From assembly GCA_945900945.1 (NCBI GenBank), contig CAMDKL010000013.1:1-58437 (forward strand): DNA of 58,437 nucleotides, given 5' to 3'. The translations under genes were made by a program, and so were the position numbers. This DNA is from Pirellula staleyi DSM 6068 (GTDB taxonomy: Bacteria > Planctomycetota > Planctomycetia > Pirellulales > Pirellulaceae). Positions 1 through 58,437 of the stretch are shown here, one piece after another; positions within the stretch are counted from its first letter, which is position 1, and every line of letters begins with the position of its first letter. The notes beneath the pieces are model-generated. The model was given only the letters and a program-made list of their open reading frames with translations. It was not told where the DNA came from and did not search any database.

Positions 1-329
1 GGGTTTGAAATGAACATCTTGCGATCAGGCTGAGCCACGGTTTCAAGAACCAAGACTTGATCGATCTACAAGACGTTTGGAAGCATCAATTTCCAGTTTG
101 GATCCTTAGCCATTTGCTTAGAATCCGATACCGACGCTAGATACTAGACTTGGGATTCGGGATTGCGCAGTGAGTAGTTGCACGGTAGGCCGGCGTTTGT
201 TGACAAGAATCGTCGCGTAAGAATAGAGACGAATCGAATCGATGGCTAACGGAGACGACTCGGTGTTGCACCGACGCCGAGTCCGACGTGCCAACTTGGT
301 TTCAGCGGGTTCGATTTCAGCAGCGACAG
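1..329. other. Left-edge stretch with no recognisable gene
   Basis: No convincing coding region, RNA gene or repeat was recognised in these bases on either strand. They lie upstream of the decayed antitoxin remnant that follows. Confidence 0.4.
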
Positions 330-524
330 CGTCGCAGTACGCCGTATTTGCAGATGAATACGTCGGATTTCGTAGTGGTGCTGGTCGCCGCTGCGAGCGA
401 GAAGCAGGGAGAGATTGAGCAGGCGTTGATAGCGGGAATCAAAAGCGGTTCAGCGGAACCATGGACGGACGATGAATGGCAGGTGATCAGGAGTCGTCTC
501 GTCTCGAAGGCGTCGAGTAACTGA
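330..524 (+). pseudogene. Decayed ParD-like antitoxin remnant
   Basis: Two reading frames together resemble a ParD antitoxin. One frame, from about 335, reads QYA..ADEYV followed by an Arg-rich helix, like the (G)QYxTADEYVRxL core of planctomycete ParD proteins. The other frame carries a typical ParD C-terminus (ALIAGIKSGSAEPWTDDEW, then IRSRL) and ends at 524. The two halves are out of frame with each other, so no intact antitoxin can be made. No ParE-like toxin is visible nearby in the window. The 78-codon open frame starting at 288 is intact, so a small hypothetical protein remains a possible alternative. The ParD reading is inference from pattern similarity. Confidence 0.45.
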
Positions 525-588
525 GCAATTTGAAGCCGTTTATTCCCGCATCTCTGATGAAGCGTAGCCGTCTAAATTGAATGAACCG

Positions 589-2043
589 CTAAGCAAAGAT
601 GTCCTTCACGGCTTGTCCTTTGCCATCCTCGGTAACATAGAACGGACGGTTTTCCACCAAGTACTGGGTCTTAGGGCTTATGCCCATCGCGGTCATGATG
701 GTTGCGTGCAAGTCCATCACGCTAACCGGATTCTTGATGGCCAGAAGAGGTCTTTCCTCCGCAGTTTCACCGTACAGGAATCCTTTCTTTGTTCCGCCAC
801 CAAACAGGAGCACACTCGTCCCACCGGTGAAGTGCCTATGCAATCCGTAATGTTTCATCTCGGAAACAGTATCGACTTTAAACGTCGCTTGATCGTTTGC
901 GTTCGATCCTGGACGCCCTTCCATAATCGCGTCGCGACTAAATTCGCTCGCAAGTACAATGAGCGTTCTTTCTAGCAGTCCCCGTTCCTCAAGTTCACGT
1001 ACCAAGGTCGCTATGGGAAGGTCCATCTCCTTGTGCAAGCCAGCTAACGTTTCATGACCATTGGCATGCGTATCCCAATGAAGAAACGGAACGTACTCCG
1101 TAGTTACTTCGACAAAGCGAGCGCCTGCTTCAATCAATCTGCGTGCCAATAAGCAACCCCGGCCAAAGCGACCGGTATCGTATTTCTCCAAAACCTCCTT
1201 GGGTTCCAGTGATATGTCGAACGCTTGACGTTCCTTGGAGCTTAACAATCGAAAAGCATTGTCGAAACTGCGGAGCATGGACTCCTGCTGGTAGTCACTC
1301 ATCAATTCCCGATTCGGATTTTTGTCCAGCATGCGTCGAAATAGGCGGTCGCGATTGGCGAAACGTTCCGCATCCATCCCCTTTGGCGGACGAACCGACT
1401 GTGCTGCCTCTTCTGGAAATGGCAGATTCATCGGGCCGAATTCACTCCCAAAGAAACCAGCAGTTGTAAACGCTTTCAGCTCCTCCACCTCACCAACACC
1501 CTCAAGCCGCTGGCCGATGTTAATAAATGCCGGAATGACCGGATTGCGAGGACCAAGCACTTTGGCCATCCACGATCCGATATGAGGACACGCAACCGTT
1601 TGAGGTGGAACGTAACCTGTGTGCCAATGGTACTGATGGCGAGAATGCAGAATGCTGCCCAAATCAGGCTGTACGGCACTTCGTATGAGCGTAGCGCGAT
1701 CCATCACACTTGCAATGTTTTCGAGGCCTTCGCAGATCTTGATTTGATCTACAGTCGTATCGATGGCAGGAAATGTGCTCAACATGGAGCTAATTTCAAG
1801 TCCATCTTCGAAGGGCGAATAGCGTTTCGGGTCAAGCGTGTCAGGTGCGGCCATGCCGCCAGCCATCCATAGCAAAATGCAGGCATCCGCTTTGGCGGTC
1901 GGGATTCCCGAAGATGCGTCGCCAGCCTGAACAAACTGAGGTTGCCCTGTCATAAACGCAGCCGATCCCGCTGCTGCAAGTTTCTTGAGAAAGTCGCGGC
2001 GGATCTCATGCCGATTGCCTTCGAAGATATTTTCCATATCCAT
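589..2043 (-). CDS. DUF1501 domain-containing protein, Tat-type signal
   Basis: A 484-residue DUF1501 protein, a family greatly expanded in planctomycetes and distantly related to alkaline phosphatase/sulfatase-fold proteins. Its substrate is unknown. The N-terminus has a twin-arginine-like segment (RRDFLKKLAAAGSAAF, about residues 15-30), so export is likely. The body shows family features such as CLLARRLIEAGARFVEV, the HWDTHANG segment and VLASEFSR. It follows the PSCyt1/DUF1553 gene on the same strand with a 6-base gap, so the two are surely one transcription unit. That pairing is standard in this phylum and suggests that they act together outside the cytoplasm, possibly in polysaccharide breakdown, which is not proven. 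Length is normal for the family. Confidence 0.9.
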   Translation of the reverse strand: MDMENIFEGNRHEIRRDFLKKLAAAGSAAFMTGQPQFVQAGDASSGIPTAKADACILLWMAGGMAAPDTLDPKRYSPFEDGLEISSMLSTFPAIDTTVDQIKICEGLENIASVMDRATLIRSAVQPDLGSILHSRHQYHWHTGYVPPQTVACPHIGSWMAKVLGPRNPVIPAFINIGQRLEGVGEVEELKAFTTAGFFGSEFGPMNLPFPEEAAQSVRPPKGMDAERFANRDRLFRRMLDKNPNRELMSDYQQESMLRSFDNAFRLLSSKERQAFDISLEPKEVLEKYDTGRFGRGCLLARRLIEAGARFVEVTTEYVPFLHWDTHANGHETLAGLHKEMDLPIATLVRELEERGLLERTLIVLASEFSRDAIMEGRPGSNANDQATFKVDTVSEMKHYGLHRHFTGGTSVLLFGGGTKKGFLYGETAEERPLLAIKNPVSVMDLHATIMTAMGISPKTQYLVENRPFYVTEDGKGQAVKDIFA

Positions 2044-2049
2044 TGCAGA

Positions 2050-4521
2050 TTACCTTACCAATTGAAATTCTGGTTGCATGATGACAACCCACAACAAATC
2101 CTCGATCCCTCGAGCCGATAGATCCTTACCCAGCAGTTCGTTAGCGACCACCAGCTCATCTTGGTTCGGTTCTCGCGAGAAAGAAAAACGATATAGCCAT
2201 TGAGTGAATTCGTCTTTGTTCGCCCACGAACGCTTCAACAACTTTTCAGCACCCGTAGAAAGCGTTTTAGCCAGTATCAAACCGTTGGCTAATTCCATGG
2301 CTTCGAGCGTGGTCAGATCGTTTGGTCGCATGCTTACGATTTGGTCTCGATTTGGCCGACCTAAAGCTCTCATCATCGGATCGCTCTTGAGCAACGACGC
2401 TCGTACCATCGCAGGATTAATGTAGGCTGAACGTGCAAGTTCAAATTGGAGTCTCGGCGTTACTGTGGCCCATGTCGCTTGATCCGTAACCGACACTGCA
2501 GTTTGCCAGTCATCTGGCTCCATCCCAAACTTGCCTTTGTCGCGAGGCGTTTTTTCCGTCCACTCCCAGGTCGAGTCGCTCACGACCGATAACAACGGAG
2601 AGTCGCGATCCGGCGAGGTATCTTCGGCCCAGATTCTCGCTTCAAAGAACAATCCAGCAGGATTTGGCTCGCTTCCTTGGTTCTCCGCAACGACGAGCAA
2701 TTCATTTTGTCCAGCGACTAACCCCTGCAAGCGAACCGCAATGGGCGATTCCCAGTTGTCTCCATTCGCAATTTTCTTTCCGTTGAGGAAAAGACTGAAT
2801 TTGTTATCGCAATTCACAACCGCTCCAGCTTGGCCAAATCCCTTTTGTAACTCGAATCGCTTTCGAAAGGATCGCTTTTCACCGGCCGTATGAGGTACGG
2901 ATTGGCCATCGCTCGACCAAATCCATTCTGCGGTCAAGGCCATCGACTTCAAAACCTCGGGACTCACTTTGCCTCTCAAAAAGCTCGCGTCCATTTTTGC
3001 AGGTGCTGCGTCGGTTAGCTGCCAGAGGGTATCGGCAAATTGCTCGGCAGTCATTCGCTTTGCTCTTGGCCCATGAAATTGAAATTCGCGTGTCTCCGAA
3101 TCTACTGCTAACACTTCACTTTGACTTTGGTACGCGGCTGAATTTGCGATAAATCGCAATGTATGTTTTAAATCGTAGCCATGCTCCACAAAATTTGTCG
3201 CCAACATGTCGAGCAAATCTGAATTCCATGGTTCCGTTTGCATTGAATCGGTGGGGTGAACAATTCCGCGCCCCATCATACGTTGCCACAATCGATTTAC
3301 AATTGTCCGCGTGAATCTGCCATTCTCAGGATGCGTCATCAGTCCTGCGAGCTGCCTTAGCCTCTCTTCGGGTTTTGCAGTTGCATCGACATCCCCTATT
3401 TCAGGAAACAGCCACTTTGCTTTGGCTGTTCGTCCAATCGCCTTATCGCAGCGATGAATCTCGAGATCTCGCGTCGAATAGATAGCCGCCAAACCGTAAG
3501 CCTCATCAAGTTTCCAACGATCTACGAAACTGTCGTGGCAAGAAGCACACTTCAAATTGATGCCGAGTAGCGATTGTGCAACGCTCTGTGCGAATTGTAT
3601 CTCAACCGTTTGGCCTGCACTTACCTCACCTCGCCATTTGATCCCCTCGATGAAACCTCTGCTTTCATCGGTTGGAGGAGCAATGAGCTCACGCACAAAT
3701 AGATCGTAAGGTTTGTTGTTGAGAAGCGAATCGTATAACCATCCACTGATTTGCTTGCGTCCTCCCGTAATAAAACCTGTGCCGCCGTAATCATTTCGTA
3801 GAATATCGTTCCAAAACGTAAGCCAGTGTTCCGCATACGCTTCGTCATCCGCAAGCAACCTATCGACAAGAGTCGTACGGCGATTGCGGGCGTCGTCGGC
3901 AAAAAACGAGGTGAGTTTAATTGAGTCGGGTAACAAACCGGTTAGATCCAATGACACTCGACGAACGAAGGTAGCATCGGAGATGGAGTTGGGCGTTGGC
4001 GATTCAATTGCAAATAAGTAGTTATCGATGATTCTATCGATTGGATGTGTTCTGCCATTTCGAGTCGCAGGCAGTTCCGGTTTTCGCGGTTTCAGGAGTG
4101 GTTCATAGGCAGGGGCTTTGAACGCGAAACCATCCTCCCAAGCGACCCCGCTATCGATCCACCGCTTTAGCAAATCCACTTCGTCCTTTTGTAATCGAGC
4201 ACCTTCGGGTGGCATGCGGTCTCCATCCTCCGCAGACAAAACCAGCTCAATCATGCGACTCCGCTCGGATTTACCCACCTCCAACACTGGACCATTTTCA
4301 CTGCCCTTTAAAAGCTCCGCTCTCGTATTGATCGAGAAACTACCCTTTCGGTTGTCACCCGCATGGCATTCCGCACAGTGCTTTTTCAGGATTGGAACAA
4401 TTTGATGAGCAAAGTCGATTGCATTCTGCGCGTGAAGCGGATGAGGAAGAGAAAAAAAGCTCAACAAAAGTGAAACGGCCAGCATGGCAGATTGAGCGAA
4501 TTGTCGAAGTCGAATTGTCAT
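2050..4521 (-). CDS. Planctomycete cytochrome c protein: PSCyt1-DUF1549-DUF1553 with internal insertion
   Basis: An 823-residue exported protein. Residues 1-31 form a signal peptide. A cytochrome-like domain (PSCyt1) follows with CAECH at 49-53, then DUF1549/PSCyt2 (about 160-345) with a second haem-type motif CASCHD at 325-330, then DUF1553/PSD1 (about 395-820). Residues about 528-690 look like an inserted beta-rich domain (WIWSSDG, NCDNKFSLFLNGKKI, GQNELLVVAENQG) resembling the jelly-roll domain found in some glycoside hydrolases. It splits DUF1553. The gene is first in a two-gene unit with the DUF1501 gene. Its role is unknown. Electron transfer linked to polymer degradation is an often-proposed guess. 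Confidence 0.9.
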   Translation of the reverse strand: MTIRLRQFAQSAMLAVSLLLSFFSLPHPLHAQNAIDFAHQIVPILKKHCAECHAGDNRKGSFSINTRAELLKGSENGPVLEVGKSERSRMIELVLSAEDGDRMPPEGARLQKDEVDLLKRWIDSGVAWEDGFAFKAPAYEPLLKPRKPELPATRNGRTHPIDRIIDNYLFAIESPTPNSISDATFVRRVSLDLTGLLPDSIKLTSFFADDARNRRTTLVDRLLADDEAYAEHWLTFWNDILRNDYGGTGFITGGRKQISGWLYDSLLNNKPYDLFVRELIAPPTDESRGFIEGIKWRGEVSAGQTVEIQFAQSVAQSLLGINLKCASCHDSFVDRWKLDEAYGLAAIYSTRDLEIHRCDKAIGRTAKAKWLFPEIGDVDATAKPEERLRQLAGLMTHPENGRFTRTIVNRLWQRMMGRGIVHPTDSMQTEPWNSDLLDMLATNFVEHGYDLKHTLRFIANSAAYQSQSEVLAVDSETREFQFHGPRAKRMTAEQFADTLWQLTDAAPAKMDASFLRGKVSPEVLKSMALTAEWIWSSDGQSVPHTAGEKRSFRKRFELQKGFGQAGAVVNCDNKFSLFLNGKKIANGDNWESPIAVRLQGLVAGQNELLVVAENQGSEPNPAGLFFEARIWAEDTSPDRDSPLLSVVSDSTWEWTEKTPRDKGKFGMEPDDWQTAVSVTDQATWATVTPRLQFELARSAYINPAMVRASLLKSDPMMRALGRPNRDQIVSMRPNDLTTLEAMELANGLILAKTLSTGAEKLLKRSWANKDEFTQWLYRFSFSREPNQDELVVANELLGKDLSARGIEDLLWVVIMQPEFQLVR

Positions 4522-4767
4522 GAATGCATTGGGGATGTCGGTGGGGGGCTCGATAATTTATATGATAGCCGAACATGAGTGGAGCTGTCGAAAAGCAGCC
4601 AGTGGCAGGAACATTAATGATCCTTCCGGTTTTTCAAGCTGGTCAGCTTACTCAACTTGCGGCGCAAAGCATACCCGACCAAGACGAGAAAACTGCCCAG
4701 CGGTTGGCATTTCTCTGCCGGTGGCGTCAGGATAAGTACAATGAGCGGGTCAATGATCTTATTCTGC

Positions 4768-6606
4768 CTAGGCATCCCTGGCTAGAAAACCTTCCAATCG
4801 AGCATAGGACTTGACCAGCAGGTCATCTAGGTCGCTCAGTCGACGTTGGTCCTTTACGATTTGAGATTGGGCTTTTTTGAAGTACGCAGGTTCTGCCATT
4901 TTTGCGTGAATGGATCGCTGTTCGGCTTCATACTGCTCGATTTGCGACGGTAGCTTTTCTAACTCATGCTTTTCCTTGAAGCTCATTTTTTTAGCAGTTG
5001 CGATAGACTCGACACTGTATTCAGACTGCGACGAAGTAGACTTCGACGCAGGAATTGCATTAGTTGTTTTGCGATTTGTTTCAGCAAGCGAGGCGGCCTT
5101 CTTGCCCGTTTGACGCTGACGCAGCCAATCGTCGTAACCACCTACGTATTCCTTGATGCCCTCTTGCTCAAAAACAATCGTACTGGTGACCACGTTGTCT
5201 AGAAACGAACGATCGTGGCTCACGACCAGAACAGTTCCTTCATAATCGACCAGACGTTCTTCGAGTAGTTCCAGCGACTCGGTGTCCAAATCGTTGGTCG
5301 GTTCATCCATCACTAGCATGTTGGCGGGCCGAGCAAAGAGTTTGGCCAGTAGAAGTCGGTTTCGCTGACCACCTGAAAAAAACCGAATCGACGATCTAGC
5401 TTGCTCCGGCGTAAAGAGAAAGTCTTGCAGATAACCGATGATGTGCTTTGTCTTGCCATTGACTGTGATCATGGATTTACCAAGCCCAACGTTCTCCTCA
5501 GCCGTCTTGTCTAGATCTAGAATTTCTCGTGTCTGGTCGAAGTAAGCGACCTCAAGCTTGGTGCCTTGCCTAACCATACCCTGCAAGGGTGCAAGTTTAC
5601 CAAGCAGCCCCTTGAGCAGAGTCGACTTGCCCGCACCGTTCCGACCGATAATCCCGACTTTGTCGCCACGCATGATTGTCAAGTCGAGGGGTGGAATGAT
5701 AACTTTCTGGCCGTAACCAAACGATGCGTCGGCGAGACTACAGACGAGCATACCGCTTCGCTCGCCGGCGTCGATTTGCATTTTGACATTCCCCTCCGTT
5801 GTTCTGCGCTGAGCACGTTCCGAACGCATCGCCTCCAAGGCTCGAACGCGACCTTCGTTACGTGTTCGGCGGGCTTTGACACCCGTTCGAATCCAAACTT
5901 CCTCTTGTGCTAGTTTTTTATCGAAGAGTGACTGTTGCTTTTCTTCAGCATGAAGTGCCAGTTCTTTTCGTTTGAGAAATGTCGGATAGTTGCATGACCA
6001 GTCAAAGAGTTGCCCCCTATCGATCTCCAAAATGCGCTTCGCGAGCCGAGTCAAAAACGCCCGGTCGTGGGTTACGAAAAGCAAAGTACTCGGAAGTGAA
6101 CTTAGAAATCCTTCAAGCCAGGTAATTGCATCGATATCCAAATGGTTCGTTGGTTCATCGAGCAACAAGACTTCCGGTTTGCTCACAATCGCTTGAGCGA
6201 GTAAAACGCGACGTTTCATCCCGGTCGAAAGACTTTGAAATTGAACCAATCCGTCCAATTCCATCTGAGACAAAATCCTCTCGACAAGTTGATCCCGTTG
6301 CCAATGGTTTTCCAATTCCTCCATCTCCGAGGGCAAGCCTCGAGCCACGATTTCCTCAACAGTGCCGACAATATCGAGAGGCACATCCTGAGGTAAGACA
6401 GCAACCCGCGTGCCCTCACTCATTTCGATCGTGCCCGACTGAGCTTGCTCCTGCCCGGAAATCAGTCGCATGAGAGTGGTCTTTCCACTGCCGTTACGAC
6501 CTAGCAATCCGATTTTTTCGCCTGGCTCGATTCTGCAAGAAACCTCAGACAGTAGACTTGGACCTCGATAGCCAATTGTCAATTCTTGGATGGTAATCTG
6601 CGGCAT
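4768..6606 (-). CDS. uup: ABC-F family ATPase, Uup-like
   Basis: A 612-residue soluble protein with two ABC ATPase domains and no membrane segments, the layout of ABC-F proteins that act on ribosomes or DNA intermediates. The first domain has Walker A GRNGSGKT (36-43), a signature that reads LSTGMKRR rather than LSGGQ, and Walker B LLLDEPTNHLD (147-157). The second has GRNGAGKST, FSGGQRNR and MLVMDEPTNDLD. A charged C-terminal coiled coil (about 545-605, FKEKHELEKLPSQIEQYEAE) is typical of Uup, which binds branched DNA. The start ATG is directly followed by the conserved ITIQELTIGY strand. The Uup assignment rests on the C-terminal extension. Other ABC-F subfamilies are possible. Confidence 0.85.
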   Translation of the reverse strand: MPQITIQELTIGYRGPSLLSEVSCRIEPGEKIGLLGRNGSGKTTLMRLISGQEQAQSGTIEMSEGTRVAVLPQDVPLDIVGTVEEIVARGLPSEMEELENHWQRDQLVERILSQMELDGLVQFQSLSTGMKRRVLLAQAIVSKPEVLLLDEPTNHLDIDAITWLEGFLSSLPSTLLFVTHDRAFLTRLAKRILEIDRGQLFDWSCNYPTFLKRKELALHAEEKQQSLFDKKLAQEEVWIRTGVKARRTRNEGRVRALEAMRSERAQRRTTEGNVKMQIDAGERSGMLVCSLADASFGYGQKVIIPPLDLTIMRGDKVGIIGRNGAGKSTLLKGLLGKLAPLQGMVRQGTKLEVAYFDQTREILDLDKTAEENVGLGKSMITVNGKTKHIIGYLQDFLFTPEQARSSIRFFSGGQRNRLLLAKLFARPANMLVMDEPTNDLDTESLELLEERLVDYEGTVLVVSHDRSFLDNVVTSTIVFEQEGIKEYVGGYDDWLRQRQTGKKAASLAETNRKTTNAIPASKSTSSQSEYSVESIATAKKMSFKEKHELEKLPSQIEQYEAEQRSIHAKMAEPAYFKKAQSQIVKDQRRLSDLDDLLVKSYARLEGFLARDA

Positions 6607-6738
6607 TCAGCGAAAAACTCTCAAACTCAGTTGGAAACGAGCCACAGCACAATTTGGTGGCCCAAAAATTCGACTGCGTAATATATTCGCAATCGTGCAT
6701 CGGTCATACCCGAGAAAATGACGTAATTGCAAGCATTT

Positions 6739-7980
6739 TCACAAATCGCAGCCAATCGCTAGCTTCAAATCGACATTTGCTTGCTGCCACTCCATCCAAC
6801 GCTCAATTCTTTGGCCCTTGGATTGCAATCGGTCTAGTTTGGCCTCCCATTGGATTGCTAGGTTTCCTTGGACTTCACTGAGTTGTTCTAGTTGAGCAAT
6901 TCGAGTCTCCCAATTGGATATCTGCTCGCCTGAATTTACCCATCTCAGGGCGGCTGTTCTTTTCTTTTCGAATGCTACCTCAATCTCCATCACAATCTGC
7001 GCTGCTCTTTCTGAGATCAAGTCATCCAGCCACCTTCGTCGTAATGCAATCGCACATTGAATGTCTGTTTGATTTCGCTTGGCCTTTAAAATCTTCAACC
7101 AAAACGAATTGGGCTTGGCAAATGTAGGCACTCCGCTGAGGATCGCTCCAATACTATGCCATACTTCCAGTGACTCGGCATTGATGGTTCCTCTGAGTCG
7201 CTTCATTGTCAGTAGGTCACACCGGCATGACAGGGCTTGCTGGATATAGTCGCAAGCACTGCGATCACTTGGTACAATTGCGTTATCTTCGTCCGGTGTG
7301 TGATCACATGCATATTCTGTGCCTATGAGCGCCGATAGTTGCCTGCGCAGTATTAAGTTTTTGGATTGATTTTCTAACTGCTTGTCGTCCAGGATTATCT
7401 TAAGCCTCCCGACGAGCAATGGATCTGGAATGGGTACTCCCTTTTCGACAAGCTCGGCTTGAGCTCTTTCCTGCTGATGGATGAGCTCATAGGTTTCATC
7501 AAAAATCCGCTGGGCTTCTAAACAGGTCGCAACACCGTAGTGCAACTTCATCGCATTGGCTGAAGCAGTCTGCCTCAATCGGCACGCAATTGCCGCTTGA
7601 AATGAATTTAAGATCTCTTTCTCGCAATCGAAATCTTTGCATTGAGAAATGGAATGCTGAGACCGAGATTTTGAGTCTGCTAAAACCAAATTGGCGGCCC
7701 CGCAACGCCCCGCAGCAAGTTGGCCTATTTGCTCCGCAGAGAGCGAGTGAGGTGCGGATTGGAATTGCGTCGGCAAACGGTACGGATCTGTGCTGTGAAC
7801 AAAAAACACGCCGGTACGCGTCGTAAAAGGCAAATCGCCTAGTTGTGTTTTCGATTGAGCAAGGACAGGAAGCGGAAAATAAAATAACGCCGTTAGCCAA
7901 TAGGCAAACGCAAACCAAGGCAGTTGGCTCTTTGCGTAATTTAATTTGCTCCAGGTCCCAGACCGTGCCATTTGAGTCAA
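6739..7980 (-). CDS. TolC-like outer membrane protein, divergent
   Basis: A 413-residue protein with an N-terminal hydrophobic export segment (about 17-42, ending PLPVLAQS) and a long mostly helical body. Features that recall TolC-family proteins are the run MKLHYGVATCLEAQRIFDETYELIHQQERAQAELVEKG, then DPLLVGRLKIILDDKQLENQ and LRRQLSALIG, repeated in weaker form in the C-terminal half with coiled-coil character. No inner-membrane or adaptor partner is adjacent. The neighbour on the same strand is the ABC-F gene, with 132 bases between. The fold assignment is inference. Several Cys residues in the middle (YACDHT, SACDY, SCRCD) are unusual for a TolC protein. Confidence 0.55.
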   Translation of the reverse strand: MTQMARSGTWSKLNYAKSQLPWFAFAYWLTALFYFPLPVLAQSKTQLGDLPFTTRTGVFFVHSTDPYRLPTQFQSAPHSLSAEQIGQLAAGRCGAANLVLADSKSRSQHSISQCKDFDCEKEILNSFQAAIACRLRQTASANAMKLHYGVATCLEAQRIFDETYELIHQQERAQAELVEKGVPIPDPLLVGRLKIILDDKQLENQSKNLILRRQLSALIGTEYACDHTPDEDNAIVPSDRSACDYIQQALSCRCDLLTMKRLRGTINAESLEVWHSIGAILSGVPTFAKPNSFWLKILKAKRNQTDIQCAIALRRRWLDDLISERAAQIVMEIEVAFEKKRTAALRWVNSGEQISNWETRIAQLEQLSEVQGNLAIQWEAKLDRLQSKGQRIERWMEWQQANVDLKLAIGCDL

Positions 7981-8254
7981 CTTTGCCCTATAACCTTATG
8001 CCAGCGTTTCTTACGAATGCGCATCGAATGCCTTTTAGATCGATTGCCCCAATAGTATTTGTGAAAGAGGATTCCTGAAATTCGCATCGTCCGAGTTAGG
8101 CAATATTTAAGGAGCCTTTTTGGATTGATAGCAATCCATGCTGTTTTGCTTTTAGGTAGAGCCAATGGCGGTCGCAGAGTACATTGACGTTGGACACAAA
8201 CCATTTATCAATAACCTTAGGCTTCAAAGCCCCTTAGACTTCATTGGTTAAACC

Positions 8255-10189
8255 ATGCCAAACAAGCCAATTTTCTTGTCTTTTGTTGTCCTCGTCTTGA
8301 TTTTCCAAAAAGGCGCTGCCGGTGGGGAAAACAAATTGGCAAGGGAATCGAGCCCCTATCTGCTTCAGCATGCCCACAATCCCGTCGATTGGTATCCATG
8401 GGGAGAGGAAGCGCTCGAACGAGCTAAAACCGAAAACAAGATGATCTTTCTCTCTGTTGGCTACGCGGCTTGCCATTGGTGTCACGTGATGGAGCGAGAA
8501 TCGTTCGTGGACGAGGAGATCGCAAAACTATTGAACGAAAACTTCGTTTGCATCAAAGTTGACCGCGAAGAACGCCCCGACATCGACCAAATCTACATGA
8601 CCGCAGTACAAATCATGTCGGGCCGTGGCGGATGGCCTATGACTGTTTTCATGACCTCCGATGCCAAACCGATTTTCGGAGGATCCTATTTCCCAGCCCG
8701 TGATGGCGATCGAGCTAACTTGCCTGGCTTCCTGACGATTATCCGAAAAGCAAAACAACTCTGGATGGATGAAAGAACTGAATTAATAGCGCAAGCGGAT
8801 CGCATTTTCGATGCGTTGAGAGCCGCAATGGCTACATCCGAATCCATTCCAGCTGGAATGGAAATCGATCGTGGTGCATTTGCGCGCATGCTTCACGAAA
8901 CCCAACAGCGATTGGCTGCTGGATTTGATGCCACGCATGGCGGCTTTGGCTTTGTGGAATCCAACCCAAACCGCCCTAAGTTTCCTGAGCCATCGAATCT
9001 CGTGTTCTTGCTCGAACGATCGAAGCGAGCCTCACTCGCGGAAGTGGATCGCAATGCTGCAAACAAAATGTTGGTGAAGACTCTAGATTCGATGATCGCT
9101 GGCGGCATCTACGATCATTTGGGAGGTGGCTTTCACCGATATAGTACCGATCGATTCTGGCGCATTCCGCACTTTGAGAAAATGCTTTACGACAATGGTC
9201 AACTTGCACAACTCTACGCAACTGCATTTGAAGCAACCGGCCAAAAAGAATACCGTACGATTGCAGAGGGGACTTGCGATTTCGTCATTCGCGAACTGAC
9301 CGCTCCAGGCGGCGCCTTTTATGCGTCCCTTGATGCCGACTCGGAAGGCGAGGAGGGTAAGTTCTATCGCTGGGATAAAGAGCAACTAGACAAAATCGAA
9401 AAATCTATTAGTGGTTATCGGCTATTTTCCGAAGTCTATGGGTTCTCCGCTGCCCCGAATTTTGACAGCAGGTATTACACACCCCAGCCCGGTAAAACCT
9501 TGACCCAATTAGCGGACGAACGGAATCAGCCCTCCGATGTATTCGCTCGCTCTCTATCCGATTCGCGGAACGCTCTTTTCGAATTGCGTGCACAGAGAGT
9601 TCGTCCACAAACCGATGTCAAAGTGCTAACGTCCTGGAATGGATTGATGATCGCAGGATTGGCCGACGCAGGACGCATTCTTAATCGCGAGGACTATCTC
9701 AAAGCAGCCTCGAAGGCGGCGGAATTCATCCTCAAGGAACTCAAGACACAGGATGGACGATTGCTTCGAAGCTACGCATTAGGGGAAAGCAAATTGCAAG
9801 GGTATCTCGACGACTACGCATTCCTAATTCATGGACTTCTGCGTTTACATTTGGCCACTAAAGAAGACCGTTGGTTGGAGCAGGCCATCGAATTGAATAG
9901 GACACAGACACGTTTCTTTCAGAACGAGGAATCGGGAGGCTTTTACTATACCGCCTCGGATCGTCCCGAATTGCTCGTTCGTTTTCAAGATCCAGTAGAT
10001 GGAGTGATTCCATCAGGCAACAGTATGACGGCCTCCAATTTGATTTATATGACGTACGAAGCCGAGCGAATTGAGTTTGAGGAACCATTGCGAAGAGTGT
10101 TGTTGTCGGCAGCCTCGTTGATCGAGAAGAATCCAAGGTCAGCCACATCGATGTCGGCACAAATAGGAAACTGGCTCGATCGAAAATAA
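8255..10189 (+). CDS. Thioredoxin domain-containing protein, YyaL/SPATA20 family
   Basis: A 644-residue protein of the DUF255 (thioredoxin-like) plus six-hairpin glycosidase-like architecture found from bacteria to mammalian SPATA20. Residues 1-23 look like a signal peptide, which is less usual, since many family members are cytosolic. The family hallmark [22 protein letters not shown] comes next, then the redox-like motif CHWCH at 73-77, GGWPMTVFM and the toroid domain with [17 protein letters not shown] and [12 protein letters not shown]. The gene is divergent from the TolC-like gene across a 274-base intergenic region. The exact reaction of the family is not established. Confidence 0.85.
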
Positions 10190-10283
10190 GCACCTCTCGG
10201 TGAACACCTCACGCCTCAGTCCCTCGTTCCTAAGCCGGAGATAGGGAATGAGACTGTTTAGAAGTGGTACGCTTATAAAAGTC

Positions 10284-12956
10284 CTATTTGCGGCGAAATT
10301 TTCGCAACCCAAAGTCATCTGCGAGATCCGACAGATAGCTGGCCATTGACGCATCATTCACGCGATTCGACTGCTGAGAATTGGAAACCATTTGACTCGA
10401 TTGGCTTTTGGACGACAGGACTAGTTCCTCGTCACCTACTTGCACTCCATCCAATTCGGCTTCCAGACCATCCGACTCGTCTGCCAAATCCTCTTCGCCT
10501 TCAGCTTCGGCTTGCTCATTCAGCTTATTGATGAGGATTAAGATATCCAGCGGAGTTATTCTTCCATCTCCATCTACATCAAGATCTGGCAGCCTTCCTT
10601 CCCCTTCACCTGGTTGTTCGATCGGCCCCGTACCATTATTGTTGATGTAATTGATTAATACTAGCGGATCAAGCGGTGTCAAAACACCATCGCCGTCTAC
10701 ATCGTACGGATTCAAATCATTGTGTTGTGGCGTTCTATCCTTTTCGATATTGAGCCGTAGTTTCCCGGTAAGTTGGGTGCCAGATCGTTGGGCGGTCGCT
10801 GTAACCGTCAAGTCGAAATAACCTGGCTCAACAAAACGAACACTTGAACCAGATTTCAGTTGGATGGTTCCACCAACTTCTTCGAATCGGTTATCACTCA
10901 CGCTAAACGCATAGACTTCACCGATGTCAGGATCTAGAACCGAAACACTTCCGACGTTTTGCCCCGTTTGGTTTTCTTGGATGGTAGCGGATTCCGTTAG
11001 AACTAGGCGTATCGGTTCATCATCTTGATCTGTAACCGTAATGGTTAGGGTCTCTTCAATCTCGAATTGCCCCAGACTATCCCAACCTCGCACAACCAAC
11101 GCTATCGTAGAGTCTTCTTCGAAGTCGAGCGATATTCCGCTTGCCAATTGAAGAATCCCATTCACAATTTCGAAACGGCTATCGCTCACCGTCCATGAGT
11201 AAAGTTCGTTTGCATCTTGATCGATTGCATTGACTTGCCCAAAAACCAACCCCTCTGTCAATTCGGGAACCGTTAGATTGTCGGGTAACAAGATCCCGGT
11301 TGGTGAGTCATTGATAGGATTGACAACGATAGTCAATACTTGTAGCGACGACCAATCACGGCCATCGTATGCCTGGATGGTTACAAAATCTATTCCATTC
11401 GAATCGGCTGCTGGAGTGTAAATTCCCGAAGCGTCCTGATTCCATTGAATCATTCCACCGGATGGATTGGTTCGAATTACATAAACGAGTGCATCGCCAT
11501 CGAGATCCGTAGCGTTGGATGAAATACCGGCGGGATCTAAACTGAGCTTTCCATCTTCGTCAACATATATCGGATCAAACGATTCTAGTTTCGGCTTGCG
11601 ATTGAAGCCTGTATTTCTCACGCCAATCTGGAGTCGTAATGAATCATTACCTGCAACGTGGGCGATAGCCGCCGCCGCAGCAGCAATGTTGTGTTGGTAC
11701 AGTGCACCATTCTGAAGCCCGACTAATTGAGCCCCGGCTGCATCCAAGTTCAGCGACGCATTCGCACTAGTAAGAAATCGTCCATCGGCCATCGGAATCG
11801 AGAGGCTTTCCGTCCAATCCGAAGTGTTCCAACCTGACAATTGCGAAGGCCTTGAAGAATTTCCGGTAATCAATAGGCTTCTAACTGGATCAAAAAGAAT
11901 CGGGCCAATCGCATCCTTAAGAATGGCTTTTATTGGCAAACCGGCTTCTGGTCTTAGGATCATGAAATCGTCGGAGGTTTCTACCGCGATGTTAGCGCCG
12001 TCACTAGAAGACTCCCATGCAATCACCTTGGATGGAAAGGAACGCTTACCCACCAGTTGAACTACTCCATCATGGAGTTGATACAAAGAAACTCGATTTG
12101 AAGTTGCTCCATTCTCAAAAACCAAGAAGCCGTTCGAGCCGACCGCATTCACGGTAGCGTTTGCCGGAAGCGTATCGACACCGATCTGCTTTAAAATAAT
12201 CTCTGGGCTAGCATTCAACGGGGCGATCGCCGAAATCTCTTTTAAACTGTTTCCCGAGAGGACAAGCATACGATCGCCAACAGCTATGAGATTGGTAGCG
12301 GAAGCAACATCTAAGTTCGTTAAGTGCTTTTCCCCAATTCCGGCCGTCGATACCTTCCAAAGATCTTGAGATTGATCTTGGTTTTTCGAAAGGACATAAC
12401 CTGTAACATCTTCGTTGTTCGGTGACCCTTGGAGCACTGCGTCGACAATGGTTGCGGAACCGAAATGGATCGATTTGACTATTTGATTTGACGACACGTT
12501 CACAAGAGTCAATTCGTTTCCTGAGATCCCCCAGGTTTGACCACTCGATTCCACGCGTAGAATTTTGCTAATATTTAGTCCGTCCGCCCATTTACCTTGA
12601 CCGGCTGGGTGAGTCGGAAAGGTCTGATCGATCGATCTGTTGTTGCCAAGCAATCGGACTATATAATCGCCCGGTTCTAGATTTGGAAATTCGGCGATGC
12701 CGTTGCTGTCGCTAGTCGCCCATGGTTCCGAAGAACCAAGTTTCCCATCGTTATTTAGATCCACATAAACAGCCCGATCCGAAAGCGGTCCATCTTTTTT
12801 TGCGTCGAAAGATCTAGATCCATCTAAATCATCGAAAACAAATACGTCGATACCCGCCAAGAGACGCCTGTCCTCTAAAACGTCGAAACAGAGCTTTCTG
12901 CTGAGTCGCAAAGAAAGAATTTTTGGAGAACGGGGATGGGGATTCCTGCGAGTCAT
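10284..12956 (-). CDS. Dockerin type I / cadherin-like surface protein
   Basis: An 890-residue extracellular protein. The N-terminus carries FDVLEDRRLLAG, the planctomycete LEPR-type export motif, followed by an SdrD-like B domain (VFVFDDLDGSRSFDAKKDG with a DLNNDGKLG calcium loop, about 36-115). A beta-propeller-like middle section follows, then a cadherin-like tandem region (NPINDSPTGI, VTDQDDEPI) and two dockerin calcium-binding repeats near the C-terminus (DVDGDGVLTPLDPLVLINY and DVDGDGRITPLDILILIN). Dockerins bind cohesins in cellulosomes. In planctomycetes these proteins are common without a known cellulosome. The C-terminal tail is acidic and ends in basic residues RKFRRK. Substrate unknown. 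Confidence 0.85.
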   Translation of the reverse strand: MTRRNPHPRSPKILSLRLSRKLCFDVLEDRRLLAGIDVFVFDDLDGSRSFDAKKDGPLSDRAVYVDLNNDGKLGSSEPWATSDSNGIAEFPNLEPGDYIVRLLGNNRSIDQTFPTHPAGQGKWADGLNISKILRVESSGQTWGISGNELTLVNVSSNQIVKSIHFGSATIVDAVLQGSPNNEDVTGYVLSKNQDQSQDLWKVSTAGIGEKHLTNLDVASATNLIAVGDRMLVLSGNSLKEISAIAPLNASPEIILKQIGVDTLPANATVNAVGSNGFLVFENGATSNRVSLYQLHDGVVQLVGKRSFPSKVIAWESSSDGANIAVETSDDFMILRPEAGLPIKAILKDAIGPILFDPVRSLLITGNSSRPSQLSGWNTSDWTESLSIPMADGRFLTSANASLNLDAAGAQLVGLQNGALYQHNIAAAAAAIAHVAGNDSLRLQIGVRNTGFNRKPKLESFDPIYVDEDGKLSLDPAGISSNATDLDGDALVYVIRTNPSGGMIQWNQDASGIYTPAADSNGIDFVTIQAYDGRDWSSLQVLTIVVNPINDSPTGILLPDNLTVPELTEGLVFGQVNAIDQDANELYSWTVSDSRFEIVNGILQLASGISLDFEEDSTIALVVRGWDSLGQFEIEETLTITVTDQDDEPIRLVLTESATIQENQTGQNVGSVSVLDPDIGEVYAFSVSDNRFEEVGGTIQLKSGSSVRFVEPGYFDLTVTATAQRSGTQLTGKLRLNIEKDRTPQHNDLNPYDVDGDGVLTPLDPLVLINYINNNGTGPIEQPGEGEGRLPDLDVDGDGRITPLDILILINKLNEQAEAEGEEDLADESDGLEAELDGVQVGDEELVLSSKSQSSQMVSNSQQSNRVNDASMASYLSDLADDFGLRKFRRK

Positions 12957-13143
12957 TCTGACTACTCAACTATCGTTTTCGGAACGAATGAGGAAAGGGA
13001 GTCTCTATCAACGGAAGCAATCGCCACCAGAAACTTTCGAAAACAAGCAAGTGTGTGTGTGGTGGCTTTAAATCTATACAATGGTGCGTCTGACGTACAC
13101 GCTTTCCAATGGAAAATAGAAAAAAGTTTCTCTTCCGCTAGAC

Positions 13144-14313
13144 CTATTTGGATACCCCAAATTTGTAAGTTGTGGTTTCGTCGAACGTCTTCCCTGGCTT
13201 AAGCAGAGTCGATGGGAACGAAGTTTGGTTCGGGGAATCTGGGAAATGCTGTGTTTCCAAACAAAACGCTTCGTGAAGCTTGTACCCAGCATTGTCCGCT
13301 CCGCCGGTCAAGAAGTTACCAGAATAGAGCTGAATACCAGGCTGTGTGGTCATTACCTCCATCGTCCTGCCACTTGCTGGATCCACGACACTCGCGGCGA
13401 TGCGCAGTTTGCCAGCTTGTCCGTCGACAACGAAACAATGATCATAACCATTGGTTTGCTTGAGTTCGGCAATCTTGTCGCCAATCGATCGTTTGCTGGC
13501 AAAATCCAGCGGTGTGTTTGACACTGGAATGAGCTGCCCCAAAGGAATCATGCTCTCGTCTACCGGCAAGTACTTGCTGCAACTGAGCGTCAACTCGTGC
13601 TTGTAGATAGTGCCACTGTTCGCACCTGACAGGTTAAAATAAGCGTGATTCGTCAGATTGACATGGGTCGCTTTGTCTGTGGTTGCAGTAAAACGAATAG
13701 TCAGCTGATTGTCGTTGCCCCAATTATACTCAGCCAAAACCGAGAGTTTGCCTGGATAACCTTCCTGTCCGTCCGGGCTGACCAAGGAAAAACCTAATCC
13801 AACACTAGACGCCGATTTTACCTCGGCAGCTTTCCACATGAGTTTGTCAAAGCCCACTACCCCGCCGTGCAAGTGGTTCGGTCCGTTGTTAATCGCGAGC
13901 GAATAAGCAGAGCCATCGATTGAAAAACTGCCTTTGGCAATGCGATTACAAAATCGTCCTACCGTCGATCCAAAATAGGGGTGACGCTGGAGATACCCGT
14001 CGAGCGAAGTAAAGCCTGCCGTCACGTTAGTCTTTTTACCATTTCGGTCTGGAACATTGATCGAAACGACAATCGCTCCATAGTCCATCATTTGAACCGT
14101 ATTTCCACTTGCGTTTGTGAGCGTATACAGTGTGACGCTCTGGCCGTCTGAGGTTTTGCCGAATGGGGCTGATTCGATCTGCATTTTTGGTTCGTTAGCG
14201 TCAGCGTTTCTAAGGGAAAGTAGGTGTAAAGTGAGGACGAAAAAACCTGCAATCCAGGCTTTTTGAAAATAGGCTTTTTGAAAATAGGGTCGGTAATTGG
14301 GTAGACTCTTCAT
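13144..14313 (-). CDS. galM: Aldose 1-epimerase (galactose mutarotase), exported
   Basis: About 389 residues if translation starts at the ATG at 14313 (MKSLPNY...). An in-frame start further upstream at 14415 would add an unlikely N-terminus. After a hydrophobic export segment (WIAGFFVLTLHLLSL) the mutarotase domain is complete, with the active-site region NGPNHLHGG, the NHAYFNLSG segment, PGIQLYSGNFL and the C-terminal FCLETQHFPDSPN containing the catalytic Glu. It interconverts alpha and beta anomers of hexoses. Export suggests it acts on sugars released outside the cytoplasm. The pre-signal region contains a duplicated YFQKA from an exact 15-bp tandem repeat. The gene is divergent from the TIM-barrel gene that follows. 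Confidence 0.85.
   Translation of the reverse strand: MKSLPNYRPYFQKAYFQKAWIAGFFVLTLHLLSLRNADANEPKMQIESAPFGKTSDGQSVTLYTLTNASGNTVQMMDYGAIVVSINVPDRNGKKTNVTAGFTSLDGYLQRHPYFGSTVGRFCNRIAKGSFSIDGSAYSLAINNGPNHLHGGVVGFDKLMWKAAEVKSASSVGLGFSLVSPDGQEGYPGKLSVLAEYNWGNDNQLTIRFTATTDKATHVNLTNHAYFNLSGANSGTIYKHELTLSCSKYLPVDESMIPLGQLIPVSNTPLDFASKRSIGDKIAELKQTNGYDHCFVVDGQAGKLRIAASVVDPASGRTMEVMTTQPGIQLYSGNFLTGGADNAGYKLHEAFCLETQHFPDSPNQTSFPSTLLKPGKTFDETTTYKFGVSK
14256..14285. repeat. 15-bp tandem duplication in the galM leader
   Basis: Two exact copies of AGGCTTTTTGAAAAT stand side by side inside the signal-peptide region of the epimerase gene. The period is a multiple of three, so the reading frame is kept and the protein gains a second YFQKA. 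Confidence 0.9.
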
Positions 14314-14447
14314 GCATTGCACCAATTTCAGAAGGATTGTGTAGAATCGAGCTGACGATTGTATCTGACTCGATAAGCATGCCAAAGCCCCAGAGATAAA
14401 AATATCGCCACCCATAAGCCCGCTTGAAAGAGATTCGACTTAAAAAA

Positions 14448-15380
14448 ATGCCCCCTGATGACATCAGTAAGTTTTCAAGAAGATCGCTATTCGCTTCCAC
14501 AGCCGCAACCAGCGTTGCCCTATCAACTCCATGGGCGAATGCATCCGTGTTGCAGGCTGCTAAAGAGTCTGTCCCTGCGGATTTCAAGGTCACTAACAAA
14601 CGCATTCGCCAATCTGTTATGGGTTGGTGTTTCAATCCTATGCCGGTTCCCGATTTGATCGCAAATTGTGTCAAAATTGGGATCGAAGCGATCGAGGGGG
14701 TCGACTCCAAATTTTATCCATTGGCACTTGAAAAAGGACTGAAAATTGCATTGGTCGGCAGTCACGGTTTCGCGAAGGGGCCCGTCGATACTGCGAACCA
14801 CATGGAATGCATCGAAAAGCTGACCAAAGGAATCGATATTGCAGCCGCATCCGGGGCGCCAAGCGTAATCACGTTTACCGGAATGCGAGTCCCTAACATG
14901 ACAGACACAACGTCTGAAAAGAACTGTGTCGATTGCTGGAAGCAAGTCATCGCTCACGCGGAGAAGAACAAGATTACACTCGTCTTAGAGCATCTCAACT
15001 CCCGAGACAGCTCCCATCCCATGAAAGGACACCCAGGCTATTTTGGTGATGATGTCGAACGATGCTTTGAATTGGTAAGGCGAATGGACTCCCCTTTTTT
15101 TAAACTGCTCTTCGATATCTACCATGTTCAGATCATGAACGGCGATATCATTCGCCGAATCCAAAAAAATCATTCATTGATTGGCCATTACCACACGGCA
15201 GGAAATCCTGGCCGAGCCGAAATGGATGACACGCAAGAGATCAACTATCCACCTATCCTCAGGGCGATCCTCGATACGGGCTACCAAGGTTTTGTAGCGC
15301 AAGAATTTATTCCAACATGGTCCGATCCTGTTTTGGCCCTCCGGCACGGTGCGATGGTCATGGACGTAAATCGGGGTTAG
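14448..15380 (+). CDS. Sugar phosphate isomerase/epimerase-like TIM barrel (hydroxypyruvate isomerase family), exported
   Basis: About 310 residues from the ATG at 14448. A TTG at 14424 is possible but less likely. The N-terminus has a Tat-type signal (SRRSLFASTAATSVALS). The mature part is an AP-endonuclease-2-type TIM barrel similar to hydroxypyruvate isomerase: VLEHLNSRDSSHPMKGHPGYFGDD, LLFDIYHVQIMNGD, IGHYHTAGNPGR and GFVAQEFIPTW supply the expected metal ligands (Glu, Asp, His, Glu). Export is typical of planctomycete paralogs and argues against a simple cytosolic Hyi role. It is divergent from galM, with a shared upstream region of about 135 bases. Actual substrate unknown. Confidence 0.8.
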   Translation: MPPDDISKFSRRSLFASTAATSVALSTPWANASVLQAAKESVPADFKVTNKRIRQSVMGWCFNPMPVPDLIANCVKIGIEAIEGVDSKFYPLALEKGLKIALVGSHGFAKGPVDTANHMECIEKLTKGIDIAAASGAPSVITFTGMRVPNMTDTTSEKNCVDCWKQVIAHAEKNKITLVLEHLNSRDSSHPMKGHPGYFGDDVERCFELVRRMDSPFFKLLFDIYHVQIMNGDIIRRIQKNHSLIGHYHTAGNPGRAEMDDTQEINYPPILRAILDTGYQGFVAQEFIPTWSDPVLALRHGAMVMDVNRG

Positions 15381-15461
15381 AATGTTCGATTGGTTGTCTT
15401 ATGTGGGCTTGTGCGTTCATCGACCGGCTCGCACCCCCAAATGCTTTACGGATAACGCTTC

Positions 15462-16556
15462 GTGGCCAATCGAACCAATAGCACTAATGCACCTAGCAAA
15501 AAAACACCAAGCGAATTGGATGAATACGATTTTGAATTACCTAGGGAATTGATTGCACAGGAGCCCGCGTTAAAACGTACCGACTCGCGGATGATGGTCA
15601 TCCATAGAATTACGGGACAAATGGATCACGTATCTGTTCGCGATCTCCCCTCCTTTTTGCGGGCTGGCGACGCGATGGTCGTCAACGACTCCAAAGTCAT
15701 TCCCGCTCGCCTACTCGGTTTCCGGTCCCAAACACGCGGACGCTGGGAAGGACTATTCCTACGCGAAGAAAACGGCATCGCCGAACTCATCTGCAAAACA
15801 CGCGGTACTATGCAGCCGGGCGAGGAAATAGTCATACGAGATCCCGAGGGCCGCGAAGCTCAAAAGCTGATCGTCGTCGCCGGTTCGGAGCGAGGCCACA
15901 TGCTGCTTAAGCCAGAGCCCAATATTCCATGGCTCGAATTGCTGGACAGCAACGGACGCGTTCCGTTGCCGCCATATATCCGGGACGGCCGAATGACGTC
16001 CATGGACAAAGAACGATACCAGACCGTTTACGCTCGAAATCCTGGCTCCGTTGCTGCACCTACGGCGGGGCTCCATATTACGCAGGAATTGATTCAACGC
16101 ATTCGCGCAGCGGGAGTTGCATTGGTTTCACTGACTTTGCATGTTGGGTTAGGGACTTTTCGCCCAATCCAAACCGCGTGTTTATCCGAACACAAGATGC
16201 ACAGCGAGTACGCTCAGATCACCGAACCTGTTGTAAAACGATTGGCCAGTTGCCGCGCCGAGGGAGGACGCATTGTGGCCGTTGGCACCACATCCGCCCG
16301 GACGCTCGAAACCGCAGCGATGTCTGGTGGCGGTCCGCTCGTACCATGGACTGGACAAACCGACATCTTCATTCGCCCAGGCCATCAGTTCAAAGCTGTC
16401 GATGTGTTGCTTACCAACTTTCATTTGCCACGTAGCAGTCTCATTGTTCTCGCTTGCGCTTTTGCAAATCGAGACTTGATCATGGAAGCGTACCGCAAAG
16501 CCATCGAACAGGAGTACCGGTTTTACAGCTACGGCGATTGTATGCTCATCGTTTAA
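15462..16556 (+). CDS. queA: S-adenosylmethionine:tRNA ribosyltransferase-isomerase QueA
   Basis: A 364-residue enzyme of queuosine biosynthesis. It transfers the ribosyl part of SAM to 7-aminomethyl-7-deazaguanine in tRNA, giving epoxyqueuosine. Conserved segments are complete: YDFELPRELIAQEPALKRTDSRMM near the N-terminus, VVNDSKVIPARLLGFR, APTAGLHIT, LTLHVGLGTFRPI, the HSEYAQI segment, AVGTTSARTLE and the C-terminal TNFHLPRSSL followed by the YRFYSYGDCMLI end. Length matches the family. A GTG at 15462 is the likely start. An upstream Thr/Ser/Lys-rich leader of about 18 residues precedes the conserved domain, so an internal start cannot be excluded. Confidence 0.95.
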   Translation: MANRTNSTNAPSKKTPSELDEYDFELPRELIAQEPALKRTDSRMMVIHRITGQMDHVSVRDLPSFLRAGDAMVVNDSKVIPARLLGFRSQTRGRWEGLFLREENGIAELICKTRGTMQPGEEIVIRDPEGREAQKLIVVAGSERGHMLLKPEPNIPWLELLDSNGRVPLPPYIRDGRMTSMDKERYQTVYARNPGSVAAPTAGLHITQELIQRIRAAGVALVSLTLHVGLGTFRPIQTACLSEHKMHSEYAQITEPVVKRLASCRAEGGRIVAVGTTSARTLETAAMSGGGPLVPWTGQTDIFIRPGHQFKAVDVLLTNFHLPRSSLIVLACAFANRDLIMEAYRKAIEQEYRFYSYGDCMLIV

Positions 16557-16656
16557 AATCAATTATTCTCATCGCTTTATTCTCAATGCCAACTTTGCAT
16601 TGCTCACCAACGTGAATGTCCACATTTCCAACCTGCCTTTGCAAACACATTCCAAT

Positions 16657-17745
16657 ATGCGCGATCCGTGGGTCGGACTCGACGTTGGCGGTGCGAATCT
16701 CAAAGCGGCACATACGTCAGGTTGGTCGCAAAGCGTAGGGTTCGCGATGTGGCGAGATTGGCGGACACTCGCTATCTCGATTGGTAAGTTGCTTGATGAA
16801 TGCCCCGCATTTAGCGGTGTGGCAGTCACTATGACCGGTGAACTTGCTGACTGCTTTGCTACGCGGGCCGAGGGTGTTGCAATCATTCTCGAACAACTCA
16901 CGTCCATCCTTCCGGCTTCTATGGTTCGCGTCTATAGTGTCGATGGCACTTGGAAAACGGTATCCCAATCGGCTCGTGATCCGTGGAGTGTTGCCGCATC
17001 CAACTGGCATGGGCTTGCAAGATTCGCTATCCGATTCGTGGGGACGAGATCTTGCATGATGATAGATACAGGTTCGACAACCACTGATCTGATCCCAATC
17101 CGCGAAGCTCAGATCTCATTGGAAGCCAGAACCGACTCGCAACGTCTCCAAGCGGGTGCGTTGGTCTATACCGGAGTCGAACGATCTAATGTTTCGGGTC
17201 TCGTTTCAGAAGTTATGCTTTTTGGTTCCGCTTGCCCCGTCATGAATGAGCAGTTTGCCAACACACGCGATGTTTATTTGTGGCTGCGTGAGATGGACGA
17301 CCAACCCGACAACTGCGAGACTGCGGATCACAAACCTGCCACGCGCGCTGCAGCAAGAGATCGGTTGGCACGTATCGTTGGCGAGGACGGCTCAACACTT
17401 GCCGACACCGACATCGATCGGATTGCACAGCAAATCGCTGCCTCGCAAACGAAACTGATCGCCAATGCATTTAGGAAGGTCTCAGCGACCTATACTAAGA
17501 ACCAATCGACTCGAACCAAGAAAGCGTTGGCTCCGCTTCTGAAAAAAAACAACGTGAGCGATCACGCTTTCGAATGCGTAGCGATGAGTGGACATGGCGA
17601 TTTTCTCATCGAAGCCGCGTTGGCTGCATGTGGATGGGACGGGGAACGCATTCGGTTGCAGGAATTGTTGGGCCCCGATTTGTCGCGATGCGGTCCCGCT
17701 TATGCGATCGCGACACTTGCCTGTGAAGAGTTAAGTGAGGGTTAG
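16657..17745 (+). CDS. H4MPT-linked C1 transfer pathway protein, MfnF-like
   Basis: About 362 residues from the ATG at 16657 (MRDPWVGLDVGG). A TTG at 16600 would add 19 residues. It is an ASKHA-fold protein of the hydantoinase/oxoprolinase type, with phosphate-1 motif LDVGGANLKAAH and phosphate-2 motif MIDTGSTTTDLIPI. This family includes archaeal MfnF, which joins the furan and glutamyl-tyramine parts of methanofuran. Bacterial members occur in organisms with tetrahydromethanopterin-linked formaldehyde oxidation, including planctomycetes. The stop overlaps the start of the next gene by 11 bases, which supports joint function. Assignment to MfnF rather than to a general pathway protein is inference from family knowledge. 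Confidence 0.8.
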   Translation: MRDPWVGLDVGGANLKAAHTSGWSQSVGFAMWRDWRTLAISIGKLLDECPAFSGVAVTMTGELADCFATRAEGVAIILEQLTSILPASMVRVYSVDGTWKTVSQSARDPWSVAASNWHGLARFAIRFVGTRSCMMIDTGSTTTDLIPIREAQISLEARTDSQRLQAGALVYTGVERSNVSGLVSEVMLFGSACPVMNEQFANTRDVYLWLREMDDQPDNCETADHKPATRAAARDRLARIVGEDGSTLADTDIDRIAQQIAASQTKLIANAFRKVSATYTKNQSTRTKKALAPLLKKNNVSDHAFECVAMSGHGDFLIEAALAACGWDGERIRLQELLGPDLSRCGPAYAIATLACEELSEG

Positions 17746-18364
17746 AGTCGTGACGGAACGCCTTGTGATCAAAATTGGCGGTGCGACGCTTTTTCAACCA
17801 AATGGGTTTGAAACGGGGTTGCGCAACCTAATGAGCCTAAATCAAAATGCACAAATATGGCTGATGGCTGGTGGTGGCGATTTGGTGGAGACAATGCGAA
17901 AGGCTCACCAAATTTATCCGAAGCTCGACGACGAAGAAATGCACTGGCGATGCGTCGAGTTGCTCGACCATACTTGGTCGATCGCCAAGGAGGTTTTTCA
18001 TTCGGTCGATGTGGTTGCCAGTCGCGACGACTTGGTCCGACTATCCAACCAGAGTAGGGCACCTGGTATGTGTTGGGTGCGAGTTCAGTCTTTCTATAGT
18101 CGAGACAACTGCGGGTTGATACCAGATTCATGGCTTCCAAATTCGGATTGGAGCACAACGTCCGACGTGCTTGCTTGGCTCCTCGGAATGATGATCGATG
18201 CGGATCGTGTCATCCTCATGAAGCAGTGCGAGTGTGACCCGGCATGGACTATGGTCGAGGCAGCACAGCGTGGTGTCATCGATGCGGAGCTGGCAAGGCT
18301 CCTCGATGCCAATCCCGGCTTTGGTCCAATCCTGGAATTAGCAAAAATCGACATGGCTCGCTGA
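17735..18364 (+). CDS. Amino acid kinase-fold protein, MfnE-like
   Basis: A 209-residue kinase-fold protein. The N-terminal glycine-rich loop reads LVIKIGGATLF, a second Gly-rich element is LMAGGGDLVE, and TTSDVLAWLLG..ADRVILMKQCE corresponds to the nucleotide-binding region of amino acid kinases. Archaeal MfnE, of this fold, makes the activated furan phosphate used by MfnF, whose homolog is encoded immediately upstream with overlap. The start is either GTG 17735 or GTG 17750. The latter has a GAGGG ribosome-binding sequence about 8 bases ahead. The gene is short compared with aspartate or glutamate kinases, as expected for this subfamily. Confidence 0.75.
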   Translation: MRVRVVTERLVIKIGGATLFQPNGFETGLRNLMSLNQNAQIWLMAGGGDLVETMRKAHQIYPKLDDEEMHWRCVELLDHTWSIAKEVFHSVDVVASRDDLVRLSNQSRAPGMCWVRVQSFYSRDNCGLIPDSWLPNSDWSTTSDVLAWLLGMMIDADRVILMKQCECDPAWTMVEAAQRGVIDAELARLLDANPGFGPILELAKIDMAR

Positions 18365-18408
18365 TCACCACCATCCGAATCGATTTTTCACTCGCAATTA
18401 TTGTCTTT

Positions 18409-18510
18409 TCGTACTCGTACTCAGCCATCGGCGGTACTCGATATCGTACTCGATTCGAATCACTCCATCGAGTACGAGTAGGAGTACCATTTCATTGAGT
18501 ACGAGTACGA
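18409..18510. repeat. 102-nt nested inverted repeat built from GAGTACGAG units
   Basis: Three sets of arms nest around a 12-nt loop. The outer arms are TCGTACTCGTACTCA (18409-18423) and TGAGTACGAGTACGA (18496-18510), a perfect 15-bp pair. The middle arms are GGTACTC (18433-18439) and GAGTACC (18482-18488). The inner arms are TCGTACTCGAT (18444-18454) and ATCGAGTACGA (18467-18477). It sits between two convergent genes, so it could act as a bidirectional terminator or be a REP-like dispersed element. Confidence 0.85.
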
Positions 18511-18624
18511 TTGAAAGCAAAAAGTGGTGGCGTTCGCCGAGAAGTGTCGATTTTGACGATGCACTATTTCACCGGACCCATGGTCCTTCGGTTAACTTAG
18601 CCCAGATTATCGGGCTGGGCATTC

Positions 18625-19209
18625 TTAAGAGTCGATCGAGTCAAGATCGAATTCGGAGATTGGCCTGTCGAGTCCCGTTCCATGGGACATTGGTGCATCA
18701 TTTTGTTTGTTTGTACGGATGACTGCGACGACCAGCCGTCCGACATCCAGCCGAATCACACGAACTTCCTTGCCAGCGTCAATTGGACCGCTTTCACTGA
18801 ACGCTTCGTAAGTCTGATTTCCAATCTGAACTAAGCCGCTAGGGATCATCTCACCCATCGCAATTCCCTCGGCACCGATAAGCGAATTCACATCCTTTGT
18901 TTTCGCTGCGTCAGACCAAACGAATTCTCCTGCCGGTTCTGGCGGACTTGTCATGCGACGCCCAATCGGAGTTCTAGGCCATATTTCAATCAAGGCCCAC
19001 ATCATCAATGGAGCGACCCCAAGCGTTGCAATCAACATCCAAACACCTGTGTTAGTGCTATGCCTAAACGCCACCAAAATTGCCGCAAACGCAAAGCATG
19101 CTGTCACACCAACCAAAACACCACCACTGGGAATCATTAAATCGATTGCAAAGATCACCATTGCGGCGATGAATAACAGGACTGCAATTGCTAGTAGTGA
19201 CAAATCCAA
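18625..19209 (-). CDS. NfeD-like membrane protein
   Basis: A 194-residue protein with an N-terminal hydrophobic block of about four membrane segments (LLAIAVLLFIAAMVIFAIDLMIPSGG, then VGVTACFAFAAILVAF and MLIATLGVAPLMMWALI) and a C-terminal soluble beta domain of OB-fold type (SLIGAEGIAMGEMIPSGLVQIGNQTYEAFSESGPIDAGKEVRVIRL). This is the NfeD layout. These proteins usually partner stomatin/flotillin-type SPFH proteins, and none is visible nearby. It lies 25 bases downstream of ilvB on the same strand, so cotranscription is likely. Several residues of the OB domain match the usual pattern of GxxGxAxTxLxPxGxV. Confidence 0.8.
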   Translation of the reverse strand: MDLSLLAIAVLLFIAAMVIFAIDLMIPSGGVLVGVTACFAFAAILVAFRHSTNTGVWMLIATLGVAPLMMWALIEIWPRTPIGRRMTSPPEPAGEFVWSDAAKTKDVNSLIGAEGIAMGEMIPSGLVQIGNQTYEAFSESGPIDAGKEVRVIRLDVGRLVVAVIRTNKQNDAPMSHGTGLDRPISEFDLDSIDS

Positions 19210-19234
19210 GACCTTTCGAATGGTATACCTGAGC

Positions 19235-21013
19235 CTACTTCAAAATCATGTCCTCTACCGTCTTGCCTCCTGGAATCATTGGCAACACATGCTCTTGGAA
19301 TGGAACCTCCACGTCCAATACAAACGGACCTGGGTAGCTGATCATCTCTTGCAATGCCGCTTCCAAATCTCTCTTCCTGCTAACTGTTGCGGCACCACAG
19401 CCGTATCCTTTAGCAATTTGCACAAAGTTTGGATAGCGCTTCGAGGCATAGGAATGAGCAACGGTCGAACCTGCTCCACGAGCCTCCTCGTCATCGATTG
19501 GGCCCAAATAAGTATGTGCCCGGTTGGAGCCTTCGAAACGATCCTCCCACTGAACTACCATGCCGAGGTGTTGATTGTTCAGTAGCAAGACTTTCACGGG
19601 CAGTTTTTCACAAAACAGGGTAGCCAACTCTTGGATGTTCATTTGGAACGAGCCGTCGCCATCTATGTCGATTACCAACGCGTCCGGGTGGGCTGCTTGG
19701 ATTCCCATGGCAGCTGGCAGTCCGAATCCCATGGTCCCGAGTCCGCTGCTGCTCATCCAAGTTCGCGGCTTTCGAAACTGAAAGAACTGAGCGGCCCACA
19801 TTTGATGCTGGCCAACTCCAACCGAAACAAATGTATCGCGATCCTGGGTCATTTTCGACAAAGTTCGAATCGCGTGCTGCTGGAGAATTCCATCAAACGA
19901 TTCGTCGTACGCAAACGGATGCTTAGCCTTTTGCGCTTTGCAAGTTGCAAGCCAGGCCGAAATGTCGTCCGGTTTCTCAACAATTTTGTTCAGTTCCGTC
20001 AACGCATACTTAATATCGCTTCGCACGGATATGTGTGCAACTTTGTTTTTGTTCAACTCCGATGCATCAATGTCGACATGGATGATCTTTGCGTTCTTGG
20101 CAAATGAAGCCTTATTTCCAGTCACTCTATCATCGAATCGTACACCCAACGCGATGAGGAGATCGCAATCTCGAACCGAATAGTTGGCGTAAGCACTGCC
20201 ATGCATGCCAAGCATATCCAGCGACAGCGGTCCATCCGCCGGATACAGCCCGAGGCCCATCACGGTCATCGTGATTGGGATGCCTGTTTTCTCAATCAAC
20301 TCACGTAGCTCAAGGTGCGCCTCGCCGGTCACAACTCCGCCACCGCAATATAGGATTGGACGCTTGCTGTGCTTAATGGCCGCAGCGATTTGTCGGATCT
20401 GTTCCGCTTTGGCATTTGGATGCTTGGAGGGTTGGTAGCCTGGCAAATTCATTGGCACATCCCAATCCACTTCGCAGCTACTCATCTGAATATCCTTGGG
20501 CATGTCCACCAGAACCGGCCCCGGGCGGCCTGTGGTCGCAATATGGAACGCTTCCTTCATAACCCGCGGAACATCTTCCACTTTGGTTACCAAATAGTGG
20601 TGCTTGGTAATACCCCGGCAAACCTCGACGATCGGCGTCTCTTGAAATGCATCGGTCCCAATGACCCCCGTTGGAACCTGGCCTGTAATCGCCAAAAGAG
20701 GGATGCTGTCGAGTTTCGCATCCGCAATACTCGTCACCAAATTGGTTGCTCCAGGACCGCTCGTTGCCATGACCACGCCAATTTTCCCAGTCGATCGTGC
20801 GTATCCCTGCGCTGCAAACGCTCCACCTTGCTCATGGCGAGGGAGTATCGTTCGAAGACGGTCTTCGTACCGAGTGAGAGCCTGATGCATCGGCATACTG
20901 CATCCACCAGGGTAGGCAAAAATGACTTCTACCCCATGGTCCACCAGGGATTTCACAACAATTTCGGCACCAGTCATGACGGTCGTGGATTTGCGGTTGG
21001 AAACGGAAGCCAT
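19235..21013 (-). CDS. ilvB: Acetolactate synthase, large (catalytic) subunit
   Basis: A 592-residue thiamine diphosphate enzyme that makes acetolactate or acetohydroxybutyrate, the first common step of branched-chain amino acid synthesis. The N-terminal domain has IFAYPGG and the catalytic Glu in [18 protein letters not shown] (Glu61). The central domain has the FAD-type region, and the C-terminal domain carries the ThDP motif [37 protein letters not shown] is also conserved. Length is normal. No small regulatory subunit gene (ilvN) is adjacent. The next gene downstream is NfeD-like. A 485-base upstream region separates it from the divergent kinase gene. Confidence 0.95.
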
Positions 21014-21498
21014 TTGCTTTCTCTCCTGGAACTGTTATTCGAACAGTTGAAAATTAGTTTAACGGAAAATGCTTCATGGGGTTGAGCCATGAAACGTTGT
21101 TTTAGAGAGGAATTCTCAATGCGATCAATGACCAAGAAGTATAGCACGGGGTTCATTCGTCGTCGATTGAACACTTTGTCCCATTCCTCTCCTCCATCCG
21201 GAAGGCTCCTAACTGGTTCCATGTGAATGGACGAGAGCAGGCTGTTTTTTCAGCGGAGTTTTGGAGTCGCGGAGATCAGCCCGGAATCAATTAGACGATC
21301 AGCAGGCCGATGAGTACCAGTCCCAATCGCTTATTACGAATCATAGAGAGAATAGGGAGCTTTTATAAATTTCTCTAATACCAAAGCTGATGCAAAGTTG
21401 AAATCTGTCCAGAACGTCAATTCAGTGTTTTGACAGGCTGAAAATCTATCCCACGGTATACTAATTTTCTCACCCTTTTGAGTTCGTAATCTGGAATT
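21014..21498. other. 485-base divergent intergenic region between ilvB and the kinase gene
   Basis: It holds the 5' leaders of two divergent genes. Near ilvB, TTCATGG (21073-21079) can pair with CCATGAA (21087-21093) to form a small hairpin in the leader. No convincing leader peptide rich in Ile, Leu or Val codons, and no T-box, was recognised. A likely -10 box for the kinase gene is listed separately. Confidence 0.5.
21430..21462 (+). promoter_or_regulatory. Possible promoter of the kinase gene
   Basis: TTGACA at 21430-21435 and a strong TATACT at 21457-21462 lie 37 bases ahead of the coding start. The spacing of 21 bases is too long for a textbook sigma70 promoter, so the -10 box may work without this -35 element. 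Confidence 0.35.
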
Positions 21499-24400
21499 TT
21501 GGCGGTACGCTACACAGTGCAAATAGATGGCTATCAATTAGTAAAGCCGCTTGAAAGTTCTGGCCACTTTCAAAGCTTTTTGGCGGCCAAGGCCGAAGAA
21601 CCATTTCGAATCATACGTTTCTTGCGGTCAGAAAATCCACTCTCGCAGGAGGATTTTAAGGACACCATCGAATGTATTCGAAGATCCGTTCTGGTCTTTC
21701 ACAAAAGTGTTTTGCCTATTTCGATCGTCGAGGACTCTGGACACGTATTCGTGACCGCGACTCCATCGTGCCATGGATCGAACCTGGACTCGCAGAAACC
21801 TGATGCCGAAACCATCCTCCCTACCCTGCTCGAATTGGCCGAAGCACTTTTGGCTACTCATCGCATTGGCTTGGCGCATGGTTGTCTTCACCCCAAGGCA
21901 ATCTATTGGTCAGGTTCTCGTTCCTTACAACCGGAACTCCCCCAGAACAGCACGATCGCAATCGATCTTTTGGACGGTTCGCTAAACAACAATCTGCGTG
22001 ACCGGCGAGTCGGGGCACTCGCCCTTGCTAACGATGTGCATTCGTTTGGCATACTCATCCGGGATCTACTGAGAAGTGACGCGCCGCGAACCCACGAATC
22101 AGGCAGAATCGATGCTCTGATGGAAGAGATGCTCCTAGCTGACTGGACCAGTCGCCCAACGATGGATGAAATTGCGAAACGATTGCAAGTGATCGTCGCT
22201 TCCGATCTGTCTCACCCTTTCATCGTTCCAGGGAATTCAAATTCGCAAGCGAGCGACTTGGTTTCGAATCCCAACGACACGGGCAACAATGCTACTCAAG
22301 AAATTCCGGCGTTTGTCGCAGAATCGATGGCTAAAGAATTGATGGTCCCCGCCAACATGCCTGCGCTAGGACGCTTTTCGATCCAACGCTCACTTGGCGA
22401 AGGTGGTATGGGGGCAGTGTTTTTAGGTCGAGATCGAAGCAACGATGAGTTGGTGGCAATCAAAGTTCTTTCCGAACGGATGGCCAAAGACGAAAAGGCG
22501 TCGCGGCGATTCGCAAAAGAAGCGAGAATGATGTCCACGGTTGATCACCCTGCAATCGCTCGACTCATCGAATTCAATCACGCCGGCGATACCATGTATA
22601 TAGCAATGGAGTATGTGGCCGGAGGAAGTTTGGCGGACTTCACACGGACTCAGCAACCGCTAAAGGAATCTCTGGTCGTGGGCGCCATTGCTGACGCCGC
22701 TCGTGGATTGCACGTAGCCCACCAAATGGGCATGGTACACCGCGATATCAAGCCCGCAAATTTGTTGCTTAGTGCACGGGGTGAACGCTCGTTTCAAACC
22801 GGCAGTGTGGATACATCGGAAAGCGAGCCGTTGATCAAAGTTGCCGACTTCGGCTTGGCAAAGCATTTCGAGGCAACCGAGTCTCTGGCGATGACGCAAT
22901 CCGGAATGATAATGGGGACTCCGTACTACATGGCGCCTGAGCAATGCCGCGGCGAAGAAATTAGCCCTGCAACGGATGTTTACGCACTCGGCATTACCCT
23001 GTTTCAATGCTTGACTGGTCGAGTTCCATTTGATGCTCAATCACCCATCGAAATTTTTCGATTGCATTGCGACGCACCCATCCCAAAGTTGCGTTCACAT
23101 GGCGGAGCCACCAGCGATGCTATTCAGGAAGTTATCGAAAAATGCTTGGCCAAAAATTCGAACGCACGCTATCAAAATGCAGGCGAACTTTTGCAGGATC
23201 TCGAGGGCCTGCTTACTGGTACGCGTACATCGATTCTATTGCACCCTGCCGTTCCAGAGATAAACGTCCACGGTCTTTTGCGTTATCAATTCCAATGGAA
23301 AATGCGATCGTCCCCTGAAGCACTATGGCCCTATGTTTCCAATACCGACCGAGTGAATAGCGCAATTGGTTTGCCCGCAGTTCGATACAAAACGATTCAG
23401 GATCCCAAGCTTGGGATGCGACGGATCGCGACAGTGCGAGCCATGGGGATAACCATGGAGTGGGAGGAACATCCCTACGAATGGATCGAAGGGCGCCGCC
23501 TGAGCGTATTGCGGCAATTTCGAAGCGGTCCGTTTTACTGGTTTACCAATATCGTTGAACTCAATCCGCAGTCGGACGGCGGAACCCTCATAGTACAAAC
23601 TTTGCAGATGGTGCCCAGAAACTTTATGGGCAAAATATTTGCTCGCTTTCAAATCGGCAACAAGTCGGAGCGAAACTTTGGTCGCGTTTACGAAAAAATA
23701 GACGAGTATCTGCAGTCCCACTCCAACAACAGCACCGTTTCTAATGCCTTTGCCGCTTCGAAGATTATTACGCGGGAGCAGAAACGCCGATTGAGCGAAC
23801 GGTTTTCGAGAGTGCGATCGAGTGCCAAAACCATCGATCCGAAAATACTCGATACGCTTGAGCAATACCTCGAGTTTGCAAGCGATCTGGAGGTGGCCCG
23901 CCTGCGACCCTTGGCCTTTGCGGAGCGATTTGGGTTAAAGCCAGAGGAAGTTGTCGAGGTGTGTTTGCTGGCAGCTCGAGAAGGGGTACTCATATTGCTT
24001 TGGGATATTCTCTGCCCGACATGTCGAATTCCATCGGACGTCATGGAAACTCTAAAGGGTCTTGCGGATCATGGGCATTGTGAATCATGCAACGCCGACT
24101 ACGAACTTGATTTTGCCCAAAGCATCGAGTTGATTTTTCGAGCACATCCTGAGGTTCGCGTCTCCGAAACACGCACTTACTGTGTTGGTGGTCCCGCGTT
24201 TTCCTCGCACGTCGTCGCGCAAGTGCGACTTCAAGCGGATGAACGCCTCAATTTGCAGCTTCGCATGAGCGATGGCCAGTATCGATTACGAGGCCCTCAG
24301 CTACCTTACGTAGTAGATTTTCGAGTGGCAACCAGCGGTCGTGTTGGTCGTTGGGATGTTGATCTTGCTCGTCCGGTAGCCAAGCATGACATTCCGACTC

Positions 24401-25083
24401 TGCGGAGTGGCGAGCAAGTTCTCTCGTTTTTGAATTCGCATTCAGACCCCCGCCAAATACGCATTGAACGCCTTTCGTCGCGCGCTGACGCACTCACAGC
24501 GGCGGATGCGGCTCGACTACCCGTTTTTCGCGAATGGTTTCCAGACGAGGTGTTGTCCCCCGGACAGTTGGTTAGCTTGACTACCGTCACACTTTTGGGA
24601 TGCCAAATTGCTGACGCGGTGCAGCTCTACGCAACGCTTTCCGATCAAGCAGCTTGCTCTCAAATATTGCGACACCTGCAAAACATGGCCAGTATCGTGG
24701 CAAGCAATAGCGGCTGCGTGATCAAGACGATGAACGACGGCTTGAACACGGTTTTCCCGAGCACGAGCAATGCAATCGCTGCCGCAACGCAAATCGCCAA
24801 GTCTTCCATAGAATGGAATGTCTCGATCAAGCAGGCGATTCACCAAGGCTCTGCGATTGTTGCCACGATTAACGATCGTTTGGACTATTTCGGCGAAACA
24901 CCCCAGTTTTTGGAGGAACTATTGCAACGGTCATTGCCGAACGAACTGTGGATGTCGGACCAAAGCTGGAACGATTCGAATGTTTCATCCACGTTGCAAC
25001 GGTTCTGGGAAGTTCAAATGGAACCGTCATTGGCGAGCTGGCCAAAATGGAACCTCATGCGAGCGAAGTATCTTGGAAGCTAA
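21499..25083 (+). CDS. Multidomain Ser/Thr protein kinase: pseudokinase-kinase-SRPBCC-DUF5939-pseudocyclase
   Basis: A 1194-residue protein starting at a TTG. Residues about 8-232 look like a degenerate kinase: the catalytic-loop HRD reads HGC (127-129) and DFG is replaced by DLLDG. Residues about 292-575 are an intact kinase with GEGGMG (301-306), Lys322, HRDIKPAN (414-421), DFG (450-452) and GTPYYMAPEQ. Residues about 590-740 resemble an SRPBCC lipid/ligand-binding domain. Residues about 780-960 resemble DUF5939, a domain usually attached to adenylate cyclases, here with a four-Cys zinc-ribbon pattern (CPTC 839-842, CESC 861-864). Residues about 1015-1165 look like a class III cyclase homology domain that lacks the first metal-binding Asp (LLGCQIADA). 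No membrane segment is evident. It is probably a cytoplasmic signalling scaffold. Confidence 0.8.
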   Translation: MAVRYTVQIDGYQLVKPLESSGHFQSFLAAKAEEPFRIIRFLRSENPLSQEDFKDTIECIRRSVLVFHKSVLPISIVEDSGHVFVTATPSCHGSNLDSQKPDAETILPTLLELAEALLATHRIGLAHGCLHPKAIYWSGSRSLQPELPQNSTIAIDLLDGSLNNNLRDRRVGALALANDVHSFGILIRDLLRSDAPRTHESGRIDALMEEMLLADWTSRPTMDEIAKRLQVIVASDLSHPFIVPGNSNSQASDLVSNPNDTGNNATQEIPAFVAESMAKELMVPANMPALGRFSIQRSLGEGGMGAVFLGRDRSNDELVAIKVLSERMAKDEKASRRFAKEARMMSTVDHPAIARLIEFNHAGDTMYIAMEYVAGGSLADFTRTQQPLKESLVVGAIADAARGLHVAHQMGMVHRDIKPANLLLSARGERSFQTGSVDTSESEPLIKVADFGLAKHFEATESLAMTQSGMIMGTPYYMAPEQCRGEEISPATDVYALGITLFQCLTGRVPFDAQSPIEIFRLHCDAPIPKLRSHGGATSDAIQEVIEKCLAKNSNARYQNAGELLQDLEGLLTGTRTSILLHPAVPEINVHGLLRYQFQWKMRSSPEALWPYVSNTDRVNSAIGLPAVRYKTIQDPKLGMRRIATVRAMGITMEWEEHPYEWIEGRRLSVLRQFRSGPFYWFTNIVELNPQSDGGTLIVQTLQMVPRNFMGKIFARFQIGNKSERNFGRVYEKIDEYLQSHSNNSTVSNAFAASKIITREQKRRLSERFSRVRSSAKTIDPKILDTLEQYLEFASDLEVARLRPLAFAERFGLKPEEVVEVCLLAAREGVLILLWDILCPTCRIPSDVMETLKGLADHGHCESCNADYELDFAQSIELIFRAHPEVRVSETRTYCVGGPAFSSHVVAQVRLQADERLNLQLRMSDGQYRLRGPQLPYVVDFRVATSGRVGRWDVDLARPVAKHDIPTLRSGEQVLSFLNSHSDPRQIRIERLSSRADALTAADAARLPVFREWFPDEVLSPGQLVSLTTVTLLGCQIADAVQLYATLSDQAACSQILRHLQNMASIVASNSGCVIKTMNDGLNTVFPSTSNAIAAATQIAKSSIEWNVSIKQAIHQGSAIVATINDRLDYFGETPQFLEELLQRSLPNELWMSDQSWNDSNVSSTLQRFWEVQMEPSLASWPKWNLMRAKYLGS

Positions 25084-25156
25084 TTTTTAACCGATCGTAG
25101 CGATTGCGAAGATCGCGGGCATCATTCTAGACCGAGTGTCCGTTAACCATGAAATT

Positions 25157-27385
25157 TCATTCCTCGCGTTGTCGCCTTAATCCCATCCCGACAACAAGAA
25201 GAACCAAGCACAAAATCCCAAAAGGAATGAGCGAGATCCAATCCAATGTTGGTGCCAAGCGTTCCAGATTAATCGCTTCCAACCATTGTTTCTTGAAATT
25301 CATGAACGAGATCAGAACCGCAGCAATAGCACCACCAGCGATATAGCCAGAACTCAATAATACTGCGGGGCTCGAGTCATCTTCGCTACCCGGTTTGTTA
25401 CCTCTCCACTTGTCGACTGCCATGCGAATCATTCCTCCCAGGAAAATCGGTGTGGAAGCCGCAAGGGGGAGATAAACACCGACAGCGAATGGCAAGCTCG
25501 GAACGCAGCTTAATTCAAGAGTGAAGGCAATCAGGGCTCCAATCAATACCAAACCCCATGGCAGTCGTCTGTCCAAGATCCCATCGATGATAAGTTGCAT
25601 TAAGACCGTCTTGGGAGCGTCGAACTTGCTTGCTTTGACGTCCTTGCCGTCATCATCAACGGTCAAGATTCCATTTATTCCAGGATCTACAAAATAGATG
25701 GGCTTGCCTGCGTCGTTGAGCAAGTACCGTCCCGGAGGTAGTGGGGCATCACGTTCCGTTCGTCCGACATTGAGAACATAGTATTTGGAGGAATCGGAAG
25801 TAGAGTAAGGTCCCGAACGCACGTGATCCTGTGGCAAACCTTGAACGTTGATAACTACGTTGGCGTGCGGCTCTACCGATTTTTTGCTGTAAGTTGAATT
25901 GGCCTCATTCATGGCAATCAAAACAAGACCGACAACCAACGCTGACGTCAACGCTCCAATTAAAATGCTCAGCTGCTGTGCCCGAGGAGTTGCTCCAACA
26001 ATATGCCCTACCTTAAGAGCCTGAGCTGTGCTCCCACCGTTGGCCGCAGCCACACAGACGACTCCTGCAATCGTAAGGGCTGTCAGCTTTATTTCTTTGT
26101 TGATCGTCGCCACACCTAACCACTCAAGCCCCAAAAGCATCAGACAGGTCAAAAGCAAAGTCGCGACCGTCATTCCAGAGATGGGATTCGAGGATGAACC
26201 AATCTCGCCCGTCAAACGGGAGGAAACCGTAACGAACAAGAAACCGAAGATTACAATCATGGCGGCCCCAGCCATACCTGTGTAACCAAATCCCAGACCT
26301 AATTGAGGGACTGCCATTAAACCTAATACCAATAGCAGACTACCCACAACAACAAATGGCAAGGGTATGTCGCGATCGGTCCTTCGATTGGCCGAGATCG
26401 ATTTATCCTTCGCAGCAAAGAGTTCCCGCAAGCTCGTGATAATCGCGTTGAAGATTGTTGGCAAAGCTTTTAACATGCTTATGATGCCGCCCGTAGCAAC
26501 CGCTCCGGCACCAATATACAAAATATAATTAGAGCGAATGGCGGATGCATTCATGTCACGAATCAATGTAGTGCCGGGTGCCAGCGGAGACTCCAATCCT
26601 TCGCCAAAGAAAACGATCAAGGGACTTAGAACGAGATAGGCAAGAACACCGCCCGCAACCATGATGCTGGCGATGCGCGGTCCTATAATATATCCGACTC
26701 CTAGCAACGAGGGAGACAGTTCGATACTGACTGTAGCTCCCTTGAGTCCTACCGTCTTCCCTGCTACATCCAAGTAGTGCAAAGCAAACGCGACTGCATC
26801 TTTCCATAAATGCAACGCTTGCATCAAGAACTGGTATAGGAACCCTAGTCCGAACCCAAAAAAGACCATGGTTGCCGTCGCCCCACCCTTTTCGCCAGCC
26901 AGCAAAACCTCTGCGCATGCCTTGCCTTCAGGGAATGTCAAAATGCCATGCTGCTTCACGATAAACGCTTGTCGAAGCGGAATCATCAACAAGATCCCTA
27001 GCAGACCGCCAAAAACGCTAACCGTCATAACGCGAACCACATCAATGTCGAATCCGAGCAGTAGCAATGTGGGCATGATCAGACCAACTGCGAATGCCAG
27101 CGATTCTCCAGCGGAACCGGTTGTTTGTACAATATTGTTCTCCAAAATTGTCGTCTTGCGAAATCCCGTGACCCTGGATATCGCCCGAAAGAGTGTGATA
27201 GACAAGACTGCAACTGGAATTGAAGCAGAGACAGTCAGTCCAACCTTGAGGACCAAGTACATTGAAGACGCGCCGAAAACGATTCCCAACAACGCGCCCA
27301 TGACGATCGGAAACCAAGTAAACTCGGGAATATTGACTTCGTCCGAGATATACGGTTTATGCTCCGAAACGTTACTTTCACTCAT
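25157..27385 (-). CDS. OPT family oligopeptide transporter
   Basis: About 742 residues from the ATG at 27385 (MSESNVSEHKPY). A longer frame starting at 27499 seems unlikely. Polytopic membrane protein with at least fourteen hydrophobic segments. Diagnostic segments include EFTWFPIVMGALLGIVFGASSMYLVLKVGLT, FPEGKACAEVL, GEIGSSSNPISGM and AANGGSTAQALKVGHIVGATPRAQQ, all typical of the bacterial OPT family, which imports small peptides or metal-chelate complexes. Between residues of about 505 and 590 there is a long hydrophilic loop including PPGRYLLNDAGKP, commonly seen in bacterial members. Convergent with the kinase gene, with 73 bases between the stops. Confidence 0.9.
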   Translation of the reverse strand: MSESNVSEHKPYISDEVNIPEFTWFPIVMGALLGIVFGASSMYLVLKVGLTVSASIPVAVLSITLFRAISRVTGFRKTTILENNIVQTTGSAGESLAFAVGLIMPTLLLLGFDIDVVRVMTVSVFGGLLGILLMIPLRQAFIVKQHGILTFPEGKACAEVLLAGEKGGATATMVFFGFGLGFLYQFLMQALHLWKDAVAFALHYLDVAGKTVGLKGATVSIELSPSLLGVGYIIGPRIASIMVAGGVLAYLVLSPLIVFFGEGLESPLAPGTTLIRDMNASAIRSNYILYIGAGAVATGGIISMLKALPTIFNAIITSLRELFAAKDKSISANRRTDRDIPLPFVVVGSLLLVLGLMAVPQLGLGFGYTGMAGAAMIVIFGFLFVTVSSRLTGEIGSSSNPISGMTVATLLLTCLMLLGLEWLGVATINKEIKLTALTIAGVVCVAAANGGSTAQALKVGHIVGATPRAQQLSILIGALTSALVVGLVLIAMNEANSTYSKKSVEPHANVVINVQGLPQDHVRSGPYSTSDSSKYYVLNVGRTERDAPLPPGRYLLNDAGKPIYFVDPGINGILTVDDDGKDVKASKFDAPKTVLMQLIIDGILDRRLPWGLVLIGALIAFTLELSCVPSLPFAVGVYLPLAASTPIFLGGMIRMAVDKWRGNKPGSEDDSSPAVLLSSGYIAGGAIAAVLISFMNFKKQWLEAINLERLAPTLDWISLIPFGILCLVLLVVGMGLRRQREE

Positions 27386-27945
27386 GCTGTGAACCCAGTT
27401 TAGTTGGTCGTTTGAATTGGAAAAAGAGCCACGCAGATTGTGACTCTTTTCCTCGCAGCTCGCAACCATAGCCCTCATTTGCTCTACAATTCGCGACAAT
27501 ATTATCTTTTACAGAATAGAAGAACAAAAAAAGGATCAAAGCTAGCAACAGGAGTATCGTACTGTTCTTAGTCTTGAATGGACGAAAGGATTTAGCCATG
27601 GGCATCAGCCCATGGTCCGCGTGGCATCATGGTTTGAAAGTCCCAATGGGACGACATGAAGTCGCCAAATACCCAAATGCAAGGATCGCGCATGTCGTCT
27701 TTTCAGGACTTCGGCGATGGTGGCCCACAAGTCCGTGGTGCTTTCGTCCAAGGCTAGTGCCTGCCGCCGCTTTGCAGCTAGTCGCAATGTCGCAAAACGC
27801 ACTTTCACAAGCAATTCAATCGTACATGTCGAAAAATTTCTGAAGAACCTGTGCTTGACTTCCACACGAACTGCGCGGCGCGTTAGACTCTATTGACGAG
27901 TTCAAAACAACGTACACCTGTCTGCACAAGAATGGAGTCTCTATC
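27386..27945. other. Intergenic region with palindromic repeat cluster
   Basis: No convincing gene. An 86-codon frame on the minus strand across 27605-27865 shows no recognisable motif and runs through the palindromes. The region holds the palindrome cluster listed separately and the leader of the CsrA-fusion gene. Confidence 0.5.
27596..27699. repeat. REP-like palindrome cluster
   Basis: Three nested or adjacent inverted repeats stand within about 100 bases: CCATGGGC-ATCA-GCCCATGG (27596-27615, an 8-bp stem with a 4-nt loop), GTCCCAATGGGAC (27640-27652, 6-bp arms around one base), and GACGACATG (27650-27658) pairing with CATGTCGTC (27691-27699). The arrangement is like dispersed REP/MITE-type repeats found between genes. 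Confidence 0.75.
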
Positions 27946-28806
27946 TTGTTGATCTTAGGTCGCCGAATCAATCAATCTATCGTGTTTCCAAATTGTGGAA
28001 TCACCGTTCGCATTCTTGACGTGAACGGTCGCGTTGCCAAAATCGGCATCGAAGCGCCCCGAAGCGTCGAAATCATGCGAGGTGAACTTGCCATGTCAAC
28101 TCGCAGCAGCAATTCTTCCGTCCCAACAGTTGATAGCCATTCCGTTGGTTACGAACAAAGCAATGCACCGGAATGCGAATTGCCGGTAATGCAATTGGCC
28201 CAGCGGCTAGACGATATCAAAGCCAGCCTCCATTTGTTTCAGCAACGTCGTGCGGCTGGCGATGAAATGGGTGCCGATCGGGTGCTCGGAGAACTACTAA
28301 ATGATATTGCTCATTTGGACTCAGATTGGCTCAAGGGACCAACCGACTCACACAACCGATTTGGAACATCGAATCCGCAGTTGGTTTCGGAATCGAAGAC
28401 GAACTACCAATTTAGTCAGTTCGCAAATCCACTTCAAATTCTCGTCGTGAATGAGCCTTGCAACCCGAACGAAATTGCATTGCCTGTTGGGACCTTTCAC
28501 GGATGCCAGATGTTAACAGTAAACAACCACCAGACCGCTTTGAGAGCGATTGCGTCGAACGAACCTTTTCACTACGTAATCTGCAATGGAAGCCCGATAG
28601 CTTTTGACGAATTGGAATTGGTGAGGACAATACGATCAAATCGCCGACTTGATACCACTAAGATTTTTATGACCAGCGTTTCCGTGAATGCCATCGAACA
28701 CTTGGAATTGTCCAACACTTATCATATCGATGGGTGGTTGGCTCGTCCGTTATTGCCGCATGACCTTTGGAAGCACATCGTCGAAAGTGAACAGATTGAA
28801 TCCTAG
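27946..28806 (+). CDS. CsrA-pseudoreceiver fusion protein
   Basis: A 286-residue fusion. Residues 1-50 are a full CsrA domain (MLILGRRINQSI, IGIEAPRSVEIMRGEL). The RNA-contact positions corresponding to Leu4, Arg6 and Arg44 of E. coli CsrA are kept (Leu4, Arg6, Arg45). A Ser-rich linker and a helical segment (about 80-128) follow. Residues about 163-280 resemble a response-regulator receiver, but the acidic pocket reads VVNEP, the phospho-acceptor Asp is Asn214 and the conserved Lys is Arg267, while Thr243 is kept. It therefore probably cannot be phosphorylated. Start is TTG at 27946 with GGAG 8 bases ahead. It overlaps the HAD gene downstream. The receiver assignment is inference, the CsrA domain is clear. 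Confidence 0.8.
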   Translation: MLILGRRINQSIVFPNCGITVRILDVNGRVAKIGIEAPRSVEIMRGELAMSTRSSNSSVPTVDSHSVGYEQSNAPECELPVMQLAQRLDDIKASLHLFQQRRAAGDEMGADRVLGELLNDIAHLDSDWLKGPTDSHNRFGTSNPQLVSESKTNYQFSQFANPLQILVVNEPCNPNEIALPVGTFHGCQMLTVNNHQTALRAIASNEPFHYVICNGSPIAFDELELVRTIRSNRRLDTTKIFMTSVSVNAIEHLELSNTYHIDGWLARPLLPHDLWKHIVESEQIES

Positions 28807-29413
28807 AGAATTGGATCTGGTTCGCAATAGCAAGGCGATAATCTTTGATTGCGATGGAACTTTGGTCGACTCGATGCCAGTCCATTTCGTAGCTTGGCAC
28901 GAGACTATGGAGCGTTATGGAATTTCTTTTCCGGAGGATCGATTCTACTCATTAGGGGGCGTTCCAACCGAACGAATCATCGAGATGCTTGCCAGCGAAC
29001 AAGGAATCACCCTCGATGCGGTTGCGGTGGCTAAGGAAAAGGAGCTGGCGTTTCTCGATAGGATCGATTTATTGGTTCCCATCGAAGCAGTCGTGGAGAT
29101 CGTTCGCCAAAATCGCGGCGTTAAACCGATCGCAGTGGCGAGCGGAGGCTTTCGCTCAATCATTCAGAAGCAGTTGCTGCGGATTGGGATGCACGACTGG
29201 TTCGACGCTGTCGTCACTGCGGAGGATACCACCAAACACAAACCGGAGCCGGACGTGTTTCTCGAGGCGGCCCGCCGGCTTGGAACTGCGGCCAAGCATT
29301 GTGTCGTGTTCGAAGATGCCGATCTTGGTGTCGAAGCCGCTCGACGAGCAGGAATGCATTGCATTGACGTTCGAACTTTTTTTTCGCCGCGCCGCATTCC
29401 ATTGGGAACGTGA
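28787..29413 (+). CDS. HAD family phosphatase, beta-phosphoglucomutase/YqaB-like
   Basis: About 208 residues from a GTG at 28787 (a TTG at 28796 or 28811 is also possible). The start overlaps the end of the CsrA-fusion gene by about 20 bases, so translation may be coupled. HAD motif I is FDCDGTLVDSMP, motif II is AVASGG, motif III is the Lys in KHKPEPDVF, and motif IV is VFEDADLGVEAARRAG. The cap domain is alpha-helical and the size fits subfamily IA enzymes such as beta-phosphoglucomutase or fructose-1-phosphatase. The substrate cannot be fixed from sequence. Confidence 0.85.
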   Translation: MNRLNPRELDLVRNSKAIIFDCDGTLVDSMPVHFVAWHETMERYGISFPEDRFYSLGGVPTERIIEMLASEQGITLDAVAVAKEKELAFLDRIDLLVPIEAVVEIVRQNRGVKPIAVASGGFRSIIQKQLLRIGMHDWFDAVVTAEDTTKHKPEPDVFLEAARRLGTAAKHCVVFEDADLGVEAARRAGMHCIDVRTFFSPRRIPLGT

Positions 29414-29419
29414 TTCCAA

Positions 29420-31789
29420 ATGATACGCTGGCGATGGGTTTGGTTCTCGATCAGTATTTTGTTGCTCATTGTAGCTTGGCCTGGCTCGCAACGACTTCGT
29501 TTCGACAGATCGCTGCATCGCATGTTTGCACCTAACGATCCGACTCGAACTGACTTTGAATTCTTGCAATCGAAGTTCGGGGTTTCCGATCTTGTGGTCT
29601 TTGCGTACCGCGACGAAAAACTATGGGTAAAAGACGGAACTGGATTAAAGCGGTTGCAACGCATTCGCGAACGAATCGAAGCTGTCCCAGGCGTGAGAAT
29701 TGCAATGGATTTGTCCAAGATCGATCAGATGCTGGGACAACTCGACCAACCGTTTGCCATCTTTGGCTCACTGCAAGGAGGAGGAACGAGGCATATACTA
29801 TTGGATGAGGACATTGCGATTGCCAATGAGTTCAAGGCGATCTTCGAGGGACAAACGCACAGCCGCCAAGGGACACTGGTCGCAATCGCTTGCCTTTTAA
29901 GTCACGCAAACCAAATCACCATTGCGAACAAGGAAACGCTTCTCAATCTTCGACGAATTGGAGACTCACTCGCAGACGAAGGATTGGAGAATGGAATGCT
30001 TGTTGGACAACCCGTTATGGTCGAGGAAGGATTCGATGAAATTGAACAAGACGGTAAAAGATTAAGTATTGTTTCTACCATAAGCCTCGCCTTGTTCATC
30101 CTAGTCGGATTTCGTTCGTTTCGTTGGGCGATCATCTCGATTGGCGTTGTGCAATGGTCTTTGATTGTGACAAGAGGTTTGTTGGAGTCGTTGGCATGGG
30201 ATTTAACCATGGTGTCATCCATGCTGGCATCCATTGTAACCGTGATCGGTGTCGCGACTACAATGCACTGGATGCTTGGGTACCAAAGGGCGATGAAGTC
30301 GCAAGCGAATCCTGAAGTAGCCTTGCAGGTTTCTATGCAGGGACTGTGGCGACCAATTGTCTGGGCCTGCATCACGGATGCGATTGGTTTTGCGTCGCTA
30401 GCCTTCGCAAAGGTTGGGCCAGTTCAAGACTACGGATGCATGATGGCGATCGCATCGCTGGTGGTTCTAGTCGGGATCTTTGTGTTGGTTCCAACGATGG
30501 CGTTACTGCCGCTTGCTCCCAAGCGATTCGCTAAATCTCTCGGAGTTTCGTATGAGCTGTTTCAAATCCCAGGTGATGAGCCTTTGAGACAGTGTTTCTT
30601 GTGGTTTTTGAAATGGGTAAACCGATGGCCGGTTGCAGTTGCATCCGCGGCGATGCTAATATTCATTTTTGCCGTGCTGGGTTCCCTGCGATTGAAGGTG
30701 GAAACCGACTTCATCAAAAATTTCAGATCGGACGCACCGCTCGTAGTAGCGTACCGCGCAGTTGAAAATGAACTGGGTGGCGCGGGTGTTTGGGACGTCA
30801 TCTTGCCCGCCCCAAAGTTTTTGTCACAAAGTTACCTGGACTTAGTGACGGCTTTGGAAGCAAAGCTCCTAACGCTTGAAGTGCCAGGCGTGATGCCGTT
30901 GCGGTTGACCAAGGTGATGAGTTTTGCGGATGCGGATCACGCCTCGCGTTCATCGCCGATACTAGTTCGATTGTCGATAGAGGCTAGGCTGATCGCAATG
31001 CGGCAAGTGATGGGCAGCTTTGTCGATACTCTCATTACGAGACCTGTCGATGAACAACGCTTTTTGAGAATCATGCTGCGGTCGCGTGAGCAAGCGGAGG
31101 CAGCCCAAAAAGAACAGCTTATCGCGGATGTAAGACGGACGGTAGAGGCGGCGATTCGATGTGAGGAATGGATGGCGCTTTTTGGGAGTAGGGTTGCCGC
31201 AGGTCCCTCTCGAAAATCGGGATCTACTTTGCAAATAGAACCAATTGGGTCGAAAGCGGTGGTGTCTGGGTACTACGTGCTGCTATCGCAATTGGTCTCA
31301 AGTGTGGTGGCCGATCAATGGCGATGCTTTGCGGTTGCGACGATTGGAATTTGGATCGCCATGGCGTTAGCGCTTCGAAGTCCATGGATGGCATTGCTAA
31401 CGATCTTGCCAAACGCCCTACCTAGTTTCTGCATTCTTGGTTGGATGGGGTGGACTGGAATGCCAGTTAATTTGGGTGCAGCGATGATTGCAGCTGTCTC
31501 GATGGGGTTAAGCGTTGACTCATCGCTTCACTATTTGATTCGCTTTCAATGCCTAAGGCGAGATGGACAAAGTTTTCAAGCGGCTTTGATTGCATCCCAG
31601 TCGGAGATCGGGATGGCGATTCTGCTTTCTACCTTTGCTCTGGTCCTTGGTTTCGGTTCGTTAGCAACGAGCAACTTTCTACCGACGGTCGTGTTCGGCA
31701 TCACCGCGTCGATTAGTATGATGGGAGGATTGCTAGGCAATCTGGTTGTTTTACCAGCTTTACTTAGTCTTAGAAAATCAACTGGTTGA
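29420..31789 (+). CDS. MMPL/RND superfamily exporter
   Basis: A 789-residue polytopic membrane protein with two repeats, each a soluble porter-like domain followed by about five transmembrane segments, twelve in total, as expected of the RND/MMPL family. First half: TM1 (FSISILLLIVAWPG), soluble domain with FAPNDPTRTDFEFLQSKFG, then TMs with IVSTISLALFILVGF. Second half begins near WPVAVASAAMLIFIFAVLG, with VETDFIKNFRSDAPLVVAYRAVENELGG and a final TM bundle including GLSVDSSLHYLIRFQ. It lies 6 bases after the HAD gene. The substrate (lipid, hopanoid or drug) is unknown. No adaptor protein is adjacent. Confidence 0.85.
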   Translation: MIRWRWVWFSISILLLIVAWPGSQRLRFDRSLHRMFAPNDPTRTDFEFLQSKFGVSDLVVFAYRDEKLWVKDGTGLKRLQRIRERIEAVPGVRIAMDLSKIDQMLGQLDQPFAIFGSLQGGGTRHILLDEDIAIANEFKAIFEGQTHSRQGTLVAIACLLSHANQITIANKETLLNLRRIGDSLADEGLENGMLVGQPVMVEEGFDEIEQDGKRLSIVSTISLALFILVGFRSFRWAIISIGVVQWSLIVTRGLLESLAWDLTMVSSMLASIVTVIGVATTMHWMLGYQRAMKSQANPEVALQVSMQGLWRPIVWACITDAIGFASLAFAKVGPVQDYGCMMAIASLVVLVGIFVLVPTMALLPLAPKRFAKSLGVSYELFQIPGDEPLRQCFLWFLKWVNRWPVAVASAAMLIFIFAVLGSLRLKVETDFIKNFRSDAPLVVAYRAVENELGGAGVWDVILPAPKFLSQSYLDLVTALEAKLLTLEVPGVMPLRLTKVMSFADADHASRSSPILVRLSIEARLIAMRQVMGSFVDTLITRPVDEQRFLRIMLRSREQAEAAQKEQLIADVRRTVEAAIRCEEWMALFGSRVAAGPSRKSGSTLQIEPIGSKAVVSGYYVLLSQLVSSVVADQWRCFAVATIGIWIAMALALRSPWMALLTILPNALPSFCILGWMGWTGMPVNLGAAMIAAVSMGLSVDSSLHYLIRFQCLRRDGQSFQAALIASQSEIGMAILLSTFALVLGFGSLATSNFLPTVVFGITASISMMGGLLGNLVVLPALLSLRKSTG

Positions 31790-31933
31790 AACTCCTTGCA
31801 CCCGCCCGTCATTGGTCGGTTTTCAACATTCCAGGTGCCTATTCTCATAATCCCTGTCCCTAGATGGCATCATTCACTATGATCCTGATCTGAGATTAGA
31901 CTACCAGAAAAATTTCCTACACGAAAACGACGC

Positions 31934-33730
31934 ATGAAACATATTCGGAACTTTTGTATTATTGCCCATATTGATCATGGCAAGTCTACTTTGGCCGATC
32001 GGTTGATTCAGGCGTGTGGTGGCGTGACACAACGTGAGTTCCACGACCAAATGCTCGATTCGATGGATATCGAGCGTGAACGGGGAATCACTATCAAGAG
32101 CAATTCTATCACGCTTTCTTATCGCGCCGCAGACGGTCAAGACTATCTACTGAATCTCATCGATACTCCTGGCCATGTTGATTTTTCACACGAAGTACGG
32201 CGTTCCCTGATGGCGTGTGACGGAGCGCTAATCGTTATCGATGCATCGCAGGGGGTCGAGGCGCAAACGGTTGCCAACCTTTATCTTGCACTGGAATATA
32301 ATCTGACCCTTCTGCCGGTGATCAATAAGATCGATCTTCCGGCCGCAGACGTTGAGAAAGTGCGAGAGGAAATTGACGCCGATTTGGGACTAGATCCGTT
32401 TGCCGCGATCCCTGTTTCCGCGAAGACTGGCATTGGCATTGAAGACGTCCTGGCGGGCATCGTTGAGAAACTTCCATGTCCTCAGGGTGACCCCAGCGCG
32501 CCTCTAAAAGCACTGGTCTTCGACGCACACTTTGATACGTATCGAGGTGTGATTCTCCAAGTGCGTGTGATGGAAGGCACGCTGAAGACGGGCGATACCA
32601 TCCATTTTATGCACGCGGGTCGCGACTACAAAGTGGACGAGTTGGGCTACAACCAGCTAAAACTCACTCCTCAAAAGCAACTAAGCGTCGGCGAAGTCGG
32701 CTATATCGTCGCGGGCGTCAAAAGTGTCCAAGACATTGAAATTGGTGATACACTCACGCTTTTTAATCGCCAAGCCGAAGCACCCATACCTGGCTACAAG
32801 AAAGCCAAGCAAGTTGTTTTTTCGTCCATCTATCCGATGAGCACCGACGAATACCAAGACCTCACGAAGGCTCTTGAAAAGTTGGCAATCAATGACGCGG
32901 CGCTTACGTTCGAGAAGGATAGTTCAGCAGCACTCGGCTTCGGATTTCGATGTGGGTTCCTCGGTCTACTGCACTTAGACGTAATTCAGGAGCGACTGCA
33001 GCGAGAGTTTGACCTCGGACTAGTCATCTCGGCCCCGTCGGTAAAGTACAAACTGGTTTTAAGAAACGGCACGACGATCGATGTTGACAACCCGAGCTAT
33101 TGGCCCGATCCTATGTCAATTGATTCGACGACTGAGCCCTATATCAAAGCATCGATCCTCATCCCAGAGGAGTACGTTGGGCCTGTCATGGAATTGTGCC
33201 GAGAGCACCGCTCCGACTCTCAGACAATGAACTATCTCTCCGCAGGCCGGGTGGAAGTGACAAGCGAGATGCCGCTCGGAGAAGTGCTTTTCGACTTTTA
33301 CGGTAAGCTAAAGATGATCACTCGAGGTTACGGGTCGTTTGACTATGAGCCCATCGAATATCGAGCTACCGACGTAGTGAAAGTCGATATCTTAGTCAAC
33401 AAGGAGCCCATCGATGCACTATCCTACCTAGTACATCGAGACAAGTCGCGAACTCGGGCTCTGCACTATTGCGAACAGCTTGCAGAAGCGATTCCACGCC
33501 ACCAATTCAAAATCCCAATTCAGGGAGCGATTGGTGGCGAAATTATTGCGAGAGCGACAATCCAACCTTACCGAAAGGATGTGACGGCTAAGCTTTATGG
33601 TGGCGACGTGACTCGAAAGAACAAGCTCCTCGATAAACAGAAGAAGGGTAAAGCGAAAATGAAGCAGTTCGGCAGCGTTAATATCCCACAAAAAGCATTC
33701 ATCTCGGTGCTTCGCTCTGACAACGACTAG
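31934..33730 (+). CDS. lepA: Elongation factor 4 (LepA)
   Basis: A 598-residue translational GTPase that binds stalled ribosomes and can catalyse back-translocation. G1 AHIDHGKST is near residue 11, G2 RGITIKS, G3 DTPGHVDF and G4 NKIDLP are all present. The EF-G-like domains follow, and the C-terminus has the LepA-specific QKKGKAKMKQFGSVNIPQKAFISVL ending. The length is typical for the family. It is not obviously in an operon with its neighbours, with about 140 bases before and 250 bases after it. Confidence 0.97.
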   Translation: MKHIRNFCIIAHIDHGKSTLADRLIQACGGVTQREFHDQMLDSMDIERERGITIKSNSITLSYRAADGQDYLLNLIDTPGHVDFSHEVRRSLMACDGALIVIDASQGVEAQTVANLYLALEYNLTLLPVINKIDLPAADVEKVREEIDADLGLDPFAAIPVSAKTGIGIEDVLAGIVEKLPCPQGDPSAPLKALVFDAHFDTYRGVILQVRVMEGTLKTGDTIHFMHAGRDYKVDELGYNQLKLTPQKQLSVGEVGYIVAGVKSVQDIEIGDTLTLFNRQAEAPIPGYKKAKQVVFSSIYPMSTDEYQDLTKALEKLAINDAALTFEKDSSAALGFGFRCGFLGLLHLDVIQERLQREFDLGLVISAPSVKYKLVLRNGTTIDVDNPSYWPDPMSIDSTTEPYIKASILIPEEYVGPVMELCREHRSDSQTMNYLSAGRVEVTSEMPLGEVLFDFYGKLKMITRGYGSFDYEPIEYRATDVVKVDILVNKEPIDALSYLVHRDKSRTRALHYCEQLAEAIPRHQFKIPIQGAIGGEIIARATIQPYRKDVTAKLYGGDVTRKNKLLDKQKKGKAKMKQFGSVNIPQKAFISVLRSDND

Positions 33731-33865
33731 CCGCCTATATCCCAATCCTATTTTTCCTGCGATTTTAGTCACCTGCGGCTTGCGCGGGGGTGTTAAAAAT
33801 TCGGGTTTGGCATGACTTTTCGATAAGTTGTTTCTGTTCTCAGTATTGTCTTGCCCCCAGTTGGC

Positions 33866-33885
33866 TTCACCAAGCGGCACGAGGC
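33866..33885. repeat. 20-bp repeat, copy 1
   Basis: The sequence ttcaccaagcggcacgaggc occurs here on the plus strand and again exactly, in the opposite orientation, at 44488-44507. Both copies are intergenic. Flanks differ. Confidence 0.8.
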
Positions 33886-33982
33886 TGAAGTTTCCGGGAA
33901 TAATTGCCGTTTTGGTTAAGAGTCGATGATATTTCGCAAAGTCTTACCCCGCAGAACGATTATGCGTTAGAAAGGGAGCCCA

Positions 33983-36508
33983 ATGAAACTTGTCCAAAAA
34001 CCCGTACCACCAAGCACTCATCCTATGCAACAAGGTAAGTTTAGTTTGCGAGCTCTAGTTCTTCTATTGAATCTTAGCTCGTCGATAGCAATATTTCCGC
34101 AAGCTGTCGCTCTTTCCCAGGAGGCGATTGGCAAGAAAAGTCCAGTCCTGCTTCCAGGACTGCAAAGCAACGGGCAGACTTTGCTACCGAACGGTTGGTC
34201 CTTGCGGCCTGCTGGGCAGCAAATAGACCTAGGTGATTTCCCGAGTCGAATGGAGCTATCACCGGATGGCAAGTTTGCTGCGATCCTTCATTCCGGCTGG
34301 GGTACGCACGAAATTCGAATCGTTGCGATTGCGGAAAAGAAAATGACGTCTTCGGTTGTCGTCGATCAAATATTTCAGGGGCTTCGATTCAGCGAGGATG
34401 GCAGCAAACTCTACGTTAGCGGAGCCGAGGACGAGTGCGTCTATGTTTATCTACATCAGGCTGGCTACCTGACACTGGATCGCAAAGTTCAAATTGTTGA
34501 CCCAAAACAAAAATTTGTTGTTTCCGCATTGGCTGGATTGGAAAGCGGCAACAGGCTGTTAGTTTGCGGTATGCTCGCTGACCAACTCGCAGTCATGGAT
34601 GTTGACGCATCGACGAAGTTAGCCACGGTTCAATTTCCTGCGGGTAGTTTCCCGTTCGAAGTGGTTGTCGCACCTGATAAAAAGCGAGCTATGGTTAGTC
34701 TTTGGGGGAAGTCTTCGGTCGCGGTCGTCGACCTGGATTCGATGACGTTGGCAGGGCAATGGTCTGTTCGAAGCCATCCCACCGAAATGCTCTTTCTCGA
34801 CAATGGTAAACACCTGTTGGTAGGATGCTCCGACGACAATTCGGTCGTGCTACTTGAAACGGAAAATGGCACTTCGAAAGAGATTATTCACACATCACTC
34901 TTCGCTACCAAAAGGAATGGAAGTACGCCCAATAGCCTATCCGTTTCTCCAGATCAAAACGTGTTGGTCGTGGCTAATGCGGACAATAACAACATTGCGA
35001 TGTTTGATATTCGCGAGCGAGGAAAATCAAAGTCGCTTGGGTTTATCCCAGTCGGTTGGTATCCTACCAGTGTTCGATTTGCTGACCAGGGCCAAAAGAT
35101 TTTGGTCACCAATGGCAAAGGGCTTGCATCGCGTGACAATGCAAAAGGCCCGAATCCGCTTCGCGAACCACCCGCGTCGATTCGTGAATACATTGGAGGG
35201 TTGTTCAAAGGAACGCTCAGCATTATTCCGTCCCCTTCGCCCGCACAAATGATCAAATGGACTAAGGATGCTTACGCTGGTTCACCGTTACGCAATGACG
35301 AACAACCTAACTTGCAAGCTCTTGCCACGGACTCGATCATTCCGTCTCGCGTGGGAGAACCATGCCCGATTAAACACTGCTTCTACATTATCAAGGAGAA
35401 TCGAACGTACGACCAAGTCTTTGGGGACATCAAGCAGGGCAATGGCGACCCAAATCTATGCATCTTTCCGGAATCGGTTACCCCGAATCATCATGCGCTC
35501 GTAAAGGAGTTTGTGCTCCTCGATAATTTTTATGTCGAAAGCGAAGTGAGTGCGGATGGTCATGAATGGTCCATGGCAGCCTACGCAACCGATTTCGTGG
35601 AGCGAGTTTGGCCGCTCAACTATCGGGGAGGCAAGGGAAAGATCGCGTACACATCGGAAGGGGGCTACGAAATTGCATTTCCATCAAGCGGCTATATCTG
35701 GGACAAATGCAAAAAATCGAATGTTAGCTACTACAGCTTTGGTGAATTCATTCAGAATGGCGCCAAGGGCATGCCGGCAAAAGCACGCGTTGCGGCTCTC
35801 GAGGGACACTTCGATCCTCTCTATCGATCCTATGATTTGGATTTCATGGATGTTGATCGCGCCAAAAGGTTTGCGGAAAAGTTGCTCGAGTTCGAACGGT
35901 ATGGGAATTTGCCACAATTCATCGTGCTCCGACTTCCCAATGACCATACCGTGGGAACGAAAGTCGGCAAGAAAACGCCGACTGCCATGGTTGCAGACAA
36001 CGATTTAGCCCTTGGGCAAATCGTTGAAACTATTTCCAAAAGCAAGTACTGGTCCGAATCAGCCATTTTCGTAGTCGAGGACGATGCTCAAAACGGATCC
36101 GATCACGTGGATGCCCATCGCACGGTTGCTTTGGCGATCAGCCCATACGTTCGAAGGGGGACCGTTGACTCAACGCTTTATTCGACTTCAAGCATGCTAC
36201 GCTCCATGGAATTGATTTTGGGGTTGGAGCCAATGACGCAATTCGATGCCGCTGCCAACCCCATGTACAAGTCCTTTGGTAAGTCCCGTCAAATGAGCTC
36301 CTACAACCACTTGCCGGCCCAAGTGGATCTCAATGCCACGAACTCTGCGCTCGCATGGGGATCGCATGAATCCGAAAAAATGAACTTCGCCGTGGAGGAC
36401 GCTGCTGACGATCTGTTGCTCGGAGACATTGTCTGGCGAAGTGTTCGCGGGGCAGGCTCACCGATGCCACCGCCCGTTCGTGCAGCATTTGTCTTTGAAG
36501 GAAAATGA
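33983..36508 (+). CDS. YncE-type beta-propeller fused to alkaline-phosphatase-family phosphoesterase
   Basis: An 841-residue secreted protein with a clear ribosome-binding GGGAG ahead of ATG 33983. An N-terminal signal (ALVLLLNLSSSIAIFPQAVA) is followed by a YVTN/YncE-like seven-bladed propeller (about 70-430, with repeats such as LSPDGKFAAI, FSEDGSKLYVSG and SPDQNVLVVAN). A phosphoesterase/phospholipase C-type domain (about 450-790) follows, with ENRTYDQVFGD, EVSADGHEWSMAAYATDF, LPNDHTVGT and EDDAQNGSDHVDAHRT supplying metal-binding Asp/His residues. The pairing is common in planctomycetes and acidobacteria. The substrate is unknown. Its stop codon directly abuts a MITE-like element. Confidence 0.85.
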   Translation: MKLVQKPVPPSTHPMQQGKFSLRALVLLLNLSSSIAIFPQAVALSQEAIGKKSPVLLPGLQSNGQTLLPNGWSLRPAGQQIDLGDFPSRMELSPDGKFAAILHSGWGTHEIRIVAIAEKKMTSSVVVDQIFQGLRFSEDGSKLYVSGAEDECVYVYLHQAGYLTLDRKVQIVDPKQKFVVSALAGLESGNRLLVCGMLADQLAVMDVDASTKLATVQFPAGSFPFEVVVAPDKKRAMVSLWGKSSVAVVDLDSMTLAGQWSVRSHPTEMLFLDNGKHLLVGCSDDNSVVLLETENGTSKEIIHTSLFATKRNGSTPNSLSVSPDQNVLVVANADNNNIAMFDIRERGKSKSLGFIPVGWYPTSVRFADQGQKILVTNGKGLASRDNAKGPNPLREPPASIREYIGGLFKGTLSIIPSPSPAQMIKWTKDAYAGSPLRNDEQPNLQALATDSIIPSRVGEPCPIKHCFYIIKENRTYDQVFGDIKQGNGDPNLCIFPESVTPNHHALVKEFVLLDNFYVESEVSADGHEWSMAAYATDFVERVWPLNYRGGKGKIAYTSEGGYEIAFPSSGYIWDKCKKSNVSYYSFGEFIQNGAKGMPAKARVAALEGHFDPLYRSYDLDFMDVDRAKRFAEKLLEFERYGNLPQFIVLRLPNDHTVGTKVGKKTPTAMVADNDLALGQIVETISKSKYWSESAIFVVEDDAQNGSDHVDAHRTVALAISPYVRRGTVDSTLYSTSSMLRSMELILGLEPMTQFDAAANPMYKSFGKSRQMSSYNHLPAQVDLNATNSALAWGSHESEKMNFAVEDAADDLLLGDIVWRSVRGAGSPMPPPVRAAFVFEGK

Positions 36509-36824
36509 AAAGGTGTCCGGTACCAATACCAATGCATATACTCACCTAATTATGTTGCTGCTCGGGATCGATGGTCGATGTCATCTAGCCAAACAGCCAA
36601 GAGAACGCACCGACCAAGGTACGTTGGGAACCCGGAAAATTCCCGAACGGGCAACCTCGTTGACTGGCCGATACATGCAGAGGCGATGGTTGGTAGTGAT
36701 TAGTTGAATGCCTTAAGTTCGCCGCCCTCTGAGCGAACAGGAGCGATGAGACCAACGAGCCAGTGTCGCCTAAATCACCTGATTATCCCCTTTGCAATTG
36801 ACAGGAACGGTACCGGACACCTTT
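36509..36824. mobile_element. MITE-like element with 16-bp terminal inverted repeats
   Basis: A 316-bp segment bounded by AAAGGTGTCCGGTACC (36509-36524) and its exact inverse GGTACCGGACACCTTT (36809-36824). It starts right after the stop codon of the phosphoesterase gene. It has no intact transposase gene. An open frame across it is not recognisable. Terminal sequences of this kind are reminiscent of short elements mobilised by Y1-type transposases elsewhere, which is inference. No target-site duplication is visible. Confidence 0.75.
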
Positions 36825-36875
36825 CCTACTCTCAGGACTTGGTTTGGAATATTAAAGGAGATTTTTGCTGAACCA

Positions 36876-36905
36876 TTGACAAGGCTCAGTCGTAATCGCT
36901 ACTAT
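36876..36905 (+). promoter_or_regulatory. Probable sigma70 promoter of the DUF1559 gene
   Basis: TTGACA (36876-36881), 18 bases, then TACTAT (36900-36905), 95 bases ahead of the ATG at 37000. TTGACAA and TTGTCAA (36905-36911) flank it as a 7-bp inverted repeat and could be an operator. Confidence 0.5.
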
Positions 36906-36999
36906 TGTCAAAAGCAATTCAATTGCATTTGCCACTTAACGGCTTATGCGATTGGGCGCGGTTTCTGATTCATTTATCCAATTCCCCTCGGTTCAAACC

Positions 37000-37914
37000 A
37001 TGAAAATTAACTCGTATCGACCTTCAATCCGGGTCCGTACTGGCTTTACGCTTGTCGAACTCCTCGTTGTAATCGCTATTATCGGAATTCTTGTTGGATT
37101 GCTATTGCCGGCGGTCCAAGCCGCTCGCGAGGCGGCGAGGCGGGCTCAGTGCATGAACAACGTTCGGCAGCTCGGGCTGGCTGTTACGAACTACGAATCA
37201 GCCTACCAGCGATTTCCCAGCGGTTGGGTCGATTGGAGGCAGTCGACCAAGCCGGGCTGGAGCGTTAGCCAAGCGGTGCTTCCCTACATGGAGCAAACTA
37301 ATATTTCAAACCGATTGGATACGAATTTCCCGATCGATGCCAGCGTGAATGTGCCCTACTTACAGACTGTCATCCCATCGTTCCTTTGTCCTTCCGATCC
37401 TGGTTTGTCCATCTTTGAATTGGGTGCGGACACCGGAGTCGATGAAGATGCGGAAGAGGGGCGTCCAGGGCACAACATTGATCTTGGGCCGAAGCTTTTT
37501 CGAATCGCTAAGTCGAACTACGTGGGTGTTTTTGGTACTTTAGAGATAGATGACGTCCCCTATAGAGGAGACGGTGTATTTTTCGGAAATTCGAACATCA
37601 GGTTGCGAGATATGGTTGATGGAGTCAGCAACACCATAATCTTTGGAGAAAGGGGTAGTAAGTTGGGCGGCTCTTTATGGCACGGCTATATTTCTGGTGC
37701 CGCAGCTGCGTCCGCTCGATTCTTGGGTTCCACTGACCATATTCCCAATAGTCCTGTTGGTCATTTCGATGACTTCTCGAGCTACCACACTGGCGGTACG
37801 CACTTTATCTTTGGAGACTGCTCGACTAAATTGATCTCCAATAACATTGACTTGGGAATTTACCAATCGCTTGCGACGCGAGCTGGTGGGGAGATTCCCA
37901 AATCGATTGAGTAG
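37000..37914 (+). CDS. DUF1559 domain-containing protein with prepilin-type N-terminus
   Basis: About 304 residues from ATG 37000. A start at 36946 would add 18 residues lacking family features. The N-terminus has the type IV prepilin cleavage and methylation motif GFTLVELLVVIAIIGILVGLLLPAVQAA, so it is processed by a prepilin peptidase and displayed outside the cytoplasm. The next stretch (REAARRAQCMNNVRQLGLAVTNYESAYQRFPSGW) and the C-terminal segment with HFIFGDCSTKLISNNIDLGIYQSLATRAGGE are the DUF1559 hallmarks. Family function is unknown. These proteins are hugely expanded in planctomycetes. The stop overlaps the start region of the downstream isomerase gene. Confidence 0.9.
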   Translation: MKINSYRPSIRVRTGFTLVELLVVIAIIGILVGLLLPAVQAAREAARRAQCMNNVRQLGLAVTNYESAYQRFPSGWVDWRQSTKPGWSVSQAVLPYMEQTNISNRLDTNFPIDASVNVPYLQTVIPSFLCPSDPGLSIFELGADTGVDEDAEEGRPGHNIDLGPKLFRIAKSNYVGVFGTLEIDDVPYRGDGVFFGNSNIRLRDMVDGVSNTIIFGERGSKLGGSLWHGYISGAAAASARFLGSTDHIPNSPVGHFDDFSSYHTGGTHFIFGDCSTKLISNNIDLGIYQSLATRAGGEIPKSIE

Positions 37915-37940
37915 TGATTCCCAACGAAAACGGAGCCTTG

Positions 37941-38753
37941 ATGAAATTCGCGATTTGTAACGAAACGTTTGGCGATTGGCCAATCGAACAGGGATTTGAG
38001 GTGACTCGCAAATTTGGTTACACCGGTCTCGAAGTTGCCCCGTTTACCTTAGCGAAAAGTGTCTACGACATATCCGAATCGCAGCGTTCGGAATATCGCA
38101 AATGCGCAGTTGAACACGGGCTGGAAATCATCGGCTTGCATTGGCTTCTCGCTAAGACATCGGGCTACCATCTGACCACAGAGGATCTAAGTATTCGGTC
38201 AAAAACCAGCGACTACTTGTGTGCTCTCACTCAGCTGTGCAGTGACCTCGGCGGTAAATTCATGGTTTTGGGATCGCCATTGCAACGCAATTTCCCAGCG
38301 TCCATGACTCATGAAGAGGCGATGGCCAATGCGGCCGATTTGTTGGCGACCGTCGTTCCAAGCTTGGTTCGCTATGGCATTCGCATCGCTATTGAACCAT
38401 TGGGACCTCAAGAAGGGAATTTTCTAAATCATGCGTTTCAAGCGAGAAAATTGATTGACATGATCGGAAGTCCACAAATTCAGCTACATCTCGACGTCAA
38501 GGCGATGAGCAGTGAAGAAGAGGCAATCGAAACAATCATCCGTAAGAACGCCGATATATTCATGCATTTTCATGCAAACGACCCTAACTTGCTTGGGCCA
38601 GGGATGGGCGACGTCGATCAAAGGCCGATTTTCGCCGCATTAAAGGAAATTGGATACGCAGGTTGGGTCAGCGTGGAGGTATTTGACTATTCACCGGGGG
38701 TCGAGACGATACTCAGAGAGAGCATGGCTAATATGCTTGCTGCCATTGGTTAA
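37941..38753 (+). CDS. Sugar phosphate isomerase/epimerase, TIM-barrel
   Basis: A protein of about 270 residues from ATG 37941, preceded by GGAG five bases ahead (a GTG at 37914 is possible). It has the AP-endonuclease-2-type barrel: FGDWPIEQGFEVTRKFGYTGLEVAPF, IGLHWLLAKTSGYHL, IAIEPLGPQEGNFLNHAFQA, IQLHLDVKAMS, FMHFHANDPNLLGPGMGDVDQRPIF and GWVSVEVFDYSPG provide the metal-binding Glu, Asp, His and Glu residues. No export signal. The substrate cannot be decided from sequence. It follows the DUF1559 gene closely on the same strand. Confidence 0.85.
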   Translation: MKFAICNETFGDWPIEQGFEVTRKFGYTGLEVAPFTLAKSVYDISESQRSEYRKCAVEHGLEIIGLHWLLAKTSGYHLTTEDLSIRSKTSDYLCALTQLCSDLGGKFMVLGSPLQRNFPASMTHEEAMANAADLLATVVPSLVRYGIRIAIEPLGPQEGNFLNHAFQARKLIDMIGSPQIQLHLDVKAMSSEEEAIETIIRKNADIFMHFHANDPNLLGPGMGDVDQRPIFAALKEIGYAGWVSVEVFDYSPGVETILRESMANMLAAIG

Positions 38754-38857
38754 GTCGTCGAAGCCCAAGCGACATGCCAATCTTTTGCGAGATGATTGTT
38801 GAGGAATGCCCAGGCAATCGAGGCCAAACTTTTAGAATCCGAGAAAAAGAGACGGGT

Positions 38858-38885
38858 TTGGCTTGCGACGCCGTCGCGCTAGGAT
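38858..38885 (+). promoter_or_regulatory. Possible promoter of tRNA-Ser
   Basis: TTGGCT (38858-38863), 16 bases, then TAGGAT (38880-38885), 23 bases ahead of the tRNA 5' end. The match to consensus is partial. Confidence 0.3.
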
Positions 38886-38908
38886 ATGCTTTCAGGCGAC
38901 GTTTGTCT

Positions 38909-38990
38909 GGAGGGTAGGCGAATGGCTAGCGGCTTCATTGGAAATGAAGTGCCCCGTAAGGGGTTGCGGGTTCGATCCCCGTGCCCTCCG
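38909..38990 (+). tRNA. tRNA-Ser (GGA anticodon)
   Basis: Cloverleaf reads well. The acceptor GGAGGGT pairs with GCCCTCC, leaving G as discriminator. The anticodon stem CTTCA/TGAAG encloses the 7-base loop TTGGAAA with anticodon GGA. The long variable arm CCCC-GTAA-GGGG is typical of a class II tRNA. The T arm is GCGGG-TTCGATC-CCCGT. The 3' CCA is not encoded. The base after the acceptor stem is A where U8 is expected, so the junction may be drawn one base differently. Confidence 0.9.
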
Positions 38991-39032
38991 CTTTGACAGT
39001 TTGTGACAAATGGATCCGCTCGATGCTCCGGT

Positions 39033-42000
39033 TCATTGTTTTTGAGTCGGTTTCACTTGTTTAAAGGTTGAGCTGTCGGCTTTTCCGTCTGCGAGCACGA
39101 AGGCCAACAGATCGAGTATTTGCTCCTTGTCCAACGTATTCAGCAGAGCAACCGGCATTATCGATACCTGTGATGGGCTGCGTGATACGACCGACTTCCT
39201 GGCAATCTTCTGCTCCGGTGCACCAACTGCTCCCGTTTGGATCGTGATGGAGTCGCCATCTTCTGCGACGATATTGCCACTAACGAAGATATCGCCCTCA
39301 AGCTCAAACTTGAACTTGCGATACTTTTCCTCGATGTTGCGAGAGGGCTCAATAATCTCCTGCAGAACAGCCTTTGCTTCTCCCTTGTATTTCTTTATGG
39401 TGTCGCTGATCTTTGGGCCGACTGCGAGATTCGAAGACACCGCGTGGTTCATTCCATGAGCATGTCCATCATGGTTTGCGCCTATAGCTGGGTTAGAGGA
39501 CTGATGGCATTGTGCACATGCGAGCGTGCTGAAAAGTTGCTGACCTCGGAAAAAGTCGCGATTTTGTGACACTCGATCCAAGTCTTTCTCAAAGTCGCTC
39601 CCCTTCCATTCGGTGATTTTGGCCTCGACTGGAGGATTCTTGACAAGGAACTCCTTTAGATCGTTCGTTACATACAGCACACCTCGCATTACCAAATGGT
39701 GCCCAGGAAACGAACAAATGTAAGGGTATGCTCCTTCAGTTGTCGGAGCCGTAAATTCAATGACCTCGGACTGACCATTCTCAACCAGTTTGCTAGCCCA
39801 AAGGATGTCAGAGCTCTCGGGTACATAACCAACGGAAAAGCCACCCGCTCCTAGTGCTACTGCTTTCAATCCTACATTGTCCGCCGTTCCTGGCTTCACG
39901 AGCAAGATGTTGTGCGGCATAAAGTCGACGTTTGCAAAAGTGAGCTTCACCTTTTTTCCAGGCTTCACTGTCAGCTCTTTGACGTCGTACATCATGCGTT
40001 CGACAACTGTGGCAATACGAATGGTCGTAAGATCCGGTGTGTCGCTAAGGATTCCGGACTTCTCCACGGCAGCTACTTTCTCTGCAGCGATGACGCCCCC
40101 TCGCATGGTGCTCTCGACATTGAACCATAAATGCTTCACTGTGTTTGCAGCGATTCTCGCATGGGGCTCAGGGGACTTTAAAAGATCGCCTAGCAACTCA
40201 ACGTTTTTTACGTTGTGCTGCTGATGCAACCAAAGAGCCTCAAGCAAATGATGAGCATCCGCCTGATTGTTCCTGTCGAATTGTTTGATCCATTGTCTCG
40301 TAGCTGCGATAACCGCCTTTGATTCGCGCTCGCTGAGTTCGATGCGAGTGCGATGGCGAATGCTGTCTACAGGCGATTTCAAATTATCGAGCAGTGTGGT
40401 AATCGGCTGACCATCGATTGCAACCAAAGTCTGCAATGGACGCCCTACAGCAGTCATGCGGTAGATGCGACCATGCGTATGGTCACGGTTAGGGTCACGC
40501 ACATTGTGTTGCATGTGTCCGATGATGGCATTGTGCCAATCGGAAATATAAAGTGATCCATCTGGCGCGAAGACGGCATCTGAAGGACGGAAATTCTTGT
40601 CGCCACTCATGAGCAATCCGCGAGATTTGTCGAGAGTTGTTGTTCCATCCGCGTTGGTCGTAGTGACGGTGAGATCATCGCCGGCAGGTTCACCCCATAC
40701 CGCCCCGGCTTCCGTGTTTCGATCAAGCTGATAATGCTTGATGCCGAGAAACCCAATCACATTGCAGATGAGGAAGTCCCCTTGCATCGATTCAGGAAAA
40801 TGCGTGCTGCTGATCACTTCGCACGCGGTTACCGGACGAACTTCTTTTTTCAGGAGTTCGTGCATCTTAAAGCCGTTGCCATCTGGGCGAACTTGATATG
40901 CCTTACCGCCAGTGCCATCGGTAGCGTAGTGGTATCCCCAGGAATCGAAAGCGATACCGTGTGGATTGGGAGAATTGACCGCGTGCATCGAGATGGTAAA
41001 ACGTCGTGGATCGAAACGATACATGGCGGACGCTTCGGTCCGCAACGACGAGCCCCAAGGGTGCTCATGATTATGCACCATAAAAACTCCGCTTTGCCAA
41101 TAGATAGCGCCATCAGGGCCATAGATCAAATTGTTTGCAGCGTGATGCGTATCCGATGAATCAAGCCCTTGCAGCAAATTGATTCGCACATCAGCCACAT
41201 CGTCGCCGTCGGTATCTTTGAGGAACAGTAGCTCTGGCGTGCAGGTGACGATGACGCCACCATTCCAAAACTCAAAGCCGAGCGGGTTTTGAACTCGAGC
41301 GAACTCGGTGACACGATCCGCTTTTCCGTCTTGATTGTCGTCGTTCAGGATGAGCAAGGCGTCGTTCATATCTTTGAGCGGTTCCCACTTGGGATACGTG
41401 GGCCAGACAGCTGCCCACAATCGGCCCTTGGTATCGAATTGCATCTGAACGGGATTCACCATCTGCGGGAACATCGATTCATCGGCGAAAAGACTAACCT
41501 CGAATCCTTTTGCGACTGCCATATGCTTTAGACCGTCTTCCCCACTGATGTAGTTCAGTGTACCTTCCTTTACGGCGCTGGAACTCTTGCTCCCGCCTCC
41601 AACGTTCGAAATCACATCGACAGGTTTCGGAACGTTGCTGTCGTCCACTTTGAGATCCTTGCCGTTGGAGACTGCCCATATGCGGGTATCACGATTCTTG
41701 GTCATCACGTCCAACATCGATAGCTCGTGTTGCAATACAACCGCGTTGGTTTGGTCGTTGGTAAATTGCAAAATCGATCGCCCGCCCCAAACATCGTTGC
41801 CATCTCGAGCGCGATAGCGATTGTTCCAATGATTGTCCTTGTCGAGCACTGCAGCTCGCAACCGCTCCATCGACATCGACGCGCTGACTCGATTGGCGAG
41901 AAGGCCTGCCGCAATCACTTCGGCGATCTGCCGATTGCCGTCCTCGGTCAAATGCACGCCGTTGATCGTGAGTGGCGTTTTCGAAGCGTTGAAGAGGTCC

Positions 42001-44234
42001 AACGACGGATGAAATAAATCTACGAATCCGACGCCCGCTTCCTTCGCCGCCGCTTCGGTCGCCTTGGTATAGGCTTCGAGTTGAACGTTGTGCGCTTTGC
42101 CATCGGGTACATTCGCGTTTTGGGTGTCTTCGTGCGCGATAGGGCTGAAGAGAACAATGCGAGGAAATGATTTACCATTCGCTATGGAACCTCGGGTCTT
42201 CTTTACAAAGGCCACCAGTTTTTTCTGATACTCCCCCGCTTTTTGTACCCCATCGAAGGATTCGTTGTAGCCAAAAAAGGCAAACACCACGTCCGCCTTC
42301 ACATGCTGCAAGTACTCTGTTATCGAGGCCGCACCCTTGCTTCGAGGAAACGAGTCAGGGCGATCACCGCTGGCGCTCATGTTGCGAAATCGTACTTGTT
42401 TGTCCATTAGGGCGCTCTGCAAAATCGTCTCCATCCATCCGTCGTGTTGCATGCGATCTGGTAAACCGTTGCCGAGGATGGCCACGATATCGTCCTTTTG
42501 AAACGCAAACGGCATGGGATCGCGATAATCCGCCGGGACATCCGCGAGCGCTGGCTCATTGGGCGTTACGTCGGGCTTCTTGCTGTCTTTTCGCTTGTTA
42601 TCTGCACCGGCGGACGATTTGGCTGCCGGTGAGCCTTTCGATTGTGGCACGCTGGTTTGTCCGTTGTAGGAGGTATAGCTAAGCTTGCCACCGTTCTTCA
42701 AATTAAAGTCCATGACCTCGGCTGCAGTAACATTATCGGAACGAAAGACCCCGTTCCGTTCTACATCGAGTAGTGTCAGCGTGAAACCGTCGAGACGGCT
42801 TTCAAACCCTTGTCGATTCCAAATCGTGATCTTATCGATCACAACCGGTTGCTCGAGGTCAAGTTCCCACCATGGAGTCGAGGAGCCCGAATTGATCGTA
42901 TGCGTCTGCCCACTCCTGTTAAAGTCGGGGTCTTTGTTTCCATCGATCGCCTTCGATGCAATCGCTTTGCCAAGTGTGCTGGACTGCGTAGCCTTTCCGT
43001 TTGGAGCGAGATTGATTCCGCGGCATATCACTTCCACCTCTGCAAGGGTTAGAATCCGTTTGTCGCCGGGGAGTTCGATGCGAACGAAGCGGGCTGGTTT
43101 GACTTGAGCAAGCGGCGCTACTTCCTCCGCAGGTTTTTCTTTCGCAGGTTTTTCCTTGTTCGGCGCCTCCTTCGTGCGAGCTTTCTTAGCGTTCGGATCA
43201 TTCGCGTTCGGATCCTTGGTGTTGTTGTTCGCAGGAATAGGACTGCTGAATCCGGCATACATTTCGGGCTTGATGCCTCGCGCGTTGGCGTTGCCACCAA
43301 AAGTGTTGGGTTTGAAAGGTCCGACGATGGAAATGTTTGCGTTTGGTTTGATCGACTCGTCCATGCTCAACGACCAGAAACAACCGTTGACGAGCATCCT
43401 GCGATAGCCGTCGTTCAGTATGTCCTCGGGCGTTCCGTAGAGAGTGGTAAAGACGCGGCCGACTCTTCCCGAGGCGGATTTATAAGTGCGAGTCCACTCG
43501 GAGGGCATTGGCGGTTTAGTCTCATCGGCAACTGAATCGGGAGTCATTCCATTGAGCGGCTGAGCCATCGTCAGAACTTCGCTATCGACCGGTTTTCCGA
43601 CGTAGCAACCGGCTTGAACCCAAATGTCTTTTACTCCGCGAAGGATGGGATGCGATTTTTTGTCGTCGACAATGGTGATTCGTGTGCTCTGGGAATGATT
43701 CTTTCCGTAATGCCCCACCCAAGTCTGCCCTAGCACTTGGTGTCCGAAGCCAAGCTCGTAGTCCGTCCCTTTCGAGTCATACGAATATTTCGAAAACGAA
43801 TCATTCGCAGTCATCTTAAAGGCATGCGTGGACGTACGCAGGCCGACCACTGGTCCACCCCGGTTCAGATAAGCGTCGAGGTGCTTCATTTGTGCTTGGG
43901 GGAAGTTTTGAAAACGCAGGAATACAACGGCAAGATCCGCAGTGGCCAACGCCTCCATACCTGGCATGTTCGAATTGCCTGCGACGATCTCGCCACTAGC
44001 CTTGTCTATGTTGAATAGCACCGTGCACTTGAAGCCATGATGCTGGGCCAAGATGCGTGCCAGTTCGGGCAACGATTCTTCCGAGCGGTACTCATGATCG
44101 CCAGCAAGGAAAACGATATGCTTCCCTTTTCCGGGTCCATTTGTACCTTCGAAAGAAAGTGGCCCCTCCCCCGACGAAGTTCGAATCATCGAAAGTACGA
44201 CCGCAAAGAAAGCGAAAAGCAAACGGATTGTCAT
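39033..44234 (-). CDS. Giant multidomain ThuA / SGNH hydrolase / dehydrogenase / cupredoxin / cytochrome c protein
   Basis: A 1733-residue secreted protein. Signal peptide about 1-22. ThuA-like domain about 35-290 (HIVFLAGDHEYRSEESLPELA). A Lys/Pro/Asn repeat linker follows at 338-378. A discoidin/F5-8C-type domain spans about 385-500. An SGNH/GDSL-like hydrolase spans about 580-790 (AILGNGLPDRM, FFGYNESFDG, GVHLTEDGN). A PVC-type sorbosone-dehydrogenase-like propeller spans about 900-1260, followed by HEAT-like helices. A cupredoxin domain (about 1415-1525) has ligands His1441, Cys1507, His1512 and Met1516. The C-terminal haem domain has CAQCH at 1573-1577. The copper and haem sites suggest electron transfer from the dehydrogenase. 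Substrate unknown. Confidence 0.85.
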   Translation of the reverse strand: MTIRLLFAFFAVVLSMIRTSSGEGPLSFEGTNGPGKGKHIVFLAGDHEYRSEESLPELARILAQHHGFKCTVLFNIDKASGEIVAGNSNMPGMEALATADLAVVFLRFQNFPQAQMKHLDAYLNRGGPVVGLRTSTHAFKMTANDSFSKYSYDSKGTDYELGFGHQVLGQTWVGHYGKNHSQSTRITIVDDKKSHPILRGVKDIWVQAGCYVGKPVDSEVLTMAQPLNGMTPDSVADETKPPMPSEWTRTYKSASGRVGRVFTTLYGTPEDILNDGYRRMLVNGCFWSLSMDESIKPNANISIVGPFKPNTFGGNANARGIKPEMYAGFSSPIPANNNTKDPNANDPNAKKARTKEAPNKEKPAKEKPAEEVAPLAQVKPARFVRIELPGDKRILTLAEVEVICRGINLAPNGKATQSSTLGKAIASKAIDGNKDPDFNRSGQTHTINSGSSTPWWELDLEQPVVIDKITIWNRQGFESRLDGFTLTLLDVERNGVFRSDNVTAAEVMDFNLKNGGKLSYTSYNGQTSVPQSKGSPAAKSSAGADNKRKDSKKPDVTPNEPALADVPADYRDPMPFAFQKDDIVAILGNGLPDRMQHDGWMETILQSALMDKQVRFRNMSASGDRPDSFPRSKGAASITEYLQHVKADVVFAFFGYNESFDGVQKAGEYQKKLVAFVKKTRGSIANGKSFPRIVLFSPIAHEDTQNANVPDGKAHNVQLEAYTKATEAAAKEAGVGFVDLFHPSLDLFNASKTPLTINGVHLTEDGNRQIAEVIAAGLLANRVSASMSMERLRAAVLDKDNHWNNRYRARDGNDVWGGRSILQFTNDQTNAVVLQHELSMLDVMTKNRDTRIWAVSNGKDLKVDDSNVPKPVDVISNVGGGSKSSSAVKEGTLNYISGEDGLKHMAVAKGFEVSLFADESMFPQMVNPVQMQFDTKGRLWAAVWPTYPKWEPLKDMNDALLILNDDNQDGKADRVTEFARVQNPLGFEFWNGGVIVTCTPELLFLKDTDGDDVADVRINLLQGLDSSDTHHAANNLIYGPDGAIYWQSGVFMVHNHEHPWGSSLRTEASAMYRFDPRRFTISMHAVNSPNPHGIAFDSWGYHYATDGTGGKAYQVRPDGNGFKMHELLKKEVRPVTACEVISSTHFPESMQGDFLICNVIGFLGIKHYQLDRNTEAGAVWGEPAGDDLTVTTTNADGTTTLDKSRGLLMSGDKNFRPSDAVFAPDGSLYISDWHNAIIGHMQHNVRDPNRDHTHGRIYRMTAVGRPLQTLVAIDGQPITTLLDNLKSPVDSIRHRTRIELSERESKAVIAATRQWIKQFDRNNQADAHHLLEALWLHQQHNVKNVELLGDLLKSPEPHARIAANTVKHLWFNVESTMRGGVIAAEKVAAVEKSGILSDTPDLTTIRIATVVERMMYDVKELTVKPGKKVKLTFANVDFMPHNILLVKPGTADNVGLKAVALGAGGFSVGYVPESSDILWASKLVENGQSEVIEFTAPTTEGAYPYICSFPGHHLVMRGVLYVTNDLKEFLVKNPPVEAKITEWKGSDFEKDLDRVSQNRDFFRGQQLFSTLACAQCHQSSNPAIGANHDGHAHGMNHAVSSNLAVGPKISDTIKKYKGEAKAVLQEIIEPSRNIEEKYRKFKFELEGDIFVSGNIVAEDGDSITIQTGAVGAPEQKIARKSVVSRSPSQVSIMPVALLNTLDKEQILDLLAFVLADGKADSSTFKQVKPTQKQ

Positions 44235-44472
44235 AGGTGGGTTTAGAAGGCTGAAGTCAAGGAGGGAATGGCGAGAGCATAGTTAAACAGCAAGCTGCAT
44301 TGTAACCATTTTCCTGCCTCATTTTATGGCGAACCTCGACACGGAGCTATCGATTTTCGACAAAAAACATTATTCGGTATATTGGTAGTAAACGAAACGA
44401 CAATTTCGTGACCACTTCCCCCAACCATTCTTGAATTCGCAAATTAACTCGTCATTGGCAATTGGACTTGTT

Positions 44473-44676
44473 AGGCCGCCGATTGCGGCCTCGTGCCGCT
44501 TGGTGAACAAGGTTGGTAAGCTAGAAGAAGCGACCGACCGATTCGAAAGACCCCCGGTGACCTTGCGTCACGGGTGAATCAGGTTCATTAGCTAACGAAC
44601 CTTGCGTTTCAGTCGGACAAGCCGACCGGGAACGAGAAAAGTGGGGAAGAGCGTTTCTAGCAGTTAGCCTTCTGCT
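44473..44676. other. Cluster of five hairpins, possible structured RNA
   Basis: Hairpins follow one another: AGGCCGC-CGATT-GCGGCCT (44473-44491), a stem with one bulge CCC/GTGAC with GTCAC/GGG (44553-44574), a 22-base near-perfect palindrome starting AGGTTCATTAG (44581-44602), GTCGG-ACAAG-CCGAC (44612-44626) and AGCAG-8nt-CTGCT (44659-44676). No protein frame explains the clustering. Whether it is transcribed is unknown. Confidence 0.5.
44488..44507. repeat. 20-bp repeat, copy 2 (inverted)
   Basis: Exact inverse of ttcaccaagcggcacgaggc at 33866-33885. It overlaps the first hairpin of the 44473-44676 cluster. Confidence 0.8.
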
Positions 44677-44725
44677 CCAGTTGGACACGAGAGGTACAAT
44701 TACCGATGTTAATGACAAGTTCTGT

Positions 44726-45037
44726 TCAGTCTTGAAATAGGCTCGAGAGGACTTGATTGGCCAAAAGCGTCCATTTATTGAAACCGTCCATCACTGTGAA
44801 GCGTTCTTTGCGGAGATGTGTCAAAGCATTGTCGAAGGCCGGATCTTGAGGAACGATGTCAAGAATCAAGCTAAGGACGGCAGCGAGTAATGGGCTGACA
44901 CGACCATTGTCCCGCAGATGGTTGCACAAGGTCAGCCAAGCAAGTACCTGATCTTTTGGGTTGACATCACAAGCCGCAAGATCGCCGACATGAAACTCGG
45001 CAAAGTAAATGCAGAGCTGATTAAGTTGTCCCGTCAA
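44726..45037 (-). CDS. Short hypothetical protein or gene fragment
   Basis: An open frame of 103 codons with helix-rich, protein-like composition (QVLAWLTLCNHLRDNGRVS, LLAAVLSLILDIVPQDPAF). The only start is a TTG without a clear ribosome-binding site, and the open frame continues upstream without ATG or GTG to an in-frame stop, so it may be a fragment of a decayed gene. No family recognised. Confidence 0.3.
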   Translation of the reverse strand: MTGQLNQLCIYFAEFHVGDLAACDVNPKDQVLAWLTLCNHLRDNGRVSPLLAAVLSLILDIVPQDPAFDNALTHLRKERFTVMDGFNKWTLLANQVLSSLFQD

Positions 45038-45155
45038 GCGAGGATGGGGTTCCGCTAGGCATTCGACATCGTCACAAGCGGACGTTTCGACATCACTATC
45101 CTATTACGATGCGACTTCGGCCCGCTACGACTTCCTGGCCGACGTATTGGCCTCA

Positions 45156-45392
45156 ATGAACGTGATGCTAGTGCCATGCAAATCCCCGACTGAATCAAAG
45201 ATTGGCTTGCTTTCCAATTACTTGGGCGTGCGTAGCCGAGCGTTGCTATCGTTACTTAGGGATGACAAAACAAATAGCCACGCTATCGTCATCTGCGAAC
45301 CGCGAGACGCTGACGACTATCGTGCCTTTGACCGAACCATTGTTGTTCCCACCAGTTACGCATCATTAAAAAAGGAAATATTCGCTGGTTGA
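45156..45392 (+). CDS. Short hypothetical protein or gene fragment
   Basis: A frame of about 78 codons from ATG 45156 (a TTG at 45147 is also possible). The product has mixed alpha/beta composition (GLLSNYLGVRSRALLSLL, SHAIVICEPRDADDYRAF, TIVVPTSYASLKKEIFAG). It is divergent from the open frame at 44726-45037. The frame stays open upstream without a better start, which suggests a gene remnant. No family recognised. Confidence 0.35.
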   Translation: MNVMLVPCKSPTESKIGLLSNYLGVRSRALLSLLRDDKTNSHAIVICEPRDADDYRAFDRTIVVPTSYASLKKEIFAG

Positions 45393-45616
45393 TCGTTTTT
45401 CATTCTCCTGATCTGCATTCAGATCACGCGAATTGATTCGCCCTCAGTGCAATTCAATCTTTCGTTCTGACTCTAACATGTCAACAACTAGCAGTTAGGC
45501 CACTCAGACAACCGCTCCACCCAGAATTGATACCAGTAGTACCGACACGCAATTCACTCTTAGAATGCGATTCATTTTCGGAAAGGCGCTCGATTTAGAC
45601 TGTGAGAAAAGAACAC

Positions 45617-45766
45617 TCATTCGTAACGCAGAGCACTAATAGGATTCAACAACGGCGCTTTCCAAGTGGGGTAAAATCCAAATCCGACTCCCACCGTTGC
45701 GGAGACAACGACAGACGCGAGGGTAACGCAATTGGTGAAAATGTGGTTGCTGAAAATGAATTGGAC
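45617..45766 (-). pseudogene. C-terminal remnant of a MacB-type ABC transporter permease
   Basis: The minus strand encodes about 49 residues ending in [20 protein letters not shown] then YE and stop, the highly conserved C-terminal end of MacB/FtsX-type permeases (GxxPAxKAAxLDPIEALRYE). An in-frame TAG at 45767-45769 cuts the frame upstream, and no other part of the gene is present. This is a leftover of a deleted transporter gene. Confidence 0.7.
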
Positions 45767-45914
45767 CTAGCCTAAGATTTACCATCTATCGCCAACATAT
45801 TATATAGCCTAAATTCTGAAATTGCTAGCTCAACTTTAGCTCGATCCAATAGCCTGAGCATGCCGATCCTGAACACTAGATGGGTGTCACTTCCGTTCGG
45901 AATTCGGTTTATGA

Positions 45915-47414
45915 ATGATGCGATCGTCAAAATTACTTTTTGCCTCAATGATTGCCATCGCGTTCCAACCCCAATTGAACGCCCAGGATTCCGGCTATTC
46001 CGTCCCGTTTGGAATTGCAGTGGCGGAGTTGCCAACGGAGCCACAGTTTCAATATGCGTTTGCAACATCTGAACTAGAAGACGCGCCAGCAACGATCGAG
46101 GAACTCACAAAGCGACTCAGTGCATTGGAGTCCAAGGAGAGTATCGCCGAGACAGAGCTTAAAAAACTCGACGATGCGAAAAAGCCGGCTGCCGAAAAAC
46201 CAAAGTTCCCTAACGTTGCCATCAACGGCGTCTTTCAAGCGGACGCGGTTGCATTCAATCAGCTCGACTCGAGCCGCGATGCGTATGGCCGTGTCGAAGG
46301 GGGTGCGGATTTTCGGCGGGCGCGTTTGAGTGCCAGGGGAGCTGTTTCGGATTGCATGGATTACTGCATGCAAATGGACTTTGGCTTTTTCGGACGACCA
46401 ACGTTTACGGATGTATGGGCAGATTTCAAGGATGTTGGATCACTTGGAACAGTTCGGGTTGGCCAATGGAAACAACCGTTTGGATTGGAAACCGTGAGCA
46501 GCTTTCGCTACACGACGTTCATGGAGCGATCCTCGTTGTTTCAATCGTTCACGCCGTTTCGACGCATTGGCGTAGGTTTCTATAATCACTCCGCTGACCT
46601 GAATTGGACCTGGGCTGCGTCTTACATTAGAACCGGCCAAGATCAATTCGGTGGATCGCTCAGCACGGATGGCGGTAACGGCGGTGCCGCAAGATTAACT
46701 CACTTGCTTTGGCACAATGGAGCGAAAGGCGAAGACTATCTGCACGTAGGTGGCGGATACTTTCTGAACGCGCCACCCAACGAGCGAGTGCGATTCCGAA
46801 GTGTCCCTGAAATATTTGTTGGTGAGTTCGTGGTGCCGACCGGTGTTCCGCTTGGAACGAGCGGGCAGCCCGTTCCGGACATCGCAAACGGCACTCCGTT
46901 CTTTGTTGACACGGAGACGATCACAGGAACTAGCCTGACGCAAACGTTTGGTCTGGAGTCGATGTGGGTACGTGGACCGCTATCCTGGCAAAGCGAAGCT
47001 ATGGGGTGCTTTGTCGATGCTTCTACCAATGGCAACTCTTTTCTCAACGGTGCATACTCACAAGTCGGCTGGTTTCTCACCGGCGAACATCGTCCCTATG
47101 ACCGTAAAGCGGGAGCGATCGATCGCGTCATGCCCTTTCATAGCGTTTCGAAATGTGGTGGCGGCTGGGGAGCTTGGGAGATCGCCGGTCGTTGGTCTTA
47201 CTTGGATGTGACTGACCGTCAGATTCAAGGTGGCATGATGCAAAACATGACTGCAGGCTTGAACTGGTACGTGAACCCCAATTGCAAGTGCGTGTTCAAC
47301 TATGTCCACTCTTGGGGAGACTCGCGGCCAATACGAAAAGGTCTGATTACTTCCAATGATTTCATTAGCTCACAAACAGACGCATACGGTATGCGATGCC
47401 AACTCGATTTTTGA
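45915..47414 (+). CDS. Phosphate-selective porin O/P-like outer membrane protein
   Basis: A 499-residue protein starting ATGATG with a signal peptide (SSKLLFASMIAIAFQPQLNAQ). An N-terminal coiled coil (TIEELTKRLSALESKESIAETELKKLD, about 60-90) precedes a beta-barrel. Porin O/P features include GRVEGGADFRRARLSARGAVSDCMDYCMQMDFGF, VRVGQWKQPFGLE, FMERSSLFQSFTPFRRIGVG, FLTGEHRPYDRKAG, GAWEIAGRWSYLDVTD, a barrel-like C-terminal part (AGLNWYVNPNCKCVFNYVHS) and a final aromatic residue (MRCQLDF). OprP and OprO admit anions such as phosphate. Located upstream of the dabA gene on the same strand with a 350-base gap. Cotranscription is possible, not shown. Confidence 0.85.
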   Translation: MMRSSKLLFASMIAIAFQPQLNAQDSGYSVPFGIAVAELPTEPQFQYAFATSELEDAPATIEELTKRLSALESKESIAETELKKLDDAKKPAAEKPKFPNVAINGVFQADAVAFNQLDSSRDAYGRVEGGADFRRARLSARGAVSDCMDYCMQMDFGFFGRPTFTDVWADFKDVGSLGTVRVGQWKQPFGLETVSSFRYTTFMERSSLFQSFTPFRRIGVGFYNHSADLNWTWAASYIRTGQDQFGGSLSTDGGNGGAARLTHLLWHNGAKGEDYLHVGGGYFLNAPPNERVRFRSVPEIFVGEFVVPTGVPLGTSGQPVPDIANGTPFFVDTETITGTSLTQTFGLESMWVRGPLSWQSEAMGCFVDASTNGNSFLNGAYSQVGWFLTGEHRPYDRKAGAIDRVMPFHSVSKCGGGWGAWEIAGRWSYLDVTDRQIQGGMMQNMTAGLNWYVNPNCKCVFNYVHSWGDSRPIRKGLITSNDFISSQTDAYGMRCQLDF

Positions 47415-47764
47415 TCGAGACGTGTGACGAGCGAGATTTACCAGCCTTTTTCCTCGGAAAGCGGCCATTCCGATGGAAATCAATCCGAGGTCGTTTCTAG
47501 CGCGAGAACCGTGATAGCGGTGGTTGAAATAGCCCCGAACTGACCTAAATCCATCTGACAGATTTTGCTTCGATGAAGCTGTTTATTCGACTCTCCTTCA
47601 CTAAACGAATTGACAAGTTGGGGATCGCGAAGTCTTGCTTTTTTGTAATTTTTCTGACCTGTATTGATGCTCATCCTTGTGCCATACTCGATTGTGAACA
47701 GGAATATTCTCGGAATGCCGCGTTCTATTAAAAACTATTTACTCGATTTGAAACCTCAATTCAG
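47415..47764. other. 350-base gap between porin and dabA
   Basis: Holds the leader of the dabA gene. No convincing promoter, terminator or small gene was recognised. A minus-strand frame at 47480-47674 has no family features. Confidence 0.4.
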
Positions 47765-50700
47765 TTGATTGCCCCTTTAGATCTGAACGACAAAAATTCT
47801 GCGAGGCTGGCCAACGCAAATTTGGATTCTATACGCCACGCAATCGAGCACGCAAAACACTATTTGCCTACGCAGGGGCCGATCGCGGTTTTTATTCATC
47901 ACAACACACTGCATGCGTTGGAGCATTTGCCGTTTGACGAAGCGGTTCTCGAAGGATTGCGAACCTATGGATCGCAACCGTATTGGCAGGAATCTCGATA
48001 CCGTGAAGAGATGGCCCGCGATCGGATTCAAGTTAAAGACCTCCAATCCGTCTTAGGCCGCGACCTAGGACTATCGGGTTCGAAGGAAATTGCATCGGGA
48101 ACGACGCGATTCGACTTGAGGTACAACATGCTTCTTCACTCGGTGCTCACGGGCAGCGACGCGGAGCTGCGGTGGCTGTTTGCACAAAGCGATGCCCTCG
48201 ATCGATTTCGAACTGGCGTAGAGCCGCAAACAGGTTTTGCCGTGGTGGAAGCAACCCGGAATTGGATTATGCGCGATTTACGACTGCATCCTTCCGATTC
48301 ATCGACAGGGATTCCGGCAGCGATTCGAAGCATATTCCAGAGTTTTCCGGTTCGTACTATCGAATCCTGGAGCGATGAGACGTGGAAGCAACTTACGCTC
48401 CAAATTCTATGGCGAATTTGTCAAAATGGTGTTCAGTGTAGGTCACCAATGCAGCATCGATCGCCATCGACTTATCGGCATCGCGATATCCTTTTAAAGC
48501 TGTCCCATTTTGATTGCGATCTTCAAGTTCACGATTTGCTGATTCGTTTCACCTCGGCTTTCTTGGATCAGGGATTTGCCGGTTGGTCCATTCCAAACCG
48601 AGAGAAGGGTTTTTATCGTTGCTTCCTAGCACTCTTTGCTGAGAAGTCGCTATGGGCAGAAAAATGGTTGCAGCCATTGAGAGCGTTGATTGAGACGGAA
48701 CGACAAACGGTTTCGACGCCTATCGAATCCATTGCGAACTCACTGACTGCTTTAGGAGTTCCAGCCGACATAAGGGAAAAATACGTCAAAAAGACACTGC
48801 TGGCCTTGCCCGGTTGGACCGGAATGGTCGAACAGATGTCTTGCAATGCGAGTTGGACGCTTTATCCTGCTCCCAAAGACTCGCTCGAAGAGTTCCTTGC
48901 GGTTCGCCTGCTGCTCGATCGAATCTCGGCGGCGCATTGTCTCGAGGAACACCTTCCGCATGGATCCTATGAGCTTTCTGAGGTATTGGCCCTCGACCAT
49001 CCGGAACGTCATGATCCGCTTCGTCAGACGGTTCAACAGAGTGCATTTGATGTTTTTCAGTTAGCTCAACGATTGGGATGGTCGCCTCGCACACTCTACT
49101 CTTGGTCGACCGAGGAATGGCAAAGTGTGGTAGGCGAGATTGGTATTTTCGACGACCTGGAACGACGGCGACTATTTCACTTGGCATATGAGCATCGCTA
49201 TCGCAGCCAGATTTTGGATTCGATTTCTGAGCATTCACAATTCCCATTGAAGGTTCCAACGTCCGTTTCCTTTCAGGTGATCACGTGCATCGACGACCGC
49301 GAAGAATCCTTTCGTCGGCACTTGGAGGAGCTCGATTCGAGCGTCGAGACCTTTGGGGCGGCAGGTTTCTTCAACGTCCCAATGTACTTTCGCGGGGCTG
49401 CGGATGCGCATTTTATCCCGCTATGCCCGATCATGATGGTTCCGAAGAACTATGTCGAAGAAATAGGTCCACTTTCGTCTAAACAAGCTGAAACGAGACG
49501 AACTCAAACTCGAATGTTACTAGGCAAAGCATCTCAGACAATTCACATGAGTAGCCGGAGTCTATTTAGCGGCATACTGACTGCTTTGTTTGGCTCTTTA
49601 AACGCATTCCCTTTGGTCGCTCGCGTTTTGTTTCCGCGATTGACGTCACAGATTCGCAACAGATTTGGAAATCTTGTCCGACCAACGGTAGCCACGCAGC
49701 TACGGCTTGAGCGAGGCGACGATTCCGTTTTAACGGACAAAGGAGCCGAGGGATTTACGCTCGTAGAAATGGCGAACATGATCGAGCGTCTGACAGGCGA
49801 TCTTGGGATTCAAGGTTGTTTCGCGCCGCTGGTGATCGTATTTGGCCATGGTTCATCGAGTTTGAACAACCCCCATGAATCGGCATACAACTGCGGAGCG
49901 TGCGGAGGTGGTAAAGGCGGTCCCAACGCGCGGGCTGTCGCTCAGATGGCGAACGACCAGCGTGTACGAGCAATCCTCAAGGGGCGAGGTCTGGTCATTC
50001 CTGATGCGACGCTTTTCGTTGGCGGATATCACAATACCTGTGATGACTCCACTCACTACTTGGACGTCGATCGTATTCCACCCAACCATACCGCCAAGTT
50101 CTTGGCCGCTAGCCAAATTATTGAACGAGCCCGTAGAAGGAATGCGCATGAACGTGCTCGCCGTTTCTATTCGCTCGATATGACAAGCAGCGATGAAGAA
50201 GCGCTACGGCATGTTGAGCAACGATCGGAGGATCTAGCTCAAGTTAGGCCCGAATACAACCATGCGACGAATGCCGCTTGTTTTGTGGGACGCCGCGGTC
50301 GTACACGCGGGCTGTTTATGGATCGACGATGTTTTTTGACCTCCTACGACCCAACGACCGATGACGAGACGACTTCAATTCTGATGCGTATTATGCAAGC
50401 CGTGATTCCCGTCTGTGGCGGTATCTCACTGGAATACTATTTCTCGACGGTCGATAACGTTGGCTATGGTTGCGGAACCAAGCTGCCGCATAATATCACT
50501 TCCTTGATTGGTGTTATGGAGGGCGCAACAAGCGATTTACGCACTGGACTTAGCCAGCAGATGGTTGAGATTCATGAGCCCATTCGTATTCTGTTTATCG
50601 TTGAGGCCAAGCCTGAATCGATCTTGTCAATTATGGACCGCAATCCCCTAATTAACACATATATTCGCAATCACTGGGTACAAATCGCTACGCTCGATCC

Positions 50701-50890
50701 GTTGTCGAATCAGATTCAACTGTTTCAAGGTGACCGATTTGAGCCTTACCAACCTGGACCACACGTTCTGCCGTCGGTTTCGGTCTCACTCGATTGGTAT
50801 CGTGGTTGGCGTGAGCCGCTAGGATTTTCGAGGGTGGATATAAATGCTTTGCCTGCGCATAATAACTCACCTATTGGGAATAAAGTATGA
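47765..50890 (+). CDS. dabA: DabA, inorganic carbon transporter subunit (DUF2309)
   Basis: A 1041-residue member of DUF2309, starting at TTG 47765. In Halothiobacillus, DabA binds zinc in a beta-carbonic-anhydrase-like site and, with the NuoL-like subunit DabB, drives uptake of CO2 as bicarbonate using a cation gradient. The four zinc/active-site residues are conserved: Cys508 and Asp510 in [14 protein letters not shown], His695 in VFGHGSSS, and Cys710 in [18 protein letters not shown]. The His-Cys spacing of 15 equals the characterised enzyme. N-terminal [18 protein letters not shown] also matches. Length is at the upper end of the family. The stop overlaps the following gene by four bases, so translation is coupled. 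Confidence 0.95.
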
Positions 50891-52263
50891 GTGTTTCCGA
50901 GTGGACACAAGTATTCGGATCCATTACTTTCATTTGCCCATGCGTGCTATTGCTGATCATCGGAGTCAGTCTGCTCATCGGTCGACCTATGAGTGAATTG
51001 ATTCTTGGGCGATGGTTGAAAGCCATGGTAAGTCTTAGCTTGATATCTGCGTTAGCTGTGCTTGGAATTATGCTTGCCACAGGCTCACGTCGCGAATTGG
51101 TCGACCTAGGTAATATGGTTGAGATTCACGACGTGCACTTCCATTTCCATATCAAATTTATTTTTGATCGACTGAGCGTACCCATGGTGATTCTGTCGCT
51201 CGTCTTGTGTGGGACTGTCGGATCCTTTGGACTGAGTTACTTGCATCGCGATGCGGGCTTTCAGCGGTTTTTCTTGAGTTTTGCGATGTTTTTGGTAGGC
51301 ATGACGTTTGCATCTCTCGCTGGCACGATCGAAACGCTTTTTCTCGGATGGGAATTGGTCGGACTTTCCTCAGCTCTTTTGATAGCCTACTTTCACGAAA
51401 GGCCGTCACCCGTTGCGAACGGGCTTCGCGTCTGGGCGATATATCGATTTGCGGACGCAGCGTTTTTAGCCGCTGCGATCGCCTTGCACCATCAAACAGG
51501 TGAGGGCGATTTCAGTCTTCTGATGGGGGATGAGCCTTGGCCTGCTGGGACGGCTTCGCTCAGCGACAGTTCCGCCTTGCTAGTTGGGACATTTCTTTTG
51601 ATCGCAGCCGCAGGAAAATCCGGGCTCGTTCCATTTTCTGGTTGGTTGCCGCGTGCAATGGAAGGCCCAACTCCCTCAAGCGCCATATTTTACGGAGCCC
51701 TTTCGGTTCACTTGGGGGCGTTTCTACTTTTGCGTGTTAGTCCGATTTTGGATCGATCGGCATTGCTTAGCTGGATGGTGATCGGACTCGGCCTGATATC
51801 GGCTGGCTTTGCTGCGTTGGCGGGACGAGTTCAAACCGACATCAAGAGTGCACTTGCCTTTGCATCACTAACTCAAGTCAGCATTATCGTCGTCGAAATT
51901 GGTTTTGGCTTTCTTTATTTGGCCCTAATCCATTTAATTGGCCACGCGTGTATGCGTTCGCTACAGCTGCTGCGGGCACCCACTCTCCTTCGCGACTATA
52001 AAACGATGGAAAATGCCATCGGGAAATCTCTTGATCATGGTTCGCCTCATATCATTGCATGGCTTGGGACTTCGGCCCAGCGTCGACTCTATCGCGGCGC
52101 GATGGAACGTGGTTACATGGACGCAATCTTAGACGATCGCATTGTAACTCCATTCGTGCGTTTGTTTTCAACCTTTAATCGCTGGGAGCGAGGATGGACA
52201 CACTGGCTAGCTGGTTCACATCATGGTTCGGAACAGCATCAAGAAAAGATGCAGAATGAATGA
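50887..52263 (+). CDS. dabB: DabB-type NuoL-like proton/cation-conducting subunit
   Basis: A 458-residue polytopic membrane protein of the NuoL/Mrp antiporter family, with about fourteen hydrophobic segments. Charged positions expected in the channel are kept: Glu156 in [12 protein letters not shown], Lys244 in [26 protein letters not shown], Lys320 in [14 protein letters not shown] and a His in [12 protein letters not shown]. This is the pattern of DabB, which with DabA imports inorganic carbon. The start ATG overlaps the dabA stop by four bases. A C-terminal hydrophilic tail (about 395-458) has no recognised motif. The next gene, a second NuoL/M-like subunit, starts 45 bases downstream. Confidence 0.85.
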
Positions 52264-52308
52264 CTACTTTGCCAGCTAAGCTGAAACCTTTAGGAAGATT
52301 GTTAAATA

Positions 52309-53715
52309 ATGAATGAACTGCATCTGCCGTGGTTAGAACTTTGCATTCTAGTACCGGCGTTGGCATCCATCTGGGTAGGCAGGATTCTTGACGTTTCGCG
52401 GGCGCGTTCGGCAAGCCTAGCAGTCTCGGCAGTAACGTTGCTGCTTGCCTTGTCAGGTTGGATCGACTATGAAACGCTTTTTGCTTTCGAGGCCCACGAT
52501 CATTGGGACGTCGTCAAGTCGTTCATTGGACGAGAAGAATTCGTTATCGATAAACTCAGTGCTCCGCTGTTGCCACTAACCGCATTGCTTTTTTTTCTAA
52601 CGATGTTGGCGACGCCACGTGTTAAATTTGGAAAGTATTCATTCGCGTTGGGGTTGCTTTCTCTATCGTCGACTATCGCAGTCCTTAGTTGTAAGGATAC
52701 ATGGTTGCTAATAACACTTTTGGCTGTGAACGCGATTCCAATGTACATCGATTTGCGGACGAGAGGGAAATCAACGCGAGTCTTCGCTTTTCATATCGGC
52801 CTGTCGATGATATTGATGATTTTGGGTGCGGCTTGTTATGAATGGACAACTTCGGATTTCGGACGAGGGATCGGGATAGTCCTGTTGGTTGCTGCCGTAC
52901 TTATTCGGCGCGGCTGCGCGCCGTTGCATTGTTGGATTACGGATCTTTTTGAACACGCTGCCTTAGGCAATGCCCTGTTGTTCATCACACCGTTGGTTGG
53001 CGCCTATGCGACGATGAGGTTGGTATTGCCGATCGCACCCGATTGGGCATTGCGAAGCATTGCATTCCTTTCCTTGGCGACTGCACTATACGCTTCGTGC
53101 ATGGCGATCATACAGACCGATTCTCAAAGGTTTTTTTGCTTCCTATTTCTCAGTCATTCTGCACTGGTACTTGTTGGACTTGAAACGACAACCCCGATTG
53201 GGTTAACTGGGGCTTTATGCGTTTGGCTTTCAGTAGCTCTGTCCCTCACGGGCCTCGGATTAGCTTTGCGGTGTGTTGAAGCTAGAACCGGACCGCTTTC
53301 GCTGAATCAGTACCACGGCTTATACTCCCACATGCCGCATCTTGCAGGATTCTTTCTGTTGACGGGACTGTCTGCGGTTGGGTTTCCGTGTACGATCGGC
53401 TTTACTGGTACGGAATTACTGGTCGAAGCTGCGATTGAAATGTCACCTTGGGTCGGTGGAGTTGTTGTTGTATCCACTGCCCTAAATGGAATCGCCATTC
53501 TTCAAGCGTACTTTCGAATATTTACCGGAACGACGCATCACTCTACTATCCCTTTGGCGTCGCTGCGATCGGAGCGCATTGCGATTTTAACTTTCACTCT
53601 GTTGTTGCTGGGCGCTGGTCTTTGGCCCCAACCTGGTGTCCACTCAAGATATGATGCTGCTGTTGAACTGCTCGATCATCGCGCTGTTTCAAAACACATT
53701 GCAGTAACTAACTGA
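52309..53715 (+). CDS. Second NuoL/NuoM-like membrane subunit, lacking canonical charged residues
   Basis: A 468-residue polytopic protein clearly related to NADH dehydrogenase antiporter subunits, but diverged. The Glu of the conserved WEL motif is missing (WLLITLLAVNAIPMYI, with Ala/Val there). The Lys of GKxAxxPxHxW is Arg200 in IRRGCAPLHCWITDLFEHA, and the DLKR Lys is Gln273 in DSQRFFCFLFLSHS. PLHCWI, the hydrophobic profile and position after dabB support homology. It may act as a structural or second antiporter-like partner of DabA/DabB, by analogy with multi-subunit Mrp complexes. Its own transport activity is doubtful. Inference from residue reading, not from a model. Confidence 0.75.
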   Translation: MNELHLPWLELCILVPALASIWVGRILDVSRARSASLAVSAVTLLLALSGWIDYETLFAFEAHDHWDVVKSFIGREEFVIDKLSAPLLPLTALLFFLTMLATPRVKFGKYSFALGLLSLSSTIAVLSCKDTWLLITLLAVNAIPMYIDLRTRGKSTRVFAFHIGLSMILMILGAACYEWTTSDFGRGIGIVLLVAAVLIRRGCAPLHCWITDLFEHAALGNALLFITPLVGAYATMRLVLPIAPDWALRSIAFLSLATALYASCMAIIQTDSQRFFCFLFLSHSALVLVGLETTTPIGLTGALCVWLSVALSLTGLGLALRCVEARTGPLSLNQYHGLYSHMPHLAGFFLLTGLSAVGFPCTIGFTGTELLVEAAIEMSPWVGGVVVVSTALNGIAILQAYFRIFTGTTHHSTIPLASLRSERIAILTFTLLLLGAGLWPQPGVHSRYDAAVELLDHRAVSKHIAVTN

Positions 53716-53818
53716 TTTGTAATGGATAGACTTAGCGACATAGTCGATACATCGGAATACAATCGTCCGTTTCTTGGAAGAGTTTCATTTCCTGTACCCT
53801 GTATTGAGTCACTGCTTC

Positions 53819-55819
53819 ATGTCGACCACCATAAACGGACCCACCATTGCGACTAATCAGCCTCCTAGGGGCAATGTAGCAGGCTTTTTTAAATACTTTC
53901 GCTTCGATGCGCTCAGCGGCTTTTTGGTGTTTCTGATCGCCCTACCGCTGTGTTTGGGGATCTCATCGGCTTCGGAATTCCCCATCGTTGCTGGTGTTCT
54001 GACCGCAATCGTTGGCGCTTGCATCACACCGTTCATCTCGAATAGTGAGCTAACGATCAAAGGGCCAGCCGCTGGCTTGATCGTGATCTCCCTAGGAGCT
54101 ATTCAAGAGATGAAGCATATCTATGGCGAGGAGGGTGGTTATGCCGCAGTGCTTGCCATCGGCGTGGTCGCGGGAGTGATTCAAGTAGCCTTTGGACTTT
54201 TGAGAAGCGGAGTCATCGGTGAGTTTTTTCCATCGGCGGTGGTTCACGGGATGTTAGCTGCGATTGGTGTGATCATTATTGGCAAGCAGACTCACACACT
54301 CTTAGGTGTCCAACCAGAGAGCCATGACCCGCTGGGGTTGCTAGCTGAGATTCCCCGGTCGATTTGGAATATGGACCCATACGTAGCATGCATCGGTTTT
54401 ATCAGTTTGGCATTGCTTTTTGGAATGACATTCTTCAAAAACAAGACTGTCAAGAAAATCCCAGTTCCGATGGTAGTAATGTTGATAGCCATTCCGTTGG
54501 GGATGTATTTCGAATTGGGTCAGCCGCATAAATACATGTTCGGTGGCGTCGAACACTTCATATCTGAAAAAGCCCTGGTCAATATTCCAACGAACTTGCT
54601 CGCCGCAATCACATTTCCCAATTTTGCATCGCTACAGACATTCGCCGCTTGGAAGTGGGTTTTCATGTATGCTTTGATTGGTTCGTTGGAATCGATTCTT
54701 AGCGCCAAGGCAGTTGACATGCTCGACCCTTACCGTCGCAAATCTAACCTCAATCGTGATTTGCTTGCGGTAGGTGTCGGCAATACGCTTAGCTCGGCGA
54801 TCGGTGGTCTCCCGATGATTTCAGAAATCGTGCGAAGCAAAGCAAATATAGATAACGGTGCTAAAACTAGGTTTGCTAATTTTTGGCATGGTCTTTTCTT
54901 GTTGGTGAGTGTGTCCTTCTTAGCAAAATTTATTCATCTTATTCCAATGACGGCGCTTGCCGCGATGTTGATTTTTACCGGCTTCCGCCTTGCTTCCCCA
55001 AACGAGTTCCTCAAGGTCTATCGCACCGGTCGTGAGCAGTTGTTCATATTTGTTTTCACCATGATCATGGTATTAGCCACCGACTTGCTGGTCGGGATTA
55101 TGCTAGGCATCGTTGCCAAGCTAGTGATCCATACAGCCAACGGAGTTCCGATTACTTCGCTTTTCAAGCCGTTTCTGGATGTTCAAACGATGGACGACGG
55201 CAGCTGTGTCGTTTTTGCCAGCCAGTCTGCTGTGTTCTCCAACTGGATTCCGTTTCGTAGGCAAATCGAACACTTGGGTTTCGTTCAGCATTCCAATGTA
55301 ACGGTCGATCTATCAGGTACTAAATTTGTCGATCATACGGTAATGGAAAAGCTTCATGAACTCCAGGAGGACTTTATCCAGGAAGGCCTCAAACTCGATA
55401 TCGTTGGTTTAGATAGTCACCAGCAGATGAGTAATTCGAGTTTGGCGGCTCGCAAACAGCTCGGCCTACCTTTGATGCATCGACTTACTTTTACTATTCC
55501 CGAAGATTTAGAGCCGTCCTTGATGGCGTTATTATCTAACGCGGATTTGCAGGATTCCGTAAAAAGCAGTTGGAAAGCAGTGCTTCCTAGTTCGTCGGCT
55601 GGCAATTTGTTTAGAATTGAAGCTTTGATTCCGCGAGACAAAAGTCAACGTCTGATTGAATCTATACGCCGTACGATGCCGACGCTGAATGGGATGACGA
55701 TGTTGCTTGAAACTGTCGGGGTTTTGCATAGCTCCTCTCAATCATGGACTCCAAGTTCGGAAGAAGCTAAGCTTGCAATACGCCGCATTCGTGACGATTT
55801 CGTAAGTAAGAAACTCTAG
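53819..55819 (+). CDS. SulP family anion (bicarbonate/sulfate) transporter with STAS and C-terminal extension
   Basis: About 666 residues from ATG 53819 (a TTG at 53774 would add 15). The SulP core has LIALPLCLGISSASEFPIVAGVLTAIVG, GPAAGLIVI, GSLESILSAKAVDML, GGLPMISEIVRSKANIDNGAKTRFANFWHGL and about ten to twelve membrane segments. A STAS domain follows, with VTVDLSGTKFVDHTVMEKLHEL. About 120 further residues follow the STAS domain, with two beta-alpha-beta-like stretches (RLTFTIPEDLEPSLMALLS and FRIEALIPRDKSQRLIESIR), which recall PII-like regulators. In this locus bicarbonate is the likely substrate, given the adjacent dab genes. Sulfate is possible. It is 104 bases after the previous gene and 3 bases ahead of the regulator gene. 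Confidence 0.85.
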   Translation: MSTTINGPTIATNQPPRGNVAGFFKYFRFDALSGFLVFLIALPLCLGISSASEFPIVAGVLTAIVGACITPFISNSELTIKGPAAGLIVISLGAIQEMKHIYGEEGGYAAVLAIGVVAGVIQVAFGLLRSGVIGEFFPSAVVHGMLAAIGVIIIGKQTHTLLGVQPESHDPLGLLAEIPRSIWNMDPYVACIGFISLALLFGMTFFKNKTVKKIPVPMVVMLIAIPLGMYFELGQPHKYMFGGVEHFISEKALVNIPTNLLAAITFPNFASLQTFAAWKWVFMYALIGSLESILSAKAVDMLDPYRRKSNLNRDLLAVGVGNTLSSAIGGLPMISEIVRSKANIDNGAKTRFANFWHGLFLLVSVSFLAKFIHLIPMTALAAMLIFTGFRLASPNEFLKVYRTGREQLFIFVFTMIMVLATDLLVGIMLGIVAKLVIHTANGVPITSLFKPFLDVQTMDDGSCVVFASQSAVFSNWIPFRRQIEHLGFVQHSNVTVDLSGTKFVDHTVMEKLHELQEDFIQEGLKLDIVGLDSHQQMSNSSLAARKQLGLPLMHRLTFTIPEDLEPSLMALLSNADLQDSVKSSWKAVLPSSSAGNLFRIEALIPRDKSQRLIESIRRTMPTLNGMTMLLETVGVLHSSSQSWTPSSEEAKLAIRRIRDDFVSKKL

Positions 55820-55822
55820 AAA

Positions 55823-56509
55823 GTGGCGAGGAGTTTTTTGGACCTCTTGGTTGTCGAAGACGACGTAGTCTTAGGTAAGGCTTTGGTCAAAGGTTTGACG
55901 GAGGGAGGTCACGTCTGCATCTGGATTCAAAATGGTTGCGAAGCAGTCGAACGATGCAAAAACCAACTTTTTGATATCGCGGTTCTCGATCTTATGCTTC
56001 CGGACTTACCGGGTCTTCAAGTTCTTCGAGAATTTCGAATCCATCAACCAAGTCTCGCAGTCCTTATTTTAAGTGCCCTGGGGACAGTGGAAGAACGCGT
56101 TCATGGCCTGAATTCTGGTGCAGATGACTATTTAGTTAAGCCTTTCGCGTTTGCTGAACTGGTTGCCAGGTTATCAGTCCTGGAGAGGCGCAAAGTACAA
56201 TCGCCAGTCACACGATTGCAATCCGGATCGCTTGCCATCGAATTGACAAGCCGACGAGTCACACGTGACGATTCTGATATCGACCTTACCCCGACCGAAT
56301 ACAAGCTACTTGAGTTTTTGATGCGAAACGCCGGTGAAGTTGTCACGCGTCGCATGCTATGCGAACATCTTTGGGAATCGGACTGGGAGGGTGTTACGAA
56401 TGTTATCGAGGTCCATATCAATCGACTGCGCAACAAACTCAATAAAGGCTTTGATTCAGGCTTGATTTACACAGTTCGAGGCATTGGCTATGCACTTCGG
56501 CAAAATTAG
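55823..56509 (+). CDS. OmpR family response regulator
   Basis: A 228-residue regulator starting at GTG 55823, 3 bases after the SulP stop. The receiver domain has VVEDD, phospho-acceptor Asp in DIAVLDLMLPDLPG, Ser/Ala in LILSALGTVEERVHG and Lys in DDYLVKPFAF. The winged-helix DNA-binding domain follows, with LTPTEYKLLEFLMRNAGEVVTRRMLCEHLWESDWEGVTNVIEVHINRLRNKL and YTVRGIGYALR. All key residues are intact. It lies directly after the transporter genes and overlaps the histidine kinase start by 20 bases. It probably regulates this locus, which is inference from position. Confidence 0.95.
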   Translation: MARSFLDLLVVEDDVVLGKALVKGLTEGGHVCIWIQNGCEAVERCKNQLFDIAVLDLMLPDLPGLQVLREFRIHQPSLAVLILSALGTVEERVHGLNSGADDYLVKPFAFAELVARLSVLERRKVQSPVTRLQSGSLAIELTSRRVTRDDSDIDLTPTEYKLLEFLMRNAGEVVTRRMLCEHLWESDWEGVTNVIEVHINRLRNKLNKGFDSGLIYTVRGIGYALRQN

Positions 56510-56633
56510 ATCGACCTTTCGATCCCTTCGATTCCGATTAATGCTGCTCAATGCCATCGTCGTCTTGCTCGCATCGATGGGTACCTATTCGCGGAACCGG
56601 CGACGAATTGGACCATCTGTCACTTACGTTTAA
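56490..56633 (+). pseudogene. Histidine kinase 5' fragment (first transmembrane segment)
   Basis: The original kinase start ATG 56490 overlaps the regulator stop. It reads MHFGKIRSTFRSLRFRLMLL then NAIVVLLASM, i.e. the cytoplasmic N-terminus and first membrane segment. This frame then runs off into a short tail and stops at TAA 56633. The kinase core continues in another frame. A deletion near 56575-56590 has removed the sensor domain and second membrane segment and shifted the frame. Confidence 0.75.
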
Positions 56634-57369
56634 CTTGTTGCTTGATCGTATCGCCAGTTTTCTTCAACAGCGACGTGAATTTCTGGCGAACGCCGCGCAC
56701 GAATTGCGAACGCCACTCGCAGCGCTTCGGAGCACCACGGAGGTTGCATTGAGGTCCGAACGAACGACACACGAGTATCAAGAGCTGCTAGGGACGATCA
56801 TCGAAGAAAGTGAATCGCTCGAAGTGTTGGTCAATCAGCTGCTGCTACTGGCCGAAACGGAGGCCGATACTGAAACGCTCCTGTTGACGGGTGAACCGGT
56901 GGCGCTCGAAGAATTGATCGAAAGATCGTGCGACATGTTTGTTGGCGTCGCGGAGAGTCGATCGATTGAACTCCGCTTCAAAATCGTGCGTCGAGGCATG
57001 GTCAAGGGAAACCGACATCATTTGCGACAAGTGATTAACAATTTGGTCGACAACTCGCTAAAATTCACTCCCGCCGGAGGAAAGGTCAACATTACACTTG
57101 ACGTAGATTCGTTGACGTCAATGGCTTGTTTTTCCGTTCAAGACACCGGAGTCGGAATCGCCGTAGATGAAAAGCCGCGATTGTTTGATCGCTTCTATCG
57201 AGGTGATCGATCGCGACGGCGCGACGCGGTGACTCGCGGGACCGGGTTGGGCCTGAGCATCTGTCAAGCGATCGTCAAAGGGCACGGCGGCACACTCTCC
57301 GTCGAAAGCCAAATCGGTCAAGGTAGTTGCTTCCTGGTATCACTGCCGCAGTATCATCCGTCCGAATAA
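56551..57369 (+). CDS. Histidine kinase core, sensor region deleted and frameshifted
   Basis: A 272-codon frame. The first ten residues are out-of-frame sequence. From residue 11 it is a normal kinase: HAMP end VPIRGTGDELDHLSLTFNLLLDRI, H box FLANAAHELRTPLAALRST (His50), N box HHLRQVINNLVDNSLKFTPAGGK, G1 VQDTGVGI, F box LFDRFYRGD and G2 GTGLGLSI. The catalytic part is therefore intact, but the periplasmic sensor and second membrane segment are missing and translation must begin anew at ATG 56551 or another internal start. It may be a non-functional kinase, a soluble constitutive kinase, or a sequence/assembly error. Regulator partner is encoded immediately upstream. Convergent with the HD-domain gene. 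Confidence 0.75.
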   Translation: MPSSSCSHRWVPIRGTGDELDHLSLTFNLLLDRIASFLQQRREFLANAAHELRTPLAALRSTTEVALRSERTTHEYQELLGTIIEESESLEVLVNQLLLLAETEADTETLLLTGEPVALEELIERSCDMFVGVAESRSIELRFKIVRRGMVKGNRHHLRQVINNLVDNSLKFTPAGGKVNITLDVDSLTSMACFSVQDTGVGIAVDEKPRLFDRFYRGDRSRRRDAVTRGTGLGLSICQAIVKGHGGTLSVESQIGQGSCFLVSLPQYHPSE

Positions 57370-57421
57370 GAAGTTGATCGAGCAGGGGTTAGCCTACAGA
57401 CGGGTCTGGATCGCCGTGTGG

Positions 57422-58437
57422 CTAATGTTGCAGGACCAATGACGCGAAGTCGATCGAGGCCAGGTGTTCTTGCAATTCGGGACGAACGAAAATCCGCACT
57501 CGCTTGACTAGGTCATCAAACTGCTTGGTTGCTAGCGCATGCACCACAGGAGACAATTCCCCCAGCGTTCGATAGCTCCCATCACGTTGCCGTACATCTA
57601 GTTGAAACTGCACCTCCAACTTGACCGGCGGTGCGTCGATCAAAATGTCATGCGGACGTACTGAAATTCCAATTGAGTGTTGGAGGTGAGCTGCGAGCCT
57701 CGCTGATAGTTCAACAATTTCCGAATAAGGTTTTCTGGCAAGTGCACGATGCTGCTCTGGGTGATTGAGGAAGTCGAATTGCGCAACCCGCTTGTAGAGC
57801 TGACGCTTTGGACCAAATAGACCATCGATACATGGAGACCAGGTTTTTCCCTTGCATGCCAGCCGAAGCGAGTCAATCATTTCCGCCTCATTCATATCGA
57901 TCCAGGATTGAGTGAGTTGGGTATGGTTTCGGATTTCGAAAACGGCCCGCTGGAGCATGGCTGTTGCGCTTCGGACTGCGTGGTGCCAATAAACTTCACT
58001 GAACATCACGTACCGAGCAAAGACCATCATCTCAGCGGCGGTTCGTCCCTTTTCCGTGATCGCCAATCGACTCCGAGTGGAATCAATACACAACGAACTA
58101 ACCAGTCGATTGCGATCGAAATTGCGGCCATAGGGAACGCCCGCATGCAGAGAATCTCGTTCCAGGTAATCGAGCTTGTCGATATCAACTGGGCCGCTCA
58201 GCATGGATCGTAGCAAGGCCAACGCTAAATTCCCATCGGATCGTTCAACTATTTCGTCATCGAGATTGGGAGCCAGCAGTCTCGCGATATCCTCAGGGGC
58301 TAATAGCCAGTCCTGTTCTAGGACGCACGCGATTTCACCTTGCGTTACCAATCGACGAGCGAGCGCCTCATGGCGTGGGATTCCTGTCAGACGCAGATCT
58401 TCGATTGCATGACAGAATGGCCAATGCCCAATATCAT
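57422..58437 (-). CDS. HD-domain phosphohydrolase, 5' end beyond the window
   Basis: The frame runs to the window end and begins outside it, so this is the C-terminal part (about 338 residues visible). At the edge it reads DIGHWPFCHAIEDLRLTG, which includes the Asp of an HD motif and the HxxE segment of a dNTPase/SAMHD1-like HD superfamily protein. GPVDIDKLDYLERDSLHAGVPYG matches the second Asp-containing segment of the family. The C-terminal part (KRVRIFVRPELQEHLASIDFAS) has no known motif. Likely a hydrolase of nucleoside or cyclic nucleotides. It is convergent with the histidine kinase gene. Confidence 0.85.
   Translation of the reverse strand, partial: DIGHWPFCHAIEDLRLTGIPRHEALARRLVTQGEIACVLEQDWLLAPEDIARLLAPNLDDEIVERSDGNLALALLRSMLSGPVDIDKLDYLERDSLHAGVPYGRNFDRNRLVSSLCIDSTRSRLAITEKGRTAAEMMVFARYVMFSEVYWHHAVRSATAMLQRAVFEIRNHTQLTQSWIDMNEAEMIDSLRLACKGKTWSPCIDGLFGPKRQLYKRVAQFDFLNHPEQHRALARKPYSEIVELSARLAAHLQHSIGISVRPHDILIDAPPVKLEVQFQLDVRQRDGSYRTLGELSPVVHALATKQFDDLVKRVRIFVRPELQEHLASIDFASLVLQH

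Follow-up and report, generated by a model that had tools for sequence, protein, structure and literature searches.

A planctomycete DAB-type inorganic carbon locus with a short DabB, no finger glutamate in DabA and a NuoM-like third subunit that may complete the proton path

We examined an inorganic carbon locus in a 58,437-nucleotide stretch of DNA from Pirellula staleyi DSM 6068 (contig CAMDKL010000013.1; the whole stretch is referred to here as the window). This contig belongs to a 6.47-Mb genome in which PF10070 matches only once. Judging from its sequence, the locus very probably functions as a DAB system. On balance, we favor a reading in which it encodes a PMF-driven, three-subunit accumulator of the DAB type, with the second half-channel located in the third subunit and with a linked SulP anion carrier; the rewired proton path is the more tentative part of this proposal. 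For each of these points (formation of the complex, coupling to the PMF, the proton route and the substrate of SulP) we infer the property from the comparisons described below. The one-way hydration of CO2 coupled to proton flow is the question of the 2026 structure paper on DAB2, in whose model the finger glutamate Glu444 of DabA is central (PMC13144422). A subfamily that lacks this glutamate and possesses a short DabB and an extra antiporter subunit therefore constitutes a natural test of the DAB2 model: either a different chain has taken over the coupling acid or the model has to be revised. The preliminary description of this DNA had proposed a DabA/DabB inorganic carbon system, which is well supported by the family, the zinc site and the gene pairing, but it missed the short DabB, the absent finger glutamate and the probable place of the third gene in the coupling path.

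Genes for active inorganic carbon uptake are common in planctomycetes: of 294 genomes sampled from the phylum, 39 contain PF10070, and of 60 genomes close to that of the window, 36 carry a DabA relative; both figures include the window's own genome. The loci used for comparison were 40 regions chosen from these hits and the best 80 of at least 586 relatives from a genome scan, a sample that leans toward the window's kind because of how regions and relatives were chosen. These 120 loci (window excluded) correspond to 113 clusters at 97% DabA identity, and 109 are of the long type after L096, L097, L099 and L100 were set aside. When planctomycete genomes were searched for the gene order, dabA-dabB-third gene recurred in 83 of the 87 non-redundant loci with at least 3 kb of downstream sequence, more than expected by chance. 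The four exceptions have dabA without dabB and count against the main reading; L114, L116 and L145, all with a long-type dabA, have neither dabB nor the third gene nearby, while L166 lacks dabB but retains the third gene. Both L114 and L166 come from a single Schlesneria MAG. In the 64 loci with sufficient flank, a SulP gene (>80 bits) lies nearby in 34: downstream in 25 and upstream in 7 on the same strand, and on the opposite strand in 2. The same core was found in L138 and L152, for which the records indicate Verrucomicrobiota. A further 21 loci, taken with 1.5-kb flanks from the class of G268, showed DabA in 20, DabB in 21 and the third gene in 15; in four others of the 21, the match was confined to the second half of the fusion in L096 described below, and L187 and L200 had neither. 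A plasmid-borne third gene was also sought and rejected: records with a match numbered 148, and the 15 of them listed encode subunits of complex I wherever an annotation exists.

Given these frequencies of the core and of SulP, the combination of genes is not unusual for a planctomycete, as had been supposed, and the neighborhood was already printed in 2017. The accessible part of that study describes ybcC upstream of a nuoL homologue, often with SulP and NuoM genes adjoining, and reads the arrangement as a new membrane complex whose function is left open (PMC5700660). The novelty looks to lie instead in the residues, that is, in the loss of the finger, the short DabB and the third subunit.

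DabA (47765..50890, plus strand), a zinc beta-carbonic anhydrase-like subunit of 1041 aa, matches PF10070 with an E value of 5e-227 and 756 bits, against a cut-off of 25, and scores 221 bits with DabA2 (9rd0_A). Its alignment required a length of 850-1240 aa, which retained 107 of the 109 long-type loci and, with the window, gave 108 rows. The zinc ligands C508, H695 and C710 and the dyad D510/R512 are kept in all 108, which bears out the earlier remark that the zinc residues are conserved. Residue roles are taken from the work on DAB2 (PMC13144422), where the finger glutamate Glu444 is essential. In the 108 long-type rows, no acid occurs in any of columns 600-619, a range that spans both placements of the finger (605 by phmmer, 607 by MAFFT); across columns 599-622 an acid is seen in two rows only, L082 and L094, at the ends. 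The finger glutamate is kept in 7 of 7 rows of another clade, made up of carboxysomal Nitrobacter, Nocardia, Haloarcula, Thiodictyon and the planctomycete loci L097, L099 and L100. A DabA tree of 32 rows separates these seven from the other 25 with support of 100/100, with the proviso that long branches were flagged (L096 longest, and Nitrobacter too) and that such joins may be false. A single deep branch carries the residue exchange, which thus represents about one evolutionary event, a point against the main reading. The model of DabA, predicted without partners, has a mean pLDDT of 83 and low confidence in the finger, which likewise counts against that reading, and a Foldseek search with it gave 0 matches at E <= 0.001, with 9rd0 absent among the 50 matches listed.

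DabB (50887..52263, plus strand; PF00361, E 5e-36, and PF00662) is a NuoL-like protein of only 458 aa. By alignment, it ends after TM11 and a C-terminal helix and has no TM12-14. Rows were required to cover more than 340 residues and to be shorter than 760 aa, with L097 and L100 set aside, so that 101 of 107 sequences plus the window gave 102 rows (95 clusters at 97%). Each of the 102 has Glu at the position of DabB2 Ile151, Tyr at His260 and Arg at Lys347, the first of these being the complex-I glutamate, which DAB2 has lost. DabB2 Arg182, Asp185, Lys235, Ser256, Lys310 and His339 are unchanged in every row, and His343 in 101 of them. Ser316, which is needed in DAB2 (PMC13144422), is replaced by Ala in 93 of the 102 rows, and this counts against the main reading. 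The stretch that follows H353 has a median of 110 residues, compared with 275 in NuoL and 188 in L100, and exceeds 130 only in L177 (146) and the L096 fusion (281). No counterpart of NuoL K399/D400 was found in the 102-row alignment.

The third subunit (52309..53715, plus strand; 468 aa; PF00361) is NuoM/MrpD-like, with the NuoM subfamily as its best NCBIfam match, below the cut-off. With coverage above 380 residues and a length below 620 aa required, 85 of 101 sequences and the window gave 86 rows in 79 clusters. No acid is present at the position of NuoM E144 (the TM5 Glu) in any of the 86; Lys234 of TM7 has become Arg in 85 and Cys in one; and Lys265 of TM8 is Met, Leu, Ile or Val throughout. 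Position 369 in TM12, on the other hand, is acidic in 86/86 (85 Glu, 1 Asp). Glu369 aligns one column off NuoM E407, which counts against the main reading. The AF2 model (mean pLDDT 93) has the NuoM/MrpD fold with TM7 and TM12 broken and with R200 and E369 near the breaks, and its best Foldseek match is 8e9i_M (E 1.8e-18).

Natural fusions bear on the same subunit. At locus L096, DabB is a 625-aa chain in which PF00361 occurs twice: a short DabB comes first, and the end resembles the third subunit, matching its residues 224-407 (E 4e-11). The 11.6 kb retrieved for this locus contain no third gene of its own, and its DabA has Gln at the finger position. In L097, of the other clade, an 848-aa DabB adds a similar NuoM-like half (E 7e-8) and the finger glutamate is kept. 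Carboxysomal Nitrobacter has a separate 253-aa protein that resembles the L097 end (E 1e-5, and only 0.026 to the window); it has no Pfam match and, by eye, no TM12 acid, and the finger glutamate is again kept at the locus. Because L097 and Nitrobacter keep this glutamate beside such a half, a half subunit can have another role, which counts against the main reading; such a NuoM-like half probably represents an old accessory. Within the clade of the window, its presence coincides with the disappearance of both the finger acid and DabB TM12-14. Fusions of DabB with the third gene were also considered in L163, L088 and L095 and discarded, the long frames being, by eye, overruns in another frame.

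These observations also bear on the other roles that the third subunit could have. The chemistry might be the same and the subunit only a scaffold or regulator, with protons following some other path through DabB and water at the DabA finger. The N-terminal half, devoid of the standard NuoM proton residues in all 86 rows, would suit such a role, as would the occurrence of a NuoM-like half together with the finger glutamate in the other clade. Against it stand the acid at 369 in every row and the TM7 Arg in 85 of 86; moreover, in L096 it is precisely the second half that is joined to DabB, and DabB has no TM12-14 of its own. We therefore regard a purely structural or regulatory subunit as unlikely. 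A second complete proton channel, with at least two protons per CO2, has in its favor the full NuoM/MrpD fold and the suggestion made in 2017 that additional membrane genes imply additional ions (PMC5700660), but it is very improbable in view of the missing TM5 Glu and TM8 Lys, the exchange of the TM7 Lys for Arg and an L096 fusion that does without the N-terminal half of the third subunit. That the locus hydrates no CO2 at all, and is instead a cation/proton exchanger or a membrane-potential system with DabA as a sensor, is also very improbable, for although sodium use has been argued for the homologue MpsAB (PMC13144422) and DabB keeps the complex-I glutamate lost by DAB2, the full catalytic set is invariant (108/108) and SulP is so often a neighbor (34/64).

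Under the favored three-subunit reading, CO2 would enter by diffusion and DabA, held at the membrane by DabB, would hydrate it on a buried zinc site only during inward proton flow through the antiporter part. Since hydration would occur only with inward protons, bicarbonate would accumulate and the reaction would not run back. The first half-channel would consist of DabB E156, R187, D190, K244, K320, H349 and H353. In DAB2, the second is formed by DabB TM12-13 and the DabA finger Glu444 (PMC13144422); here, where DabB ends after TM11, the third subunit would provide it through TM8-13 of its C-terminal half, Glu369 being placed on the broken TM12. The linked SulP would act as an anion carrier, probably for bicarbonate, and the accumulated bicarbonate would feed ordinary carboxylases. 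More tentatively still, planctomycete DABs could represent a third way of building a PMF-driven carbonic anhydrase, where a single working path is made from two chains that have lost opposite halves (DabB lacks TM12-14, and its NuoM-like partner has no functional first half), the TM12 acid replaces the finger glutamate, the retained complex-I glutamate of DabB provides an open/closed gate that DAB2 lacks, and the P-II domain of SulP ties bicarbonate import to the energy or carbon state of the cell. In the literature searched, we found no experiments on members of this DAB subfamily, which counts against the main reading, and recognized no description of the residue exchange or of a SulP-P-II fusion.

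The SulP transporter (53774..55819, plus strand; PF00916, E 6.5e-57) probably starts at ATG 53819, since its relatives align from residue 15. Among 45 aligned SulPs (window included), 16 stop after the STAS-like segment and 29 are longer; P-II (PF00543) scored in 17 of the 20 longer C-termini tested (best 6.8e-13). The C-terminal domain of the window's SulP (55454..55816, plus strand) is a degenerate counterpart of P-II: it gave no P-II score, nor did the L061 SulP in a whole-protein scan, and both have a shortened loop. At L143:8045-8395, a P-II domain is fused to the C-terminus of a SulP beside DAB genes. By analogy with SbtA-SbtB (PMC13249358), the fused P-II domain may gate transport.

What the bicarbonate might serve was also considered. 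It had been suggested that the locus supplies bicarbonate for anaplerotic or other carboxylations. This fits a genome in which no RuBisCO large subunit was found (no PF00016 match, and no RuBisCO or carboxysome link), but the locus is probably not the only bicarbonate source, because the genome carries one separate beta-carbonic anhydrase and one fusion of SulP with beta-carbonic anhydrase (L215:2883-5162, 760 aa). Many relatives also have PF00484 in open frames of about this length. Replacement of carbonic anhydrase by DAB was not supported, as 54 of 60 genomes (own included) carry PF00484, the one carbonic anhydrase class searched. It is likely that the locus supplies bicarbonate to heterotrophic carboxylases in parallel with carbonic anhydrase, over which, by analogy with DAB2, its advantage would be a one-way, PMF-driven accumulation.

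The run of genes on one strand with small gaps is as first described: ORF calls and Pfam and NCBIfam scans agree, all genes are on the plus strand, and dabA and dabB overlap by 4 bp. The gene list likewise holds for dabA, dabB, the third gene, SulP and the regulator, but its title left out an OprP/O-type porin (45915..47414, plus strand; PF07396, E 4e-45). The porin, 78-79% identical in L061 and L062 and there placed downstream of the kinase, has a match in 8 of the 109 long-type loci; it is an optional neighbor of the locus and a possible outer-membrane entry for anions. Elsewhere in the window, 39033-44234 on the minus strand is a single 1733-aa ORF with a multi-domain look and, by eye, a CXXCH motif near its end. 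Among the best 80 of at least 586 relatives, the nearest with a named record is L101, Pirellula sp. CoA8_C32, with a DabA 77% identical.

The claim that the locus has its own two-component system is not borne out in this sequence. The OmpR-family response regulator (55823..56509, plus strand; PF00072 and PF00486) is 75% identical in L061 and L062, but the kinase gene is broken in this sequence. Positions 56490..56585 (plus strand) encode a remnant of the kinase N-terminus, residues 3-34 of the 499-aa kinase of L061 (87.5% identity over 32 aa); thereafter the sequence lacks about 608 bp, covering the sensor, that are present in L061 and L101, and its frame shifts. An intact kinase with sensor, TM and HAMP is therefore not encoded here. 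What was taken for a kinase core, a sensorless HisKA/HATPase ORF at 56551..57369 (plus strand), is by DNA alignment to L061 and L101 the remains of this damaged gene, and residues 38-197 of the L061 kinase have no match anywhere in the genome. The damage may be a real deletion or an assembly error. A regulator/kinase pair at least 45%/42% identical to that of the window is near in 17 of 81 loci and divergent upstream in 15 of those 17. Upstream of dabA, 101 bp before its start, lies a conserved 30-bp box (47634..47663, plus strand), a candidate promoter or operator: 28 of its 30 bases are identical in L061, where the leader has otherwise diverged, whereas six shuffled leaders reach 18-20. Among the 109 long-type loci it is matched only by the nearest relatives, L061 and L101, the next best having 11 mismatches. 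Sigma-70 and terminator scans gave 11 and 12 sites, compared with 11.2 and 14.0 in shuffles.

Several known systems resemble this locus. On the accessible text of PMC5700660, it very probably belongs to the COG3002 clade C operons, which likewise have dabA upstream of dabB together with NuoM and SulP genes; as described there, their function is left open, with no mention of a residue exchange, fusion or P-II domain. With DAB2 of Halothiobacillus neapolitanus (DabA2/DabB2, PDB 9rd0), it shares the DabA zinc site and D/R dyad and a NuoL-like DabB with the Arg, Asp, Lys, Ser, Lys, His and His path residues. However, DAB2 has two subunits and the window an additional third; DabA2 has 870 aa with Glu444, compared with 1041 aa without it; and DabB2 has 551 aa, 15 TM and Ile151, His260 and Lys347, compared with 458 aa and Glu, Tyr and Arg at those positions. 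The carboxysomal three-part DAB of the Nitrobacter hamburgensis plasmid (L217) is similar in its DabA of about 1040 aa, its DabB and a third, possibly NuoM-related part. It differs in that a full-length DabB with His260 and Lys347 lies upstream of dabA, the finger glutamate is kept, the third part has only 253 aa, P-II is a separate gene, and the genes lie beside those for RuBisCO and the carboxysome. Plasmid 1 of this organism (L217:1-9744) carries a pair of DUF2309 genes beside carboxysome genes; a P-II gene comes after each of the pair, and both P-II genes share one protein accession. DAB1 of H. neapolitanus, which we liken to L217 by description only, rescues carbonic anhydrase-free E. coli with its interstitial PF00361 gene, according to PMC7714395. 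Set against this carboxysomal, DAB1-like type (DAB1 by description), the window has three genes, but the third of them encodes a full NuoM-like protein. Finally, the BicA/SulP bicarbonate transporters share the SulP fold with the window's carrier, which has 6ki1, presumably BicA, among its PDB matches. It scores 106.7 bits against the BicA model NF050096, below the cut-off of 880, and is not BicA by that cut-off; DAB-linked SulPs, unlike BicA, often end in a P-II domain, and such SulP-P-II fusions are possible self-regulated bicarbonate carriers.
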